From contig NZ_JAOTIK010000001.1 in NCBI RefSeq assembly GCF_030116705.1, positions 6,414,501-6,478,500 of the forward strand: a stretch of DNA of 64,000 nucleotides, written 5' to 3'. The first letter of the stretch is position 1; each line of letters starts with the position of its first letter. The notes beneath the pieces are model-generated. The model worked only from the letters and a program-made list of their open reading frames with translations. It was not told the origin of the DNA and did no database searches. The position numbers and the translations under genes are program-made. Shown here piece after piece: positions 1-64,000 of the stretch. The DNA is from Streptomyces sp. ML-6. GTDB taxonomy: Bacteria; Actinomycetota; Actinomycetes; Streptomycetales; Streptomycetaceae.

Positions 1-768
1 GAGCACACTGACCACAGCCGGGTCGACTTGGAGCTGGCCGGACTTCTGCCCCTCGCTGTAGCCGAGCCATTTGTGCTCCGGTGTCTCCAACAACTGGATC
101 GGGCCGTCCAGCCCGGCGTGGTTCTCGCGGACCTGCGGCATGATTTGAAGCTCGACGTTGCGGAGCTCGGCGAGTTCGAGAACGCGGTCGATGGCCTCCC
201 GGGTGATCCGGGTGCCGCCGGTGCGCCGCAGAAAGAGATGTTCTTCGAGGATGAAGCTGTAGTTGGTGTGGGTCCGCTCCCGCAGCAGTTGCTGGCGGTC
301 CATCCGGGCCGTGAGCTGCTTCTCGATCTGCTCGTCCTCGAGCATCGGGAGCTGGTTGAGGAACAGCGTCCGCGCGTACGCCTCCGACTGCAACAGCCCC
401 GGGACCAACCGGCACTCGTACGTGAACAGGCTGATCGCCTCGGTTTCCAGCTTCGCCCACTGCTGGAACCAGCTCGCGATGCCCGGCCGCCGGGACAGGT
501 GCTTCGCCGCCGCCCTGATGGCCCCGAACGCGTCCAGCACGGTCTCGGAGCGCTCGACGAAGGGCAACGGCGGGAACCTGCGGCCCTGTTCGATCGAGGC
601 GACGGTCGGCACCGAGTACTGCACCAGCGGCGCGAACTGCTCCTGCGTCAGCAGCGCCCGTTTGCGGAAGACCTTGACGATCTCCCCGAACGTCCTCAGG
701 CTCTCCGTGGGTTCGGGCTCCCCGCCCGACCTCACCGCCCCGCCCGTCGTGCCCACGCCGTCCGTCAT
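1..768 (-). CDS. XRE-family regulator with DUF5753 domain (3' end outside window)
   Basis: Read on the minus strand from an ATG at 766-768, with 256 open codons to the window edge and no stop, so it is C-terminally cut by the window. Residues about 24-70 form an XRE helix-turn-helix (LTQEQFAPLVQYSVPTVASI followed by EQGR). After that comes a DUF5753-like region with motifs such as WFQQWAKLE, LVPGLLQSEAYAR and LQIMPQ. These Scr1-type regulators usually sit next to a DUF397 gene and an RsbW-like ATPase, as in the abaA locus of Streptomyces. The divergent ATPase at 934 fits; the expected DUF397 partner would lie left of the window. Role inferred: DNA-binding control of development or antibiotic genes. 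Confidence 0.9.
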   Translation of the reverse strand, partial: MTDGVGTTGGAVRSGGEPEPTESLRTFGEIVKVFRKRALLTQEQFAPLVQYSVPTVASIEQGRRFPPLPFVERSETVLDAFGAIRAAAKHLSRRPGIASWFQQWAKLETEAISLFTYECRLVPGLLQSEAYARTLFLNQLPMLEDEQIEKQLTARMDRQQLLRERTHTNYSFILEEHLFLRRTGGTRITREAIDRVLELAELRNVELQIMPQVRENHAGLDGPIQLLETPEHKWLGYSEGQKSGQLQVDPAVVSVL

Positions 769-863
769 GTCCGGCCACCTCCGTACTCGCCGCGCTCCGT
801 GCCTCTACCGGCAGACAACGCGTCCATCGTCACGGACCGTTACCCCTACTGTCCACCGTCCGT

Positions 864-890
864 ACCCGTACGCTGACCGAGCGTACGGGT
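864..890. promoter_or_regulatory. 11-bp perfect inverted repeat between divergent regulator and ATPase
   Basis: ACCCGTACGCT (864-874), a five-base spacer, then AGCGTACGGGT (880-890). It lies in the 165-bp divergent spacer, 44 bp upstream of the ATPase start and about 96 bp upstream of the XRE gene start. Position and symmetry suggest an operator, possibly for the adjacent XRE protein itself. Binding is inference. Confidence 0.5.
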
Positions 891-933
891 TCTGCTGCTG
901 GTCCAGGGGGGCTCCGGTCGTCATGGTGAGGGC

Positions 934-1398
934 ATGGAAGCACCCGCTACCCCTCAACCGCCGGTCACCGTACGTGTGTTCGTGCAGCGCTTCAGCTCCA
1001 CACCGCGCGGCGCCAGGCTCGCCCGCCATCTCGCCCTGCACGTGCTGCACGACTGGGGCATCCCGTACGGCAGTGACGCTTCGGAGACGGCGGAGCTGAT
1101 TGTCGCCGAGCTGGTCACCAACGCGGCGACGCACGGCCTGGTGCCGGGGCGGGACTTCGAGCTGCGGCTCGGCCACTCGCCGGGCGTCGGAGGCGCCCGG
1201 GGCGTACTGCGGATCGAGGTCAGCGACACCCGGGGCGAGCGGCGGCCCCCGGGTCCGGGAGAGCTGGTGGTGCCGCCGCCCGGCTCGGACGGTGGGCGCG
1301 GACTCGTCCTGGTCGACGCGCTGGCCGACCGATGGGCGGTGCTGGACCGGAATCCCCCGGGCAAGACGGTCCGGGCCGAGTTGGACGTGTCGTACTGA
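934..1398 (+). CDS. RsbW-like ATP-binding protein (anti-sigma type HATPase)
   Basis: 154 residues with a single HATPase_c domain of the anti-sigma-factor / serine kinase type. The N box is ELIVAELVTNAATHG, the G1 region EVSDTRGE and the G2 region GGRGLVLVDALADRW. It has no membrane segment, so it is cytosolic. Such proteins in Streptomyces lie beside DUF5753/XRE genes and are thought to bind partner regulators, but the partner is not visible here. The start is ATG at 934 with a weak GGTGAGG upstream. The end of the gene is partly duplicated (see 1382-1431). Confidence 0.88.
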   Translation: MEAPATPQPPVTVRVFVQRFSSTPRGARLARHLALHVLHDWGIPYGSDASETAELIVAELVTNAATHGLVPGRDFELRLGHSPGVGGARGVLRIEVSDTRGERRPPGPGELVVPPPGSDGGRGLVLVDALADRWAVLDRNPPGKTVRAELDVSY

Positions 1399-1431
1399 CG
1401 CCGTGTGGTGCTGGACGTGTCGCACTGACGC
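1382..1431. repeat. 30-bp-period duplication across a stop codon
   Basis: TGGACGTGTCGTACTGACGC (1382-1401) recurs with one change at 1412-1431. The 30-bp period keeps the reading frame, so the second copy reads LDVSH-stop after the real LDVSY-stop of the ATPase gene. Confidence 0.8.
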
Positions 1432-1439
1432 TACGTTTC

Positions 1440-1655
1440 CGCGGCCCCGTGAGCGGGGCGAGGTCGTAGCCGTGTCGGACAAGGATCTGGGCGAGTTGCT
1501 TTGCGGTGCAGCCCAACAGTGTCGCCAGGACCGCCGATGGATGCGGCCGATATCCGGCGGTTCGGTGACGAGGTTGTCGCTCCGTGGATTCCGGACGGGC
1601 ATGTAGCACAAGAATGGGGATGCCCACATCGTTGAGCAGCGCCCGGGGTTGGGGG
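1440..1655 (-). pseudogene. Possible integrase-like C-terminal remnant
   Basis: The 367-bp gap 1399-1765 holds no intact gene. Read leftwards it gives LLNDVGIPILVLHARPES, later PHPSAVLATLLGCTAKQLAQ and YDLAPLTG. This recalls the C-terminal end of Streptomyces tyrosine-recombinase-like proteins, which read roughly LLxDLGIPxxxLH, then PAPVVAxALG, then a WxRYxPGDH tail. There is no upstream domain and no good start, so it would be a decayed fragment. The resemblance is from memory and loose; random coding-like sequence cannot be excluded. Confidence 0.3.
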
Positions 1656-1765
1656 CCGCAGCAGATGTGGGCGGACAGAAGTCCTTGCCCCTACAGGTGG
1701 ACGAACGGGGTGCTCGCGCTGCCGGCACGGGCGTGGGCTTGATGTCTGGCGGCAGGCTCTGTCGG

Positions 1766-3610
1766 TTAGATGACGCTGCCGGTCCAGTGCTTGGCCGGTG
1801 CCTTGATGTCGGTGCCGGTACTGGTGAAGGTGAACAGGGAGTCGATCCGGCGGCCGTCGGCAGTGGTTCCGGCGCGGTAGAGGACGCCGATGTCGTCCTT
1901 GCCGTCCTTGTCGTAGTCGCCGGATGTCAGTCCGCTGTTGTTCCAGTTGAACGCGCCGGTGCTGGCCCAGACTTCGCGGGGGGCGGCGAGGTCGGTGCCG
2001 TTGCTGGTGAGGGTGAAGAGTGACGTGGCGGCTTTGCCGTCAGCTGCCGTGCCTCGGTTGTAGAGGATGGCGATGTCGTCCTTGCCGTCCCCGCTGTAGT
2101 CGCCGGAGGTCGCCTTCGACGCGTTCCAGTTGAAGGACCCGCTGCTGGTCCAGGTCTTGTTGGGCGAGTTGAAGCCGGTGCCGTTGCTCGCGAAGGTGTA
2201 GAGCGACGTGATGAACTTGTCGTCGGCCGACTTCCCGGTGTTGTAGAGGACGGCGATGTCGTCCTTGCCGTCTCCGTTGTAGTCGCCGGAGGTGACCTTC
2301 GAGGCATCCCAGTTGAACGAGCCCGAGCTGGTCCACGTCTTGCGCGGGTCGTCGAAGCCTGTGCTGTTGCCGTTGAAGGTGTAGAGCGAGGTGATGAACT
2401 TGTCGTCGGCCGACTTCCCGGTGTTGTAGAGGACGGCGATGTCGTCCTTGCCGTCTCCGTTGTAGTCGCCGGAGGTGACCTTCGAGGCGTCCCAGTTGAA
2501 CGAGCCCGAGCTGGTCCACGTCTTGCGCGGGCTGCTGAATCCGGTGCCGGTGCTGGTGAAGGTGTAGAGCGAGGACACCCGGCCGGTGTCCGAGGTACCT
2601 CCGTCGTAGAGGACGGCGATGTCGTCCTTGCCGTCTCCGTTGAAATCGCCCGAAGCCAGCTTGCTGAAGGCGTAGGTGAAGCCGCCGGGAGTGCTCCAGA
2701 CCTTCTTGGGTGCGCCGAAGCCGGTGCCTGTGCTGTAGAAGGCGAAGAGCGATGACCTGTTCTTGCCCTCAGGCGACGTGCCGTTGTCGTAGAAGGCGGC
2801 TACGTCCTCCTTGCCGTCGGCGTTGAAGTCCCCGGAAGTGACCTGGCTCTCCTGAGGCAAGGCGCGGATCTGCTGGATCCATTCGCCGAGGTCGTCCAGG
2901 CGGGTCTCCACGGCGCCATTGCGGGTTTCGTTCGATCCCAGGCAGCCGGCCTGCCAGGACATGCTGTGGACGGCGACGAGCTCGGCCCTGCCGTCCTTCT
3001 CTCGCAGCGCGGGACCGCCTGCGTCACCCTTGCAGATGCTGCCGCCGTCCCTGGTGACGGCGACGGTGGTGGCGTCGGTCTGGGTCACGGCGAAGGCCCC
3101 GGCATGCAGGCGGTCGGGAACCCAGGAGTTCGCGGTGCGACCGTAACCCACGGCCTGCAATGTCTCACCTGCCACCGGCCCGTTGGTGGCCAGTACCACG
3201 GGGGCGATGTCGGTGACAGGTTCGGCGAGCTTGGCCATCACCAGATCGCGGTCCGTCCGGGACACCAGCTCGGTGATCTCGACGACCTTGCCGGCTGTGC
3301 CCGTCAGGTCGGTGCGGCCAATGGTCGCCATGGTCTTCTCGGCCGGTGCGCCGGCGGGTACAGGGAAGGCCGGCTGTCCGGCGGCGGCGAAGCAACTGCT
3401 GGCGGTGAGGACCCACTGGGCGTCGACAAGGGAGCCGGTGCAGGCACGCTCACCGCCGACATCGATTTTCGCGGCGAACGTATAGATGTTGTCAGCGACG
3501 GTGTCACCGACGACGGCCTGCGCCGGCGTAACGATGGTCAACGCACCGACCGCGGCAGTTGCGGCCAGTAGTGCGGTGGCCTGCACACGACGGGGTGGTC
3601 TGATGGGCAC
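1766..3610 (-). CDS. Secreted S1-protease-like protein (catalytically degenerate) with FG-GAP repeats
   Basis: 614 residues from a GTG at 3610, chosen for the AAAGGAA site 6-7 bases upstream and alignment with the neighbouring paralog. Residues 1-32 are a Sec signal peptide ending TPAQA. Residues 33-250 are a trypsin-like S1 domain with conserved Cys pairs, but the TAAHC motif reads TASSC (His to Ser72) and GDSGGP reads GDAGGP (Ser to Ala197); the RDLVMAKL Asp122 remains. Residues 257-614 carry six calcium-type FG-GAP/VCBS repeats of the form SGDxNGDGKDDIAVLY, likely a beta-propeller. It is therefore a secreted pseudoprotease, perhaps a binding protein. It is last in a leftward trio of secreted proteins. 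Confidence 0.9.
   Translation of the reverse strand: MPIRPPRRVQATALLAATAAVGALTIVTPAQAVVGDTVADNIYTFAAKIDVGGERACTGSLVDAQWVLTASSCFAAAGQPAFPVPAGAPAEKTMATIGRTDLTGTAGKVVEITELVSRTDRDLVMAKLAEPVTDIAPVVLATNGPVAGETLQAVGYGRTANSWVPDRLHAGAFAVTQTDATTVAVTRDGGSICKGDAGGPALREKDGRAELVAVHSMSWQAGCLGSNETRNGAVETRLDDLGEWIQQIRALPQESQVTSGDFNADGKEDVAAFYDNGTSPEGKNRSSLFAFYSTGTGFGAPKKVWSTPGGFTYAFSKLASGDFNGDGKDDIAVLYDGGTSDTGRVSSLYTFTSTGTGFSSPRKTWTSSGSFNWDASKVTSGDYNGDGKDDIAVLYNTGKSADDKFITSLYTFNGNSTGFDDPRKTWTSSGSFNWDASKVTSGDYNGDGKDDIAVLYNTGKSADDKFITSLYTFASNGTGFNSPNKTWTSSGSFNWNASKATSGDYSGDGKDDIAILYNRGTAADGKAATSLFTLTSNGTDLAAPREVWASTGAFNWNNSGLTSGDYDKDGKDDIGVLYRAGTTADGRRIDSLFTFTSTGTDIKAPAKHWTGSVI
2208..2531. repeat. 183-bp-period internal duplication in FG-GAP region
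   Basis: 2208-2348 and 2391-2531 are almost identical (I saw one difference), giving two successive FG-GAP units of 61 residues with the same NTGKSADDKFITSLYTF stretch. The other repeats in the gene are more diverged, so this pair points to recent unequal duplication or gene conversion. Confidence 0.85.
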
Positions 3611-3794
3611 GTGGCGTTCCTTTGCTCGGGTGGTGTACCGAAGAGGCTTTGTCCGGAGAATGTGCCGGAGGTGATCGGAGCGCATTCGACAGGGTGCGGA
3701 TGATGTTGTGAGCAGTGGGCTCTGTCCTCCGGCCTCGTTGCCAAGGCCGGAGGGATTTCCCAGAGGCTCGTGCGGGCGCTGTGGGAGCGTGTGG

Positions 3795-5444
3795 TCAGTC
3801 GGCGCTGCCGGTCAGGGCGACGCCGGCAGGTGTGCCGGGGTAGCCGGCGACCTGGTCCACGGCGTCCCACTTGCCGTTGTCGTGGCGCAGGATGTGCTTG
3901 ATCTTCCCATCGGCGGTGACGACAGCGGCCTGGAATTCGCGGGTGACACTAGCGGCATCGACGCTGATGGTCGCCTCTGTGCCGAGCCTGCTGCCGAGGT
4001 CGCCGAAGGAACTCCAGCTGCCGGTGGCGTCGGCCCGGATCGCGTGCTTCTTGCCGCCGGTGGGGCTGGTGAGGATGATCTGGAGGTCGCTGCCGGTGCC
4101 GGCGAAGGCCATCCCGTTGATCACGGCCAGGCCTGTGGGCAGATTGCTGATGTGCCCCCATGCGCTCCAGGTGCCGTCGGAGCGACGGGTGGCGTGGTAG
4201 GCCTTCTTGTCCGCGACGACACCGATCTGCGTGTCTCCGCCAGAGGTCTGAGCGGTGGTCACCTGGGTGGCGTTGCCGAGCACACCGAGTTTGGCGCTGA
4301 CGTCACCCCACTTGGACCAGTTCTCGTCCGCGTCCTGTGTGGCGTGGTAGATGCGGCCGGATGCGAGGCCGATGAGTGCCAGGCCGGACCCGGTGGAGGT
4401 GACCGCGACGCTGGTCAGTCCGGGCTTGGAGCCGACTTCGTCGGTGATGTCGCGGAAGGCTTCCCAGCCTCCGGTGGGGCGGCGGTTGGTTTCGTAGAGG
4501 TGTCCGTCGCCGCTGACGGCGAAGACGTAGTTCTTGCCCTTGATCGCGGCGTCGGCGGCGTAGGCGAGATCCTCGATACTGCCGGCGACCTTCTGGACGT
4601 CGCCGAACCCGGTCCAGTCGCCATTGCTGTTACGCATGGCGTGGTACAGCCCCGTGCTCGTCCTGGCAAGCATCTGCAAGTTCCAGTTGTTCAGAGTAGA
4701 GGCAGTGTTCTCCGTGAGCCAGGCACGGATGTCATCAACACGACTCGCTACAGCGCCGGTCCTGGTCTCAACGGAGCCCAGGCAACCGCCCTGCCAGGAC
4801 CTGGAAGCGACAGCGGCAAGCTCGGGGCGGCCATCCTTCTCCCGGAAGACCGGCGCGCCGGTATCCCCCTTGCAGACGGGGGCGCCATCGATACCCAGAG
4901 CAGTGGCTTCCACCACGCCGGCCGTGAACGACCCCATGTGCAACCGGTCGGGCACCCAGATGTCCTTGGTGCGCCCGTAACCCGTGCCCCTGAGCGCCTC
5001 GCCTGCGGTAGGGGCGGTGGTTGCGGGGTGCAGGAAACTCACCCCGTAGACGGGGGAGTCGAGCTTGGCCAGGACCAGGTCCCGGTCCGTACGCGGGATC
5101 AGCTGAGTGATCTGCCGGACCTCGCCCGTGGTGCCGGTCAGGTCGGTACGACCGATCGTCGCGGTCGACTTCAGTGCGGGCGCCCCGGAGGGCAGCGTGG
5201 CGAACTGAGCCGGGTCCTCGGTGAAGCAACTTGCCGCAGTGACCATCCACTGGTTGTTCAGGAGCGTGCCCGAGCAGGCCCGCACCCCGCCGACATCGAT
5301 CCTCGCAGTGAAGGTATAGGTGTTGTCGGCGACCGCGTCACCGATGACGGCTTGGGCAGGTGTGGTGAGGGTGAGGGCGCCGGCTGCGGCTGCAGCGGCC
5401 AGTAGCGATATGGCTCGCACTTTGCGAGTAGGTCTGACAGGCAT
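3795..5444 (-). CDS. Secreted S1-protease-like protein (catalytically degenerate) with tectonin-like propeller
   Basis: 549 residues from ATG at 5444, with AAGGA about 8 bases upstream. It is paralogous to the gene at 1766-3610 over the first 245 residues: signal peptide ending TPAQA at 32, then the S1 domain. The catalytic motifs are TAASC (His to Ser72) and CKGDTGAP (Ser to Thr195, and Gly-Gly to Gly-Ala), so hydrolysis is not expected. Residues about 255-549 have repeated blades of the type LYHAMRNSNGDWTGFGDV, IYHATQDADENWSKWGDV and AYHATRRSDGTWSAWG, typical of tectonin/PLL-like lectin propellers that bind glycans. Inferred role: extracellular ligand binding. 184 bp separate it from the next gene and 63 bp from the previous one. 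Confidence 0.88.
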   Translation of the reverse strand: MPVRPTRKVRAISLLAAAAAAGALTLTTPAQAVIGDAVADNTYTFTARIDVGGVRACSGTLLNNQWMVTAASCFTEDPAQFATLPSGAPALKSTATIGRTDLTGTTGEVRQITQLIPRTDRDLVLAKLDSPVYGVSFLHPATTAPTAGEALRGTGYGRTKDIWVPDRLHMGSFTAGVVEATALGIDGAPVCKGDTGAPVFREKDGRPELAAVASRSWQGGCLGSVETRTGAVASRVDDIRAWLTENTASTLNNWNLQMLARTSTGLYHAMRNSNGDWTGFGDVQKVAGSIEDLAYAADAAIKGKNYVFAVSGDGHLYETNRRPTGGWEAFRDITDEVGSKPGLTSVAVTSTGSGLALIGLASGRIYHATQDADENWSKWGDVSAKLGVLGNATQVTTAQTSGGDTQIGVVADKKAYHATRRSDGTWSAWGHISNLPTGLAVINGMAFAGTGSDLQIILTSPTGGKKHAIRADATGSWSSFGDLGSRLGTEATISVDAASVTREFQAAVVTADGKIKHILRHDNGKWDAVDQVAGYPGTPAGVALTGSAD

Positions 5445-5507
5445 GCGAAGGTCCTTCAGGTGTTGCGCACCGGGAGATGTCGGAGGACGGGGAGGGCTGA
5501 CGCCGGG

Positions 5508-6017
5508 TTATCCGGTGACGCGGATCTCGACCAGCACGGAGCGGGCGCCGCCGACGGTGCCTTCGCCGACGGACTCGAAGCCGTTCTGGGCGACATCGAC
5601 CGTTGTCGTCTCGCCATTGGCGGTGAGGTCGGCGCTGAAGGGGTGGTCGGCGGCTTCCAGTGCGAAGACCCGGGGGAGCGAGAGGGTGACGTACCCCGTC
5701 TTGCCGGTGGCCCGGAAGCAGTAGGTACCGGCGCGGCCGACAGTGTCGTCCTTGACGGTCAGGACCCTGATCTGCTCGGCTGCCGGGTCGCAGTCAGCGA
5801 GAAGGACGTGGCCGTCGCCCTTCTTCAGCTCGATGCCCTTGGTCGCCAGGATGTCGGCGGCACCGGGATAGGAGAAGTCCTCGACCGCTGACGGCGGAGC
5901 CTCTTCACTTACTGCGGACGCGGTGGTCTCGGAGGCGAAGGCGAAAGGCACTCCGACCAGTGCCGCCAAGGCGCCTATTGCCCCTGAAATAAACAACGTA
6001 CGTTTACGGAAAGCCAC
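5508..6017 (-). CDS. Small secreted protein of unknown function
   Basis: 169 residues from a GTG at 6017, preceded by GAAAGGA at normal spacing; the longer open frame upstream lacks a ribosome site. Residues 1-29 are a signal peptide (FRKRT, hydrophobic core, then FAFA). The mature part has a Cys pair (LLADCD, YCFRATGKTG) and a beta-rich C-terminal half ending VLVEIRVTG. I do not recognise a family. It is first of three leftward secreted-protein genes and is divergent from the toxin gene at 6463, so it may belong to the same secreted module. Confidence 0.75.
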   Translation of the reverse strand: MAFRKRTLFISGAIGALAALVGVPFAFASETTASAVSEEAPPSAVEDFSYPGAADILATKGIELKKGDGHVLLADCDPAAEQIRVLTVKDDTVGRAGTYCFRATGKTGYVTLSLPRVFALEAADHPFSADLTANGETTTVDVAQNGFESVGEGTVGGARSVLVEIRVTG

Positions 6018-6462
6018 CGGTATTCCTTTCAGGCGTGACGCCTGCAAATTCGGAGGCCCCCGCCCTGGTCGTGTGTAGGAAAAGTAAAGATGTACGGGTA
6101 ACTTAGCTGCTCGGTGACGGGGCGTCAAACGGTCGCGCTGCACGCAATGTTGCCGTTTCGGGTAACTGTCTTCGCTTATGTCCGTTTGGTCAAGTGCGCA
6201 CGATTGCGTGCAATGGTGTATTTCGTTCTGCCGTTCCTGCCTGCCTGCGGCTGGTGCACAGCCGTCCGGCGGGGGAGTCCTGGGTGAAGGTCTGTGAACG
6301 CGGCAAGCCAAGAAACAGGCCGAAAAGTGATACTTCTTGTGCGCTCTCACGGTTTAGAAAAAGGGCAGTCAGGGCGTGACGTGCACGGGTTTCCCCTATG
6401 ATCACCGGGCCGATATTCGAAAACCGGCAACGGGAGTTGCCGAAATCAGAGGCGGAGAATCC
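6018..6462. promoter_or_regulatory. Divergent control region with spaced inverted repeat
   Basis: This 445-bp gap separates the leftward secreted trio from the rightward toxin and is less GC-rich than its surroundings. TGCACGCAAT at 6139-6148 is the exact reverse complement of ATTGCGTGCA at 6203-6212. The second arm overlaps a tight hairpin GCACG-ATTG-CGTGC (6198-6211). Shared operator arms for both directions are plausible but unproven. No convincing gene lies here. Confidence 0.45.
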
Positions 6463-9400
6463 GTGAAACGAAGATTCACCAAACCTGGCCACAAAAGGGG
6501 CATACGTCGCGCGATACGGGCCCTGGTCCTGGGCCTGCTGCCCCTGGCCCTCACATTCGGCCTCCTCAGCTCCCCACCCGCCCTCGCGTCCGGCACAGAA
6601 GGGGTCGCGGCCCTGGCGGAGGCGACGCCGACCGACCGTGGTCGTGTGGTCGACTACTGGCGGGAAGGAGGCCCCGGGGTCAGAGCGGCCGCCGAAGCTG
6701 CCTTGACCGGAAGTGATGCCGAACTTGAGGCATTCCTGACGGCCGTGGACGAGCTGTCCTTTCAGGACGAGCGTGTCAGCGCCGCCCAGATCGCATCAGT
6801 AGGCGGCCCCGAGCTGTTGACTGCCGCACGGACGGCCCTCGCAGGGTCGCAAGAGGACCTCGAGATCTTCCTCAGCTGGGGCTGGGAAGCTCCGATGCAG
6901 CAGGATCAGCGGGTTCAGGTGGCGCAGGTCATCGATGCGGGCGGGCCGAACGTGCAGGACGCGGGTCGGGCTGCTCTGAACGGTTCGCCGGAGGATGTTG
7001 CCGCGTTCCTGAAGGAGGGACAGTTCGTTCAGCGTGAGCAGGACGAGCGGGTGCAGCTCGTCCAGGTCATCAGTGTGGGCGGCACAAATGTGCGGGCCGC
7101 CGGCCGGCTGGCGTTGGACGGTGGGGCCGAGGACATCAGGGAGTTCTTGACGGTCGGGCAGTTCGTCGCCCGGGACAAGGACCAGGAGCAGGCCACTGTC
7201 GCGCAGTTGGCTGCGCAGGCGAAGGAAGCGGGCAGGCAGGCCGCTGTGGAGACCGCGGCTTCCAAGGCTGAGTCGGCCAAGGCGGTGGAGGCCGCAAAGC
7301 TGGCGAAGGAAGCTGCGCTGAGGGCGGCGTCCGAGGCGGAGGCCGCGAAGGACGACACGGACAAGGCGGCCCGTGCCGCGAGCCGCGCCGCCAAGGCCGC
7401 CTCCCAGGCCGCCAGTGCCGCGCAGACGGCGATCAACGCGTCTCGGGCTGCGAACAATTCCGCACGTGTCGCGGCGAACGCCGCGTCTCAGGCTGCGGCT
7501 GCGGCGGCAGGCGCGTCGCAGGCAGCATCGCGTGCGCGGAACGCGGCCGCTGACGCCGCGGTGGACGCGGGCAACGCTGCTGCCGCCCGTACGGCCGCGG
7601 AGAACGCCCGTAATGCAGGCAAGGGCGCCGCCTTGGCCGCCGATGCCGCGGATCAGGCAGCGATCGCCGCCGACGCGGCCGGTGATGCCGCAGACTCGGC
7701 CATCGGCGCGGGCGCCAATGCCAACCTTGCGGCCGATGCCGCGATCGAGGCGAGCAGTTACGCCGGCCAGTCCAGCGCGGCTGCCGCCGAGGCGCGCGCC
7801 GCGGCCGCGGCCACCAAGCGCCACGCCGCTGAGGCCAACCGTGCCGCGGCTGCCGCCAGGGATCTGGCCCGCAAGGCCGCCACCGCCGCACGCGAAGCCC
7901 GCGACGCGGCTAAATCGGCGGCCACACACGCGAACAACGCGGCCGCGGCAGCTGATGACGCCGCCGATCACGCCGGCGACGCGGCACAGGCAGCCACGAA
8001 GTCCACAACACACGCCAACGCGGCCACGGAGGCCGCGAACGCCGCAAGTAGCGCCGTGCTCAAGGCGCAGGAGATATACGCGATTGCGCGTGAGGTGGAG
8101 ACCGAGGAACTGCTCGGCCGTACCAACGAGGGCATTGAGCTTGCCAGGGACCACAAAGCGGCCGACGACGCCCGGATCGCCAAACTGGCGGAGTTCCAGC
8201 AGGCGGTGAAGGACCGGGATACCGAGCGGGACCGGCTGGTCGCTGTGGCAGCCGAGCCCGGGGCCGACTTGAAGGCTGTCGCCGGCCAAGGGCGCAAGCT
8301 GGCCGTGCTCGTGATGAAGAACGGCACGGCGTGGGGCCGGGCCGCCGCCGAGGCCGCACTCGCCGGCCCCGACGACGTGGTCATCGACTACCTGCGCAAC
8401 GGCTGGACCACGGCCAAGGAGCAGGACGACCGCTCCTACGTCGAGCGGCTCGCCGAGGAGAGCTCGGCCAGGGAAGTACGGGAGGCGGCCGAGACCGCAC
8501 TGGACGGCGACGCCGCCGCCATCACCGAGTTCATCGACAACGGTCAGTACCAGGCTGCCGCCCAGGGCATGCGCGTTGCCATCGCCCAGACCGTCGACGG
8601 TGCCGGACCGATTCTTACCGAAGCCGGTCAGAAGGCTCTCGCCACAGGCGACCCGAAGAAGTACAGCGCCTTCCTGACCGACACGCAGCACACCGCCCGG
8701 ACCCAGGACGAGCGAGTCCGGGCTGCGCAGCTGGTCTCCTCCGGCGGCCCGGAGGTGAAGTCCGCGGCCCGGATCGCGCTGGAGGGCTCCCCGCAGACCC
8801 TCCATGCCTTCATCGCCACCGGCCAGTACAAGGCCCAGCGCCAGGACCTCCTCAACGCCACCCACAAGGCGCAGGTCCAGAAGCTGATCGCGGACGCGGC
8901 GAAGATCGCGGCCACCGCGCAGCAGAACGCCGCGACCGCCCAGAAGGTCGCCGCCCTCGCCCGCAAGGCGGCCTCCGAAGCCAACGACTGGGCAGCGAAA
9001 GCCAACGCGTTCGCGACCCAGGCCCAGGGCTACGCCGACGAGGCAGCACAGCACGCCAAGGACGCCGAAGCCTCCGCAGCCAGTGCGGCCTCATCCGCCA
9101 AGACAGCCCGCGACGCCGCGAACAGCGCCAACATTGCCGCGTCCGACGCAGCGAATTCGGCAGCCGACGCCACGCTCTCCTCGGAGATGGCCCAGGTCCA
9201 CGCGTCCAGCGCCTGGTACTCCGCCGACCAGGCCCGGAACTCGGCGATCGCCGCCGGCAAGGACGCGGAGGACGCACTCACTGCAGCCACCGAAGCGTTC
9301 ACCATCGCAGTCACGAAGAAGCGGGAGGAGGAAGAAGCACGGCGCAAGGCCGCCGTCGAAAACAAGGAGAAGAACGAAGCCGGCCAACGGGCCGCAGAGC

Positions 9401-10065
9401 TGTACCGCTGCGGGCAGGCGATCGTTCCCTGCGATCCGCAGGACTACATCCGCTGGTGCACGCAAAGCCCGATCGATTGCCAAATCCTCGAACATGGCAA
9501 AGAAATCGGCGACGCCCTGGAGCATTCGCTGGAGGTCGCCAAGGAATTCGCCGGCCTCGGCGAGTTCGAAGCATGCATGCAAAACAAAGACTTCGAAAAC
9601 TGCTGGCCACTCGCAGCAGACGTCCTAGTCGGTGCCAAACTCAAGGCGCTGGAAAAGGCATTCGATGCCCTGAAATTGCTGAAGCGCGGCTGCAAGATTG
9701 CCAGCAGGACCGCAGGTGTAACTCGGGTCGCACTAGCATCGTCCGGTGATATTCCGTGCTTCGAGCACGACGTCCGAGGACTTCCCCAGGACGTAGAGGA
9801 TATACCCGACTCCTTTGGCTGCGAGGCTTGCGCCCGGCGGATCCGTGACAGCCTTGGGGAGGGCGAGCTGAGAACCATCAAGCCCCGGCCGAACACCTCG
9901 CTGCTTCTTCCCAATTACCGCGGCAGGGATTCGGGTTGGTACAACCACGTTGTCGTGGTACTCAACGGAAGGGTCTACGATGCCTGGACAGCGCGAGGAG
10001 GAGAAACCATTCCCGAGTATAAGGCCAGATGGGCACGGGCCAACGAAATCGACTTCGGATTCTAG
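6463..10065 (+). CDS. Secreted ALF-repeat polymorphic toxin with papain-like C-terminal domain
   Basis: 1200 residues from GTG at 6463 (GGAG six bases upstream). Residues 1-42 are a Sec signal peptide (KRGIRRAIRALVLGLLPLA, then PPALA). Residues about 45-245 hold four ALF repeats (VRAAAEAALTGSDAELEAFL type), 246-579 an alanine-rich coiled coil, 600-800 four more ALF repeats, 800-962 a second coiled coil and 963-1110 a linker. The last 90 residues look like a papain-fold toxin: FGCEAC (Cys1120/1123), YNHVVVV (His1162) and VYDAW (Asp1173). Changing C-terminal toxin tips and a following immunity gene are typical of polymorphic toxins. Inferred activity: cysteine protease, deamidase or transglutaminase on a competitor's protein. 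Confidence 0.82.
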   Translation: MKRRFTKPGHKRGIRRAIRALVLGLLPLALTFGLLSSPPALASGTEGVAALAEATPTDRGRVVDYWREGGPGVRAAAEAALTGSDAELEAFLTAVDELSFQDERVSAAQIASVGGPELLTAARTALAGSQEDLEIFLSWGWEAPMQQDQRVQVAQVIDAGGPNVQDAGRAALNGSPEDVAAFLKEGQFVQREQDERVQLVQVISVGGTNVRAAGRLALDGGAEDIREFLTVGQFVARDKDQEQATVAQLAAQAKEAGRQAAVETAASKAESAKAVEAAKLAKEAALRAASEAEAAKDDTDKAARAASRAAKAASQAASAAQTAINASRAANNSARVAANAASQAAAAAAGASQAASRARNAAADAAVDAGNAAAARTAAENARNAGKGAALAADAADQAAIAADAAGDAADSAIGAGANANLAADAAIEASSYAGQSSAAAAEARAAAAATKRHAAEANRAAAAARDLARKAATAAREARDAAKSAATHANNAAAAADDAADHAGDAAQAATKSTTHANAATEAANAASSAVLKAQEIYAIAREVETEELLGRTNEGIELARDHKAADDARIAKLAEFQQAVKDRDTERDRLVAVAAEPGADLKAVAGQGRKLAVLVMKNGTAWGRAAAEAALAGPDDVVIDYLRNGWTTAKEQDDRSYVERLAEESSAREVREAAETALDGDAAAITEFIDNGQYQAAAQGMRVAIAQTVDGAGPILTEAGQKALATGDPKKYSAFLTDTQHTARTQDERVRAAQLVSSGGPEVKSAARIALEGSPQTLHAFIATGQYKAQRQDLLNATHKAQVQKLIADAAKIAATAQQNAATAQKVAALARKAASEANDWAAKANAFATQAQGYADEAAQHAKDAEASAASAASSAKTARDAANSANIAASDAANSAADATLSSEMAQVHASSAWYSADQARNSAIAAGKDAEDALTAATEAFTIAVTKKREEEEARRKAAVENKEKNEAGQRAAELYRCGQAIVPCDPQDYIRWCTQSPIDCQILEHGKEIGDALEHSLEVAKEFAGLGEFEACMQNKDFENCWPLAADVLVGAKLKALEKAFDALKLLKRGCKIASRTAGVTRVALASSGDIPCFEHDVRGLPQDVEDIPDSFGCEACARRIRDSLGEGELRTIKPRPNTSLLLPNYRGRDSGWYNHVVVVLNGRVYDAWTARGGETIPEYKARWARANEIDFGF

Positions 10066-10073
10066 GAGGGTCA

Positions 10074-10442
10074 ATGAATGACAAGGAGTTCATTGAGCAC
10101 GTCCGCGACAGGCAGGAAATGTACGGGTTGAGCGGCACCTACCACCCAACTGCCATGTTCATCATGGGATTCGACCAGGCGCGTGCTGGAGGCCTGCTCC
10201 GCGGGTTCCATGAGTGGCTGGCCGTACGCAATGGGGAACTCTCCAGTCAGCACTGGCTGGGAAGGGTTCTTGCCGAGGCGCTGCCAGATCTCAGATTCCG
10301 AGGCTTTGAGAATCTACGTCTGGAGCAGAAACAGGAGCGACAGGCTGTGGACCGTCTGTTCTCGCTCGTTCTTGAGTTCCTGGACGTGCGTGACGATCCC
10401 CGAGCGCTCGCCTCCATGTACGCCCAGTATCACTCCTTGTAG
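10074..10442 (+). CDS. Putative immunity protein for the ALF-repeat toxin
   Basis: 122 residues from ATG at 10074. Its ribosome site AGGAGGG lies directly on the toxin stop codon (10063-10065), so translation is probably coupled. No signal peptide or membrane segment, hence cytosolic. Motifs seen are FIEHVRDRQEMYGL, FIMGFDQARAGGLLRGFHEWL and LVLEFLDVRDDPRALASMY. I do not recognise the family. The immunity role is inferred from position, size and coupling alone. Confidence 0.65.
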   Translation: MNDKEFIEHVRDRQEMYGLSGTYHPTAMFIMGFDQARAGGLLRGFHEWLAVRNGELSSQHWLGRVLAEALPDLRFRGFENLRLEQKQERQAVDRLFSLVLEFLDVRDDPRALASMYAQYHSL

Positions 10443-10492
10443 ACCTCCCTGCGCGCTCTCGGGCGCGAGCAGGGGCAGGGAAGAGCGTCATG

Positions 10493-10526
10493 TGGGGACG
10501 TCGCCGGAGATGCGGCGACGTCCCCA
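10493..10526. terminator. 14-bp hairpin after toxin-immunity pair
   Basis: TGGGGACGTCGCCG pairs perfectly with CGGCGACGTCCCCA around a six-base loop, about 50 bp past the immunity stop. There is no U tract, which is usual for Streptomyces terminators. Confidence 0.6.
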
Positions 10527-10527
10527 T

Positions 10528-10556
10528 CGGCTTCCTCAAGGCCCTTGAGGAAGCCG
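10528..10556. terminator. Second near-perfect palindrome immediately downstream
   Basis: CGGCTTCCTCAAGG (10528-10541) and CCTTGAGGAAGCCG (10543-10556) are exact reverse complements separated by one base. Two such palindromes one base apart could be a double terminator or the ends of a small palindromic element. Confidence 0.5.
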
Positions 10557-10809
10557 GAGTCAGTGTCAAGGCCTTGTGGCCGGCACCCGCGCAGGCAAGA
10601 TCGAAAAGGTCAGCGGAGCGCTCCTCGAAGCCGGGAATGAACCGCCCCGGGTTCGGTAGAGATCTCACTCAACACACCGACGGTCGGGGGCTTCGTCTGT
10701 TTCGTGCTTGCACACGCTCGACGTTCCGCTTGGGGTGGGGTTGTTGCCAGGGCGATTGCCAAGTCGTGGCGATCTCTCGGATGTGCAGGTCACGACGGTA
10801 TGACGATGG

Positions 10810-10990
10810 TGGGCAACTGACGGTTCAGGCGGATTCGATCGACGAGATCGACTGGACCGTCTCGGTCAACTGGACTGTCACAGTCGACCGGGCCGTCTCG
10901 GTCGATTCGGTGATCAGTCGGGCTCACCAGTACGCCACGCATCGCGGGCGGACTTCGCCGGTCGGCCTCACCCGTACCACCCGGCATCAC
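10810..10990 (+). pseudogene. IS5-like transposase remnant with internal micro-duplications
   Basis: Between 10443 and 11217 there is no intact gene. One frame reads DSIDEIDWTVSV, then the partly duplicated WTVTV and AVSV, then VSVDSVISRAHQYATHRG. The DSxVxRAHQ block is the first-Asp region of IS5-group transposases common in Streptomyces. No N- or C-terminal transposase parts remain and I saw no terminal repeats. The near repeats of GACYGGACCGTCTCGGTC type explain the stuttering peptide. The rest of 10557-10809 and 10991-11217 shows nothing I can name. Confidence 0.45.
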
Positions 10991-11217
10991 AGCACGGCCC
11001 TCCACACCATCACTCCCGCAGGTCATCACCTCCTCAACGACGTGTCCTGACAGCGCACTTCGGGGGCGCGGCACGTTTGTTCAGTGCGCCGGGCTCACCT
11101 CAATGGCTCAGGCACCGGCCGCCCCATCGGTCGTTGGTCGTCTGCGGATCGATCGATTCCCCCCGAGGGCGCCGCTCGACGGGCCCAAGGGGTCATCCGA
11201 GCAGAGGAGTTACTCCG

Positions 11218-12102
11218 TTGAACCTCAAGACTCTCTCCGCGGCGACAGCCGTCCTGGTCCTGGCCGGTCTCACCGGCGCGGCCACGGCCGGCGCGGCGCC
11301 CGGCACGGTCTCCGGCGACGGCGGCAACCGCATCGGCACCCTGCGCGCCAACGGTGACGCCCATGTGAAGGAGGGCGGTCTCGACGCGCCCTGGGTCGAG
11401 GAGTCCGGGAACGTCAAGCAGATCGCCCTGTCCGGCAAGCGCATCGGGGTCATCACCGGTGACGGAGTGGCCTGGGTGAAGGAGGGCGGTCTCAACGCGG
11501 CCTGGGTCAAGGAGGCCACGGACGTCAAGCAGATCGCGCTGTCGGGCGACCGCATCGGCGTCCTCAAGGACAACGGCGACGCCTATGTGAAGGAGGGCGG
11601 CCTCGGCGCCGCCTGGGTCAAGGAGTCCGTCAAGGTCAAGGATCTGGAGCTGTCCGGCAACCGCATCGGTGTCATCACCGGTGACGGGGTGGCGTGGGTG
11701 AAGGAGGGCGGTCTCGGTGCCTCCTGGATCAGGGAGTCCGACAACGCCATCGGCATCGACCTGGCCGGGAAGCGCATCGGCGTCCTCGCCGGAAACGGCG
11801 TCGCCTGGGTGAAGGAGGGCGGCCTCAGCGCCTCCTGGGTGCGGGAGGCCGACGATGTCATCCAGCTCGAACTGTCCGGCGACCGCATCGGCATCCTGAA
11901 GGACGACGGCAAGGTTCACGTCAAGGAGGGCGGCCTCGGCGCGACCTGGGTGCACGAGGACGACCAGGCCGTCCAGATCGCGCTGTCCGGCAAGCGCATC
12001 GGCGTCCTCAAGGGCAACGGCAACGCCCGGGTGAAGGAGGGCGGTCTCAGTGCGGCCTGGGTCCTGGAGGCGGTCAACGTAACGGAGTTGGCGCTTTCCT
12101 GA
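11218..12102 (+). CDS. Secreted protein with seven 37-residue repeats (propeller-like)
   Basis: 294 residues starting at a TTG (11218) with GAGGAG eight bases upstream; the open frame extends further left, but only this start gives a signal peptide (LNLKTLSAATAVLVLAGL, then AATAGA). After it, seven near-identical units of about 37 residues follow, each RIGVL-x-GDGVAWVKEGGL-x-A-x-WV followed by a short strand ending LSG. Seven equal short repeats suggest a closed beta-propeller or related toroid exposed at the cell surface. Function is unknown. It stands alone between the IS remnant and a GNAT gene. Confidence 0.8.
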   Translation: MNLKTLSAATAVLVLAGLTGAATAGAAPGTVSGDGGNRIGTLRANGDAHVKEGGLDAPWVEESGNVKQIALSGKRIGVITGDGVAWVKEGGLNAAWVKEATDVKQIALSGDRIGVLKDNGDAYVKEGGLGAAWVKESVKVKDLELSGNRIGVITGDGVAWVKEGGLGASWIRESDNAIGIDLAGKRIGVLAGNGVAWVKEGGLSASWVREADDVIQLELSGDRIGILKDDGKVHVKEGGLGATWVHEDDQAVQIALSGKRIGVLKGNGNARVKEGGLSAAWVLEAVNVTELALS

Positions 12103-12231
12103 CCCCGCCGTCCGGCATGTGACCCGGGAGGCCCGCCGCGCCGCGCCCCGGTGCCGACTCCGGTGTGCGGCGCGGTGCCGCCCGGGTCGCACCGCCGGTC
12201 CGGAGAAAATCGCTGGCCAGAGCTTTACTGT

Positions 12232-12248
12232 CCCCCTTATAAAGGGGG
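12232..12248. promoter_or_regulatory. Palindrome at the ribosome site of the GNAT gene
   Basis: CCCCCTT-ATA-AAGGGGG ends two bases before the ATG at 12251, so its right arm is the only purine-rich ribosome-site candidate. As RNA it would sequester that site; as DNA it could be an operator overlapping a TTATAAA-like promoter element. Both are inference. Confidence 0.45.
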
Positions 12249-12250
12249 CC

Positions 12251-12889
12251 ATGAGCACTTCCTCCTCTCCGCAGGCCGCCCAGAACCCCGGCCCCGTCGA
12301 CCGCAAGACCTTTGTCCGCACCACCCTCGATCTGGGAGACGTGGTGCTGCGCCCCTGGGCCCGGGAGGACGCCGAGTCAGCAGCCGTGCTGGACGGCCTG
12401 GTGGCCGCCGGGACGGACCCGGACATCGCCCTCTGGAACCCCATCGCGATCGCCGACCGTGACGCGGCCCGCGCATGGGTGGAGGCGCGCGACGGAGTGT
12501 GGGACCGCGGCGCGGCCGCCCCCTTCGCCGCCCTGGACGCCACCGACGGCACCCTGCTGGGCGGGGTCAACCTGCGCTGGGTCGACCGCGAGGACGGGCT
12601 GGCGATGATCGGCTACTGGCTGCTGCCGGCCGCCCGCGGGCGGGGCCTGGCGACCCGGGGGACCAGGGCGGTGACGAGCTGGGGCTTCGCGACGGCCGAC
12701 GCCCGCCGCATCGAGATCGCCCACGCCGTCGGCAACGAGGCCTCCTGCCGGGTGGCCGACCGCTGCGGCTACCTCCCCGAGGGCACCCTGCGCGACTCCC
12801 ACCGCTTCGGCGACGGCAAGTACCACGACGAGCACCTGCACGCCCGGCTGTCCACCGACCCGGAACCCGACGGGGCCGAGGGGAAGTAG
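12251..12889 (+). CDS. GNAT family N-acetyltransferase
   Basis: 212 residues from ATG at 12251, immediately after the palindrome. It reads as a RimJ/RimL-type acetyltransferase: strand LDLGDVVLRPWAREDAESAAV near residues 27-48, then LGGVNLRWVDREDGLAMIGYWLLPAARGRGLATRG, the acetyl-CoA pocket, then RRIEIAHAVGNEASCRVADRCGY. It probably acetylates a small molecule or a protein N-terminus; the substrate cannot be inferred. No partner gene is close. Confidence 0.85.
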   Translation: MSTSSSPQAAQNPGPVDRKTFVRTTLDLGDVVLRPWAREDAESAAVLDGLVAAGTDPDIALWNPIAIADRDAARAWVEARDGVWDRGAAAPFAALDATDGTLLGGVNLRWVDREDGLAMIGYWLLPAARGRGLATRGTRAVTSWGFATADARRIEIAHAVGNEASCRVADRCGYLPEGTLRDSHRFGDGKYHDEHLHARLSTDPEPDGAEGK

Positions 12890-13090
12890 CCCGGACAACA
12901 CCTCCGTACGCCGCTATCGGTGAAGACAACTCGGTTGGGAGTCAACTGACTTGTCGATGCATCACCGATGGCGGCGTTCGTCCGGGAGTCCCGGACGTCT
13001 TGCCGGCGCAACAGTTTTCCCGGGAACCGGCAGCCCCTCTTCCGTACTCATAGGATCGACGCGACTTCGGGGATACGGAGGTGGTCGATC

Positions 13091-13915
13091 GTGGTGCGCG
13101 GCGGGCCGATACGCGGGTGGCGCGGGTACGGAGCCCTGGTGGCGGTACCGCTGCTGCTGGCGACCGCGTGCGGCGGGGGCCACGGAGGGGACGGGGACGC
13201 GGCGAAGAAACGGCCGAGCGCCCCGAAGGCCACCGCCACCGGAGGAGAGAACCCCGACGCCACGGCCGGGCCCGTCGTCGACGCCGACCCGGCGCGGCTG
13301 CCCACCACGCGGAAAGCCGCCCTCGGCCTCATCGGGCAGGTCATCGCGAACCCCGAGGACTTCGGCCCCGGGGTCGTCGCGCGCACCCCGTACGAGAGCG
13401 GCCCGGACACCTGGCCGGTGCTCGACAGCAACTGTGTGTGGCAGCAGGGCGATCCGGGCCGCGGGATCCTCGCCACCCTCACCCGCTCCTTCGAGGTGCC
13501 CGCCGCCAAGGGCAAGGGACCGCTGCGGCTGGCCGCGATCGTGACCGTCCACCGCACGGACGACGGCGCGCGGTGGGAGATGGCCGGATCGCTGGAGGAG
13601 TCGATGCGCTGCCCGACCCAGCAGTTGCGCCGGGGCGAGTTCATCGGCGGACTCGGCGCGGGAGCCTTGGACCGGGGCGAGGCCAACCAGACCAACTCGG
13701 ACGACTCACTGATGGAGTCCGGCGAGTACCGCAGTGACGAACTCGGTGGCCCCCACCCGTACTTCTGGTCCCAGGACCGGATTCTCCGGTTCACCTTCGC
13801 CGTGACCGCCAAGGGTGCCAAGGGATGGGCGAGCGGTGAGATCGACTCCGTCGCCTTCCAGGCCCAGAGCGCCATGCTCGTCCGGCTGAGCGAGAACATC
13901 AGGAAGAAGGGCTGA
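13091..13915 (+). CDS. Lipoprotein preceding the kinase-receptor pair
   Basis: 274 residues from GTG at 13091 with GGAGG nine bases upstream. The N-terminus is a lipoprotein signal (RGYGALVAVPLLLATAC, lipid Cys27). The mature protein begins with a low-complexity linker, then a globular region with GQVIANPEDFGPG, CVWQQGDPGRGILATLTRSFEVP and VTVHRTDDGARWEMAGS. I do not recognise the family. It ends five bases before the first kinase gene, so the three genes are probably one operon and this protein may be an extracytoplasmic partner of the receptor-kinases. Confidence 0.75.
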   Translation: MVRGGPIRGWRGYGALVAVPLLLATACGGGHGGDGDAAKKRPSAPKATATGGENPDATAGPVVDADPARLPTTRKAALGLIGQVIANPEDFGPGVVARTPYESGPDTWPVLDSNCVWQQGDPGRGILATLTRSFEVPAAKGKGPLRLAAIVTVHRTDDGARWEMAGSLEESMRCPTQQLRRGEFIGGLGAGALDRGEANQTNSDDSLMESGEYRSDELGGPHPYFWSQDRILRFTFAVTAKGAKGWASGEIDSVAFQAQSAMLVRLSENIRKKG

Positions 13916-13920
13916 GACGC

Positions 13921-16062
13921 ATGGAAGAGCTGCGGCCCTCGGATCCGTCCTGGATCGGCGGACACCGGCTGCTGGGACGCCTCGGTGCCGGGGGCATGGG
14001 CGCCGTCTACCTCGGCCGGACCGCCGAAGGCGCACTGGCCGCCGTCAAGGTGATCCTGCCCGAACACGCCGGGGACGCCGACTTCCGGGTCCGCTTCCGC
14101 CGCGAGGCCGAGGCCGCCCGCCGGGTGGACAGCCCCTGGGCGGTGCGGGTGACCGGCTCCGGCACGGAGGACGAACGCCCCTGGCTGGCCACCGAGTTCG
14201 TGCCCGGCCCCGCACTGTCCGAGGCGGTCGCCCGATGCGGCCCGCTGCCCGCCCGGAGCATCCGGGTCCTCGGCCGGCTGCTGGCCCGCGCCCTGGCGGC
14301 GGTGCACGCGGCCGGGCTCGTCCACCGCGACGTCAAGCCCGGCAACGTCCTGCTCGGCGCCGACGGGCCGCGGCTGATCGACTTCGGCGTCGCACGGGTC
14401 ACCGACGCCACCGCGCTGACCGCGACGGACCTGGTGGTGGGAACCCCCGGCTTCCTCGCCCCCGAACAGGCCACCGAGGGCGCCGCCGCCGTCGGACCGG
14501 CCGGTGACGTCTTCTCGCTGGGCTGCCTCCTCGCGTACGCCGCGACCGGGCGGCTGCCCTTCGGCAGCGGCGCCGTGGACGCCCTGCTCTACCGCACCGT
14601 CCACGAGGCACCGGATCTCGGCGGCATCGACGACCCCGAACTGCGCGCCCTGATCGGCGCCATGCTCGACAAGGAACCGGCCGCCCGCCCCACCGCCGCC
14701 GCACTCGACGAACGGATCGCCGAGGACGCCCCGGACGGCTCGGTCGACTGGCTGCCCGAGGACGTCGTACGGCTGATCGCCGAGCGGTCCGCCGCGCCCC
14801 TGGCCCTGCCCGGCATCGACGCCACGGTTGCCGACGACCCCGGGACCCGCGCCCCCGCCCCGGCCCGGCGCAGGCTGCTCCTCCTCGCGGGCGCCGGCGC
14901 GGTGGCCGTCGCGGGCGGCGGCGCCTTCGCCGTACGCGAATGGCTGCGCGACGACGACGCCGCCGGCTCCGGCGGGACCGGCCCCCGGACCTGGACCATC
15001 GGCGTACAGGCCGACCTGTCCGGGCCCCGGGCGGCTGTCGGACGGGCCCAGGAACGCGGGGTGCGGCTCGCGGTCGACCGGTTCAACTCCCGTACGGACA
15101 AGCCGTTCACGCTGCGGGTGAAGGCGATCGACGACCGGGGCGCGACCGCCGGGGGCAAGCGCGCCGCCGAACGGTTCGCCCGGGACCGCGACGTGCTCGC
15201 CGTCGTCGGCCCCACCGACGACCCCGTCACCACCGCGGTGCTCGGAACCTACGACGAGGCGATGCTGCCGCTCGTCACCGTGTCGTCCCAGCAACTCGCC
15301 TTTGCCGCACGGTCCATGAGGTCCTTCTTCCAGGCGGTCCCCTCCGACGCCGTGCTGGCGTACCCGATCCGCAACCGGCTGGTCCTCCGGCCCGACGTGC
15401 AACGGCTCGGGGTGCTCCTCGACCGGGCCGGGGGCCAGCAGGCGTACCAGGCGGGCTACTTCCTCAACCAGATCGTCGTCACCACCACCGACGGGACCAC
15501 CTACCCGCGCGTGGTGCCCGCCGGCACCCGCGAGCTCGCCCCGGTCGTCGCCGACCTGCTCGCGCACCGCAGCGACGCCTTCTTCCACGCCGGGGACCAG
15601 GCCGGGGCCGCCCGCGCCGCGCGGGCGCTCGCCGCCACCCCCTACAAGGGCCCCCGCATGGCCATGCACACGACCATGGGCGCCCGCTTCCTGGAGGACG
15701 CCGGGGCCGCCGCCGAGGGCTGGGAGTTCGTCTCGCCCTGCGTCGGCGCGACGGCTCCCGCCGCGAAGGAGTTCACCGCAGCGCACCGCAAGAAGTACGG
15801 CGGTACCCCCGCCCCCTGGGCCGCCGAGGCCTACGACGCGGCCGGGCTGGTCCTCGCCGCCGTCACCGCCCTCGCCCGGAAGAACCGGCCCCCCGCTCGG
15901 TCCGCCCTCGTCAAAAAGATCGCCGCCTCCTCGTACCAGGGCGTCTCCCGCGACTACGCCTTCGGCGAGGGCTACCGGCTCAAGGGGCTGACCGCCCACC
16001 TCTACGGAGTGCGCGACGGCGCGTTCCGCTACCTCGGCCCGGCCCCCCAGACCGAGAACTGA
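13921..16062 (+). CDS. Ser/Thr protein kinase fused to extracellular solute-binding domain
   Basis: 713 residues. Residues 12-275 are a Hanks-type kinase with the glycine loop GRLGAGGMGAVY, Lys43, HRDVKPGN (Asp137), DFG 154-156 and APEQ. A juxtamembrane segment leads to one membrane helix at about 317-337 (RRRLLLLAGAGAVAVAGGG). Residues 357-713 are a Peripla_BP_6 amino-acid-type receptor (IGVQADLSGPRAAVGRAQERG; VVGPTDDPVTTAVLGTYDEA; WAAEAYDAAGLVL). Domain order implies outside ligand sensing and inside phosphorylation. The RRRLL before the helix resembles a Tat motif. It lies six bases upstream of a paralog. Confidence 0.92.
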   Translation: MEELRPSDPSWIGGHRLLGRLGAGGMGAVYLGRTAEGALAAVKVILPEHAGDADFRVRFRREAEAARRVDSPWAVRVTGSGTEDERPWLATEFVPGPALSEAVARCGPLPARSIRVLGRLLARALAAVHAAGLVHRDVKPGNVLLGADGPRLIDFGVARVTDATALTATDLVVGTPGFLAPEQATEGAAAVGPAGDVFSLGCLLAYAATGRLPFGSGAVDALLYRTVHEAPDLGGIDDPELRALIGAMLDKEPAARPTAAALDERIAEDAPDGSVDWLPEDVVRLIAERSAAPLALPGIDATVADDPGTRAPAPARRRLLLLAGAGAVAVAGGGAFAVREWLRDDDAAGSGGTGPRTWTIGVQADLSGPRAAVGRAQERGVRLAVDRFNSRTDKPFTLRVKAIDDRGATAGGKRAAERFARDRDVLAVVGPTDDPVTTAVLGTYDEAMLPLVTVSSQQLAFAARSMRSFFQAVPSDAVLAYPIRNRLVLRPDVQRLGVLLDRAGGQQAYQAGYFLNQIVVTTTDGTTYPRVVPAGTRELAPVVADLLAHRSDAFFHAGDQAGAARAARALAATPYKGPRMAMHTTMGARFLEDAGAAAEGWEFVSPCVGATAPAAKEFTAAHRKKYGGTPAPWAAEAYDAAGLVLAAVTALARKNRPPARSALVKKIAASSYQGVSRDYAFGEGYRLKGLTAHLYGVRDGAFRYLGPAPQTEN

Positions 16063-16068
16063 CCGGGC

Positions 16069-18180
16069 ATGCGACCACTCACCCCGGACGACCCCCGGAC
16101 CGTCGGCGAGTACCGGACCCTGGTACGGCTCGGCGCGGGCGGCATGGGCGTGGTCTACCTGGCCCGTTCCCCCGGCGGGGCGCTGGCCGCCGTGAAGGTG
16201 ATCCGGGCCGAGCACGCCACCGACCCCGGCTTCCGGGCCAGGTTCCGGCGCGAGGCCGAGGCCGCCCGCCGGGTCACCGGGCCGTGGGTGGTCCCGGTGA
16301 CGGGCGCCGACGCCGAGGCCCGCGAACCCTGGCTCGCCACCGGGTTCGTCCCCGGCCCCTCGCTGGCCGAGGTCGTCGCCGCCGAGGGGCCGTTGCCGGT
16401 CACGACCGTCCGGGCCCTCGGCGCCCGGCTGGCCGGCGCCCTCGTCGCCGTGCACGGGGCCGGTCTCGTCCACCGCGACGTCAAGCCCGGCAACATCCTC
16501 CTCGCGCTCGACGGGCCCCGGCTCATCGACTTCGGCATCGCGCGCCACGAGGGCGCCACCGCCCTCACCGCCACCGACGCCGTGATCGGCACCCCCGGCT
16601 ACCTCGCCCCCGAGCAGGCGTCGGCGGGACCGCTCGGACCGGCCTGCGACATCTTCTCGCTGGGCTGCGTGCTCGTGTACGCGGCGACCGGGCGGCGCCC
16701 CTTCGGCGACGACGGGGCCGCGGCCGTGCTGTTCCGCACCGTGAACGAACCACCGGACCTGCGCGGCCTGCCGCCCGAACTGCTCCCGCTCGTCGAGGCC
16801 TGCCTCGCCAAGGACCCGGCGGACCGGCCCACCGCACGCCAGGTCGAGGAACGGCTCGGCGGCACCGGGCCCGCCCCCTCCTGGGCGCTGCCGGGGCTGT
16901 CCGCCCTGATCGCCGAACGCTCCGCCACCGCCCTCGCGCTCCCCGTCCCCGAACCCCCGATGGTCGTCGAGGACCCCGAACAGCCCCGCCCCTCACGGCG
17001 CCGCCTGCTCACCGCGTCGGCCGCCGGCGCGGTCCTGCTGGCGGGCGGCGGAACGGCGGTCTGGCTGGCGGGGCGAGGGACCGGGGGGAAGACGGAACCC
17101 CATCGCGCCCTCCCCGTCCACACCATCGGCCTGCACGCCGACCTGACCGGCCCCGGCCGGGCGGTCGGCCTGGCGCACCGGCGCGGCATGCAGCTCGCCG
17201 TCGACGACCACAACGCCCGCGCCGGCATCACCTTCCGGCTCGCCCTGCGCGCCGAGGACGACGCCGGGGACCCCGCCCGCGCCCTGCGCGTCGCCGACCG
17301 GCTGGCCGCCGACCCGAAGGTGCTGGCCGTCGTCGGCCCCACCGGGAACGTCGTCGCCGAAGACGTCGTCGAACGCTACGAGCGGACCGACCTCGCCCAG
17401 GCCGTCGTCTCGGCCCGGTCCACCACCGCCAAGCTGGGGGCGGTCAAGACCCTCTGCGTGCTCCGCCCCTTCGACGACAAACTCTCCTTCGGCATCCACC
17501 ACTACCTGATCCGGGTCCGCCCGGCCGACCGTCTGGCGATCGTCGAGGACGGCGCCGACCCCGAGGGCGCCTGGGCCATCACGGACATGTTCCGGGGCGC
17601 CCTGCCCAAGGCCACGAGGATGACCGTGCACCAGGTCGCCGCGGGCACCGACGACTTCGGCACGGTGGCCCGCGCGGTGGTCGCCGAGGGCGCGGACGCC
17701 GTCGTCCTCGCCTCGACGTCCCCGACCCGGGGCGCCCGCTGCGCGGTGGCCCTGGCCGCCGCCGGGTTCACCGGCAGCCGGGTCTCCACCGGGCCCGTCC
17801 TGGCCCCCGCCTTCCTCGACGGCGCGGGAAAGGCCGCCGAGGGATGGGTGTTCGCCCAGGCGTACAGCGACCCGACGGTGCTCCCGGCCGCGAAGGCGTT
17901 CACCGCCGCGCACCGGAAAAGGTTCGGGGGACCGCCCGCCCGCTGGGCCGCCGAGGCGTACGACGCGGTCGGCCTGATCGCCCGCGCCACCAGTGCCACC
18001 AGCGCCACCGGGGCGGAACGCGAAGGCATTACGCAACGCCTCTTCCTGACCACCCACAAGGGCATCACCCGGACCATTTCCTTCCGCTCCAGCCGCCAGC
18101 TGCGGTTCGAGGAGGGGATATTCCTCTACCGGGTCGAGGACGGCCGGGCCCGTTTCCTGGGGCCCTACCTGAAGGTGTGA
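16069..18180 (+). CDS. Second Ser/Thr kinase / solute receptor fusion (tandem paralog)
   Basis: 703 residues with the same layout as its neighbour: kinase 12-265 (RLGAGGMGVVY, Lys43, HRDVKPGN, DFG 154-156), membrane helix about 312-334, and receptor 350-703 beginning HTIGLHADLTGPGRAVGLAH. The segment before the helix reads SRRRLLTASAAGAVLLAGGG, close to the twin-arginine consensus S-R-R-x-F-L-K. The sensor halves differ more than the kinase halves, so the two probably detect different ligands while sharing substrates or heterodimerising. The spacing to the first kinase stop is six bases. Confidence 0.92.
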   Translation: MRPLTPDDPRTVGEYRTLVRLGAGGMGVVYLARSPGGALAAVKVIRAEHATDPGFRARFRREAEAARRVTGPWVVPVTGADAEAREPWLATGFVPGPSLAEVVAAEGPLPVTTVRALGARLAGALVAVHGAGLVHRDVKPGNILLALDGPRLIDFGIARHEGATALTATDAVIGTPGYLAPEQASAGPLGPACDIFSLGCVLVYAATGRRPFGDDGAAAVLFRTVNEPPDLRGLPPELLPLVEACLAKDPADRPTARQVEERLGGTGPAPSWALPGLSALIAERSATALALPVPEPPMVVEDPEQPRPSRRRLLTASAAGAVLLAGGGTAVWLAGRGTGGKTEPHRALPVHTIGLHADLTGPGRAVGLAHRRGMQLAVDDHNARAGITFRLALRAEDDAGDPARALRVADRLAADPKVLAVVGPTGNVVAEDVVERYERTDLAQAVVSARSTTAKLGAVKTLCVLRPFDDKLSFGIHHYLIRVRPADRLAIVEDGADPEGAWAITDMFRGALPKATRMTVHQVAAGTDDFGTVARAVVAEGADAVVLASTSPTRGARCAVALAAAGFTGSRVSTGPVLAPAFLDGAGKAAEGWVFAQAYSDPTVLPAAKAFTAAHRKRFGGPPARWAAEAYDAVGLIARATSATSATGAEREGITQRLFLTTHKGITRTISFRSSRQLRFEEGIFLYRVEDGRARFLGPYLKV

Positions 18181-18432
18181 GCCGCCATCCCCCAGTGGAC
18201 GTGCGGCAGCGGCATGAAGTGGAGCTGCGGGCGCGTTTAAGAAAACCTCGATGGACCTGTGGCGCGGGGTGCGGCAGATTTCTCCGTGACGGCAGAGGAT
18301 GGTGCGCGGCAGCCGATCGACGCGCGCCGCCATGGAACCCGTCCCTCTCATTCCTCCCCGGGCCGCGGGCTCGCGCAAGGCCGCCTCCGGCCCGGGGCAC
18401 TCAATGCCGTACCAGCGCAGGGAGCCACCGCC

Positions 18433-19461
18433 GTGAAGGCACTCGTGAAGCAGAAGGCCGAGCCGGGACTCTGGCTCATGGACGTGCCCGAGCCGGAGAT
18501 CGGCCCCTCGGACGTGCTGATCAAGGTGCTCCGCACCGGCATCTGCGGCACCGACCTGCACATCCGCAACTACGACGGCTGGGCGCAGCAGACCGTGCGC
18601 ACCCCGCTCGTCCTCGGACACGAGTTCGTCGGCGAGGTCGCGGCGACCGGCGCCGACGTCGTCGACATCAACGTCGGCGACCTGGTCAGCGGCGAGGGTC
18701 ACCTGGTGTGCGGGAAGTGCCGCAACTGCCTGGCCGGCCGGCGCCACCTGTGCCGCGCCACGCTCGGCCTCGGCGTCGGCCGGGACGGGGCGTTCGCCGA
18801 GTACGTCGCGCTGCCCGCGTCCAACGTCTGGGTGCACCGCACCCCCGTCGACCTCGACGTCGCCGCGATCTTCGACCCGTTCGGCAACGCCGTCCACACC
18901 GCCCTGTCGTTCCCGCTGGTCGGCGAGGACGTGCTGATCACCGGCGCCGGGCCGATCGGCATCATGGCCGCCGCCGTCGCCCGGCACGCGGGCGCCCGCA
19001 ACGTCGTCATCACCGACGTCAGCGAGGCCCGGCTGGAACTGGCCCGGAAGGTCGGGGCCAACCTCGCCCTGAACGTCGCCGAGGAGACCATCGCCGAGGG
19101 ACAGCGGCGCCTCGGCCTGCGCGAGGGCTTCGACGTCGGCCTGGAGATGTCCGGCCGGCCCGAGGCGATGCGCGACATGATCGCCAACATGACGCACGGC
19201 GGACGCATCGCCATGCTCGGACTGCCGTCCGAGGAGTTCGCGGTGGACTGGTCCAGGATCGTGACCTCGATGATCACCATCAAGGGCATCTACGGCCGCG
19301 AGATGTACGAGACCTGGTACGCCATGTCCGTGCTCCTGGAGGGCGGCCTCGACCTCGCCCCCGTGATCACCGGCCGCTACGACTACCGCGACTTCGACGC
19401 GGCCTTCGACGACGCGGCGAGCGGCCGCGGCGGCAAGATCATCCTCGACTGGACCTCCTGA
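18433..19461 (+). CDS. tdh: L-threonine 3-dehydrogenase
   Basis: 342 residues, the usual length, from GTG at 18433 with AGGGAG upstream. It is a zinc medium-chain dehydrogenase: catalytic-zinc motif [15 protein letters not shown] and GHEFVGEV, structural-zinc Cys cluster [15 protein letters not shown], and an NAD-binding Rossmann turn [11 protein letters not shown]. It oxidises L-threonine to 2-amino-3-oxobutyrate. The next gene, 67 bp downstream, encodes the lyase that splits this unstable product, so the two form the threonine-to-glycine route. Confidence 0.95.
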
Positions 19462-19528
19462 CCGACCCCCTCGGGCGACGCCACCGCAGACGGACGCCGC
19501 CACCGTAGACAGCTGGGAGACACCCCTC

Positions 19529-20725
<1,197 letters not shown>

Positions 20726-20727
20726 CG

Positions 20728-20765
20728 GGGCGGACGGGGACGCTGTCCGGGCGCCCCGTCCGCCC
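20728..20765. terminator. Hairpin after tdh-kbl
   Basis: GGGCGGACGGGG (20728-20739) pairs perfectly with CCCCGTCCGCCC (20754-20765), three bases after the kbl stop. Confidence 0.65.
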
Positions 20766-20825
20766 ATCCGCCCGGGGCCTTGGCCGGGCGGCCGGGTCAC
20801 CTCCGTGACCTGGGACAATGGGGGC

Positions 20826-21758
20826 ATGATCGATTCACGGCGGCTGCGCGTCCTGCGTGCGGTGGCGGACCATCGCACGGTGACGGCCGCAGCCGCCGCG
20901 CTGTACCTCACCCCCTCCGCGGTCTCCCAGCAGCTCGCCGCGCTGGAACAGGAGACCGGGCACCGGCTGGTCGAGCGCGGCGCGCGCGGTGCCCGGCTCA
21001 CCCCCGCCGGGGACATCCTGCTGACCCACACCAACGCGGTGCTGGCCCAGCTGGAGCGGGCCGAGGCGGAACTCGCCGCGTACGGCTCGGGGGACGCCGG
21101 CACGGTCACCGTCGCCGCGTTCGCCACCGGCATCGGCCTGGTCCTCGCCCCCGCGATCGCCGAACTGGCGCTCACCGCACCCGGCATCCGGGTCCGGGTC
21201 CAGGACGCGGAGGGCGACGCGAGCGTGCCGATGGTGCTCGACCGGCAGGTCGACGTGGCGGTCGCCGTGGAGTACCGGGGCGCACCGGGCGAGGACGACC
21301 TGCGGCTGACCCGGGTGCCGCTGTACTCCGAGCCGTTCGACGCGGTGCTGCCGGTGGGGCACCGGCTGGCCGGCCGGGAGCAGGTGGCGATCGCCGACCT
21401 GGAGAAGGACCCGTGGATCGGCCCGTACCCGGGCAACCCCTGCCATGACGTGGTGGTGCTGTCCTGCGAGTTCGCCGGGTTCCAGCCGAGGATGGAGCAC
21501 TCCTCGGACGACTTCCGGGCGGTGGTCGCGCTGGCCGGGGCGGGGGCCGGGGTGGCGCTGGTACCGCGGTCGGCGCTGCGGGGGATGGAGCTGACGGGGG
21601 TGGTGGTGCGGCCGGTGCAGGGCAGTGCGCCGACCCGCCGGGTCTTCGCCGCGGTGCGGCACGGGGCGGAGGGGCATCCGCTGATCGCCCCGGTGCTCGA
21701 CGCGCTGGCCGCGGCAGCGGGCCGGGAGGCCGCGCTGCCGCGGCCGGCGTCCTCCTGA
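20826..21758 (+). CDS. LysR-family transcriptional regulator
   Basis: 310 residues from ATG at 20826; an in-frame ATG seven codons earlier is less likely because GGGGG lies just before the chosen one. The N-terminal winged helix-turn-helix reads TVTAAAAALYLTPSAVSQQL with EQETGHRLVERGARG, and the rest is a LysR substrate-binding domain (VAAFATGIGLVLAPAI; PFDAVLPVGHRLAGRE; GAGAGVALVPRSAL). It follows tdh-kbl in the same direction but behind a terminator, so control of threonine catabolism is possible but not shown. Confidence 0.9.
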   Translation: MIDSRRLRVLRAVADHRTVTAAAAALYLTPSAVSQQLAALEQETGHRLVERGARGARLTPAGDILLTHTNAVLAQLERAEAELAAYGSGDAGTVTVAAFATGIGLVLAPAIAELALTAPGIRVRVQDAEGDASVPMVLDRQVDVAVAVEYRGAPGEDDLRLTRVPLYSEPFDAVLPVGHRLAGREQVAIADLEKDPWIGPYPGNPCHDVVVLSCEFAGFQPRMEHSSDDFRAVVALAGAGAGVALVPRSALRGMELTGVVVRPVQGSAPTRRVFAAVRHGAEGHPLIAPVLDALAAAAGREAALPRPASS

Positions 21759-21980
21759 CCGGGACCGGCCCGGGACCACCTGTCGGCGGCCGGGGCCCTC
21801 GCGGCTGGACTCCGGCCCCCGGCCCGGACCGTCCTTCGGCTCATCGGCGGCCCACTGGTGAGGTGAATGACTGCGAAGAGTGATCGGTCCGGTCACGGTG
21901 CGGGTACATCGACGTCCGTACCCGCAGCAACCGCTGCCGCATCCGCGGCACCCGCTGCCCCACCCATGGGAGACTGATTC

Positions 21981-22268
21981 ATGAAGAGGATTCTTGCCTG
22001 CGCAGCGACCGTATTCGGCCTGGCCGCAGGCCTGTGCACGCTTGCCGCGCCTGCGGCGACGGCATCGGACATCATCATCGTCAAGGAGAGCGGGCCGGGC
22101 GATGCCGGGGTCAGCCAGGTGAAGGACTCGCACCACGTCCTGCAGAACACGAACGACAAGAGCGTCACCACGGGTGACATCAGCACCTGGGTGAAGGGGC
22201 TGCTGAACGAGAGCCCCTTCACCCTCGAGGTCGAGGGATCCGAGCAGGACCAGGGCGAGCAGAGCTGA
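21981..22268 (+). CDS. Small secreted protein of unknown function
   Basis: 95 residues from ATG at 21981 with GGGAGA upstream. Residues 1-28 are a signal peptide (KRILACAATVFGLAAGLC, then APAATA). The mature 67 residues are polar (DIIIVKESGPGDAG, KDSHHVLQNTNDKSVTTGDIS) and end acidic, with no Cys. It has no recognised family and is not an obvious chaplin or rodlin. It is closed by an 18-bp hairpin. Confidence 0.75.
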   Translation: MKRILACAATVFGLAAGLCTLAAPAATASDIIIVKESGPGDAGVSQVKDSHHVLQNTNDKSVTTGDISTWVKGLLNESPFTLEVEGSEQDQGEQS

Positions 22269-22313
22269 CCCCCCGGGCCATCGGCCCCGCCGCCCCGAGG
22301 CGGAACACCTGAG

Positions 22314-22356
22314 CGGTGGTGGCCCGATGCCGCGGGCGGGCATCGGGCCACCACCG
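22314..22356. terminator. 18-bp bidirectional hairpin between convergent genes
   Basis: CGGTGGTGGCCCGATGCC (22314-22331) and GGCATCGGGCCACCACCG (22339-22356) pair without mismatch around GCGGGCG. It sits between the small secreted protein and the oppositely transcribed permease. Confidence 0.75.
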
Positions 22357-22393
22357 CCCGGCGGGCCCCCACGGGCGGCCGGGCGGCAGGCGC

Positions 22394-25111
22394 TCACCCC
22401 CGGCGGCGCAGGGCGGACCGGCCCCCGGCGGTGCCCGGCCACATCGTGCCCAGCCCCGCCGCCACCGTCACGGCCAGGGCCAGCACCCCGTAGTGCGCCG
22501 GCGGCAGATACGGCACCGAACCGGTCGTCGACACCGCGAACGCCATCAGCGGGACCGCCGCGACCAGCGTGCCGACGGCCAGGCCCACCACCGCCACCAG
22601 ACCGGTCTCCAGGACCAGCATCCGCCGCACCTGGCGACGGCCCGCGCCGATCACGCGCAGCAGGCGCAGCTCCGGACGGCGGCCCACCGAGATCAGGGAC
22701 AGGGTGCTGACCACGGAGAGCAGCGCGAAGCCGCCGATCACCCCGACACCGATGACGACCAGGGCGTCGTCCCCGTCCGACGTCGGCGGGGCGATCCGTA
22801 CGTCGTCCGCCGTCGCGGCCCGGACCCGCACTTCCCCGTACGGGGCGAGCGCCCGCCGCACCGCCGGGGCCGCGGCCGCGTCGCCGTCCGCCGAGCGGAT
22901 CAGGACCTGCTGGTCGTACGGGGCCCGGACGTGCCCGGCCAGGACCTCGCGCGGCAGCATGAACTCACCGAGCCCCAGGGCCCGTTCGTAGAGCGCCACC
23001 ACCCGCAGCCGGACCGGTGTGCCGTCGCCGAGGCGGAGCTCCACCGTGTCGCCGGTGCCGATGTCCAGATCGGCGGCCCGGTCCTCGCCGACCGCGACCG
23101 TGCCACGGCCCCGCAGCTCCGCCAGATCGCCCGCCGTGACGCCCGGGTCCAGGGCGCCGGACAGCCGGTCCGCCGTCACGCCCAGCACGGGCAGCCGGTC
23201 CAGCACCGGCTCGCCCAGCTCGCGACGGGCGAGGACGACGGTGGACCGCAGCACCCCGGTCGCCGCGGCCACCCCGGGCACACCGCGCACCGTGCGTACC
23301 GCGTCGGCGGGCAGCCCGCCCGGCCCGGTCGCCACCAGGTCGGCCCGGAGCGCGGCGGCGGCCTCCCGGCCGGCGGCCCGCTCCAGCGTCGAACCCGCCG
23401 CCAACTGCACGCAGACGAAGGCGACGACCAGCACCACCGGGGTGATCGCCGCCCCGAGACGCCGGTGGTGCGCGGCGGCAGACCTGGCGGCGAGGAAACC
23501 GGACGCCCCGCCCGTCCGCCGCAGCGGCGCGCCGAGCACCCGCGTCGCACCCCGGGCGATCCACGGCCCGAGCAGGGCCACCGCGATGATCAGCGAGGTC
23601 GCCGCGCCCGAGGCGGCCACCGCAGCCGCCTGACCGCCCTGCGCCGTCGCCGCACCGGCCGAACCGACCCCGGCGACCGCCAGCACCGCCCCCGCGATCG
23701 TGCGGAACCGGCCCGGCTCGCCCGGCTCGGGCGCCCGGGCCGCGCCCAGCGCATCGGCGGGCCGCGCCCGGGTGACGGACCCGGCCGCGAGCAGCGCCAC
23801 CGGCCGGGCGGCCAGGGCGATGAGCGCCGCGCCCGTGGCGGCCGCCGCGACCGGCAGCCACACCGGCACGGGCAGCGGCAGCGCGTCCGTGGTCAGCAGC
23901 GACCGCATCACCAGCCCCAGCGGCAGGGCACCGGCGCCGCCCAACAGCGCGGCGGCACCGGCCACCCGGCCCGCCTCCCGGCCGACCGCCGACCTGAGCT
24001 GCCGGGGGGTCGCCCCGACCGCGCGCAGCAGCGCCAGTTCGCCGGACCGCTGGTGCACGGCCTGGGCGATGGTGGTGGCGATCACCAGGAGCGCCACCAT
24101 GAGGACGGTGCCCGCGACGGAGGCGAGCAGGGGGAGCAGCGCGGCGCGTGCGCCGAGCGCGTCGAGGTGCTCGGCCCGGCCGCGCTCCGGGCCGGTGAGG
24201 ACCAGGATCCCGCGGTCGTCGCGGGCGCGGTCGGGCAGCACCCGGGCCAGGGACGACCGCAGCGCCGCGGCCGGCACGCCCTTCTCGGCGACGACCCCGA
24301 CGGCGTCGACCGTGCCGGGGTGGCCGGCCAGGCCGGTGAGCCGCCGTTCGGTGAGGAAGACGGCGGGGGCGCCGCCCCGGCGACCGGGGTCGGCGACCCC
24401 GCTGACGGTGTACGGCCGGGAAGCCCCGTCCGCCCGCAGGGTCACCCGGCTGCCGGGACCGCTCCCGGTGGCGGCGGCCACGGCCCGGTCGACCACCACC
24501 TCGCCCCCGGTCCTCGGCGCGCGCCCGGCCGTCAGCCGGTACGGGGTGAGCGCGGCGGACGCCCAGGACCGGCCGACGGCCGGGATCCCGCCGGTGCCGC
24601 CGCCGGCCACGGCCAGGGGGACCGAGTCGTCCGCGACGGCCTTCGCGACCCCGTCGGCCGCGGCGACCTTCGCCACCACGGAGCGATCCAGGCGCACCCG
24701 TTCGGACAGGTACGCGCTCACGGTCCGCGGCTCGCTGCCCCACGGCTTCGCCGTGTACGTCACCCGCTGGTCGGCCGCCACCACGGCGTCGGCCCCGGCG
24801 TACCGTTCCACCGGCGGCCGGGCCAGCAGCAGCGAACCGAGCACGAGGGCGAACGCGCCGATCAGCGCCGCCGCAGCGGCCGTCGCGACGAACACCGCGG
24901 TCCAGGCCCGGCGGTGGGCCCGCAGCGAGCGGCGGGCCAGGAACGCCGAGGCCCGCCGCATCCCGTGCCGCACCTCCGCGCCGGGCCTCTGCTCCCCGGC
25001 TCCGGGCCTCCGGGTCTTCGCACGGGACCCGCGCGCGTCGGCCCGGTCCCTCCGCCCACCCGTGCGGGACCTGCTCGTTTCCGTGCGGGATCTCTTCGTT
25101 CCCCTGTTCAT
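22394..25111 (-). CDS. ABC transporter permease, FtsX/MacB type
   Basis: 905 residues if it starts at ATG 25111, which overlaps the ATPase stop as ATGA; a second candidate is ATG 24961 (MRRASAFLARRS) with GGAGG upstream. The first 50 residues are Arg-rich and low in complexity, built on a roughly 20-bp repeat. Then comes a membrane helix (AWTAVFVATAAAAALIGAFA), a large extracytoplasmic region, three helices typical of FtsX near the middle, a second half-duplication and three C-terminal helices. Two FtsX domains in one chain match single-permease exporters for peptides or lipids. It works with the ATPase at 25108. Confidence 0.9.
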   Translation of the reverse strand: MNRGTKRSRTETSRSRTGGRRDRADARGSRAKTRRPGAGEQRPGAEVRHGMRRASAFLARRSLRAHRRAWTAVFVATAAAAALIGAFALVLGSLLLARPPVERYAGADAVVAADQRVTYTAKPWGSEPRTVSAYLSERVRLDRSVVAKVAAADGVAKAVADDSVPLAVAGGGTGGIPAVGRSWASAALTPYRLTAGRAPRTGGEVVVDRAVAAATGSGPGSRVTLRADGASRPYTVSGVADPGRRGGAPAVFLTERRLTGLAGHPGTVDAVGVVAEKGVPAAALRSSLARVLPDRARDDRGILVLTGPERGRAEHLDALGARAALLPLLASVAGTVLMVALLVIATTIAQAVHQRSGELALLRAVGATPRQLRSAVGREAGRVAGAAALLGGAGALPLGLVMRSLLTTDALPLPVPVWLPVAAAATGAALIALAARPVALLAAGSVTRARPADALGAARAPEPGEPGRFRTIAGAVLAVAGVGSAGAATAQGGQAAAVAASGAATSLIIAVALLGPWIARGATRVLGAPLRRTGGASGFLAARSAAAHHRRLGAAITPVVLVVAFVCVQLAAGSTLERAAGREAAAALRADLVATGPGGLPADAVRTVRGVPGVAAATGVLRSTVVLARRELGEPVLDRLPVLGVTADRLSGALDPGVTAGDLAELRGRGTVAVGEDRAADLDIGTGDTVELRLGDGTPVRLRVVALYERALGLGEFMLPREVLAGHVRAPYDQQVLIRSADGDAAAAPAVRRALAPYGEVRVRAATADDVRIAPPTSDGDDALVVIGVGVIGGFALLSVVSTLSLISVGRRPELRLLRVIGAGRRQVRRMLVLETGLVAVVGLAVGTLVAAVPLMAFAVSTTGSVPYLPPAHYGVLALAVTVAAGLGTMWPGTAGGRSALRRRG

Positions 25112-25827
25112 CGCAGCCGACCGCCGTCCATCGTCAGCACGGTGTCCGCCCGGCCCGCCGCGACCGGGTCGTGGGTGACCATGACGACCGTGCGGCCCTC
25201 GGTCCGTACCGCGTCCCGCAGCAGATCCAGCACCAGCACCACCGACTCCGGGTCCAGGGAAGCGGTCGCCTCGTCCGCGAAGATCACATCGGGTTCGGTG
25301 ACCAACGCCCGTGCCACCGCGACCCGTTGCTGCTGGCCGCCGGAGAGCGTCGCGGGCCCCCGGCCGCCCTGGCCCGCCAGACCGACCCGGTCCAGCAGCC
25401 CCCGGCCCCGGCCCAGCACCCGCCCGTCCGCAGGATCGGCGCCGCCCAGCACCAGCGGCAGCACCACGTTCTCCTCGATGGTCAGCGACGGCACCAGATT
25501 CAGGGCGTGCGACTGGAAGACGAAACCGATCCGGTCCCGGCGCAGCCTGGTCAGCGCCGCCTCGGACAACGACCCGAGGTCGGTGCCCGCCACCCGTACC
25601 GTCCCCGACGTCGGACGGTCCAGGCCCGCCGCGCACTGGAGGAAGGTGCTCTTCCCCGACCCCGAGGGGCCCACCACCGCCGTGAAGCTCCCGGCCGGGA
25701 CCGTACAGCTCACGTCGTCGAGCGCGACGACCTCCCCGCCGCCGCGCCGCCCGTGGCGGCGGCTCACCGACTCCAGACTCAGCGCGGTCGCCCGCCCCGT
25801 CGTGATCGTGCCCACCGTGGACTCCAC
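25108..25827 (-). CDS. ABC transporter ATP-binding protein (MacB/LolD type)
   Basis: 239 residues from GTG at 25827 with AAGGAGA upstream. Walker A is GPSGSGKST, the signature LSGGQQQRVAVARAL, Walker B DVIFADEATASLD, and the switch His lies in VMVTHD. It energises the FtsX-type permease downstream, with which it overlaps by four bases. The pair is divergent from a two-component system, the arrangement usual for peptide-antibiotic or cell-envelope stress exporters. Confidence 0.93.
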   Translation of the reverse strand: MESTVGTITTGRATALSLESVSRRHGRRGGGEVVALDDVSCTVPAGSFTAVVGPSGSGKSTFLQCAAGLDRPTSGTVRVAGTDLGSLSEAALTRLRRDRIGFVFQSHALNLVPSLTIEENVVLPLVLGGADPADGRVLGRGRGLLDRVGLAGQGGRGPATLSGGQQQRVAVARALVTEPDVIFADEATASLDPESVVLVLDLLRDAVRTEGRTVVMVTHDPVAAGRADTVLTMDGGRLR

Positions 25828-25990
25828 CGTTCTCTCCTTGTTCGTACCTCTTGACCTGCGAAAACGCTATGAGCCGGGCGAGGGCCGGACGAGGGGGGAC
25901 GGGCCCGGAAGGGGGTACAGCGGGCTCCACCACGGGCGTGGGGGAGGGCTCCACTCCGACCGCGGGCGGACCGCCGTAACGTGGGGTGCC

Positions 25991-27220
25991 ATGAGTACTG
26001 GTCCCGCCCCGCTGGCCGTCGCCGTCCGACGTTCGTGGGATGCCTCGCGCTATCTGTTCATCGGGCTCGGGATCGGGCTGGCCACCTACGTGGGCACGTT
26101 CCTGGTGGTGGCGGTCCTGCTGTTCGCCGCGGTCGTCATCGGGCTGCCCGCGCTGCCCGAGGCCGCCAAAGCGCTGCGCAGGGTCGCGGAGTTCGAACGC
26201 CGCAGGGCGGCGGCCCGGCTCGGCGTGCCGTTCACGCCCACCCCGTACCCGCCGCTGGACAGCGGTGAGGTCACCGAGCGGGTGCGACGGGTGCTCGCCG
26301 ATCCGACGGCCCGGCGCGACGCGCTCTGGCTGCCGGCCCAGGCCCTCGCCGGGAACGTGCTCGGCTACTTCACGATGGTGCTGTGGCCGGTGGGACTCCT
26401 GGTGGACGGGGCGGGGCTGTCCGTCCTCCATCTGCTGGACCGCCGGAGGGCCGACGAGTACGGCACGGAGCTGCCGGTGCGGCGGGGCTGGGTGCTGCCC
26501 CTGCACGGGGTGCTCGCCGATCTGTCGGCGAGCTGGTCCAGGGCGCTGCTCACCCCGGCACCGTCCGCCGAGCTCACCGAGCGGATCGCCCAGCTGACCG
26601 AGAGCCGGGCCGGGGCGGTGGAGGCGCACGGCGCCGAACTGCGCCGCATCGAACGGGACCTGCACGACGGGGCCCAGGCCAGGATCGTCGCCCTGTCGAT
26701 GCGCATCGGCCTCGCCAAGCAGCTCCTCGACCGCGACCCGGCCGCCGCACGGGTCCGGCTCGACGAGGCGCAGGACGGCGCGGACGCGGCCCTCGCGGAG
26801 CTGCGGCACGTGGTGCGCGGCATCCACCCGCCCGTGCTGACCGACCGCGGACTGGCGGGCGCCGTGCGTGCGTTGGCCGGCGACGTCGCCGTGCCCGTGA
26901 CCGTCGAACTCGACGGCGTCGAGGACGGGCGCCGGCTCCCGGCCGCGATCGAGGCCGCCGCCTACTTCGTGATCGCCGAGGCCCTCACCAACATCAGCAA
27001 GCACAGCGGCGCCACGGCCGCGACCGTGCGCATCGACCGACCCGCCGGGACGCTGCGCGTGGCCATCGGCGACGATGGCCACGGCGGCGCGGACGAACGC
27101 GCCGGCAGCGGACTGGTCGGGATCAGGCGGCGCGTCGCGGCGCTGGACGGCACCACCCGCATCGACAGCCCCGCCGGGGGGCCGACGGAGATCGAGGTGG
27201 AGTTGCCGTGCGGATCGTGA
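25991..27220 (+). CDS. Sensor histidine kinase, NarL-system type
   Basis: 409 residues from ATG at 25991. The N-terminal half is membrane-embedded (helices about 21-55 and 118-150) and resembles the sensor domain found in Streptomyces kinases. The phosphoacceptor His225 lies in RRIERDLHDGAQARIVALS (HisKA_3), followed by an HATPase domain with EALTNISKHSGA and DDGHGG, then GSGLVGIRRRVAALDG. It autophosphorylates and passes phosphate to the response regulator whose start codon overlaps its end. It probably controls the divergent ABC exporter. Confidence 0.92.
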   Translation: MSTGPAPLAVAVRRSWDASRYLFIGLGIGLATYVGTFLVVAVLLFAAVVIGLPALPEAAKALRRVAEFERRRAAARLGVPFTPTPYPPLDSGEVTERVRRVLADPTARRDALWLPAQALAGNVLGYFTMVLWPVGLLVDGAGLSVLHLLDRRRADEYGTELPVRRGWVLPLHGVLADLSASWSRALLTPAPSAELTERIAQLTESRAGAVEAHGAELRRIERDLHDGAQARIVALSMRIGLAKQLLDRDPAAARVRLDEAQDGADAALAELRHVVRGIHPPVLTDRGLAGAVRALAGDVAVPVTVELDGVEDGRRLPAAIEAAAYFVIAEALTNISKHSGATAATVRIDRPAGTLRVAIGDDGHGGADERAGSGLVGIRRRVAALDGTTRIDSPAGGPTEIEVELPCGS

Positions 27221-27867
27221 TCGCGGAGGACAACGCGTTGCTGCGGGAGGGGCTGATCCTGCTGCTCACCAGCTCGGGCCACGAGGTGGTGGCCGACGCG
27301 GCGACCGGGCCCGAGGTGCTGCCCGCCCTGCTGGAGCACCGGCCGGACGCGGCCGTGCTCGACGTGCGGCTCCCGCCCACCTTCCGCGACGAGGGGCTGC
27401 GCGCCGCGATCGCCGCCCGGGAGCAGCTGCCCGAGCTGCCCATCCTGGTCCTGTCGCAGTACGTCGAGGAGACGTACGCCGCCGAGCTGCTCGCCGGGGG
27501 CGCCCAGGGCATCGGCTACCTGCTGAAGGACCGGGTGGGCCGGGTCGACCAGTTCCTCCAGGCGCTCGACCGGGTGGCGGCCGGCGGCACGGCGCTCGAC
27601 CCGGAGGTCGTGACCCAGCTGCTGACCCGCAAGGCGTCCGCCGAACCCCTGCAGAGCCTCACCCCGCGCGAGCGCCAGGTCCTGGAACTGATGGCGCAGG
27701 GCAAGGCGAACGGCACCATCGCCGCCGAACTGGTGGTGACGGAGCGGGCGGTGAGCAAGCACATCGGATCGATCTTCCTCAAGCTCGGCCTGGAACCCGA
27801 CGACGGCACGGTGCACCGGCGGGTGCTGGCGGTGCTCGCCTACCTGGAGGGCAAGGGAGCCCGCTGA
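27208..27867 (+). CDS. LuxR/NarL-family response regulator
   Basis: 219 residues from GTG at 27208, overlapping the kinase end by 13 bases. Receiver domain: EDN near residue 8-10, phosphoacceptor Asp52 in AVLDVRLPP, LSQY, and Lys in LLKDRV. C-terminal LuxR helix-turn-helix: LTPRERQVLELMAQGKANGT, then ELVVTERAVSKHIGSIF. Cognate to the preceding kinase; likely target is the 163-bp divergent spacer 25828-25990. Confidence 0.93.
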   Translation: MRIVIAEDNALLREGLILLLTSSGHEVVADAATGPEVLPALLEHRPDAAVLDVRLPPTFRDEGLRAAIAAREQLPELPILVLSQYVEETYAAELLAGGAQGIGYLLKDRVGRVDQFLQALDRVAAGGTALDPEVVTQLLTRKASAEPLQSLTPRERQVLELMAQGKANGTIAAELVVTERAVSKHIGSIFLKLGLEPDDGTVHRRVLAVLAYLEGKGAR

Positions 27868-28006
27868 CGCCCCACTCGCCGGACACGACGGCCCCCGCGG
27901 ACGAACCCCCGCAGCACCCCGCCGGGCGTCCCGGGGCCCACTCGCGTCGACCGGTGCGGACGGGCAGGATGCTGTACGCAGTGTCGCGCCGTCAGGAGGC
28001 CCCCGC

Positions 28007-29134
28007 ATGTCCAGTCCGAACCAGCCCGCGCCGTTCACCGCCGACGACTACCGGGCCCGTATGACACGGGCGGCCGACGCCGCCGCCGAGGCCGGGCTCG
28101 CGGGCGTGCTGGTCGCACCCGGCCCCGACCTCGTGCACCTCACCGGCTACCAGCCGGTGAACACCGAACGCCTCACCGTCCTCGTCCTCACCCCCGGTCA
28201 GGACCCGGTCCTCGTCGTCCCGACGCTGGAGGCCCCGGACGCCGAGGGCGCCGTCGGCGCCCCGGCCCTCACCCTGCGGGACTGGACCGACGGCAAGGAC
28301 CCGTACGCCGTCACCGCCCCGCTGCTCGACGGCCGGGGCCGGTTCGGGGTCAGCGACAACACCTGGGCCATGCACCTGCTCGGGCTGCAGCGGGCGCTGC
28401 CGGACACCTCGTACGTCTCCCTCACCGAGGCCCTGCCGATGCTGCGCGCGGTGAAGGACGCCCCCGAGCTGGAGCGGCTCGCCGCCGCCGGGGCCGCCGC
28501 CGACGCCACGTACGAGGAGATCCTCAAGGTGCGGTTCTCGGGCCGCAAGGAGACCGACATCGCCGCCGATCTGGCCGATCTGCTCAAGCGGTTCGGGCAC
28601 TCCCAGGTCGACTTCACCGTCGTCGGCTCGGGGCCGAACGGCGCCAACCCGCACCACGAGGCGGGCGACCGCACCATCGAGCCGGGCGACATGGTCGTGC
28701 TCGACTTCGGCGGCCTCAAGCACGGCTACGGCTCGGACACCTCCCGCACCGTCCACGTCGGCGAACCCACCGCCGAGGAGCAGCGGGTCCACGACATCGT
28801 GCGGGAGGCGCAGGAGGCGGGCTGCGGGGCGGTCCGGCCGGGCGTCGCCTGCCAGGAGATCGACCGGGCGGCCCGCGCCGTCATCACCGAGTTCGGCTAC
28901 GGCGAGCGCTTCATCCACCGCACCGGCCACGGCATCGGGGTCACCACCCACGAACCGCCGTACATGATCGAGGGCGAGGAACGGCCGCTGGTGCCCGGGA
29001 TGTGCTTCTCCGTGGAGCCCGGCATCTATCTGCCGGGCCGGTTCGGGGTCCGGATCGAGGACATCGTCACCGTGACCGAGGACGGCGGCCGCCGCCTCAA
29101 CACCACCGCGCGCGACATGGCGATCGTCGAGTAG
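28007..29134 (+). CDS. M24-family metallopeptidase (aminopeptidase P / Xaa-Pro dipeptidase type)
   Basis: 375 residues from ATG at 28007 with AGGAGG eight bases upstream. The creatinase-like N-terminal domain spans about 1-150. The C-terminal pita-bread domain carries all five metal ligands: Asp in VVLDFGG, Asp in GSDTSRTVHVG, His in HRTGHGIG, Glu in SVEPGIY and Glu in VRIEDIV. It removes N-terminal residues before proline in peptides in the cytosol. The stop codon is the first unit of a 16-bp tandem repeat. Confidence 0.92.
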   Translation: MSSPNQPAPFTADDYRARMTRAADAAAEAGLAGVLVAPGPDLVHLTGYQPVNTERLTVLVLTPGQDPVLVVPTLEAPDAEGAVGAPALTLRDWTDGKDPYAVTAPLLDGRGRFGVSDNTWAMHLLGLQRALPDTSYVSLTEALPMLRAVKDAPELERLAAAGAAADATYEEILKVRFSGRKETDIAADLADLLKRFGHSQVDFTVVGSGPNGANPHHEAGDRTIEPGDMVVLDFGGLKHGYGSDTSRTVHVGEPTAEEQRVHDIVREAQEAGCGAVRPGVACQEIDRAARAVITEFGYGERFIHRTGHGIGVTTHEPPYMIEGEERPLVPGMCFSVEPGIYLPGRFGVRIEDIVTVTEDGGRRLNTTARDMAIVE

Positions 29135-29197
29135 CCGACCCCCCGCCCGGCCGACCACCCGCCCGGCCGACCACCCGCCCGGCCGACCACCCGATCG
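29134..29197. repeat. Four 16-bp tandem repeats starting on a stop codon
   Basis: GCCGACCACCCGCCCG is repeated four times (29134, 29150, 29166, 29182) with one change in copy 1 and two in copy 4. The first base is the last base of the peptidase stop codon. It fills the convergent gap before treZ. Confidence 0.9.
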
Positions 29198-29215
29198 GCC
29201 GGGGCACGGGGCGGT

Positions 29216-31024
29216 TCAGCCGTCCGCCAGGACGACGCACGACTCCGGCGGCAGGTGCAGCAGCCCGTCGTGGCCCGGGGCCGCCACCGGGTCCCAGGCC
29301 GCCACCACCCGGCCCGCCCCGCTCCACCGCCGGCCCCCGCCCAGCGGGATCGTGGCCGGCTCCCCGGCGAGGTTGACCACGACGCGCAGATCGCCCCGCC
29401 GGTACGCCAGCCAGCGCGCCCGCTCGTCGTGGGCGGTGCGCACCGCGGCCAGGTCCGGATCGGAGAGGTCGGGCAGGGCGCGGCGCAGGGTGATCAGTTC
29501 CCGGTACCAGGCGTGCAGCCGGGCGTGCGGTTCCTCCGCCGGCTCGTCCCAGTCCAGGCAGGAGCGGTTCCGGGTGGCCGGGTCCTGCGGGTCCGGCACC
29601 TCGTCCGTCGCCCAGCCGTGCGCCGCGAACTCCCGCCGCCTGCCGGCGCGGACGGCCTCGGCTAGGGCCGGGTCGGTGTGGTCGGTGAAGAACTGCCAGG
29701 GGGTGCGGGCGCCCCACTCCTCGCCCATGAACAGCATCGGTGTGAAGGGCCCGGTCAGCACGAGCGCCGCGGCGCAGGCCAGCAGCCCGGGGGAGAGCGT
29801 GGCGGAGAGCCGGTCGCCCAGGGCCCGGTTGCCGATCTGGTCGTGGGTCTGGGCGTAGCCGACGAAGCGGTGGGCCGGGGTGCTGACGACGTCGACGGGG
29901 CGGCCGTGGGTCCGGCCGCGGAAACCGGAGTACGTCCCGTCGTGGAAGAACACGCGGGTCACGGTCTTGGCGACGGCGGCCAGCGGGGCGGCGGCGAAGT
30001 CCGCGTAGTAGCCCTGGGACTCGCCGGTGAGCGCGGTGTGCAGCGCGTGGTGGAAGTCGTCGTTCCACTGGGCGTGCAGGCCGAGGCCGCCGGCCTCGCG
30101 CGGGGTCGTGGTGCGCGGGTCGCAGCGGTCGGACTCGGCGATCAGCGAGAGCGGTCGGCCGAGCTCGGCCGCCAGCGCGTCCGTCGCCGCGGACAGCTCC
30201 TCCAGGAAGGTCAGCGCCCGGTCGTCGGCCAGGGCGTGGACCGCGTCCAGCCGCAGCCCGTCGAGCCGGTAGTCCCGCAGCCAGGCGAGGGCGCTGCCCA
30301 GCAGGTACGCCCGCACCTCGTCCGAGCCGGGGGCGTCGAGGTTGACCGCCGCGCCCCACGGCGTGTGATGGGTCTCGGTGAAGTACGGGCCGAAGGCGGG
30401 GAGGTGGTTGCCGGACGGGCCGAGGTGGTTGTGGACCACGTCCAGCACGACCGCGAGCCCGAGACCGTGCGCGGTGTCGACGAAGCGCTTGAGCCCCTCC
30501 GGCCCGCCGTACGGCTCGTGCACCGCCCAGAGCGACACGCCCTCGTACCCCCATCCGTGGGTGCCGGGGAACGGACAGACCGGCATCAGCGACACATGGG
30601 TGACGCCCAGCTCGGCCAGGTGCCCGAGCCGTTCGGCCGCGGCGTCGAAGGTGCCCTCGGGGGTGTACGTGCCGATGTGCAACTCGTACAGCACGGCGCC
30701 CGGCAGGCCCCGGCCCGTCCAGCCGTCGCGCCACTCGAACAGGGAGTGGTCGACGACGGCGCTCTCGCCGTCCGGCCCGTCCGGCTGACGGCGCGAACGC
30801 GGATCGGGAAGCACCCGTACGGCGCCCCCGTCCCCGTCCCTGCTCGCGTCCCCGTCCCCGCCCCCGTTCCCGTCCAGGACGAAGCCGTAGCGGTCCCCGT
30901 CCGCCGCCGGTGCCTCGACCGTCCACCAGCCGGCCCGCGCGGCGTCCCGCTCCATCGCCCGCAGCCGGCCCGCCAGCCGCAGCCCGACCGAGCCCGCATC
31001 CGGTGCCCACACCTCGAACAGCAT
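29216..31024 (-). CDS. treZ: Malto-oligosyltrehalose trehalohydrolase
   Basis: 602 residues from ATG at 31024 with GAGGAG upstream. An N-terminal carbohydrate-binding module (MLFEVWAPDAGSVGLRL) precedes a GH13 barrel with AVVLDVVHNHLG, GLRLDAVHAL (nucleophile Asp), LIAESD (Glu) and the family-specific NDDFHHAL. It releases trehalose from maltooligosyl-trehalose made by TreY. In this window treY lies 5 kb further along on the same strand, with GH1, GH29 and other genes between. Trehalose serves as spore and stress sugar in Streptomyces. Confidence 0.94.
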   Translation of the reverse strand: MLFEVWAPDAGSVGLRLAGRLRAMERDAARAGWWTVEAPAADGDRYGFVLDGNGGGDGDASRDGDGGAVRVLPDPRSRRQPDGPDGESAVVDHSLFEWRDGWTGRGLPGAVLYELHIGTYTPEGTFDAAAERLGHLAELGVTHVSLMPVCPFPGTHGWGYEGVSLWAVHEPYGGPEGLKRFVDTAHGLGLAVVLDVVHNHLGPSGNHLPAFGPYFTETHHTPWGAAVNLDAPGSDEVRAYLLGSALAWLRDYRLDGLRLDAVHALADDRALTFLEELSAATDALAAELGRPLSLIAESDRCDPRTTTPREAGGLGLHAQWNDDFHHALHTALTGESQGYYADFAAAPLAAVAKTVTRVFFHDGTYSGFRGRTHGRPVDVVSTPAHRFVGYAQTHDQIGNRALGDRLSATLSPGLLACAAALVLTGPFTPMLFMGEEWGARTPWQFFTDHTDPALAEAVRAGRRREFAAHGWATDEVPDPQDPATRNRSCLDWDEPAEEPHARLHAWYRELITLRRALPDLSDPDLAAVRTAHDERARWLAYRRGDLRVVVNLAGEPATIPLGGGRRWSGAGRVVAAWDPVAAPGHDGLLHLPPESCVVLADG

Positions 31025-31205
31025 GCAACGCTCCTCGTCTCGTCGCCGTCCTCGCGTTCCGCGCCCCGGCCCGGGGCGCGCGGTCGCGATCACCGGCCCA
31101 TGACACTGGATCGAGCCCGTTACCGGCGGTTAAGGTCTGGTTCTGATCATTGCCCCGTCGGATTCCGCTCAATACGCACTCGCTCTTACGGCTGTGGAGG
31201 CCGAG

Positions 31206-32567
31206 ATGAATGTGCCGCCGTTCCCGCCCGGTTTCCTCTGGGGAGCCTCCGCGTCCGCGTTCCAGACCGAGGGCGCGGCCGACACCGACGGGAAGGGCCC
31301 CTCCGGCTGGGACGCCTTCGCCGCCCAGCCCGGACGGATCAAGGACGGCACCGACACCGCCCGCGGCACCGGCTTCCACCAGCACTACCGCGAGGACGTC
31401 GCCCTGCTGGCGGGCCTGGGCGCCGACGCCTTCCGGTTCTCCGTCAGCTGGCCGCGCGTGGTGCCCGGCGGCAGCGGCGCGGTCAACCCGCAGGGGCTCG
31501 ACTTCTACGACCGCCTCGTCGACGAGCTCTGCGCCCAGGGCGTCGCCCCGGTCCCCACCCTCTACCACTGGGACACCCCGCTCCCGCTGGACGAGGAGGG
31601 CGGCTGGCTCAACCGGGACACCGCCTACCGCTTCGCCGAGTACGCCGGAATCGTCGCCGAACGCCTCGCCGACCGCGTACCGATGTGGATCACCATCAAC
31701 GAACCGGCCGAGGTGACGCTGCTCGGCTACGCCCTCGGCGAGCACGCACCGGGCCGCACCCTCCTCTTCGACGCCCTGCCCGCCGCCCACCACCAGCTCC
31801 TCGCCCACGGCCTGGCCGTGCGCGCCCTGCGCGGCGAGGGCGCGGACAACATCGGCGTCGCCGTCTCGCACACCCCCGTCTGGACCGCGGGGGACTCCGA
31901 CGAGGACAGGCTGGGCGCGGAGCTGTACGACACGCTCACCAACTGGACGTTCGCCGACCCGATCCTCACCGGCCGCTACCCCGACGAGAACATCGCCGCG
32001 CTGATGCCGGGCCCGGTCGAGGACGACCTGTCCACCATCTCCACCCGGCTCGACTGGTACGGCGTCAACTACTACAACCCCACGCTCGTCGGCGCCCCCG
32101 TCGCGGACGCCCCGGAGGAATTCTCCGGCTTCCGGATGCCCGCCGAACTCCCCTTCGGCATCCGGGAGATAGAGGGTTACGAGAAGACCGACTTCGGCTG
32201 GCCCGTCGTGCCCGACGGACTGCGCGAGACCCTCGTCCAGCTCCACGACCGCTTCGGTGACCGGCTCCCGCCGCTCTACATCACCGAGAACGGCTGCGCC
32301 GTCGACGAGCCCGCCGCGGACACCCGCCGCATCGCCTACCTGGAGGGGCACCTGCGGGCCCTGCGCACGGCCATCGACGCCGGCGTGGACGTGCGCGGCT
32401 ACTTCACCTGGTCGCTCACCGACAACGTCGAGTGGATCGAGGGCGCCAGCAAGCGGTTCGGCCTGGTCCACATCGACTACGAGACGCTGCGCCGGACCCC
32501 CAAGGACTCGTACGCCTGGTACCGCGACCTGATCCACGCGCAGAAGGCGGCCGGCCCGGCACGCTGA
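31206..32567 (+). CDS. GH1 beta-glucosidase
   Basis: 453 residues from ATG at 31206 with GGAGG five bases upstream. GH1 hallmarks: N-terminal FLWGASASAFQTEGA, acid/base Glu166 in ITINEP, NYYNP, and nucleophile Glu361 in YITENG. No signal peptide, so it acts on imported disaccharides such as cellobiose in the cytosol. It faces away from treZ, has its own upstream spacer (31025-31205), and ends in a hairpin. No sugar transporter adjoins it; the nearest is at 43.9 kb. Confidence 0.94.
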   Translation: MNVPPFPPGFLWGASASAFQTEGAADTDGKGPSGWDAFAAQPGRIKDGTDTARGTGFHQHYREDVALLAGLGADAFRFSVSWPRVVPGGSGAVNPQGLDFYDRLVDELCAQGVAPVPTLYHWDTPLPLDEEGGWLNRDTAYRFAEYAGIVAERLADRVPMWITINEPAEVTLLGYALGEHAPGRTLLFDALPAAHHQLLAHGLAVRALRGEGADNIGVAVSHTPVWTAGDSDEDRLGAELYDTLTNWTFADPILTGRYPDENIAALMPGPVEDDLSTISTRLDWYGVNYYNPTLVGAPVADAPEEFSGFRMPAELPFGIREIEGYEKTDFGWPVVPDGLRETLVQLHDRFGDRLPPLYITENGCAVDEPAADTRRIAYLEGHLRALRTAIDAGVDVRGYFTWSLTDNVEWIEGASKRFGLVHIDYETLRRTPKDSYAWYRDLIHAQKAAGPAR

Positions 32568-32572
32568 CCCGA

Positions 32573-32608
32573 CCCGGTCCGGCCCACCCGTCCCGGGGCC
32601 GGACCGGG
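32573..32608. terminator. 13-bp hairpin after GH1 gene
   Basis: CCCGGTCCGGCCC (32573-32585) pairs with GGGCCGGACCGGG (32596-32608), eight bases after the stop... the stem begins just past the TGA and precedes the GH29 start by 40 bp. Confidence 0.65.
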
Positions 32609-32647
32609 GGCTTACGAACGGCCCCGGAATGATCAATACTTCGCGCC

Positions 32648-33754
32648 ATGGTCGCTTCCTGGTGGTCCCGGGCCGGACTGGGCATCCTCGTGCACTGGAC
32701 GCCCGCCTCCGTGCCGGGCTGGGCCCCGCAGCACGTACCGGCGGACGAACTCCCCCTGGCTGGACGCCGCGCGCCGCTCGGCTGGACGTCGCGCGCCGAG
32801 TGGTACGAGAACGCGCTCCGCTTCCCCGGCAGCCCCGTCTCGGCCCACCACCGCGCGACCTACGGCACCCGCCCCTACGCCGCGTTCGGGGGCGACTTCA
32901 ACGACGCGCTGCACGCCTGGGACCCCACCGGCTGGGCCCGCGCCTTCCGGGCGGCGGGGGCCCGTTACGCGGTCCTCGTCGTCAAGCACCACGACGGCTT
33001 CTGCCTCTGGCCCTCCGCGATCCGCAACCCGCACCGGGCCGGCTGGCACACCCGGCGCGACGTGGCCGGGGAGTTCGCCGAAGCGGTACGGGCCGAGGGG
33101 ATGCGCTTCGGCGTCCACTACTCCGGCGGGCTCGACCGGACCTTCGACGGCCGCCCCGTGGCAGGCCCGGCCGACCTCGTCCGGGCGGTTCCGCGCGGCG
33201 GCTACCCCGACTACGCGAGTGCCCAGCTGCGCGAACTGACCCGCCGTTACCGTCCCGACGTGCTGCGCACCGACCTCTTCTGGCCCGGCACCCGCATCGA
33301 CGCCCGGCGCCTCGTCGACTACCACCGGTTCACCGTCCCCCACGGCGTCGCCGACCACCCGGTACCGGCCCCGCCGGTCCGGCACGCACTGCGGCTGCCC
33401 GGTGCCGGGACGCTGTACGAGCGGTGGGCGCGCCGCGCCGGAGCCGGGGACGGGGGACGCACCGCGCACGGGCCCGGGAACCGCGGCTTCCGGCCCGGCA
33501 CCGGCCCGTACGAGGTCACCCGCGACCTCGGCCCCGGCGCCGGCTACAACCGGGCCGCGCCGCCCGGGGCGTTCCTCCGCCGGGCGGAACTGGAGACGCT
33601 GGTCCGCGACACCGCCGCCACCGGCGGCAACCTGCTGCTCACCGTGGGCCCGCGCGGCGAGGACGCGACGATCCCCGCCGAACAGCGGCTCCGCCTGGAT
33701 TGGCTGGCGGAGCGCGCCGGGCGCTCCGGGGCCGCCGCGACGACGGGGGAGTGA
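32648..33754 (+). CDS. GH29 alpha-L-fucosidase family protein
   Basis: 368 residues, shorter than most GH29 enzymes because the C-terminal beta domain is absent. Family motifs: LGILVHWTPASVPGW near the N-terminus, VVKHHDGFCLWPS at 112-123, FGVHYSGG, and Asp209 in DVLRTDLFWPG at the nucleophile position. Signal peptide absent, so cytosolic. It may remove fucose from imported oligosaccharides, though the short form and loop sequence leave the substrate open. Its stop codon lies in a 20-bp tandem duplication. Confidence 0.8.
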   Translation: MVASWWSRAGLGILVHWTPASVPGWAPQHVPADELPLAGRRAPLGWTSRAEWYENALRFPGSPVSAHHRATYGTRPYAAFGGDFNDALHAWDPTGWARAFRAAGARYAVLVVKHHDGFCLWPSAIRNPHRAGWHTRRDVAGEFAEAVRAEGMRFGVHYSGGLDRTFDGRPVAGPADLVRAVPRGGYPDYASAQLRELTRRYRPDVLRTDLFWPGTRIDARRLVDYHRFTVPHGVADHPVPAPPVRHALRLPGAGTLYERWARRAGAGDGGRTAHGPGNRGFRPGTGPYEVTRDLGPGAGYNRAAPPGAFLRRAELETLVRDTAATGGNLLLTVGPRGEDATIPAEQRLRLDWLAERAGRSGAAATTGE

Positions 33755-33786
33755 GCCGGGACGCCGGGGAAGTGAGCCGGGACGCC
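33746..33786. repeat. 20/21-bp tandem duplication spanning a stop codon
   Basis: GGGGAGTGAGCCGGGACGCC (33746-33765) is followed by GGGGAAGTGAGCCGGGACGCC (33766-33786); the TGA of the GH29 gene lies in copy 1 and is repeated in copy 2. Confidence 0.85.
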
Positions 33787-33802
33787 TCGCCCCGGCCGGT
33801 CC

Positions 33803-34759
33803 TCAGTCCCAGACCATGTCGAAGGAGCGCTCGAAGTTCACGTACCCCAGACGGGCGAAGGACCTCGCCATCGGGACGTTGCCGAGGTCGGTGGCGGCCC
33901 GGATGCGTGCCACGCCGTCCTGCGCGGCCAGCACCCTGGTGCCCTCGGCGAGGATGTCGTCGATGTAGCCGTGGCCGCGCCGGGCGGGCAGCACACCGAT
34001 ATAGGCGATGATCGGGTTGTAGTCGTTGCGCGCCGGAATCACGAACCCGACCGGTTCACCGTCCGGGAGTTCGGCGACGCGCCACCACTCCCGCGGTGTC
34101 GAGTACCCCGCCAGCTCCTCGTCGTAGTGCTTCTCGGCCGCCTCGCGGGCGCTGAGCCCGGACGCCAGGTCGGCCTGTCCATGGGCGTCGAGGGTGCCCT
34201 CCATGACCGGGGCCATCAGCGCGAGGAGGTCCTCGCGCCCCTCCACCGGGCGGAACCGCAGCCGGCCGCCGTCGGCCGGGACCGGCGTACCGGCCCGCCA
34301 CTCCAGGCGCAGCCGCTCGACCAGCAGCCGTGCGCCGGAACGTTCCATCACCCGTATCCGTGCCTCGACGGCCTCGCGCACCGCCGGGTCCTCGCGCCAG
34401 TCCGGCGGGACGAACCGCCCGTACTCGGGCCGCTTCGTCCCGGCCGGGACGACCACCGCCGTCGCCGTCTCCAGCAGCCGCAGGCCCACCTCGTCGCGCT
34501 CGGGCCCGGGCAGGGTGTCGTCGAGGTCGAAGTAGTCGAGCAGCAGCGGAGGGCCCCCGGCCCGGCCCCACCACGCGAGCCGCGCCACCACGCGGTCGCC
34601 GCGCAGCGCCACCCACATCCACCCGGGGCGACGGCGCCCGCTCGCCAGGTCGTCGGCGAGCTCGTGGTCGAGCACGTAGGAGAGCTGCTGCCGGAAGAGT
34701 CCGAGCTCCTGCGGACCGGCGAGCGGGCGGACGGTCAGTTCCCGCGGGGCATGGGGCAC
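33803..34759 (-). CDS. GNAT family N-acetyltransferase
   Basis: 318 residues from GTG at 34759 with GAGGAG five bases upstream. The N-terminal part (PLAGPQELGLFRQQLSYVL) is degenerate GNAT-like; the C-terminal part has the clear acetyl-CoA site (PIIAYIGVLPARRGHGYIDDILAEGTRVL) and TDLGNVPMARSFARLGYVN. A tandem-GNAT architecture resembling mycothiol synthase in layout, but without its specific motifs, so the substrate is unknown. It is convergent with GH29. Confidence 0.85.
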   Translation of the reverse strand: MPHAPRELTVRPLAGPQELGLFRQQLSYVLDHELADDLASGRRRPGWMWVALRGDRVVARLAWWGRAGGPPLLLDYFDLDDTLPGPERDEVGLRLLETATAVVVPAGTKRPEYGRFVPPDWREDPAVREAVEARIRVMERSGARLLVERLRLEWRAGTPVPADGGRLRFRPVEGREDLLALMAPVMEGTLDAHGQADLASGLSAREAAEKHYDEELAGYSTPREWWRVAELPDGEPVGFVIPARNDYNPIIAYIGVLPARRGHGYIDDILAEGTRVLAAQDGVARIRAATDLGNVPMARSFARLGYVNFERSFDMVWD

Positions 34760-34960
34760 ACGGTCTCCTCGAAGGGCGAAAGGCCGTCCGGCGGGCGCCG
34801 ACGGCTTGCGGCGGCAGACATTAGCCAATCGCCCCGGGTTCCGCGCGGGAATTCCGGCGCGGCTCCTCCCGCCCCGGTGCGCGTGCGTGACACGTGGGCC
34901 AAGGCGGGGAAGCCGGGACCGTTCTGGACACTCCGGGGCGGTCGGGCCGACAATTGGCCC

Positions 34961-35527
34961 GTGACGTCCCCCTTCGAGTCCCACACGTATCCCGTGCGGC
35001 TGTCCGACGCCCAGCGCGACCGTGTCCTCGGCGTACTCAGAGACGGCGCCGCACAGGGCAAGCTGTCCCACGACACCTTCATGCGGCGCATGGAACTGGC
35101 CCTCACCGCCCGGCGCCCCGAGGACCTGGAGCCGCTCACCGCCGACCTGGAGGGCGGGGGCCGCTGGTCGCGACGGATACTCCGGGTGGTGGGCGGGGTG
35201 TCCGGCTTCCCCGGCCGGGTGCGCCGGGTCTGGCAGACCGAACGGCTCCCGAAGCTCCTGCTGCCCGGCCCGAGCCCGAGCCCCCTGCTCATCGGCCGCG
35301 ACCCGGGCAACGGCCTGCGGCTCAGCCACGAGACCGTCTCCCGGTTCCACGCGGAACTCACCGTGCGGGACGGCCGGTGGCTGCTGCGCGACCTCGGCTC
35401 GACCAACGGCACCTGCGTCAACGGGCAGCGGGTCATCGGCACGGTCCCGGTCCGCGAGGGGGACCAGGTGAGCTTCGGGCAGATGAGCTTCCGCCTCTCC
35501 GTACCCGTCCCCGGCCCGCCCGCCTGA
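34961..35527 (+). CDS. DUF1707 and FHA domain protein
   Basis: 188 residues from GTG at 34961. No ribosome site is evident, so it may be leaderless. Residues about 12-62 are a DUF1707 domain (LSDAQRDRVLGVLRDGAAQG, then FMRRMELALTARRPEDLEPL). Residues about 98-180 are an FHA domain with LLIGRDPGNGLRL, LSHETVSRFHAEL and DLGSTNGTCVNG, the phosphothreonine-binding Arg, Ser and Asn all present. It probably docks on Ser/Thr-kinase substrates. No kinase is adjacent; the nearest ones lie at 13.9-18.2 kb. Confidence 0.9.
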   Translation: MTSPFESHTYPVRLSDAQRDRVLGVLRDGAAQGKLSHDTFMRRMELALTARRPEDLEPLTADLEGGGRWSRRILRVVGGVSGFPGRVRRVWQTERLPKLLLPGPSPSPLLIGRDPGNGLRLSHETVSRFHAELTVRDGRWLLRDLGSTNGTCVNGQRVIGTVPVREGDQVSFGQMSFRLSVPVPGPPA

Positions 35528-35616
35528 GCACCGGCACGCCGGACCGGCGGCCCGCGCCCGCACGGCGCGCGGACCCCGTACGGCTCCCGGCCGCACGGCC
35601 CGCGGAGCCTCGGCCC

Positions 35617-35700
35617 CAGACCCGGCCGAGCCGCGCCGCCGGGGCCGCCCGTGACCGGCGGAGCCCCGTCGTCAGACCCGGCCGAGCAGCGCCACCGGCC
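35617..35700. repeat. 56-bp-spaced duplication of the treY 3' end
   Basis: CAGACCCGGCCGAGCAGCGC at 35673 (the last codons and stop of treY, complement) recurs with one change at 35617; the match runs to 24 bp with two differences. In the outer copy the stop reads TGG instead of TGA. Confidence 0.8.
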
Positions 35701-38041
35701 GGTCGGCGAAGAGCTCGGCGAGCGCGACCGACGCCCCGCCGAACTCCCGGCCGGGCGCCAGCAGATCGGCCCACGGCCCGTCGTCCGGCAGCACCAGCTC
35801 CGTATCGTGCCAGCCCCCCGACTCGGCCAGCCGCAGCGACAGCCTGGTCACCGCGGTGACCACCTGGCCCCCGCGGCAGAACGCCAGGCAGTGCGCGGCC
35901 GCCGGACCCCGCGCGCCCAGCGGGGTGTACGCGCCCGCCGCGCCGAACACCTCCGGCCGCTCGCGCCGCAGCCGCAGCACCGTCGCGGTCAGCCGGCTCT
36001 TCTCGCAGGCCGGGGCGTCGGCGGACGGGGCGCGGAAGGGGCGGCGGTTGTCCGGGTCGACCAGCGCCACGTACTCCCGTTCCGTGCCCTGGTACAGGTC
36101 CGGCACGCCCGGCATCGTGAGGTGCACCAGGGCCGCCCCCAGCACATTGGCCCGCGCGTACGGGGCGAGCGCGGCCGTGAACCGGTCCAGCGTCTCGCGC
36201 ACCGGCCCGGTGCCGGCGGCCGGACCGGCCGCCACGAAGTCGACCACCGCCCGCTCGTACGCCGGATCGGGCTCGGTCCAGCCGGTGCGCAGCCCCGCCT
36301 CGCGGACCGCCTTCAGCAGCGCCGGCTCCAGCCGGCCCGCCACCTCGCCGGCCGGCAGCCCCGCGCAGCCCACCGCGGTCTGCCAGGCCTGCCAGGCGAA
36401 CTGCGCGTCGGGAGCGGCGACCGGCACCGCCCGCCCCAGTTCCGTGAGCAGCCCGGACCACTTCTCCGGACACTCCGTCAGCACCGCGATCCGGGCCCGG
36501 ACATCGGCGCTCCGCTTGGTGTCGTGGGTGGTCAGCACCGTGCCGCCGGCCGACCGGTCGGCGGCCGACCGGGCGCAGAAGGCGTGGAACTCCTCCGGCA
36601 TCACCGCGGGCCGCCCGGGGTTCCCGCCCACCTCGTTCGCCGCGATCAGCGGCAGGTACCGGTAGAACGCGGCGTCCTCGACCGACTTGGCGCGCAGCGC
36701 GGACGCGGTCTGGGCGAACCGGACGCAGAACGCCTCCCGCTCCGGCCCCGCCCCCAGCCGCCCCAGAGCCAGCTCCCGCACCACGTCGACCGCCGAGGCC
36801 TCCTCCGGGACGGCGAACGTCGCCCGCGCGTCCCGCACGGCCGATTCCGGGAGCGTCGCCGCGGCCTCCTGCGAACAGGGCCCGCCGGCCGTCACGTACG
36901 GGCGGTAGACGGGCACCCGCACGAGCAGTTCGCGCACGGCGGCGCGCAGGGCCCACGGGGCGTGGTCGCGCAGCGCCGGGTCGGCGGCACAGATCCGTAC
37001 GGCGAGCCGGGTCAGCACCCCGGTCTCCGCGGCCAGCTCGTGCGTCACGACCCGGTACGCGGCCCGGCGGACGGTCGAGGTCCAGTCGCCGCCGAGCCCG
37101 TCCGCCGGCCCGGCGTACTCCCGGTAGCGGCCGACCAGCTCCGCCGCGCCCATCGGGTCGACGAACAGCCCGTCGACCCGGTGCAGCGCCTCGTACCCCG
37201 TCGTCCCGGCGACGGCCCAGCCCGCGGGCAGCCGCTCGGCGGGGCCGAGGATCTTCTCCACCACCGTCCACCGCCCGCCGGTCGCCGCCGCGAGCCGGTC
37301 CAGGTAGGCCGCCGGATCGGCGAGCCCGTCGGGGTGGTCGACGCGCAGCCCGTCGACGACGCCGTCCCGGACCAGTTCGAGGATCTTGCCGTGGGTGGCG
37401 GCGAAGACCTCGGGGTCCTCCACCCGCACCCCGATGAGGTCCGAGACCGTGAAGAACCGCCGGTAGTTCAGCTCGGTACGGGCCAGCCGCCACCAGGCGA
37501 GCCGGTAGTGCTGGGCGTCCAGCAGCTCGGGCAGCGGCAGCCCCGCGGTGCCGGCCCGCAGCGGGAACTCCTGCTCGCCGTGGCGCAGCACGTCCCCGTC
37601 CACCCGCAACCGGCCGATCTCCTCGCCGAGCCGGCCGCCGAGCACCGGCAGCAGCACCTTGCCGCCGCCCGCCGCCCAGTCGATGTCGAACCAGCGGGCG
37701 TACGGGGATCCGGGGCCCTCGCGCAGCACCTCCCGCAGGGCGTGGTTGTGCCGGGGGTGGGCGGCCATGTGGTTCGGCACGATGTCCAGGACCAGCCCGA
37801 GACCGTGCGCCCGCGCCGTGCGGGCCAGCTCCCGCAGCCCTTCCTCGCCGCCGAGTTCGGCCCGCACCCGGCCGTGGTCGACGACGTCGTAGCCGTGCCG
37901 GGAGCCCGGCACGGCCTCCAGGACGGGGGACAGATGGAGGTGGGAGACACCGAGCCCGGCGAGGTACGGCACGGCGCGTCCCGCCGCCGAGAACGGGAAG
38001 CCGGGCTGGAGCTGGAGGCGGTAGGTGGCGGTGGGCGTCAT
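35672..38041 (-). CDS. treY: Malto-oligosyltrehalose synthase
   Basis: 789 residues from ATG at 38041; the open frame runs further upstream, but homologous proteins begin at this TATYRLQL motif. GH13 signatures: LGLVLDIVPNHMA, DWAAGGGKVLLPVLGG, GLRVDHPDGLADP (nucleophile Asp) and VVEKIL (Glu), then LTTHDTKRSADVRAR. It isomerises the reducing end of maltodextrins to a trehalose unit for TreZ to release. It lies 125 bp downstream of glgX, likely one transcript, so debranched glycogen feeds trehalose formation. Confidence 0.94.
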   Translation of the reverse strand: MTPTATYRLQLQPGFPFSAAGRAVPYLAGLGVSHLHLSPVLEAVPGSRHGYDVVDHGRVRAELGGEEGLRELARTARAHGLGLVLDIVPNHMAAHPRHNHALREVLREGPGSPYARWFDIDWAAGGGKVLLPVLGGRLGEEIGRLRVDGDVLRHGEQEFPLRAGTAGLPLPELLDAQHYRLAWWRLARTELNYRRFFTVSDLIGVRVEDPEVFAATHGKILELVRDGVVDGLRVDHPDGLADPAAYLDRLAAATGGRWTVVEKILGPAERLPAGWAVAGTTGYEALHRVDGLFVDPMGAAELVGRYREYAGPADGLGGDWTSTVRRAAYRVVTHELAAETGVLTRLAVRICAADPALRDHAPWALRAAVRELLVRVPVYRPYVTAGGPCSQEAAATLPESAVRDARATFAVPEEASAVDVVRELALGRLGAGPEREAFCVRFAQTASALRAKSVEDAAFYRYLPLIAANEVGGNPGRPAVMPEEFHAFCARSAADRSAGGTVLTTHDTKRSADVRARIAVLTECPEKWSGLLTELGRAVPVAAPDAQFAWQAWQTAVGCAGLPAGEVAGRLEPALLKAVREAGLRTGWTEPDPAYERAVVDFVAAGPAAGTGPVRETLDRFTAALAPYARANVLGAALVHLTMPGVPDLYQGTEREYVALVDPDNRRPFRAPSADAPACEKSRLTATVLRLRRERPEVFGAAGAYTPLGARGPAAAHCLAFCRGGQVVTAVTRLSLRLAESGGWHDTELVLPDDGPWADLLAPGREFGGASVALAELFADRPVALLGRV

Positions 38042-38166
38042 GCGGACGTTCGTACCCGGCCGGACGGCTTCCGTGTCACCGGACGCCGCAAAGGGCTCGA
38101 CCGGCGGTGTCCCGGTGGCGGCCCGGCCCGCCACCGGGACCATCGCCCCCGGCCCGGCGCGCGGCG

Positions 38167-40332
<2,166 letters not shown>

Positions 40333-40707
40333 GGAATCGACTCTTCCCCTTCGGATCCGGGTGATTCGGGGCTCTGGGGCTTTGGGGGCGTTTGTTCCGT
40401 ATCTCTCCCGAAATCTTCCCCGAAAGACGTGCGGCTGCCTAGGACGTCACGCGGTCCGGTCAACATCGAACCCCTCCGTGTCGCCCGGAACCGCGAAGCG
40501 CACCCGGCCGGATCGCACATCCGGCGCCCGGACCGGGAAGGGGCCCCAATCACTATGAATCCCCTCACTACGGCAGATCTCACCGTCGGGAACCGGCCCG
40601 CTCCGATGGGGAGTTGGTGAAGCAGCATGCGGATCGGGCTGCACCGGCTCCCGCTCGCGGAGTACCCTTCCTTGATCGTTGGTGGGGGAGTGGAAGGCGG
40701 TGCGCGG
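40333..40707. other. Divergent intergenic region glgX / HEPN gene
   Basis: 375 bp with no gene I can support. It must hold promoters for glgX (left) and the HEPN-domain gene (right). I found no long palindrome. A TTGATC near 40672 could be part of a promoter but lacks a clear -10 partner. Confidence 0.5.
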
Positions 40708-41940
40708 GTGAGCTCGGGAGGGATCGAGCTACCCCCGGGTGACACGGGTCACGAGGGGGATTCCAGCGACGTCCCACCAGGGGCGGTGTCACTTGCGCGG
40801 CCCATGGAGATCGGCGCGGAACTGGACTGGGGGGCGGAGGCCTGGAGCGAGGTGCGCACGCGCGCCCAGCGGGCCGGACGCGCCTACATCTGGCTCAACC
40901 TGGTGGAACAGCGGCTGCGCGCGGTGGTCGCCGCCGTGCTCCGGCCCATCTACGAACCGGTCCACGGCGAGGACTGGGTGGTGGCCGCCGCCGGCCCCGC
41001 CGGGCAGGAGTGGGTGCAGCGCGCCGTCGCCGTGCGCGAGGTCTCCCGCCGCAAGGGCTACCTGCTGGACCCCGCCGACGACAACGTCCTCAGTTTCCTC
41101 ACGCTCCCGCAGCTGCGCGAGCTGATGGTCCAGCACTGGCCGTGCTTCGAGCCGTACTTCGACGACCGGCGCGAGGTGGAGCTGGCGCTCGACGAGCTGG
41201 AGGTCGCCCGCAACGTGGTCTCCCGCAACCGGGCCCTGAACAAGGCGGTCCTCGCCCAGGCCGAGCGGGCCTCCGCCCGGCTGCTGGAGATCCTGGGCAG
41301 CGGCGCCGCCGTCCCGTCGGCCGACCGGCTCCCGGTCGACGCCGTCGAGGAACTGGTCGGCGACCGGTACGCGGACGTGGTCTCCGTCCACGCCGACCGG
41401 GTGCGGCTCCAGCGCCAGTTGCCCGCCGAGGACCTCTTCGGCGGGGCGCGCCGGCTGGACGCGATCGGCATCGGGCTCAACCTGCTGGTGCAGAACTTCT
41501 CCGGCCGCAGGCTGATCCGGCTCGCCGAGTCGGGCTGCCGGGTGCGGCTGCTCTTCATCAACCCGGCCAGCAGCGCGGTCAAGCGCCGCGAGCGGGAGCT
41601 GGGGATCAAGAAGGGCGAGCTGAGCCGGTCGGTGGAGATGAACATCCTCCACATGCGCCGGGTCCGCTCCAAGCTCCGCGACCCGGGCGCCTTCGAGATC
41701 CACGTCTTCGACGAGACGCCGCGCTTCACGGCCTATCTGGTGGACGGCGACGGAACGGACGCGGTCGGGGTCGTCCAGCCCTATCTGAGGCGCGCACGCG
41801 GCATGGAGGCGCCCGTGCTGGTGCTGCGCGGCGGCGGGCGCGCCGTGGTCCGGGCCGGGCAGGACAACGAGCACGGACTGTTCGAGACGTACCGCGAGGA
41901 GTTCGAATCCGTGTGGACGGACTCCCGCCCCGTTTCCTGA
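40708..41940 (+). CDS. HEPN-domain protein with PLD-like C-terminal region (SAV2148 type)
   Basis: 410 residues from GTG at 40708 with AAGGCGG upstream; earlier in-frame ATGs exist. It closely recalls the conserved streptomycete SAV2148-type family. The N-terminal helical half includes a HEPN-like motif R79-x6-H86 (RPIYEPVH), the pattern used by HEPN RNases. The C-terminal half (GIGLNLLVQNFSGRRLIRL, GCRVRLLFINPASSAVKRRE, FEIHVFDETPRFTAYLVDG) resembles phospholipase-D-like DUF5919 folds that bind phosphate. Cytosolic. Proposed RNA- or nucleotide-directed function is inference. Confidence 0.78.
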   Translation: MSSGGIELPPGDTGHEGDSSDVPPGAVSLARPMEIGAELDWGAEAWSEVRTRAQRAGRAYIWLNLVEQRLRAVVAAVLRPIYEPVHGEDWVVAAAGPAGQEWVQRAVAVREVSRRKGYLLDPADDNVLSFLTLPQLRELMVQHWPCFEPYFDDRREVELALDELEVARNVVSRNRALNKAVLAQAERASARLLEILGSGAAVPSADRLPVDAVEELVGDRYADVVSVHADRVRLQRQLPAEDLFGGARRLDAIGIGLNLLVQNFSGRRLIRLAESGCRVRLLFINPASSAVKRRERELGIKKGELSRSVEMNILHMRRVRSKLRDPGAFEIHVFDETPRFTAYLVDGDGTDAVGVVQPYLRRARGMEAPVLVLRGGGRAVVRAGQDNEHGLFETYREEFESVWTDSRPVS

Positions 41941-42036
41941 GGGCGACCCGTCTCCTGAGGGGCCGCGGCGGCGTTGTCAGTGGTGCGTGCGAGGGTGGAC
42001 GCACATGGGGGAGAGCACCACGAAGGAGGTTACGGG

Positions 42037-42765
42037 ATGAGCTGGCACCGGGAGGCGCTGGTCGGCTTCGACCTGGAGACGACGGGTACGGAACCGCTGG
42101 AGGCCCGGATCGTCACGGCGGCGGTCATCGGCGTCGACGGCCGGGACGGGGAGCCGGTGCGCCAGCGCACCTGGCTGGCGGATCCGGGCGTTCCGATCCC
42201 CGAGCCGGCCTCCGCGATCCACGGCATCAGCAACGAGCGGGCGGCGGCGGAGGGCCGGCCGGCGCGCGAGGTCGCCGACGAGGTCGCCGGGACGCTCACG
42301 GAGTACTGGCGCCGCGGAGTGCCGGTCGTGGCGTACAACGCGGCCTTCGACCTGACCCTGCTCACGGCGGAGCTGCGGCGCCACGGGCTGCCCTCGCTGA
42401 GCGACCGGCTCGACGGGGCGGGGATCGGCCCGGTCATCGACCCGTACACCATCGACCGGGCCGTCGACCGCTACCGCAAGGGCAAGCGCAACCTCGAAGC
42501 GGTCTGCGTCGAGTACGGCGTGGTGCACGGCGGCGCCCACGACGCGGGGGCGGACGCGCTGGCCGCGGTCCGGGTGGCGTACGCGATAGCCGAGCGGCAC
42601 GGCTCGGTGGCCGCACTGACCGCCGCCGAGCTGCACGAGCGCCAGGTGGAGTGGTACGCGCAGTGGGCGGCGGACTTCCAGCAGTTCCTGCGCCGCAAGG
42701 GCACGGCGGACGCGGTGATCGACGGCCACTGGCCCCTGCGGGAGCCGGCCGGCGTCCCGGGCTGA
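42037..42765 (+). CDS. DEDDh 3'-5' exonuclease (DNA polymerase III epsilon-like)
   Basis: 242 residues from ATG at 42037 with AAGGAGG upstream. Exo I GFDLETTGTEP supplies Asp and Glu, Exo II VAYNAAFDLTLL the second Asp, and Exo III GGAHDAGADALAA the His and last Asp. It contains no polymerase or BRCT domain, so it is a stand-alone exonuclease rather than the dnaQ subunit with certainty; streptomycetes carry several. It likely trims single-strand DNA or RNA ends. Confidence 0.92.
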   Translation: MSWHREALVGFDLETTGTEPLEARIVTAAVIGVDGRDGEPVRQRTWLADPGVPIPEPASAIHGISNERAAAEGRPAREVADEVAGTLTEYWRRGVPVVAYNAAFDLTLLTAELRRHGLPSLSDRLDGAGIGPVIDPYTIDRAVDRYRKGKRNLEAVCVEYGVVHGGAHDAGADALAAVRVAYAIAERHGSVAALTAAELHERQVEWYAQWAADFQQFLRRKGTADAVIDGHWPLREPAGVPG

Positions 42766-42892
42766 GCCTCCCGGGCCCGCCCGGTCCGAGGACCGGGCAC
42801 GGGCAGGGATGCCGGACGGTGCGGGCCCGCCCGAAGACGCCGCCCGCTCCGGGACGCGCTCCGGGCGGCCGGAGGCGCCCCGTGACCGGTGC

Positions 42893-43759
42893 TCAGAACG
42901 GGTACCACCGCACCGCCGGGTCGCCGTCCCGCAACGACGCCACCCGGCGGCGGAACTCCGCGAGCGCCCGCGGATTGGCCGGGGCGTGCTGGGAGACCCA
43001 CGCGCAGCTGGCCGTCTCCCGCGCCCCGCGCAGCACCGCGCAGCCGTCCCACTCGCGGACGTCCCAGCCGTAGCCGGCGGTGAAGGCGTCGTACGCCTCG
43101 GGCGCCAGGCCGTACCGGTCCCGGGACAGCGCCAGGACGACCAGGTCGTGCTCGCGCAGATCCGCGGAGAAGGTCTCCAGGTCGACCAGTACCGGCCCGT
43201 CCGGGCCGACGTGGACATTACGGGTAAGGGCGTCCCCGTGGATCGGCCCCGGCGGCAGATGGGGCACCAGCGCCGCCGAGGCCGCCGCGAAGCCGTCGCG
43301 CCGCTTGCGCAGGTAGTCGGCGTCGGCCGGGTCGATGGCGTCACCGGCGAGCCGCAGCCAGCGCTCAACCCCGCCCAGCAGCTCACGGCGCGGCAGGGAG
43401 ATTCCCTCCGGGGCGGGCAGCGCGTGCACCAGGGCGAGCAGCCCGGCCAGATCCCGCGGCTCGGCGGGGCGCACGGCCTCGGGAAGCCGGTGCCAGAGCG
43501 TCACCGGGTGGCCCTCGACCAGGCGCGCCCCCGCCTCGGCGGCGCGCACGGCGGGGACCCCCGAGTCGGCCAGCCAGCGGGCGACGGCCACCTCGCGTTC
43601 GGCCCGCTCCCGCAGTTCCGGGTGGCGCACGGCGTCCCGGCCGACCTTGACCACCAGGTCGCCGACGGCGAACACCGCGTTCTCGCCGAGCGCGAGCAGC
43701 TCCGCACCACCGGACAGTCCGGCAGCGGCCAGCACCTCGCGCGCACGCATCTCGTTCAT
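42893..43759 (-). CDS. APH-family phosphotransferase
   Basis: 288 residues from ATG at 43759; ribosome site weak. It has the aminoglycoside phosphotransferase fold: N-terminal lobe ENAVFAVGDLVVKVGRD with Lys, catalytic loop GPIHGDALTRNVHV (Asp and Asn) and metal site VLVDLETFSADLREHDLV. Streptomycete genomes hold many such kinases of small molecules or sugars, most not antibiotic-resistance enzymes. Substrate unknown. It is divergent from the sugar transporter by 125 bp. Confidence 0.85.
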   Translation of the reverse strand: MNEMRAREVLAAAGLSGGAELLALGENAVFAVGDLVVKVGRDAVRHPELRERAEREVAVARWLADSGVPAVRAAEAGARLVEGHPVTLWHRLPEAVRPAEPRDLAGLLALVHALPAPEGISLPRRELLGGVERWLRLAGDAIDPADADYLRKRRDGFAAASAALVPHLPPGPIHGDALTRNVHVGPDGPVLVDLETFSADLREHDLVVLALSRDRYGLAPEAYDAFTAGYGWDVREWDGCAVLRGARETASCAWVSQHAPANPRALAEFRRRVASLRDGDPAVRWYPF

Positions 43760-43884
43760 GGATCCGATTTTCGCATCCGTGCAGGTCGCCTTGACGAACC
43801 CACGGGCCCTCAGCACGATGACGGGGGCCACCTGAGCGGCCAGAACGGTATGAAACCGATCGAATGACGCAAGGGGGCGAATCA

Positions 43885-44835
43885 ATGGTATTGGCGGATG
43901 CAGCCGTGGATTCCGGGAAGAAGGGCCCACCCGGTGGCCCGCCCGGCGGACAGTCCCGGCCGGTCCATCGGAACGTCGGCGCCTGGTTCCTGGTCCTGCC
44001 CGCGCTGATCCCGATCCTGGTCCTCAGCGTCGGCCCCCTCCTCTACGGCATCGCGCTGGCCTTCACCGACGCCCAGTCCGGCCGCACCCGCGCCACCCAG
44101 TGGGTGGGCGGGCTCAACTTCCAGGACCTGCTCCACGACACCCTCTTCTGGGACTCTTTCCGGATCGGGCTGCTGTGGGCGGTCGGCGTCACGGTCCCGC
44201 AGTTCGTACTGGCCCTCGGCCTCGCCCTGCTGCTCAACCAGAAGCTGCGGCTGCGCTGGCTGGCGCGGGCCCTGGCGATCATCCCGTGGGCGATGCCCGA
44301 GGTGGTCGTCGGCATCATGTGGCGCCTCGTCTACCACCCCGACGCGGGTGTCCTCAACGAGACCATCCGCGACCTCGGCCTGGGCGACGGCCGGGACTGG
44401 CTCACCGGACTGGCCACCGCCCTGCCCGCCGTGATCGTCGTGGGCGTCTGGGCCGGCATGCCCCAGACCACCGTCGCCCTGCTCGCCGGACTGCAGAACA
44501 CCCCGCACGAACTCCACGAGGCGGCGGCCCTGGACGGGGCCGGTGCCTGGCGCCGCTTCCGGACCGTCACCTGGCCGGCGCTCAAACCGGTCGCGCTCGC
44601 CATCACCGCCCTCAACTTCATCTGGAACTTCAACTCCTTCGCCCTGGTCTACGTACTGACCAACGGCGAACCCGGCGGCCGCACCCGGCTGCCCATGCTC
44701 TTCGCCTACGAAGAGGCGTTCCACTACGGACAGTTCGGCTACGCCGCCGCCATGGGCTGCGTGATGGTCGCGGTGATCTCCGTGATCCTCGCGGTGTACC
44801 TGGCCGGCCGGCTCGGAGGGGGCGAGGACCGATGA
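43885..44835 (+). CDS. Sugar ABC transporter permease (MalF type)
   Basis: 316 residues from ATG at 43885 with AAGGGGG seven bases upstream; an ATG seven codons earlier is less well placed. Six membrane helices start after a Gly/Pro-rich cytosolic tail (WFLVLPALIPILVLSVGPLL). The coupling-helix EAA motif reads EAAALDGAGAWRRFRTVTWP. It forms the channel with the next permease. Three-gene operon of two permeases and a binding lipoprotein; the ATPase is missing here, as usual for Streptomyces, where a shared MsiK-type ATPase serves many CUT1 systems. Confidence 0.93.
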   Translation: MVLADAAVDSGKKGPPGGPPGGQSRPVHRNVGAWFLVLPALIPILVLSVGPLLYGIALAFTDAQSGRTRATQWVGGLNFQDLLHDTLFWDSFRIGLLWAVGVTVPQFVLALGLALLLNQKLRLRWLARALAIIPWAMPEVVVGIMWRLVYHPDAGVLNETIRDLGLGDGRDWLTGLATALPAVIVVGVWAGMPQTTVALLAGLQNTPHELHEAAALDGAGAWRRFRTVTWPALKPVALAITALNFIWNFNSFALVYVLTNGEPGGRTRLPMLFAYEEAFHYGQFGYAAAMGCVMVAVISVILAVYLAGRLGGGEDR

Positions 44836-45671
44836 ACCCGCGCACCGGCGGACCGGCACGCGCCGCGCAGTACCTCGTGCTCCTCGGGTACCTCGTCTTC
44901 CTGGCGTTTCCGTTCCTGTGGCTGATCTCCACCGCCTTCAAACCGGCACGCGAACTGGGGTCCCTGCACCCCACCTGGATCCCCGAGAACCCGACGCTCG
45001 ACAACTTCCGCACGGCCTTCGACGAACAGCCGCTGCTCCAGGCCGCCGCCAACTCCCTGCTCGCCGCGGCCTGCGCCGCGTTCCTCGCGGTCCTCGTCGC
45101 CACCCCCATGGCCTATGTGATGGCCCGTCACCGCTCCAGGCTCTCGACGGCCGCCACCGGATGGGTCGTGGTCAGCCAGGCGTTCCCGATCGTCCTGATG
45201 ATCATTCCGCTCTTCCTGATCCTGAAGCACCTGCATCTGATCAACACCCGGTGGGGGCTGATCATGGTGTACGTCGTCTGGGCGCTGCCGTTCGCGCTCT
45301 GGATGCTGACCGGATACGTCCGGGCCGTGCCCGTCGAACTGGAGGAGGCCGCCTCGGTGGACGGCGCGGGTCGGCTGCGCACGCTCGTCTCGGTCACCGC
45401 CCCGCTGCTGGCCCCCGGCATCGTCGCCACCGCGCTCTTCGCCTTCATCACCGCGTGGAACGAGCTCTTCTTCGCGCTCGTCCTGCTCAAGACGCCGGAG
45501 AAACAGACCCTGCCGGTCGTGCTGACCCACTTCATCGGGGCGGAGGGGGCGGCCGACCTCGGACCGCTGGCCGCCGCCGCGTTCCTCGCCACCCTGCCCT
45601 CGCTGGTCATCTTCGCGGTCATCCAGCGGCGGATCACCGGCGGCATGACGGCCGGGGCGGTGAAGAGCTGA
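44832..45671 (+). CDS. Sugar ABC transporter permease (MalG type)
   Basis: 279 residues, start overlapping the previous stop as ATGA. Six helices (YLVLLGYLVFLAFPFLWLIS first) and the EAA motif EEAASVDGAGRLRTLVSVTAP. It pairs with the MalF-type protein; its stop shares one base with the start of the solute-binding gene (TGATG). The imported sugar is unknown. Confidence 0.93.
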   Translation: MNPRTGGPARAAQYLVLLGYLVFLAFPFLWLISTAFKPARELGSLHPTWIPENPTLDNFRTAFDEQPLLQAAANSLLAAACAAFLAVLVATPMAYVMARHRSRLSTAATGWVVVSQAFPIVLMIIPLFLILKHLHLINTRWGLIMVYVVWALPFALWMLTGYVRAVPVELEEAASVDGAGRLRTLVSVTAPLLAPGIVATALFAFITAWNELFFALVLLKTPEKQTLPVVLTHFIGAEGAADLGPLAAAAFLATLPSLVIFAVIQRRITGGMTAGAVKS

Positions 45672-46966
45672 TGCGCGCGTCCCTGACGAGGACGGCCGCC
45701 GCCGCGACCGCGGTGCTGGCCCTGCTGCTCACCGGCTGCGCGGGACCGGACAACGGGGGCGACGACGGGAGGATCGAGCTCACCTTCCAGTCGCTCGCCT
45801 GGCAGAAGGAGTCCGTCGACGCCAACAAGCAACTGGTGAAGGAGTGGAACGAGACCCACCCGGACATCCATGTCAGCTACGTCCAGGGCAGCTGGGACAC
45901 CGTCCACGACCAGCTGCTCACCTCCTTCGAGGGCGACGAGGCGCCGGACGTCATCCACGATGCCTCCGACGACCTGGCCGACTTCGCGTACGGCGGCCAC
46001 CTCGCCGACCTGCGCGGACTCCTCCCCGCCCGGCTGACCGCCGACATCCCGCGGGAGAGCTGGGAGACCACCACCTTCGGCGACGGCGTCTACGGGGTGC
46101 CGTTCCTCCAGGAACCCCGGGTCCTGATCGCCAATGCCAGGATCCTGAAGGAATCGGGGGTCCGCATCCCGACGCCCCGGAACCCCTGGAGCTGGGCCGA
46201 GTTCCGGCAGATCACCGGGGAACTGACGAAGGAGGGCAGGTACGGCGTCGCCTGGCCGCTCAAGGAGCCGGTCTCCGTCACGCTGAACCTCGGCCTCTCC
46301 GGCGGGGGCAAGCTCTTCCACCGGGGCGCCGACGGCAAGGTGACCATCCGCGCGGACGAGGGCGACCGGGTCGTCCCCGGCGTCATCCACGACCAGGTCA
46401 ACACCGACCGCAGCGCCTCGCGCACCGCGCTCGGCATGGGCGGCTCCGACACCCTTCCCGGCTTCTTCGGCGGCAAGTACGCGATGGTCCCGCTGGGGTT
46501 CTCGTACCGTCAGCAGGTCGTCGAGCAGGCCCCCGAGGGCTTCGAGTGGATGGTCCTGCCGGCCCCGGCGGGCAGCGGAGGACTCGCCCAGGGGGTGAGT
46601 CCGCAGACCCTCTCCGTCTCGGCGGCCAGCCCGCACAAGAAGGCGGCCGCGCAGTTCATCGACTTCCTGCTCCGGCCGCCGAACATGGTGCGCCTGGCCA
46701 AGGGCGACTGGATGCTCCCGACCGGCACCGCGGCGCTCGCGGACCCGTCCCTGCACACCGCCGAGAACGGCTGGGCGACCGGCGTCGCCGTCGCGGAGGA
46801 ACTGCGTCCGGCGCCCGCCCAGTCGGTGCGCGGCTACCCGGAATGGAAGGACAAGGTCGCGACCCCCGCCCTCCAGGAGTACTACAGCGGTGCGATCGGG
46901 GCCGAGGAGCTGAGGAAACGTCTGGTCGACGACGGGAACCGGGTCCTGGCCCGTTATCAGCGCTGA
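45671..46966 (+). CDS. Sugar ABC transporter substrate-binding lipoprotein
   Basis: 431 residues. A lipoprotein signal ends LALLLTGC (lipid Cys23). The mature part is a family-1 solute-binding protein: LTFQSLAWQKESVDANKQLV, YVQGSWDTVHDQLLTSFEGD, DVIHDASDDLADFAYGGHLA and NPWSWAEFRQITGEL. It captures an oligosaccharide outside and delivers it to the two preceding permeases. Placing the binding protein last is unusual; it more often comes first. No LacI regulator or glycosidase adjoins, so the sugar cannot be guessed. Confidence 0.92.
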   Translation: MRASLTRTAAAATAVLALLLTGCAGPDNGGDDGRIELTFQSLAWQKESVDANKQLVKEWNETHPDIHVSYVQGSWDTVHDQLLTSFEGDEAPDVIHDASDDLADFAYGGHLADLRGLLPARLTADIPRESWETTTFGDGVYGVPFLQEPRVLIANARILKESGVRIPTPRNPWSWAEFRQITGELTKEGRYGVAWPLKEPVSVTLNLGLSGGGKLFHRGADGKVTIRADEGDRVVPGVIHDQVNTDRSASRTALGMGGSDTLPGFFGGKYAMVPLGFSYRQQVVEQAPEGFEWMVLPAPAGSGGLAQGVSPQTLSVSAASPHKKAAAQFIDFLLRPPNMVRLAKGDWMLPTGTAALADPSLHTAENGWATGVAVAEELRPAPAQSVRGYPEWKDKVATPALQEYYSGAIGAEELRKRLVDDGNRVLARYQR

Positions 46967-46967
46967 G

Positions 46968-47011
46968 CCACCGCCCACCGCTCTCCGCCCCACCGTCCAC
47001 CGCTCTCCGCT
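46968..47011. repeat. 22-bp tandem duplication right after a stop codon
   Basis: CCACCGCCCACCGCTCTCCG with its last two bases (46968-46989) is followed by a copy with two changes (46990-47011), beginning one base after the binding-protein TGA. Confidence 0.85.
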
Positions 47012-47653
47012 CACTGCCCCACCGCCCGGTGCGCGGCGGCGGGAGGCCGCCCTCCCGGCGGTCCCGCCACCGTGTACCGGGCGGTCCCCGCAGTTCCCCG
47101 GACGGATGCCGGGGCGTTTCGGTTTCATCGGCGAATCAATTTTTTATCCAAATGGATCCGGGATTACCGACCGGTACGTTTATTTGGTTCCTCCGCCTCG
47201 CGGTTTCCGTGGTCGCGCGGAAAGCGAAAACCCGGTTCTAAACATCGTGCATTGTCAGAGATTCAGACATTCGGTGGGTGAATTCGACTCTTCAGGCCCT
47301 TGTGTGCACGCGCTCGCAAGGGTATGGGAATCGATCGTGGCTTCCCTCGTCTTCCCTGCTCAGCGCCGTCGGTGTGACGGGGGTGGGGTGCAGAAACTGG
47401 ACGCCTGGACGCTTTTCCGGGTCGGTCCCTCCGGCCCTCCTCCCCGGTCGGTCATTCCGTCATGTTCTCCATATTTGCCGCAAGTCGCACGCGACGCAAA
47501 AGAAGTCATTGACAAGCGCTTTCTCGCTGGGCTTCACTCTTTTCGGCGGTGAGCGGCAAGGGAATTCCCTGCCCGAGGCGGGGGCTGATGTCGCGAACAG
47601 GCCGAGTCATGCCCTGTGAATGCAAATTCAGAGTAAAAGGTGGAGGTGCTGTT
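47012..47653. other. Long A+T-richer spacer upstream of the RiPP precursor gene
   Basis: About 640 bp with no supportable gene. 47130-47260 is markedly A+T-rich for this genome (TTTTTTAT, TTTATTTGG), with CCAAAT at 47148 facing ATTTGG at 47182. A perfect TTGACA stands at 47509-47514, about 140 bp before the precursor start; its best -10 (TTCACT after an 18-bp spacer) is weak. The low GC suggests transferred or strongly regulated DNA. Confidence 0.5.
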
Positions 47654-47734
47654 ATGAAGTTCCTTTTCTTGCTCAAGGACAAGATGACGCCGGAGAAGAG
47701 CCTGAAGGCGTACGCCTGGTACCACTGGTACTAA
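47654..47734 (+). CDS. Atropopeptide-type RiPP precursor peptide, core AWYHWY
   Basis: A 26-codon gene from ATG at 47654 with GGAGG seven bases upstream (47642-47646) and a TAA stop. The product is a Lys-rich leader (MKFLFLLKDKMTPEKSLKAY) directly followed by AWYHWY at the very C-terminus. Established: tryptorubin A, the founder of the atropopeptides, derives from AWYIWY and is crosslinked by one P450. Seen here: same leader-core layout, same aromatic positions, and a P450 gene 115 bp downstream. The Ile to His change at core position 4 is distinctive. Inferred product: a bridged, shape-locked hexapeptide, leader removed by proteolysis. Too short for ordinary gene callers. Confidence 0.9.
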   Translation: MKFLFLLKDKMTPEKSLKAYAWYHWY

Positions 47735-47746
47735 ACCGGCAGGGCG

Positions 47747-47765
47747 GTCCTTCGTCGCGAGGGAC
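47747..47765. terminator. Hairpin between precursor and P450 genes
   Basis: GTCCTTCG-TCG-CGAGGGAC, an eight-pair stem with one G-U pair, starts 12 bases after the precursor stop. Such partial terminators or stabilisers often let a RiPP precursor transcript exceed that of its enzyme. Confidence 0.5.
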
Positions 47766-47849
47766 ACGGTCAGTCGATTCGGGCCCGTGTCCGGCCAGGC
47801 CTCATCGGCCCGCCGGGCGCGGGCCCTTCCCGCTTCTTGGAGACCATCG

Positions 47850-48893
47850 ATGCACATGTCCGGTACCGGCAGCCGCGCCCGGGAAGTCGTCTTCGCGCCG
47901 AGGCTCCAGGCGCTCCTGCGAGACCACCGGGGCGAGGACGTCTTCCGCCTGGACCCCGGCACCGTCGGCGTGGCCGGAGCCGCCCTGTCCGACCGGATCC
48001 TCGCCGCCAGACCGGCCACCGAGGACGAACGCCCCACGTTCAAGCCCCTGCACGGGCGGTCCATTCCGCGCGCCGAGGCGTCGACGGTCATGCGGGCCAT
48101 CGGCCGGGACGTGCGGACGGCGCTGAAGAAGCCCGTCGGGGCGGTCGACCTCTCCGGCGAGTGGCCGCACGTCGGCCACGTGTTCCTGCGCGACCTCGTC
48201 CTGGAGGGCGACCCCTACCGGCTGCGCATCCTCATGGACCGCGCCCTGGAGCTGACGCCCAAGCTCACCTGGACGGTCATCGCCGCAGGGGCGGCCCTGC
48301 CCGGCCGGCTCCGCCCCGGCGCGCCCGTCTCCGCCATCGCGGGCCTGACCGCCGAGGCTGAGGGGTACGGCGACCGCCGCTATGCGATGGGGCTGTACCG
48401 GCGGGCGGCGGCCCCGGTCTGCTTCACCGTCTCGACGCTCGTCGCCAGTGCGCTCTGGCTCGGCTCGCCCTTCGACGACGACACCTCGAACCGGAACATC
48501 CTGTACGAGGCCATGCGCCTGCTGCCGCCGTCCTGGAACATCCTGCGGAGGGCGTCGCCGGAGTACCCCGCCCTCGACTCCCGGATCGGCGCGGGCGACG
48601 ACGTCCTGATCCTGCCGCTGCTGAGCCACCGCGACCCCGCGCTCTGGGAGGACCCCGACGAGTTCCGCCCCGAACGCTGGGACGGGCTCGACCCCGAGGA
48701 CCACCCCGGCTACCTCCCCTTCGGGCACGCCTCGGAGCGCTGCTGGGGCCGGCACATGGTGATGCCGCTCGCCGAGATGCTGCTCGACCGGCTGCGCGCC
48801 GACGGCCTGACGGCGAGTCCGGAGCAGACCACCGCGAAGGTGCCCCTCGCCGGGCTGATGGGGGTCTCCGAGGTGCGGGTCGTGAGGGCCTGA
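47850..48893 (+). CDS. Cytochrome P450, probable crosslinker of the AWYHWY peptide
   Basis: 347 residues from ATG at 47850 (GGAG seven bases upstream; a second ATG follows at 47856). Conserved P450 elements: K-helix E220-x-x-R223 in YEAMRLLPP, FRPERW at 272-277, and heme-ligand Cys298 in PFGHASERCWG. It is about 50 residues shorter than most bacterial P450s. The heme signature departs from FGxGxHxCxG, and no A/G-G-x-D/E-T oxygen motif is visible in the I-helix region (VCFTVSTLVASALWL). Such divergence is reasonable for a peptide-crosslinking enzyme. It would form C-C or C-N bonds among Trp and Tyr of the core. No ferredoxin gene adjoins. Confidence 0.88.
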   Translation: MHMSGTGSRAREVVFAPRLQALLRDHRGEDVFRLDPGTVGVAGAALSDRILAARPATEDERPTFKPLHGRSIPRAEASTVMRAIGRDVRTALKKPVGAVDLSGEWPHVGHVFLRDLVLEGDPYRLRILMDRALELTPKLTWTVIAAGAALPGRLRPGAPVSAIAGLTAEAEGYGDRRYAMGLYRRAAAPVCFTVSTLVASALWLGSPFDDDTSNRNILYEAMRLLPPSWNILRRASPEYPALDSRIGAGDDVLILPLLSHRDPALWEDPDEFRPERWDGLDPEDHPGYLPFGHASERCWGRHMVMPLAEMLLDRLRADGLTASPEQTTAKVPLAGLMGVSEVRVVRA

Positions 48894-49241
48894 ACCCGTT
48901 TCATCACGTCGTGAGGGCTCTGTGAACATGGGGGGCGGATTCAAGCCGCCCCCGCCTTCACGGATGCCCTCCGTCAGGCCCCTTCTTCCCGCTCGCGAAG
49001 CGGGCCGATAGTGCCTGACGTGGGCGGCAAGTCCGGTGCGCGCGGCGGGCGTTGCGGTGGCGTCGCCCGGCTCGGGGGCGACTGGCCGGTTTCTTATTAC
49101 GAAACTTTGTTGAGTAAGTCACAGCCGCAGGAAGCTCTTGATCTGGGCGCGTCAATCGGTCAGGGTTTCGAGCCAGCCCCCCGGAGATCTTCCGGCCGGG
49201 GGTCAATCCCCCCACAAAGAATGACGAGGAGACCCCTCTTC
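48894..49241. other. Spacer between P450 and subtilisin genes
   Basis: 348 bp without a gene. It contains the terminator at 48931-48953, a CCCGCT-CGCGA-AGCGGG hairpin near 48988, a short A+T-rich stretch at 49092-49115 (TTTCTTATTACGAAACTTTG) that may hold the protease promoter, and a CCCCCGG/CCGGGGG stem near 49180-49206 in the protease leader. Confidence 0.5.
48931..48953. terminator. Hairpin closing the RiPP operon
   Basis: GGGGGCGG-ATTCAAG-CCGCCCCC, eight perfect pairs, 37 bp after the P450 stop. Confidence 0.65.
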
Positions 49242-50444
49242 ATGGCAACTCACAAGCGCTCAGGCCGGATCAAGCTGACCGCGGCGATAACTGCGGTCGC
49301 CGCAGCGGCCGGTGTCACCCTGCTCAACACCTCGCTCGCCGGGGCCGCCCCCGCTCCCAGGACGGGTGTCGTCTACGGCGCAAACGCGGCGGACGCCGTC
49401 GCCGGCAGCTACATCGTCATGCTGGACGGGAAGGCCGACAAGGCGGAGCTCGCCAAGGAGTACGGCGGCAAGCTGAAGCGCAACTACAGCTCCGCCATCA
49501 ACGGCTTTTCCGCCAGCGGCCTCTCGCTCGCCGAGGCCAAGCGCCTGGCGGCCGACCCGGCCGTCTCCAAGGTCGTCCAGAACAAGAAGTTCCACATCAG
49601 CGAGACCCAGCAGAACCCGCCGTCCTGGGGCCTGGACCGGATCGACCAGACCGAGACGACCGGCGACGACGCGTACACCTACCCGGACAGCGCCGGCGAG
49701 GGCGTCACCGCGTACGTCATCGACACCGGTGTTCGCATCACCCACGAGGAGTTCGAGGGCCGGGCCACCTCGGGCTACGACGCCGTGGACGACGACGACA
49801 GCGCCGACGACGGCAACGGCCACGGCACCCACGTGGCGGGCACCATCGCCGGTGCCACCTACGGTGTCGCCAAGAAGGCCGACATCGTCGCCGTCCGCGT
49901 GCTCGACGACTCCGGCTCGGGCACCACCGAGCAGGTCGTCGCGGGCATCGACTGGGTCACCGAGAACCACGAGGGCCCCTCCGTCGCCAACATGAGCCTC
50001 GGCGGCGGCGCGGACGAGGCGCTCGATGCCGCGGTCCAGCGGGCCATCGCCTCCGGCGTCACCTTCGCGGTGGCCGCGGGCAACGAGTCCACCGACGCGA
50101 GCGGCAGCTCCCCGGCCCGCGTCCCGGAGGCCATCACGGTCGCCTCGTCCACGGTGGACGACGAGCAGTCGGACTTCTCCAACTACGGCTCGATCGTGGA
50201 CATCTACGCGCCGGGCTCGGACATCACCTCGTCGTGGAACGACAGCGACGACGCGTCCAACACCATCTCCGGCACGTCCATGGCGACCCCGCACGTGGTC
50301 GGTGCCGCCGCCGTCTACCTGGCCGGTCACCCGGACGCCACCCCGGAGGAGGTCGCCACGGCGCTGACCGAGGGCGCCACCCCCGACGCGATCTCCAACG
50401 CGACCGAGGGCACGCCGAACAAGCTGCTGAAGGTCGTCGAGTAA
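49242..50444 (+). CDS. Secreted subtilisin-like serine protease (S8, proteinase K/aqualysin type)
   Basis: 400 residues from ATG at 49242 (GAGGAG ten bases upstream). Signal peptide 1-36, inhibitor-I9 propeptide about 55-123 (GSYIVMLDGKADKAELAKEY), mature enzyme from about residue 125 (NPPSWGLDRIDQ). Catalytic triad intact: Asp161 in VIDTG, His197 in GHGTHVAGT, Ser346 in SGTSMATPH; oxyanion Asn in AAGNES. A secreted general protease. It follows the RiPP operon behind a terminator; a part in trimming the AWYHWY peptide is possible but only speculation. Confidence 0.94.
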   Translation: MATHKRSGRIKLTAAITAVAAAAGVTLLNTSLAGAAPAPRTGVVYGANAADAVAGSYIVMLDGKADKAELAKEYGGKLKRNYSSAINGFSASGLSLAEAKRLAADPAVSKVVQNKKFHISETQQNPPSWGLDRIDQTETTGDDAYTYPDSAGEGVTAYVIDTGVRITHEEFEGRATSGYDAVDDDDSADDGNGHGTHVAGTIAGATYGVAKKADIVAVRVLDDSGSGTTEQVVAGIDWVTENHEGPSVANMSLGGGADEALDAAVQRAIASGVTFAVAAGNESTDASGSSPARVPEAITVASSTVDDEQSDFSNYGSIVDIYAPGSDITSSWNDSDDASNTISGTSMATPHVVGAAAVYLAGHPDATPEEVATALTEGATPDAISNATEGTPNKLLKVVE

Positions 50445-50570
50445 CCGACGCCCCACCGCAGCCGTGAGCGGGTGAACGCCGCCCGGCACGACGGAACCGG
50501 AGGCCGCCGCGCCCTCCCCCACGGGGCGCGGCGGCCACACGGTGCGAAGAGCTCGCCCTATGGTGTGGCC

Positions 50571-51146
50571 ATGACGATGTACGCGGCGCTGTTGCGCGGG
50601 ATCAACGTGGGCGGCCACAAGCGGGTTCCGATGGCCGAACTCCGCACACTGCTCACCGAACTGGGCCACGGAGACGTCCGTACCCATCTGCAGAGCGGCA
50701 ACGCCGTCTTCAGCAGCGCGGCCGACGACGAGAACGCCCTCGCCGCCGAGCTGGAGCAGGCCGTCGGGGAACGGTTCGGCTTCCCGGTCCCCTGCCTGGT
50801 CAGGGACGGCGCCTACCTGGCGGGGACCGCGGCGGCCTGTCCGTTCCCGGCCGCCGGACTCGAAGGCAAACAGTTGCACATCACGTACTACGACCGGCCG
50901 GTCGACGCCGACCGCTTCGCCCGGATCGACCCGGCGGCCTTCCGCCCCGAGGAATTCCGCCTCGGGGACCGCGCGCTCTACCTCTACGCCCCCGGCGGAC
51001 TGGGCACCTCGAAGCTCGGCGCCGCGCTGTCCCGCACCTCCGTCACCAAGGACCTCGTCGCCACCTCGCGCAACTGGAACACCGTGGTCAAGCTGGTGGA
51101 GATGACATCGGCGACCGGGGCCGCGCAGGACGGAGCCCGCGCATGA
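50571..51146 (+). CDS. DUF1697 family protein
   Basis: 191 residues from ATG at 50571. Begins with the family hallmark MYAALLRGINVGGHKRVPMAELR, then DVRTHLQSGNAVFSS and a C-terminal SKLGAALSRTSVTKDLVATSRNWNTVVKL. No enzyme activity is established for the family. Its stop overlaps the following start as ATGA. Confidence 0.9.
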   Translation: MTMYAALLRGINVGGHKRVPMAELRTLLTELGHGDVRTHLQSGNAVFSSAADDENALAAELEQAVGERFGFPVPCLVRDGAYLAGTAAACPFPAAGLEGKQLHITYYDRPVDADRFARIDPAAFRPEEFRLGDRALYLYAPGGLGTSKLGAALSRTSVTKDLVATSRNWNTVVKLVEMTSATGAAQDGARA

Positions 51147-51541
51147 GCGAACCGTCCCCCGGCGTGGCCGCGGCGGTCGAGGGCGAGCTGCGCCTCCTGG
51201 ACCCGGCCGTACGCGCCTCCGCCGAACTCCTCTCCCGGGTGCTGCACCCGGAGTACCGCGAGATCGACCACGAGGGCCGGATCTGGGACCGCGACACGAT
51301 CATCGCCGAACTCACCGGCGCGGACGCCCCGCGCCCCGGCCCGCTCACCGCGTCCCGGATGAGCGGGGTCCAGTTCGGCGACGAACTCGTCCACCTCACC
51401 TACGACACCGAGACGAAGGGCCACCTGTCCCACCGCAGTTCGCTCTGGCGGCCGGCCGGTGACGGCTGGGTGCTGTACTTCCACCAGGCCACGCCCTTCA
51501 CCGCCGAGGACCCCGGTCCCGGCTCAGGCACCGGCCGCTGA
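51143..51541 (+). CDS. NTF2-like / DUF4440 protein
   Basis: 132 residues, start overlapping the DUF1697 stop. A single NTF2-like cone fold: ELRLLDPAVRASAELLSRVLHPEYREIDHEGRIWDR, then LTYDTETKGHLSHRSSLWRPAGDGWVLYFHQATP. Small binding or enzyme scaffold of unknown ligand. Translational coupling suggests it acts with the DUF1697 protein. Confidence 0.85.
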   Translation: MSEPSPGVAAAVEGELRLLDPAVRASAELLSRVLHPEYREIDHEGRIWDRDTIIAELTGADAPRPGPLTASRMSGVQFGDELVHLTYDTETKGHLSHRSSLWRPAGDGWVLYFHQATPFTAEDPGPGSGTGR

Positions 51542-51671
51542 GCCGGTTCAGCGACGCCCCGGCCGCTGCGTCCGGGGCGCCCGGGGGAGCCGCACCGGCC
51601 GGGGCGAAGCCCGTACGGGTCCTGTCGCTTTTCTTCAATCCCCCTTCCCGGGCCGGTCATAGGCTGCGGAC

Positions 51672-52256
51672 ATGAAGAACGAGCACGCCCACATGACCGA
51701 AGTCGCCGCCGAGGCGGCCCGTGTCGCCCGCTCCATCGACGCCGCACAGCTCGACGCGGAGAAGACCCCCTGCGGCGACTGGGACCTGCGGGGACTCATC
51801 AACCACTGGGTGCTCTACACCTCCCACGGCCTGGAGCACCGGGCCCTGCGCAAGGACCTCCCCGACGAGCTCACCGCCCGGGACTTCACCGCCGACGCCG
51901 ACTGGGCGCAGCAGTACGCCGAGCAGCTGGACCGGGCCGTCGCGGCCTGGGCGGACCCGGCCGTCTGGGAGGGGGAGGTGGACCTCGGCGGTTCGACCTC
52001 GCCGGCCGCCGACATCGCCGCGATGCTCATCGAGGAGACGGCCCTGCACGGCTGGGACGTGGCCCGGGTCGTCGGGGAGGAGTTCCGGCTCTCCGACGGG
52101 GCGGCCGCGTACGTCCTCGGCGTCGTCGACAGCACCGCCGCGCTCTACCGGCAGTACGACGGCTTCGCCGACGAGGTCACCGTGCCCGGATCGGCGTCGC
52201 TCTTCGAACGCGCGCTGGCCCACAGCGGCCGGGACCCGCACTGGACCCCGGCCTGA
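51672..52256 (+). CDS. TIGR03086-type metal-binding protein (DinB / maleylpyruvate isomerase-like)
   Basis: 194 residues from ATG at 51672. The four-helix DinB-like fold shows KTPCGDWDLRGLINHWVLYT at residues 32-51, with His45, and ETALHGWDVARVVGEEF with His; together these form the expected metal site. Members are thought to be thiol-dependent, mycothiol-linked enzymes, but the reaction here is unknown. Its stop codon is the start of three 28-bp repeats. Confidence 0.88.
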   Translation: MKNEHAHMTEVAAEAARVARSIDAAQLDAEKTPCGDWDLRGLINHWVLYTSHGLEHRALRKDLPDELTARDFTADADWAQQYAEQLDRAVAAWADPAVWEGEVDLGGSTSPAADIAAMLIEETALHGWDVARVVGEEFRLSDGAAAYVLGVVDSTAALYRQYDGFADEVTVPGSASLFERALAHSGRDPHWTPA

Positions 52257-52331
52257 GTCCCGGTCCGCCGGAACCCCGGCCTGAGTCCCGGTCCGCCGGA
52301 ACCCCGGTCTGAGTCCCGGTCCGCCGGCCCG
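52251..52331. repeat. Three 28-bp tandem repeats starting on a stop codon
   Basis: GCCTGAGTCCCGGTCCGCCG plus GAACCCCG is repeated at 52251, 52279 and (with changes near the end) 52307. The TGA of the preceding gene lies in the first copy and is repeated in each. Confidence 0.9.
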
Positions 52332-52516
52332 TCCGCGTCGAACGCGCGCAGGCTCTCGGCGTCGGCCTGTCCGGCCTGCGGGATCAGGGTTTCCACGGTG
52401 GGCATCGGCGGATGCCACCGCCCACGGCCGGCCTTCCGCCGGTGGATCGATTGGCCCAGGGGAATCGACGGCGAATGGCCCGGGATCACCTGCCACTTGA
52501 TGCCTACGCTCGGCCC

Positions 52517-53152
52517 ATGAACAGCACACCGCACACCTCCGGACCGGGCCGGACGGCCGTCGACCTCTACTTCGACCCGGCCTGCCCGTTCGCCTGGATC
52601 ACCTCCCGCTGGCTGCTGGAGGTGGAGCGGCACCGGGACATCGAGCTCCGTTTCCGCGTCATGAGCCTTTACCTGCACAACATCGGCAACGAACTGCCCG
52701 ACTGGTACCGGGACCTGGTCGACCGGTCGATCGGGCCGGTGCGGGTCGCGGTCGCCGCGGCGGCCGGGCACGGCGACGGGGTCCTGCGCGGCCTCTACAC
52801 CGCGATGGGCACCCGCATCCACCAGGAGAAGAACGAGGACTTCGACCAGGTGATCGCCGAGTCCCTCGCGGAGCTGGGCCTGCCCGCCGCGCTGGCGGAC
52901 GCCGCGCACTCGGAGGCGTACGACGAGGCGCTGCGGCGCAGTCACGACGCCGGCAAGGACCCGGAGGCGGACGCCTACGTCGGCACGCCCACCCTCCACG
53001 TCGACGGCGCGGTCTGGTTCGGGCCGGTCCTGCGGGCCGCGCCGCGCGGCGAGGAGGCGGGACGGTTCTTCGACAGCTTCCGCACGCTCGCCGGGAATCC
53101 GGACTTCTTCGAGCTCAAGCGGACCCGGACGGGCAGCCTGGACGTGGGGTGA
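52517..53152 (+). CDS. DsbA-family protein, mycothiol-dependent nitroreductase (Rv2466c) type
   Basis: 211 residues from ATG at 52517. Thioredoxin-fold start [21 protein letters not shown] with a single active Cys (CPFA instead of CxxC), a helical insertion with [18 protein letters not shown], then [18 protein letters not shown]. Related to mycobacterial Rv2466c, which uses mycothiol; the CPFA form is common in streptomycete members. Cytosolic oxidoreductase, substrate unknown. Confidence 0.85.
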
Positions 53153-53164
53153 CCGGGCACCGCG

Positions 53165-53929
53165 TCACGCGCTGAGCGCGGCGGTCCGGGCCGCCGGGAG
53201 ACGGGCCGCGTCGTACCGGGCCAGCAGCAGCCGCGCCAACTCCGGGGCCGGGCCCAGGACATCGGCCAGCACGTCCGCGCCGGCCGCGCCCGCGACGATC
53301 CGGTCGGGGAGCCGGCCGGGCGCGATGACGTAAGGGGCCACCGCCACCCGCCGCACCCCCTCGTCCCGCAGGGCGCGCACCGCGTCCTCGGTGCGGGGGA
53401 AACCCGCGGGAGATGTGGCGGAGGCGAACGCAGGCCGCACGGAACACCAACCGGTGTGCCGCAGCTCCCGCGCGATTTCAGCGATCACTGCGATCGCCTC
53501 CGGGTCCGTGGAGCCCGCCGAGGCCAGAACGAGCCCGGTCGAGCCCCGGTCGCCGGGACGGATCCCGGCCTCGCGCAGCCGCCGTTCCAGGGCCGCGCCC
53601 AGCAGCGGCGACGGGCCGAGCACCCCGGCCTGCCGGACGCGCAGCCGGGGCAGCCTCGTCCGGGCTTCGCGCAGCACCGCGGGGATGTCGGACTTGGCGT
53701 GGAAGGCCCGGGTCAGGAGCAGGGGGAGCGCGACGACCTCCCGCGCGCCCTGCGCCGCCAGCCGTTCCAGGACCCGCGGCACCGACGGCGCGTTGAAGTC
53801 CAGGAAACCGGTCTCCACCCGCAGCCCCGGCCGCAACGACCGGACCCGCGCGGTGAGCGCGTGCACGGTCGCCGCGTGCCGCGGATCGCGGCTGCCGTGG
53901 GCGATGACGAGAAGTACCGGGGCGGTCAT
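53165..53929 (-). CDS. Sirohydrochlorin chelatase
   Basis: 254 residues from ATG at 53929. CbiX/SirB fold: VLLVIAHGSRDPRHAATVHAL with the metal-binding His at residue 11, then VVALPLLLTRAFHAKSDIPAVL with the second His. It inserts Fe(II) (or cobalt) into sirohydrochlorin to make siroheme, the cofactor of the sulfite reductase encoded at the head of this operon. Last gene of the sulfate operon, eight bases after the permease. Confidence 0.92.
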   Translation of the reverse strand: MTAPVLLVIAHGSRDPRHAATVHALTARVRSLRPGLRVETGFLDFNAPSVPRVLERLAAQGAREVVALPLLLTRAFHAKSDIPAVLREARTRLPRLRVRQAGVLGPSPLLGAALERRLREAGIRPGDRGSTGLVLASAGSTDPEAIAVIAEIARELRHTGWCSVRPAFASATSPAGFPRTEDAVRALRDEGVRRVAVAPYVIAPGRLPDRIVAGAAGADVLADVLGPAPELARLLLARYDAARLPAARTAALSA

Positions 53930-53937
53930 GACCGGGC

Positions 53938-54816
53938 TCAGTTCTTGACGAGGAGGCCGCGGCTGCGCAGCACCCACCGCTCCAGCGGACTGAAGACGAG
54001 CAGGTCGATCGCGATGCCGACGAACAGGATCAGGATGATGGCGAGGAAGATGCCGGGCATGTCCGCGTTGTTGCGGCCGTTCTCCAGCAACTGGCCGAGC
54101 CCCAGACCGAGATCGGGGGAGGACGCGATGATCTCGGCGGCCATCAGCGAACGCCAGGAGAACGCCCAGCCCTGCTTGAGCCCCGCCAGGTAACCGGGCA
54201 GTGCGGCCGGCAGCACGATGTGCCGGGTCCCGCGCAGCCCGGTCGCGCCGAGCGTGCGGCCCGCCCGCAGGAACAGCGGCGGCACCTGGTCCACGCCGGA
54301 GACCAGCCCGTTGGCGACCGAGGGGACGGCGCCCAGCAGGATCACCGCGTACATCATCCCGTCGTTCAGCCCGAGCCAGATCACGGCCGGCGCGACCCAG
54401 GCCACCGACGGCAGGGACTGGAGCCCGGACAGGATCGGGCCGATCGCGGCCCGCACGAACCGCACCCGGGCGACCAGCAGACCCAGCGGCGTACCGATGG
54501 CCACGGCCAGCAGGAAGCCGAGCAGACCGCGCGAGACGCTGGTCCAGACGACGTCCAGGAGCGTCCCCTGCAGCCACATCTGCGACGCGCTGTCCCAGAC
54601 CGCGGCCGGTGACGGCAGCTTGTAGTCGTCGGTGACCTGGGCCCGGACGAGCAACTGCCAGACGACGATCACCAGCGCCACCGCCAGCACCGGCGGCAGC
54701 ACCTTGCGCACCAGTACCTCGCGCACCGGGGTGCGGCGCACCTGCACGGTGTCCAGCGCGTCGAGCCCCGCCTCCAGACCGGCCAGGTCGTCGGGCTTCG
54801 TGTCAGTGCCGGCCAT
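53938..54816 (-). CDS. ABC transporter permease, sulfonate/taurine (SsuC) type
   Basis: 292 residues from ATG at 54816; an in-frame start six codons earlier is possible. Six helices begin at VLPPVLAVALVIVVWQLLV; the EAA-like coupling motif is RTLGATGLRGTRHIVLPAALPG. It imports sulfonates or a related sulfur source with the ATPase and lipoprotein upstream. It overlaps the ATPase gene, so all three are translated together. Confidence 0.9.
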   Translation of the reverse strand: MAGTDTKPDDLAGLEAGLDALDTVQVRRTPVREVLVRKVLPPVLAVALVIVVWQLLVRAQVTDDYKLPSPAAVWDSASQMWLQGTLLDVVWTSVSRGLLGFLLAVAIGTPLGLLVARVRFVRAAIGPILSGLQSLPSVAWVAPAVIWLGLNDGMMYAVILLGAVPSVANGLVSGVDQVPPLFLRAGRTLGATGLRGTRHIVLPAALPGYLAGLKQGWAFSWRSLMAAEIIASSPDLGLGLGQLLENGRNNADMPGIFLAIILILFVGIAIDLLVFSPLERWVLRSRGLLVKN

Positions 54817-55591
54817 GACGGCGGATCTCCCCACGCAGTTGTTCGGTGATCTCGACGGACAGCTCCGCGACCGCGTTGTCCTCGATGCGGCGCGGCTGCT
54901 CGATGCCGACCGTCCACTCGCGGGCGATCCGGCCGGGGCGGGACGACAGCAGGACGACCCGCTCGGCGAGCCGCACGGCCTCGCGCACGTTGTGGGTGAC
55001 GAAGAGGACCGAGAGGTTCGTCTCGCGCCAGATCCGGGTCAGCTCGTCGTGCAGCACGTCCCGGGTGATGGCGTCGAGCGCGGCGAACGGCTCGTCCATC
55101 AGCAGCAGTTGACTGTCCTGGGCGAGGGCGCGGGCCATCGCCACCCGCTGCCGCATGCCGCCCGAGAGTTCGTGCACGCGCTTCCTGTACGCCCCGCCGA
55201 GCCGTACGAGTTCGAGCAGCCGCTCCGCCTCCGCACGGCGCTCCGGCCTGGCCACGCCGCGCAGCCGCAGCGCGAGCTCGATGTTCTTGCCCGCGGTCAG
55301 CCACGGGAACAGAGCGTGCTCCTGGAACATCAGGGCCGGCCGCCCGCCCGGGGTCTCGATGGACCCCGAGGTCGGGCGGTCGAGCCCGGCCACCAGATTG
55401 AGCAGGGTCGACTTCCCGCACCCGGAGGCCCCCAGGAGGGTGACGAACTCGCCCGGTGCGACATCGAGCGTGATGTCGTCGAGCACGAGCTGCTGCCCCT
55501 GCGGTCCGCCGAAGGACTTGGACACGTGCGTGATGCGGGCTGCGTGCCCGACCGCCGTGCGGTCCTCGGCCTCGGTGAGAGTGGTCGCCAT
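54803..55591 (-). CDS. ABC transporter ATP-binding protein, sulfonate/taurine (SsuB) type
   Basis: 262 residues from ATG at 55591, seven bases after AGGAGG (the GTG within that site is less likely). Walker A GASGCGKST, signature LSGGMRQRVAMARAL, Walker B LLLMDEPFAALD, switch VTHNVREA. Energises the SsuC-type permease that overlaps it. Confidence 0.93.
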   Translation of the reverse strand: MATTLTEAEDRTAVGHAARITHVSKSFGGPQGQQLVLDDITLDVAPGEFVTLLGASGCGKSTLLNLVAGLDRPTSGSIETPGGRPALMFQEHALFPWLTAGKNIELALRLRGVARPERRAEAERLLELVRLGGAYRKRVHELSGGMRQRVAMARALAQDSQLLLMDEPFAALDAITRDVLHDELTRIWRETNLSVLFVTHNVREAVRLAERVVLLSSRPGRIAREWTVGIEQPRRIEDNAVAELSVEITEQLRGEIRRHGRH

Positions 55592-55661
55592 GGTCGTCAC
55601 CTCCTGGAAATCCTGGATTCGGGTCCGGACGGCCCCGGCCGCCTCCCGCCTGCCGGTCGGC

Positions 55662-56768
55662 TCACTTGACGCCGAGACCGGCGTCGGCGACCTCGGGCCT
55701 GCCCTCGGCCTCGAGGACCTTGTTCAGCAGCCGCAGGTCGTAGATCCCGTCGAGGTCCGGCTTCTCCAGCAGCCCGGCCTTCACCGCGTGCTGCGCCTGG
55801 GCGTCGAGCGTGGCGGCCAGCGGGTCGTCGGTGAGCTGGATCGACTTCCACGCGGGGTCGACGATCTCGGCGGGCAGCGCCTTGCCGGTCAGCTTCTCCA
55901 GCGCGGAGTTGGCGGACTCCTTCGCCTTACCGGGGTTGGCGTTGATCCACGCGTTGGTCCTCACCGAGCCGCGCAGCACCGCCTCGACGACATCCGGGTG
56001 CTCGTCCAGGAACTTCTGCGACACGATGATGTTCGTGATCACGAACTTGTTGTCCGGCCACAGGCTCGACTCGTCGAGCAGCTCCTTCGCGCCCTCGGCG
56101 ACCAGCTTGGACGCGGTGGGCTCGGGCACCCAGGCGCCGTCGATGGAACCGGACGCGTAGGCGCCCGGGGTCACCTTGTTGTCCGTGCGGACCACGGAGA
56201 CGTCGCCCTTGCCGCTCTGGGCGTCGACCTTCCAGCCCTTCTCGGAGATCCAGTTGAGGAAGGCCACGTCCTGGGTGTTGCCGAGCTGCGGGGTGGCGAT
56301 CCGCTTGCCCCTGAGGTCGTCCAGGGTCTTGATCTTCTTCGGGTTCACGACCAGCTTCACCCCGCCGGACGCCGAACCGCCGATGATCCGCAGGCTCTTG
56401 CCGCCGGACTTGGTGAAGCCGTTGATGGAGGGCGACGGGCCGATGAAGCCGATGTCGATCGAGTCGGCGTTGAGCGCCTCGATCTCGGAGGGGCCCGCGT
56501 TGAACTGGGCGGTCTTCAGCCGGGTGCCGCCCAGCTCCTTCTGGAAGATCCCCTCCTGGTCGCCGACCAGGGCGGTGGCGTGGGTGAGGTTGGGGAAGTA
56601 GCCGATCCGCACGGTGTCCACGGAGAGCTTCTTGCCGTCGGCCGCCACCCCCGCGTCGTCCTTCTTCGCCTCGGAGCCGTATCCGCAGGCGGTGAGCGCG
56701 ACGGCGAGCAGCGGCAGTGCGGCGACGGCGGCGAGGCTTCGGCGCAGCGTGGTACGGGGGGCAGGCAC
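55662..56768 (-). CDS. ABC transporter substrate-binding lipoprotein, SsuA/TauA type
   Basis: 368 residues from GTG at 56768 with GAGGA upstream. Lipoprotein signal ending LLAVALTAC. Mature domain: TVRIGYFPNLTHATALVGDQ, QFNAGPSEIEALNADSIDIGFIG, GSASGGVKLVVNPKKIKTLD and GAWVPEPTASKLV, typical of aliphatic sulfonate or taurine receptors. Its position between sulfate reduction genes and transporter subunits supports a sulfur substrate. Confidence 0.92.
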   Translation of the reverse strand: MPAPRTTLRRSLAAVAALPLLAVALTACGYGSEAKKDDAGVAADGKKLSVDTVRIGYFPNLTHATALVGDQEGIFQKELGGTRLKTAQFNAGPSEIEALNADSIDIGFIGPSPSINGFTKSGGKSLRIIGGSASGGVKLVVNPKKIKTLDDLRGKRIATPQLGNTQDVAFLNWISEKGWKVDAQSGKGDVSVVRTDNKVTPGAYASGSIDGAWVPEPTASKLVAEGAKELLDESSLWPDNKFVITNIIVSQKFLDEHPDVVEAVLRGSVRTNAWINANPGKAKESANSALEKLTGKALPAEIVDPAWKSIQLTDDPLAATLDAQAQHAVKAGLLEKPDLDGIYDLRLLNKVLEAEGRPEVADAGLGVK

Positions 56769-56901
56769 GGGAGGTCTTCCTCTCGTCGGCCCGGTGCTCG
56801 GGTCCCCCGGAACTACGGGGACGCGGCCGGGCGGTCGGCAGGTCTTCGTCCGAACTGGCGGTATGGGTGGTACGACCGGGCGCGCAGGCGGTGCGCGTAC
56901 G

Positions 56902-57003
56902 TCATCGCGCACATCGCGCGACTCCGCCCTGGCCGCTGCCGAGGGCGCCGCTGCCGACGCGGCCGCCCTCCTTCGCGAACGTGGAGTAGACGTCGGTGTC
57001 CAT
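56902..57003 (-). CDS. Possible 33-residue peptide coupled to cysN
   Basis: An ATG overlapping the cysN stop as TGATG opens a frame reading MDTDVYSTFAKEGGRVGS then Gly-rich and ending GVARCAR. The overlap matches other junctions of this operon, which is the only support; the composition is low in complexity and no family is recognised. The remaining 133 bp to the lipoprotein gene show no gene. Confidence 0.3.
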   Translation of the reverse strand: MDTDVYSTFAKEGGRVGSGALGSGQGGVARCAR

Positions 57004-58370
57004 CAGAAGTCCCACTCGGCGTCGTCGGACGCGTCGTCCCCGGCCGCGGCCGCGGCGGCGAACGAGGCGCCCGCCATGCCGGCCGTCAGCGTGGTGCCGT
57101 CCGCCGGGTCGATCAGGAGGAACGAGCCGGTGCGCCGGGAGTCCGCGTACGCGTCCAGGGCGAGCGGTTCCGCGGTCCGCAGGACGACCCGGCCGATGTC
57201 GTTGGCGACGAGCCGCCCGGGTGCCGGGTGCTGGGAGAGGTCGTCCAGCGTGAGCCGCGAGGGGATGTCCTTGACGATCGCCTTGACCGTGCGGGTGGTG
57301 TGCTTGATCAGCACCCGCCGGCCGACTTCGAGCGGCTGGTCGGCGACGTGGCAGACGGTCGCCTCCACGTCCTGGGTGATTGCCGGCGCGTCGGCGGACG
57401 GGGCGATCAGGTCGCCGCGCGAGATGTCGATGTCGTCGGCCAGCCGGAGCGTCACGGACTGCGGCGCCCAGGCGATGTCCACGCTCTCGCCGAGCGCGTC
57501 GATCGCGGCGATGGTCGACGTACGGCCCGAGGGCAGTACGGTGACGGCCTCGCCGACCCGGAACGCGCCGGCCGCGATCTGGCCCGCGTAGCCGCGGTAG
57601 TCGGGGTGCTCGGCGGTCTGCGGCCGGATCACGTACTGGACGGGGAAACGGGCGTGGCAGGCGGTGAGGTCGTGGCTGACCGGCACCGTCTCCAGGTGCT
57701 CCAGGACGGTGGGGCCGCCGTACCAGTCCATGTGCGCGGACGGCTCCACGACGTTGTCCCCGGCCAGCGCGGAGATCGGGATCGCGGTACACCAGTTTTC
57801 CTGGGGGTCCCCCCCAGACCCCCAGCCCGGGACGCCGAGCGAGGCGGCGTACGCGGTGAACTCCTCGGCGATGGCGGCGAACACCGGCTCCGCGTAGTCG
57901 ACCAGGTCCATCTTGTTGACGGCCAGCACCACGTGCGGCACCCGCAGCAGCGCGGCGACGGCGGCGTGCCGGCGGGTCTGCTCGACGACCCCGTTGCGGG
58001 CGTCGACCAGGACGACGGCCAGCTCGGCCGTCGATGCACCGGTCACCATGTTCCGGGTGTACTGCACGTGGCCCGGCGTGTCGGCCAGGATGAAGCGGCG
58101 GCGCGCCGTCGCGAAGTAGCGGTAGGCGACGTCGATGGTGATGCCCTGCTCGCGCTCGGCCCGCAGGCCGTCGGTCAGCAGCGCCAGGTCGGGCGCCTCC
58201 TGGCCCCGGCTGCGCGAGGCGTGCTCGACGGCCTCCAGCTGGTCGGTGAGGACCGACTTGGAGTCGTGCAGCAGACGCCCCACGAGGGTGGACTTGCCGT
58301 CGTCGACGGACCCCGCAGTGGCGAACCGCAGCAGGGTGGTGGCCGACAACTGCTCGGCTGTGGTGGTCAT
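57003..58370 (-). CDS. cysN: Sulfate adenylyltransferase, GTPase subunit
   Basis: 455 residues. EF-Tu-like GTPase: G1 GSVDDGKST (20-28), G3 DTPGH (97-101), G4 NKMD (152-155), then two beta-barrel domains. It drives ATP sulfurylase (CysD) by GTP hydrolysis to make adenosine phosphosulfate. Residues about 181-193 (PGWGSGGDPQENW) form an unusual insertion just before the conserved IPISAL motif, encoded by a palindromic repeat (57801-57825). The C-terminus ends DAEWDF. It starts right beside the cysD stop. Confidence 0.95.
   Translation of the reverse strand: MTTTAEQLSATTLLRFATAGSVDDGKSTLVGRLLHDSKSVLTDQLEAVEHASRSRGQEAPDLALLTDGLRAEREQGITIDVAYRYFATARRRFILADTPGHVQYTRNMVTGASTAELAVVLVDARNGVVEQTRRHAAVAALLRVPHVVLAVNKMDLVDYAEPVFAAIAEEFTAYAASLGVPGWGSGGDPQENWCTAIPISALAGDNVVEPSAHMDWYGGPTVLEHLETVPVSHDLTACHARFPVQYVIRPQTAEHPDYRGYAGQIAAGAFRVGEAVTVLPSGRTSTIAAIDALGESVDIAWAPQSVTLRLADDIDISRGDLIAPSADAPAITQDVEATVCHVADQPLEVGRRVLIKHTTRTVKAIVKDIPSRLTLDDLSQHPAPGRLVANDIGRVVLRTAEPLALDAYADSRRTGSFLLIDPADGTTLTAGMAGASFAAAAAAGDDASDDAEWDF
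57801..57825. repeat. REP-like palindrome inside the cysN coding sequence
   Basis: CTGGGGGT (57801-57808) and ACCCCCAG (57818-57825) flank a C-rich loop that can also fold as GGGGG-T-CCCCC. The pattern recalls palindromes of type GGGGGTCTGGGGGGACCCCC scattered through Streptomyces genomes. It is in frame and adds about 11 codons to cysN. Confidence 0.65.
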
Positions 58371-59306
58371 CTAGAAGTACCCCTCGCGCTTGCGGTCCTC
58401 CATCGCGGCCTCGGACATCTTGTCGTCGGCGCGCGTCGCGCCCCGCTCGGTGAGCCGGGAGGCGGCGATCTCGGCTATCACGGCGCCCAGCGTCGTCGCG
58501 TCCGAGTCGACCGCGCCGGTGCACGACATGTCGCCGACGGTGCGGTAGCGCACCTGCCGGGTCTCGACGTCCTCGTGCTCCTTGGGGCCGCCCCAGTCGC
58601 CGGCGGTCAGCCACATGCCGTTGCGGTTGAAGACCTCGCGGTCGTGGGCGAAGTAGATCTCCGGCAGTTCGATGCCCTCCCGGGCGATGTACTGCCAGAC
58701 GTCCAGCTCGGTCCAGTTGGAGATCGGGAAGACCCGGACGTGCTCGCCGGGGGCGTGCCGGCCGTTGTAGAGCTGCCACAGCTCGGGGCGCTGACGGCGC
58801 GGGTCCCACTGGGAGAACTCGTCGCGCAGCGAGAAGACCCGCTCCTTGGCCCGCGCCTTCTCCTCGTCGCGGCGTCCGCCGCCGAACACGGCGTCGAAGC
58901 GGTGCTGCTGGATCGCCTCGGTCAGCGGCACGGTCTGCAGCGGGTTGCGGGTGCCGTCCGGGCGTTCGCGCAGCTTCCCGGCGTCGATGTACTCCTGCAC
59001 GGAGGCGACGTGCAGCCGCAGCCCGTGCCGGGCCACCGTGCGGTCGCGGTACTCCAGCACCTCGGGGAAGTTGTGCCCGGTGTCCACGTGCAGCAGCGCG
59101 AACGGCACCGGCGCGGGCGCGAACGCCTTGAGCGCCAGGTGCAGCATCACGATCGAGTCCTTGCCGCCGGAGAAGAGGATCACCGGCCGCTCGAACTCGC
59201 CCGCCACCTCGCGGAAGATGTGCACGGCCTCGGACTCCAGCGAGTCCAGGTGGCTGAGTGCGTACGGACTGCCGGTGCCCTCCGACACGGTCGCGGCGGT
59301 CGTCAT
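58371..59306 (-). CDS. cysD: Sulfate adenylyltransferase, catalytic subunit
   Basis: 311 residues from ATG at 59306, overlapping the cysC end by four bases. ATP-pyrophosphatase P-loop VILFSGGKDSIVMLHLA at 43-59, LLHVDTGHNFPEVLEYRD, GGGRRDEEKARAKERVFS and FPISNWTELDVWQYI. It forms APS from sulfate and ATP with CysN. Directly upstream of cysN in the operon. Confidence 0.96.
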   Translation of the reverse strand: MTTAATVSEGTGSPYALSHLDSLESEAVHIFREVAGEFERPVILFSGGKDSIVMLHLALKAFAPAPVPFALLHVDTGHNFPEVLEYRDRTVARHGLRLHVASVQEYIDAGKLRERPDGTRNPLQTVPLTEAIQQHRFDAVFGGGRRDEEKARAKERVFSLRDEFSQWDPRRQRPELWQLYNGRHAPGEHVRVFPISNWTELDVWQYIAREGIELPEIYFAHDREVFNRNGMWLTAGDWGGPKEHEDVETRQVRYRTVGDMSCTGAVDSDATTLGAVIAEIAASRLTERGATRADDKMSEAAMEDRKREGYF

Positions 59307-59848
59307 ACCGCACCCCTCTCGCTCAGCAGCGCGTACAGCTCCGCCGCGGACTCCTGCACGGTCTGCCGGTGCGACTCGATCCGCAGATCGGGCGACTCGG
59401 GCTCCTCGTACGGGTCGTCGACCCCGGTCAGCCCGCTGATCTCGCCCGCCGCCTGCTTGGCGTACAGGCCCTTCACATCGCGTTCGGAGCACACCTCGAC
59501 CGGGGTCGCGACATGCACCTCCAGGTACGGGGTGCCCTCGGTCTGGTGCCGCCCCCGCACCGCGTCCCGGCTGTCCGCGTACGGGGCGATGACGGGGACC
59601 AGAACCTTCACGCCGTTGGCCGCCAGCAGCTCGGCGACGAAGCCGATCCGCTGGACGTTGGTGTGGCGGTCCTCGCGGGAGAAACCGAGCCCCGCGGAGA
59701 GGAACTCCCGGATCTCGTCGCCGTCGAGCACCTCCACCCGGTGGCCCTCGCCGCGCAGCCGCCCGGCGAGTTCGTACGCGATGGTGGTCTTGCCCGCGCT
59801 CGGCAGACCGGTCAGCCAGATGGTGGCTCCCGTCTCCGTCACGCTCAT
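59303..59848 (-). CDS. cysC: Adenylylsulfate kinase
   Basis: 181 residues from ATG at 59848 with AGGAGA six bases upstream. P-loop GLPSAGKTT, then LDGDEIREFLSAGLGFSRED and VIAPYADSRDAVRGRH. Phosphorylates APS to PAPS. Since the reductase encoded next to it looks APS-specific, CysC may supply PAPS for sulfation rather than being required for reduction. Confidence 0.95.
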   Translation of the reverse strand: MSVTETGATIWLTGLPSAGKTTIAYELAGRLRGEGHRVEVLDGDEIREFLSAGLGFSREDRHTNVQRIGFVAELLAANGVKVLVPVIAPYADSRDAVRGRHQTEGTPYLEVHVATPVEVCSERDVKGLYAKQAAGEISGLTGVDDPYEEPESPDLRIESHRQTVQESAAELYALLSERGAV

Positions 59849-59871
59849 CGAAGTCTCCTGATCAGTCGTCA

Positions 59872-60588
59872 TCAGTCGTGCAGCCCGCACTCGGTCTTGC
59901 CCCGGCCCGCCCAGCGCCCGGCGCGGGCGTCCTCGCCCGCCAGCACCCGGCGGGTGCAGGGCGCGCAGCCCACGGAGGCGTAACCGTCCATCAGCAGCGG
60001 GTTGGTGAGCACGCCGTGCTCCGCCACATACGCTTCCACGTCGTCCTGCGTCCACCGGGCGATCGGCGAGATCTTGACCTTCTGCCGCTTGGCGTCCCAG
60101 CCGACAACCGGGGTGTTCGCCCGGGTGGGGGACTCGTCGCGGCGCAGCCCGGTCGCCCAGGCCGTGTACCCGGCCAGGCCCTCCCGGAGCGGCCCGACCT
60201 TCCGCAGCGCGCAGCACAGGTCGGGGTCGCGGTCGTGCAGCGCCGGCCCGTACTCGGCGTCCTGCTCGGCCACGGTCTGCCGGGGCGTGAGCGTGATGAC
60301 GTTGACGTCCATCACCGCCTCGACCGCGTCGCGGGTGCCGATCGTCTCCGGGAAGTGGTAGCCGGTGTCGAGGAAGACCACGTCCACGCCGGGCAGGACG
60401 CGCGACGCGAGGTGGGCGACGACCGCGTCCTCCATGGACGAGGTGACGCAGAACTTCCGGCCGAAGGTGTCGACGGCCCATTGCAGGATCTCGGTCGCGG
60501 AGGCGTCCTCCAGCTCCCGGCCCGTCCGGACGGCCAGTTCCCCCAGTTCCCCGGCGTCGAGCTCGGCGACCGGCTGAACGCTCGTCAT
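59872..60588 (-). CDS. cysH: Adenylylsulfate (APS) reductase
   Basis: 238 residues from ATG at 60588, overlapping the zinc-ribbon gene stop as ATGA. PP-loop region FCVTSSMEDAVVAHL, VVFLDTGYHFPETIGTRD, LCCALRKVGPL, CAPCTRR and C-terminal ECGLH. The two Cys pairs (CC and CxxC) mark the iron-sulfur, APS-using class rather than the PAPS-only class. Reduces APS to sulfite for the sulfite reductase two genes upstream. Confidence 0.95.
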   Translation of the reverse strand: MTSVQPVAELDAGELGELAVRTGRELEDASATEILQWAVDTFGRKFCVTSSMEDAVVAHLASRVLPGVDVVFLDTGYHFPETIGTRDAVEAVMDVNVITLTPRQTVAEQDAEYGPALHDRDPDLCCALRKVGPLREGLAGYTAWATGLRRDESPTRANTPVVGWDAKRQKVKISPIARWTQDDVEAYVAEHGVLTNPLLMDGYASVGCAPCTRRVLAGEDARAGRWAGRGKTECGLHD

Positions 60589-60764
60589 ATCCCGTCCCCT
60601 TCTCCGTCGTTGCCCCGCAGACCCCGGGCCAGCAGCCCCAGGAACCCGAGCTTGAACGCGCGATTGCAGGAGGCACACTCCCAGGCGCCGTGACCGGCCT
60701 CGTGCGGGCGCAGGTCCTCGTCCCCGCAGTACGGGCAGTAGAACGGTGCGGCGCGTCCGCTCAT
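60585..60764 (-). CDS. Small zinc-ribbon protein in the sulfate operon
   Basis: 59 residues from ATG at 60764. Two Cys-x2-Cys knuckles (YCPYCGDEDLRPHEAGHG and WECASCNRAFKLGFLG) predict one zinc or iron-sulfur site. Both ends overlap neighbours as ATGA (sir upstream, cysH downstream), so it is translated stoichiometrically with them. A counterpart sits at the same place in other Streptomyces. Function unestablished; a redox partner or assembly factor for the reductases is plausible. Confidence 0.88.
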   Translation of the reverse strand: MSGRAAPFYCPYCGDEDLRPHEAGHGAWECASCNRAFKLGFLGLLARGLRGNDGEGDGI

Positions 60765-62458
60765 GACAGCGACTCCGCACTGGCGCGCGCCGCCCAGGTC
60801 GCGAACCGCTCGCCGTCCTCGCGCTCCTCCTGGAAGCGGCCCAGGACCCGCTCGACGTAGTCGGGCAGTTCGGCCGAGGTGACCTTCAGGCCGCGGACCT
60901 TGCGGCCGAAGCCGGCCTCCAGCCCGAGGGCGCCGCCCAGGTGCACCTGGTAGCCCTCGACCTGGTTGCCCTCGTCGTCCAGCACGAGCTGGCCCTTGAG
61001 ACCGATGTCGGCGGTCTGGATGCGGGCGCAGGCGTTGGGGCAGCCGTTGATGTTGATGGTGAGCGGCTCGTCGAAGTCCGGCAGGCGGCGCTCCAGTTCG
61101 TCGATGAGCGAGGCACCGCGCGCCTTCGTCTCGACGATCGCCAGCTTGCAGTACTCGATGCCGGTGCAGGCCATCGTGCCGCGGCGGAACGGCGAGGGCT
61201 TCACCTGGAAACCGAGCGCCTCCAACCCCGCGGACAGCGACTCGACCCGGTCCTGCGCCACGTCGAGGATGATCATCTTCTGCTCGACGGTGGTGCGCAC
61301 CCGGCCGGAGCCGTGCGCCTCGGCCAGATCGGCGATCTTGGCGAGGGTGGAACCGTCGACGCGTCCGACCCGGGGGGCGAAACCGATGTAGAACCGGCCG
61401 TCCTGCTGCGGGTGGACGCCGATGTGGTCGCGCCACCGGCTGCTGGGCTCCGCGGGCGCGGGGCCGTCCACCAGCGGGCGCTTCAGGTACTCGTCCTCCA
61501 GCACCCGGCGGAACTTCTCGACGCCCCAGTCGGCGACCAGGAACTTCAGCCGGGCGCGGTTGCGCAGCCGGCGGTACCCGTAGTCGCGGAAGATCCCGAC
61601 GACCCCGGCCCAGACGTCCGCGACCTCGTCCAACGGCACCCAGGCGCCCAGCCGTTCGGCCAGCCGGGGGTTGGTGGAGAGGCCGCCGCCGACCCAGAGG
61701 TCGAAGCCGGGCCCGTGCTCGGGGTGCTCGACGCCGACGAAGGCGATGTCGTTGATCTCGTGCACCACGTCCTGCACCGGGGAGCCGGAGATCGCGGTCT
61801 TGAACTTGCGCGGCAGGTTGGAGAACTCCGGGCTGCCGATGTAGCGGGCGTGGATCTCCTCCAGTGCCGGGGTGCCGTCGATGATCTCGTCGGCCGCGAT
61901 GCCCGCCACGGGGGAGCCGATCATCGTGCGGGGGCAGTCGCCGCACGCCTCGGTGGTGGAGAGCCCGACGGCCTCCAGCTTCTCCCAGATCGCCGGGACG
62001 TCCTCGATGCGGATCCAGTGCATCTGGACGTTCTGCCGGTCGGTGATGTCGGCGCTGCCGCGGGCGTACTCCTGCGAGATCTCACCGATGACGCGCAGCT
62101 GCTCGGTGGTCAGCTTCCCGCCGTCGATGCGGACCCGCATCATGAAGTACTTGTCCTCCAGCTCCTCGGGCTCCAGGACCGCGGTCTTGCCGCCGTCGAT
62201 GCCGGCCCGACGCTGGGTGTACAGGCCCCACCAGCGCATGCGTCCGCGAAGGTCGGTGGGGTCGATGGAGTCGAAACCGCGCTTGGAGTAGATCGTCTCA
62301 ATGCGTGTCCGCACATTGAGACTGTCGTCGTCCTTCTTGAACTGCTCATTGCCGTTCAGCGGGGTGTAGTGCCCCAGGGCCCACTGGCCTTCGCCGCGGT
62401 GGCGTCCGGCCTTGCGGCGGGGCGCCGCGGGCGCAGGCTGTTTCGGGGTAGCGGCCAT
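60761..62458 (-). CDS. sir: Ferredoxin-type sulfite (nitrite/sulfite) reductase
   Basis: 565 residues from ATG at 62458, with GAAGGA about ten bases upstream; an in-frame ATG at 62512 lacks a ribosome site. Two ferredoxin-like/siroheme half-domain repeats. Cluster ligands in MACTGIEYCKLAIVETK and NINGCPNACARIQ, with siroheme-contact residues in DITDRQNVQMHWIRIEDVP. Reduces sulfite to sulfide with six electrons. First gene of the leftward operon sir to chelatase, so its upstream spacer carries the promoter. Confidence 0.93.
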   Translation of the reverse strand: MAATPKQPAPAAPRRKAGRHRGEGQWALGHYTPLNGNEQFKKDDDSLNVRTRIETIYSKRGFDSIDPTDLRGRMRWWGLYTQRRAGIDGGKTAVLEPEELEDKYFMMRVRIDGGKLTTEQLRVIGEISQEYARGSADITDRQNVQMHWIRIEDVPAIWEKLEAVGLSTTEACGDCPRTMIGSPVAGIAADEIIDGTPALEEIHARYIGSPEFSNLPRKFKTAISGSPVQDVVHEINDIAFVGVEHPEHGPGFDLWVGGGLSTNPRLAERLGAWVPLDEVADVWAGVVGIFRDYGYRRLRNRARLKFLVADWGVEKFRRVLEDEYLKRPLVDGPAPAEPSSRWRDHIGVHPQQDGRFYIGFAPRVGRVDGSTLAKIADLAEAHGSGRVRTTVEQKMIILDVAQDRVESLSAGLEALGFQVKPSPFRRGTMACTGIEYCKLAIVETKARGASLIDELERRLPDFDEPLTININGCPNACARIQTADIGLKGQLVLDDEGNQVEGYQVHLGGALGLEAGFGRKVRGLKVTSAELPDYVERVLGRFQEEREDGERFATWAARASAESLS

Positions 62459-62922
62459 GACGGTACGTCCTTCGGGACTGCAGGAGGGCGGCTCTGAACT
62501 GCACACTCGCATGGAGGCGCGGCGGTGCGCAGGTCGTGCGGGAGGAGCGGGGAAAAAAGCGGAACGCGGCGGTGCTGGGACTCTCAGCCCGCCGGACAGA
62601 TGGCGCTGGACATGCGGCCGAGGTCGACGTGACGTCGACTCACCAAGGCGATTCCAGTTCCGGGCATGACGGAAGCGTGGCACGCGCGTCTTGGACCAGT
62701 CCACCACTATCCAATATCTGGACGCGAGTGTCCTGAAATGCGAGACGGTGTGGCGCGCGTCACGTGCCGTGTCCGGCCCGGACCATCCGTAATGGCGGCA
62801 ATCTCCCCACATGGCACCGGAAGCGGAGGGCCCGGTCCCGGTCCCGGTGGAAGTCCGGGGCCGGGACCATGTGCGGGACGGGCGGGGCGCCGGGCCGGGG
62901 CTGCCGTTCTGGTACCCGGCCA
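62459..62922. other. Leader and upstream region of the sulfate operon
   Basis: 464 bp with no supportable gene. Its left 240 bp form a leader for sir on the minus strand; an in-frame upstream ATG (62512) would add MRVCSSEPPSCSPEGRTV, which contains two Cys codons. The right part beyond 62730 runs into the repeats behind the GNAT gene and shows nothing else. Confidence 0.5.
62691..62722. promoter_or_regulatory. Candidate operator of the sulfate operon
   Basis: TGGAC-CA-GTCCA (62692-62703) and CCA-ATATC-TGG (62711-62721) are two short inverted repeats, 234-265 bp upstream of the sir start in A+T-richer sequence. They could bind a sulfur or cysteine regulator. Not a match to any site I can name. 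Confidence 0.35.
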
Positions 62923-63046
62923 CGGCCCGGGGCCACCTCCCGGCGCTCGACTACGGCCCGGGGCCACCTCCCGGCGCTCGACTACGGCCCGGGGCTGTCG
63001 CTCGGCGCTCGACTACGAGCCGGCGCTATCGCTCGGCGCCCGGCCA
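62923..63046. repeat. Four 31-bp tandem repeats spanning a stop codon
   Basis: CGGCCCGGGGCCACCTCCCG plus GCGCTCGACTA recurs at 62923, 62954, 62985 (diverging) and 63016 (most diverged). The last copy contains the stop codon and final codons of the leftward GNAT gene. Confidence 0.88.
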
Positions 63047-63622
63047 GGGCCCGGGGGTCGCCACGTCCGGCTCCAGCTCCACCTTCGTGTCGAAGAGCCG
63101 GAAGCCGCGCCGCAGATAGTTGTCCATGGCGTGCGGCCCGTCCTTGGAGCAGGTGTGCAGCCACACCCGCTTCGTCGGTGTCCGCTCCGGCCAGCGCTCC
63201 GCCAGGTCCCAGGCACGGGCGACCCCCTGGGAGAGCAGGTGCCCGCCAATCCGGCGGCCCCGGAAGGCGGGGATCAGCCCGAAGTACATGACCTCGACCA
63301 CCCCCTCGTCCTGCGGGTCCAGCTCGATGTACCCGGCCGGGGTGCCGTTCTCGTACGCCACCCAGGTCTCGGCGCCCGGCCTGCCCAGGACCTCCTCCCA
63401 CTGCGCGTACGTCATGCCGAGCCGGTCCGTCCACCGGACGTCGCCGCCGACCGCCGTGTAGAGGAACCGGCTGAACTCGGGCAGCGGCACCTCCGAGCGC
63501 ACGATCCGTACGTCCCCCTCCGGGACGGCGGCGGGGCGCAGGTCGTCGGGGGAGGTCTGTTCCAGGGACCAGACGGTCACCTCGGTGGTGGCTGGCGGTG
63601 CGGTACGTGCGGGGCTGTTCAT
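63026..63622 (-). CDS. GNAT family N-acetyltransferase
   Basis: 198 residues from ATG at 63622. Acetyl-CoA site in VVEVMYFGLIPAFRGRRIGG and HLLSQGVARAWDLA, then TCSKDGPHAMDNYLRRGFRLFD. N-terminal region RWTDRLGMTYAQWEEVLGR is shared with related streptomycete acetyltransferases. Substrate unknown. Stands alone to the right of the sulfate operon. Confidence 0.88.
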   Translation of the reverse strand: MNSPARTAPPATTEVTVWSLEQTSPDDLRPAAVPEGDVRIVRSEVPLPEFSRFLYTAVGGDVRWTDRLGMTYAQWEEVLGRPGAETWVAYENGTPAGYIELDPQDEGVVEVMYFGLIPAFRGRRIGGHLLSQGVARAWDLAERWPERTPTKRVWLHTCSKDGPHAMDNYLRRGFRLFDTKVELEPDVATPGPWPGAER

Positions 63623-63774
63623 GGCTGCCAGGGAACCACGCCGCGCCGCCCGCCCCCAAGCCGGCCCCGAGTCCCGGCCTCCCGGCCGGTGGGCGCCGGC
63701 CCCGGCCCGTACCGCCCCGGCCGCCCGGACCCCGACGCGCCAGGCTCCGGCGCCCCGGACCCGGCGCCCCGGCC

Positions 63775-64000
63775 TCAATCGATCGCGCGCGCCCCGACCA
63801 CCACCGGGGCCGTCGAGTGCGGCAGCAGATCGGCCGGATGGTCCGGAAGGATCACCTCCACCTCGACGTCGTCGCCGAACCGGTACGGGCGGTGCGCGAG
63901 CACCTCCGCGAGATGGCGGCGTATTCGTGAGATCTCCGCCCGCACCGTCACCGTCCGGGTCGCGTCGCCGAATATGTCCTGGGCGAGCTCGGACGCCGTA
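63775..64000 (-). CDS. C-terminus of a GAF-domain transcriptional regulator (5' part outside window)
   Basis: 75 codons are visible before a TGA at 63775. They read SELAQDIFGDATRTVTVRAE, then ISRIRRHLAEVLAHRPYRF, a winged helix-turn-helix tail found in streptomycete GAF-type regulators, followed by VEVEVILPDHPADLLPHST. The sensory part lies beyond the window. Confidence 0.7.
   Translation of the reverse strand, partial: TASELAQDIFGDATRTVTVRAEISRIRRHLAEVLAHRPYRFGDDVEVEVILPDHPADLLPHSTAPVVVGARAID

Follow-up and report, generated by a model that had tools for sequence, protein, structure and literature searches.

The window, which is the whole 64,000-nucleotide stretch of DNA analysed here, carries a two-gene operon on its forward strand. 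A 26-codon precursor gene is followed by a cytochrome P450 gene. The features of the locus are as follows.

47509..47538, + strand: predicted promoter, TTGACA (47509-47514), an 18-nt spacer and TTCACT (47533-47538), from conserved blocks
47642..47646, + strand: Shine-Dalgarno-like GGAGG of the precursor gene, kept in 7 orthologous loci
47654..47734, + strand: precursor gene, 26 codons plus stop, matching NF038372
47696..47707, + strand: KSLK leader motif, residues 15-18, from the sequence
47714..47731, + strand: core AWYHWY, residues 21-26, with the cleavage point placed as in characterised family members
47723..47725, + strand: His codon CAC at core position 4, the variable core site in a comparison of 50 precursors
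47781..47826, + strand: intercistronic hairpin with a 15-bp outer stem, from shuffle and same-locus tests
47839..47842, + strand: Shine-Dalgarno-like GGAG of the P450 gene, invariant in a 13-sequence alignment
47850..48893, + strand: cytochrome P450 gene, 347 aa, predicted peptide cross-linking enzyme, from Pfam PF00067, relatives, predicted fold and precursor pairing
48741..48743, + strand: codon of Cys298, predicted heme ligand (FGHxSERCWG), invariant in 46- and 50-sequence alignments
48908..48975, + strand: hairpin after the P450 gene, probable terminator without a T-run (−45.5 kcal/mol, z −4.0)

Translation of 47654-47734 gives MKFLFLLKDKMTPEKSLKAYAWYHWY followed by a stop, and the C-terminus reads KSLKAY-AWYHWY. 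A preliminary description of this DNA had proposed a 26-codon gene ending exactly in AWYHWY and followed by a P450 gene; the translations of 47654-47734 and 47850-48893 agree with it to the base. The ribosome site that it placed before each gene is also present, as GGAGG at 47642-47646 and GGAG at 47839-47842.

In the window, the degenerate codon pattern for KAYAWYHWY-stop has a single occurrence, and none of 100 shuffles contains it. Streptomyces sp. sk2.1 has the same precursor DNA as the window (0 differences), that of ADI95-17 differs only in the stop codon, and that of the genome G179 carries three changes, each synonymous. At the orthologous loci, the DNA upstream of the precursor is far less conserved than the precursor DNA. 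Because the precursors of near relatives are almost frozen while the flanking DNA diverges, we consider the small frame to be coding.

The P450 reading frame is intact. The Pfam match to PF00067 spans residues 216-305, and the ExxR motif is formed by E220 and R223. An AlphaFold2 model built from 46 sequences has a mean pLDDT of 79.8 and a P450-like fold. Its top-ranked PDB match is a P450 structure (E 1.2e-7, with a TM of only 0.58), and solved P450Blt chains are among the fold matches.

Family assignment and precursor–P450 pairing

The precursor matches the NCBIfam model NF038372 (tryptorubin_fam, 'tryptorubin family RiPP precursor') with 59.5 bits over all 26 positions; the curated cut-off is 33. 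The same search of 14 control genomes gave no match. In a sample of 392 genomes of the genus, the family was found in 44 genomes at 45 places (2 of the 44 genomes lie below the cut-off), and the window's own genome has one such precursor. A P450 with 62-100% identity to the window P450 lies downstream of all 45 precursors. A P450-led search of the same 392 genomes returned 51 places in 48 genomes, of which 47 are 62-100% identical to the window P450 and the remaining four 38-41%. Two of the close P450s, in G304 and G351, have PSLK precursors that lie outside the NF038372 list at E 0.001. With these two and the 45 found by the model, every close P450 (47/47) has a precursor upstream. P450 relatives without a conserved small gene, which the preliminary description had named as grounds for rejecting its reading, were thus not seen among the 47 close P450s.

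Two homologues were compared with the window P450: the one from Amycolatopsis xylanica, the amyxirubin-making species, has 65% identity to it and the one from S. clavuligerus 68%. The S. clavuligerus precursor, upstream of its P450, ends in KSLKGYAWYIWW. The earlier assignment to the tryptorubin/atropopeptide operons therefore holds, on the curated model match, the two identities and the pairing. Its remark that such a gene is easily missed by annotation holds in part. An NCBI model for the gene exists (NF038372), and the table of the S. clavuligerus plasmid collection, which is known to be incomplete, has the P450 and not the precursor.

The published definition of the atropopeptides (PMC11450843) asks for a class-defining P450, Trp at core position 2 and the leader motif KSLK. 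The homologue identities and the 47/47 pairing point to such a P450, KSLK occupies residues 15-18, and AWYHWY has Trp at position 2. The second Trp at core position 5 also places it in the bitryptide subfamily (xWxxWx plus KSLK). Biarylitides are made from a five-residue precursor encoded by an 18-bp gene, and the precursor here has 26 residues. Among 50 compared precursors KSLK is present in 46, the remaining four having KNLK, PSLK (two) and RSFK. The motif is hence not strictly universal: Streptomyces sp. RPT161 has AWYHWY behind the RSFK leader. In that strain (L053:1373-1393, minus strand) the core follows the divergent leader MAKKIREAIFGARSFKRV, and the precursor scores 18.4 bits, under the NF038372 cut-off of 33, so mining with the model would miss it. 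Core residues W2, Y3 and W5 are invariant in the 50 precursors, an invariance partly built in by the NF038372 search, which favours AWYxWY-like cores; position 6 is Tyr in 43 of the 50. The P450-led search of the same genomes found no other core type among the 47 close P450s. The locus is likely an uncharacterised natural member of the known tryptorubin/atropopeptide family, rather than a new kind of system.

The four P450s at 38-41% identity to the window's form a sister group (L151:5794-8115, L152, L153 and L154, on G241:C6, G303:C15, G358:C1 and G166:C1), found in 4 of the 392 genomes. All four lie downstream of a conserved 27-aa gene ending in DEDLA[N/S]HAWVLHVI, and a homologue of a JmjC_2 (PF08007) protein follows the P450 in 4/4 loci. 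These precursors are without KSLK and have Trp-x-x-His where atropopeptides have Trp-x-x-Trp. Of 134 protein clusters matching this sister P450, 120 were listed; 85 of the 120 are at least 62% identical to it, and the named ones are mainly from Streptomyces and Kitasatospora. As a bold guess, the group might make a Trp-His cross-linked, possibly hydroxylated peptide. In PMC12352619, a WxxH mutant was no substrate for the atropopeptide P450 ScaB. In the literature searched, the strings AWVLH, HAWVL and WVLHV occurred only in two papers, both unrelated by title. G358 and G166 hold both AWYxW-type and WxxH-type operons, and G358 has two of the former, with the cores AWYIWY and AWYGWI.

Regulatory elements and flanking genes

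Upstream of the precursor, TCATTGACAA and a GCTnnACTC block are kept in 7/7 orthologous loci while the surrounding DNA diverges, and the predicted promoter rests on these conserved blocks. A sigma-70 consensus promoter scan listed no site here, and an Rfam search of the window gave no match. The terminator that the preliminary description placed after the P450 gene is partly upheld. There is a strong stem at 48908-48975 (−45.5 kcal/mol), and 0 of 200 shuffles were as stable, but it lacks a T-run and was not listed by a consensus terminator scan.

None of 100 shuffles, and none of 59 stretches from the same locus, reached the stability of the hairpin between the two genes of the window. When the best 56-nt fold of the intercistronic stretch was compared across 50 loci, 41 were matched by no more than 5 of 100 shuffles; in the same-locus test, 36 of the 50 were matched by no more than 5% of equal-length stretches, and 14 were not. 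Three of the nine loci failing the 56-nt shuffle test have only 49 nt between the genes, and in two others (L068 and L080) the stems outspan the 56-nt window. Whole-stretch folds gave z under −2 in 34/50, each stretch ending at the first aligned P450 residue and some taking in a few P450 codons. The position of the hairpin between precursor and P450 is constant, and its sequence varies by clade. Covariation among 13 near sequences is modest: 2 of the 15 pairs change on both sides, and against 500 shuffles the score was reached by 29, the share paired by 54 and the number of both-side-changed pairs by 152. In the S. clavuligerus plasmid copy, a hairpin appears to be present from reading the sequence. 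The words 'hairpin', 'stem-loop', 'terminator' and 'intergenic' are absent from the main texts of the two atropopeptide papers searched.

From the general logic of such operons, the hairpin likely meters the P450 against the precursor by lowering P450 synthesis. When a ribosome site was inserted before svaB, varsorubin production rose about 100-fold (PMC11450843), a sign that translation of the P450 can be limiting in atropopeptide pathways. The hairpin may thus be a handle on yield.

Downstream of the operon lies an S8 peptidase gene (49242-50444). It was considered as a dedicated leader protease and rejected, as homologues occur in 76 of the 392 genomes at E 1e-190 or better. The peptidase flanks the operon in only 6 of 48 comparison loci (L069, L071, L074, L075, L155 and L156). 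Among the 30 closest S8-peptidase loci, a P450 adjoins the peptidase in five, the window included, and two (L162 and L186) have a solute-binding gene directly beside the peptidase and no operon. Precursor and P450 are thus likely to be gained or lost together between the flanking genes. At L167 (G204:C1), a permease gene and the S8 peptidase gene enclose a remnant of this P450, which matches residues 187-337 and has internal gaps; the operon seems to have decayed there.

Variation at core position 4

The residues at core position 4 in the 50 precursors are Ile (16), His (11), Leu (11), Phe (6) and Gly (6); five of the 11 His rows were picked for having His, and the share of His is therefore taken from the genus sample, in which 6 of 45 precursors, the window's among them, have AWYHWY. 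The codons are ATC, CTC, TTC, CAC and GGC throughout. A single base separates those for Ile, Leu and Phe from each other, and one base also turns Leu CTC into His CAC.

On a P450 tree of 50 rows, which cannot separate gain of His from its loss, the distribution of His requires five changes, and the starred branches force five. A single His clade is rejected on this tree (AU p 7e-74). The row for S. huiliensis (L057) is shortened by a contig end in all P450 trees. Apart from a single coding base (CTC/CAC) and the stop codon, the precursors of A0642 (His) and G166 (Leu) are identical, and 24 of 348 residues distinguish their P450s. The same flanks, with transport genes upstream and the S8 peptidase downstream, occur at seven loci, of which five have His and two have Leu.

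A search for residues of the P450 that specify His gave no convincing His-linked residue. One column (residue 98) differs in all of three independent His/non-His contrasts, which were chosen by the analyst. The best His-associated residue, E29, is present in 10 of 11 His rows and 3 of 39 others, an association in which kinship is mixed. Judged from these comparisons, position 4 of the core is mutable and changes among Ile, Leu, Phe and His; we infer that the P450 tolerates the change and that His arises or is lost repeatedly. Orthologous operons differing at one core codon offer a natural experiment on the effect of position 4 on cross-linking and activity.

The AWYHWY core had been called novel, and this is true in one sense only. 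No AWYHWY product was found in the text of the papers searched, and AWYHWY may well be on the list of 683 clusters in PMC11450843. The core itself recurs in other public Streptomyces genomes. In a pattern scan of 84,980 species genomes, eight named Streptomyces (WAC 01529, G44, sk2.1, RPT161, ADI95-17, huiliensis, A0642 and silaceus) had AWYHWY followed by a P450. Together with the genus sample, with three loci common to both, this gives 11 distinct loci.

An extension of the AWYHWY family to other taxa was also considered and rejected. Of the 36 stretches with the degenerate pattern, 28 lie outside Streptomyces; many of these end in TGG rather than a stop, and no KSLK-like leader was found in the 25 codons beside the 28. 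In Shouchella (L033, L034, L045, L047, L050, L051, L054, L056 and L064-L066), the pattern falls repeatedly in a frame like IAWVRSWAWYHWYW, and these matches are probably a dispersed repeat unrelated to the tryptorubin family.

Predicted product and comparison with known systems

We are confident in predicting that the two-gene operon makes a His-containing member of the tryptorubin family, with the P450 likely cross-linking Trp and Tyr side chains. This reading draws on the sequence, the curated family match, the 47/47 pairing and the recurrence of AWYHWY, and it borrows the bond pattern, the role of the leader and leader removal from characterised relatives. The KSLK leader would thread the precursor into the P450. 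The enzyme would then join Trp2 to Trp5 and Trp2 to Tyr3 and close Trp5 on the backbone, with a loss of four hydrogens, and the His4 side chain would stay free. Housekeeping proteases would subsequently cut off the leader, and often Ala1 too. The hairpin between the genes would lower P450 synthesis relative to the precursor.

Calculated [M+H]+ values are 921.3678 for AWYHWY minus 4 H and 850.3307 for WYHWY minus 4 H. The monocyclic forms (minus 2 H) would appear at 852.3464 (WYHWY) and 689.2831 (WYHW). The mass search proposed in the preliminary description assumed a loss of 2 Da per cross-link, which needs correction: varsorubin B1 has three bonds, yet only four protons were lost from WYQWL ([M+H]+ 791.35; PMC11450843). 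Laurentirubin B has four bonds with 6 H lost (PMC11450843). The formulae used here reproduce the ions of both compounds.

Scabrirubin and varsorubin B2a have one bond each (PMC11450843), and the three-bond pattern is thus not assured for AWYHWY. The bridge-above (Pansa) bicyclic shape of the tryptorubin-type cage is not found in all family members (PMC11450843). It is conceivable, though we think it unlikely, that the operon makes only a monocyclic, scabrirubin-like peptide, WYHW or WYHWY minus 2 H with a single Trp-Trp bond, and not a three-bond atropisomeric cage. The single bond of varsorubin B2a would fit, as would the loss of only 2 Da by the ScaB products of many precursors, natural WPHWY included (PMC12352619). 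However, tryptorubin B and varsorubin B1, for which three modifications each have been reported (PMC11450843), have the same Trp2-Tyr3-x-Trp5 spacing, and Y3, the partner in the Trp-Tyr bond, is kept in 50/50 precursors.

An operon that is silent or decaying in the window's strain is improbable. It may have been gained or lost at the same place in L162 and L186 (2 of 30 S8-peptidase loci), and L167 holds a P450 remnant; in the window, however, the precursor is intact, the upstream blocks are conserved, and the P450 frame is intact with Cys298 and ExxR (E220, R223).

The preliminary description had also taken His as a second reactive side chain near the cross-links. In its strongest form, the His4 imidazole itself would be oxidised or cross-linked by the P450 in a new type of bond. 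Biarylitide P450s do join His to Tyr (PMC12352619), and on the P450 tree the His state has switched five times or more. We nevertheless regard this as very improbable. Side chains between the two Trp residues, and hence position 4, are absent from the bonds described for characterised members in the sources consulted (PMC11450843, PMC12352619), and ScaB cyclised the natural WPHWY core, which lost 2 Da. ScaA-I25H, a mutant with His at position 4, was likewise accepted and reportedly gave the corresponding cyclic tetrapeptide (PMC12352619). Furthermore, the P450s of A0642 (His core) and G166 (Leu core), which are sisters, differ at just 24 of 348 residues, and only one column differs in all three chosen contrasts. 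The His-4 substitution is interesting, yet it already has precedent in WPHWY and ScaA-I25H. A chance frame or an uncoupled leader peptide in place of a precursor has next to no probability: the frame is short and small frames are common, with 13 of at least 20 aa overlapping 47300-47900, but the curated model match, the purely synonymous changes in G179 and above all the pairing with 47/47 close P450s refute it for practical purposes.

The preferred reading is therefore a His-containing family member. If the product is made, the 1.24-kb two-gene cluster would yield a caged, polycyclic peptide whose imidazole is free; the cluster is small enough for expression, and the masses given above are exact targets. 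A wider proposal, which we put forward tentatively and hold to be doubtful, is that the hairpin meters the enzyme family-wide, and that Streptomyces has repeatedly used the one-base switch at position 4 to install His, yielding a group of tryptorubins whose imidazole is selected for a role of its own, for example in binding a target or a metal. Added here to what was known of the family are the repeated occurrence of His, the orthologous Leu/His loci, the intercistronic hairpin and the corrected target masses.

The core of tryptorubin is AWYIWY, which fits its reported masses, and thus has Ile at position 4 where the window has His. Its product is known, and that of the window operon is predicted. 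The tryptorubin A/B and other atropopeptide operons share with the window two genes, a small KSLK precursor, an xWYxWY core and a family P450; as far as these clusters are described in PMC11450843, they are also, like the window, without a dedicated protease. KSLK falls at residues 15-18 in the window and 17-20 in the set of PMC11450843. The varsorubin operon (core SWYQWL; PMC11450843) likewise has a polar position 4, and its three-bond product has been reported; it differs in having Gln for His and Leu for the last Tyr, and in the several products obtained from one P450. WPHWY and ScaA-I25H (PMC12352619) resemble the window in having a His before the second Trp that an atropopeptide P450 accepts. 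Unlike the window, they have Pro or Phe at position 3 in place of Tyr, and they are processed by ScaB with a 2 Da loss (one bond). The biarylitides (P450Blt; PMC12352619, PMC13417212) also combine a tiny gene and a P450 to give a small cross-linked peptide, but from a five-residue precursor with a Tyr-His bond, and their P450 has been used as an outgroup to the atropopeptide P450s. The aminopyruvatide P450 ApyO (NF050147) is the best-scoring NCBIfam model for the window P450, at 61.1 bits against a cut-off of 525, and belongs to another substrate and pathway.
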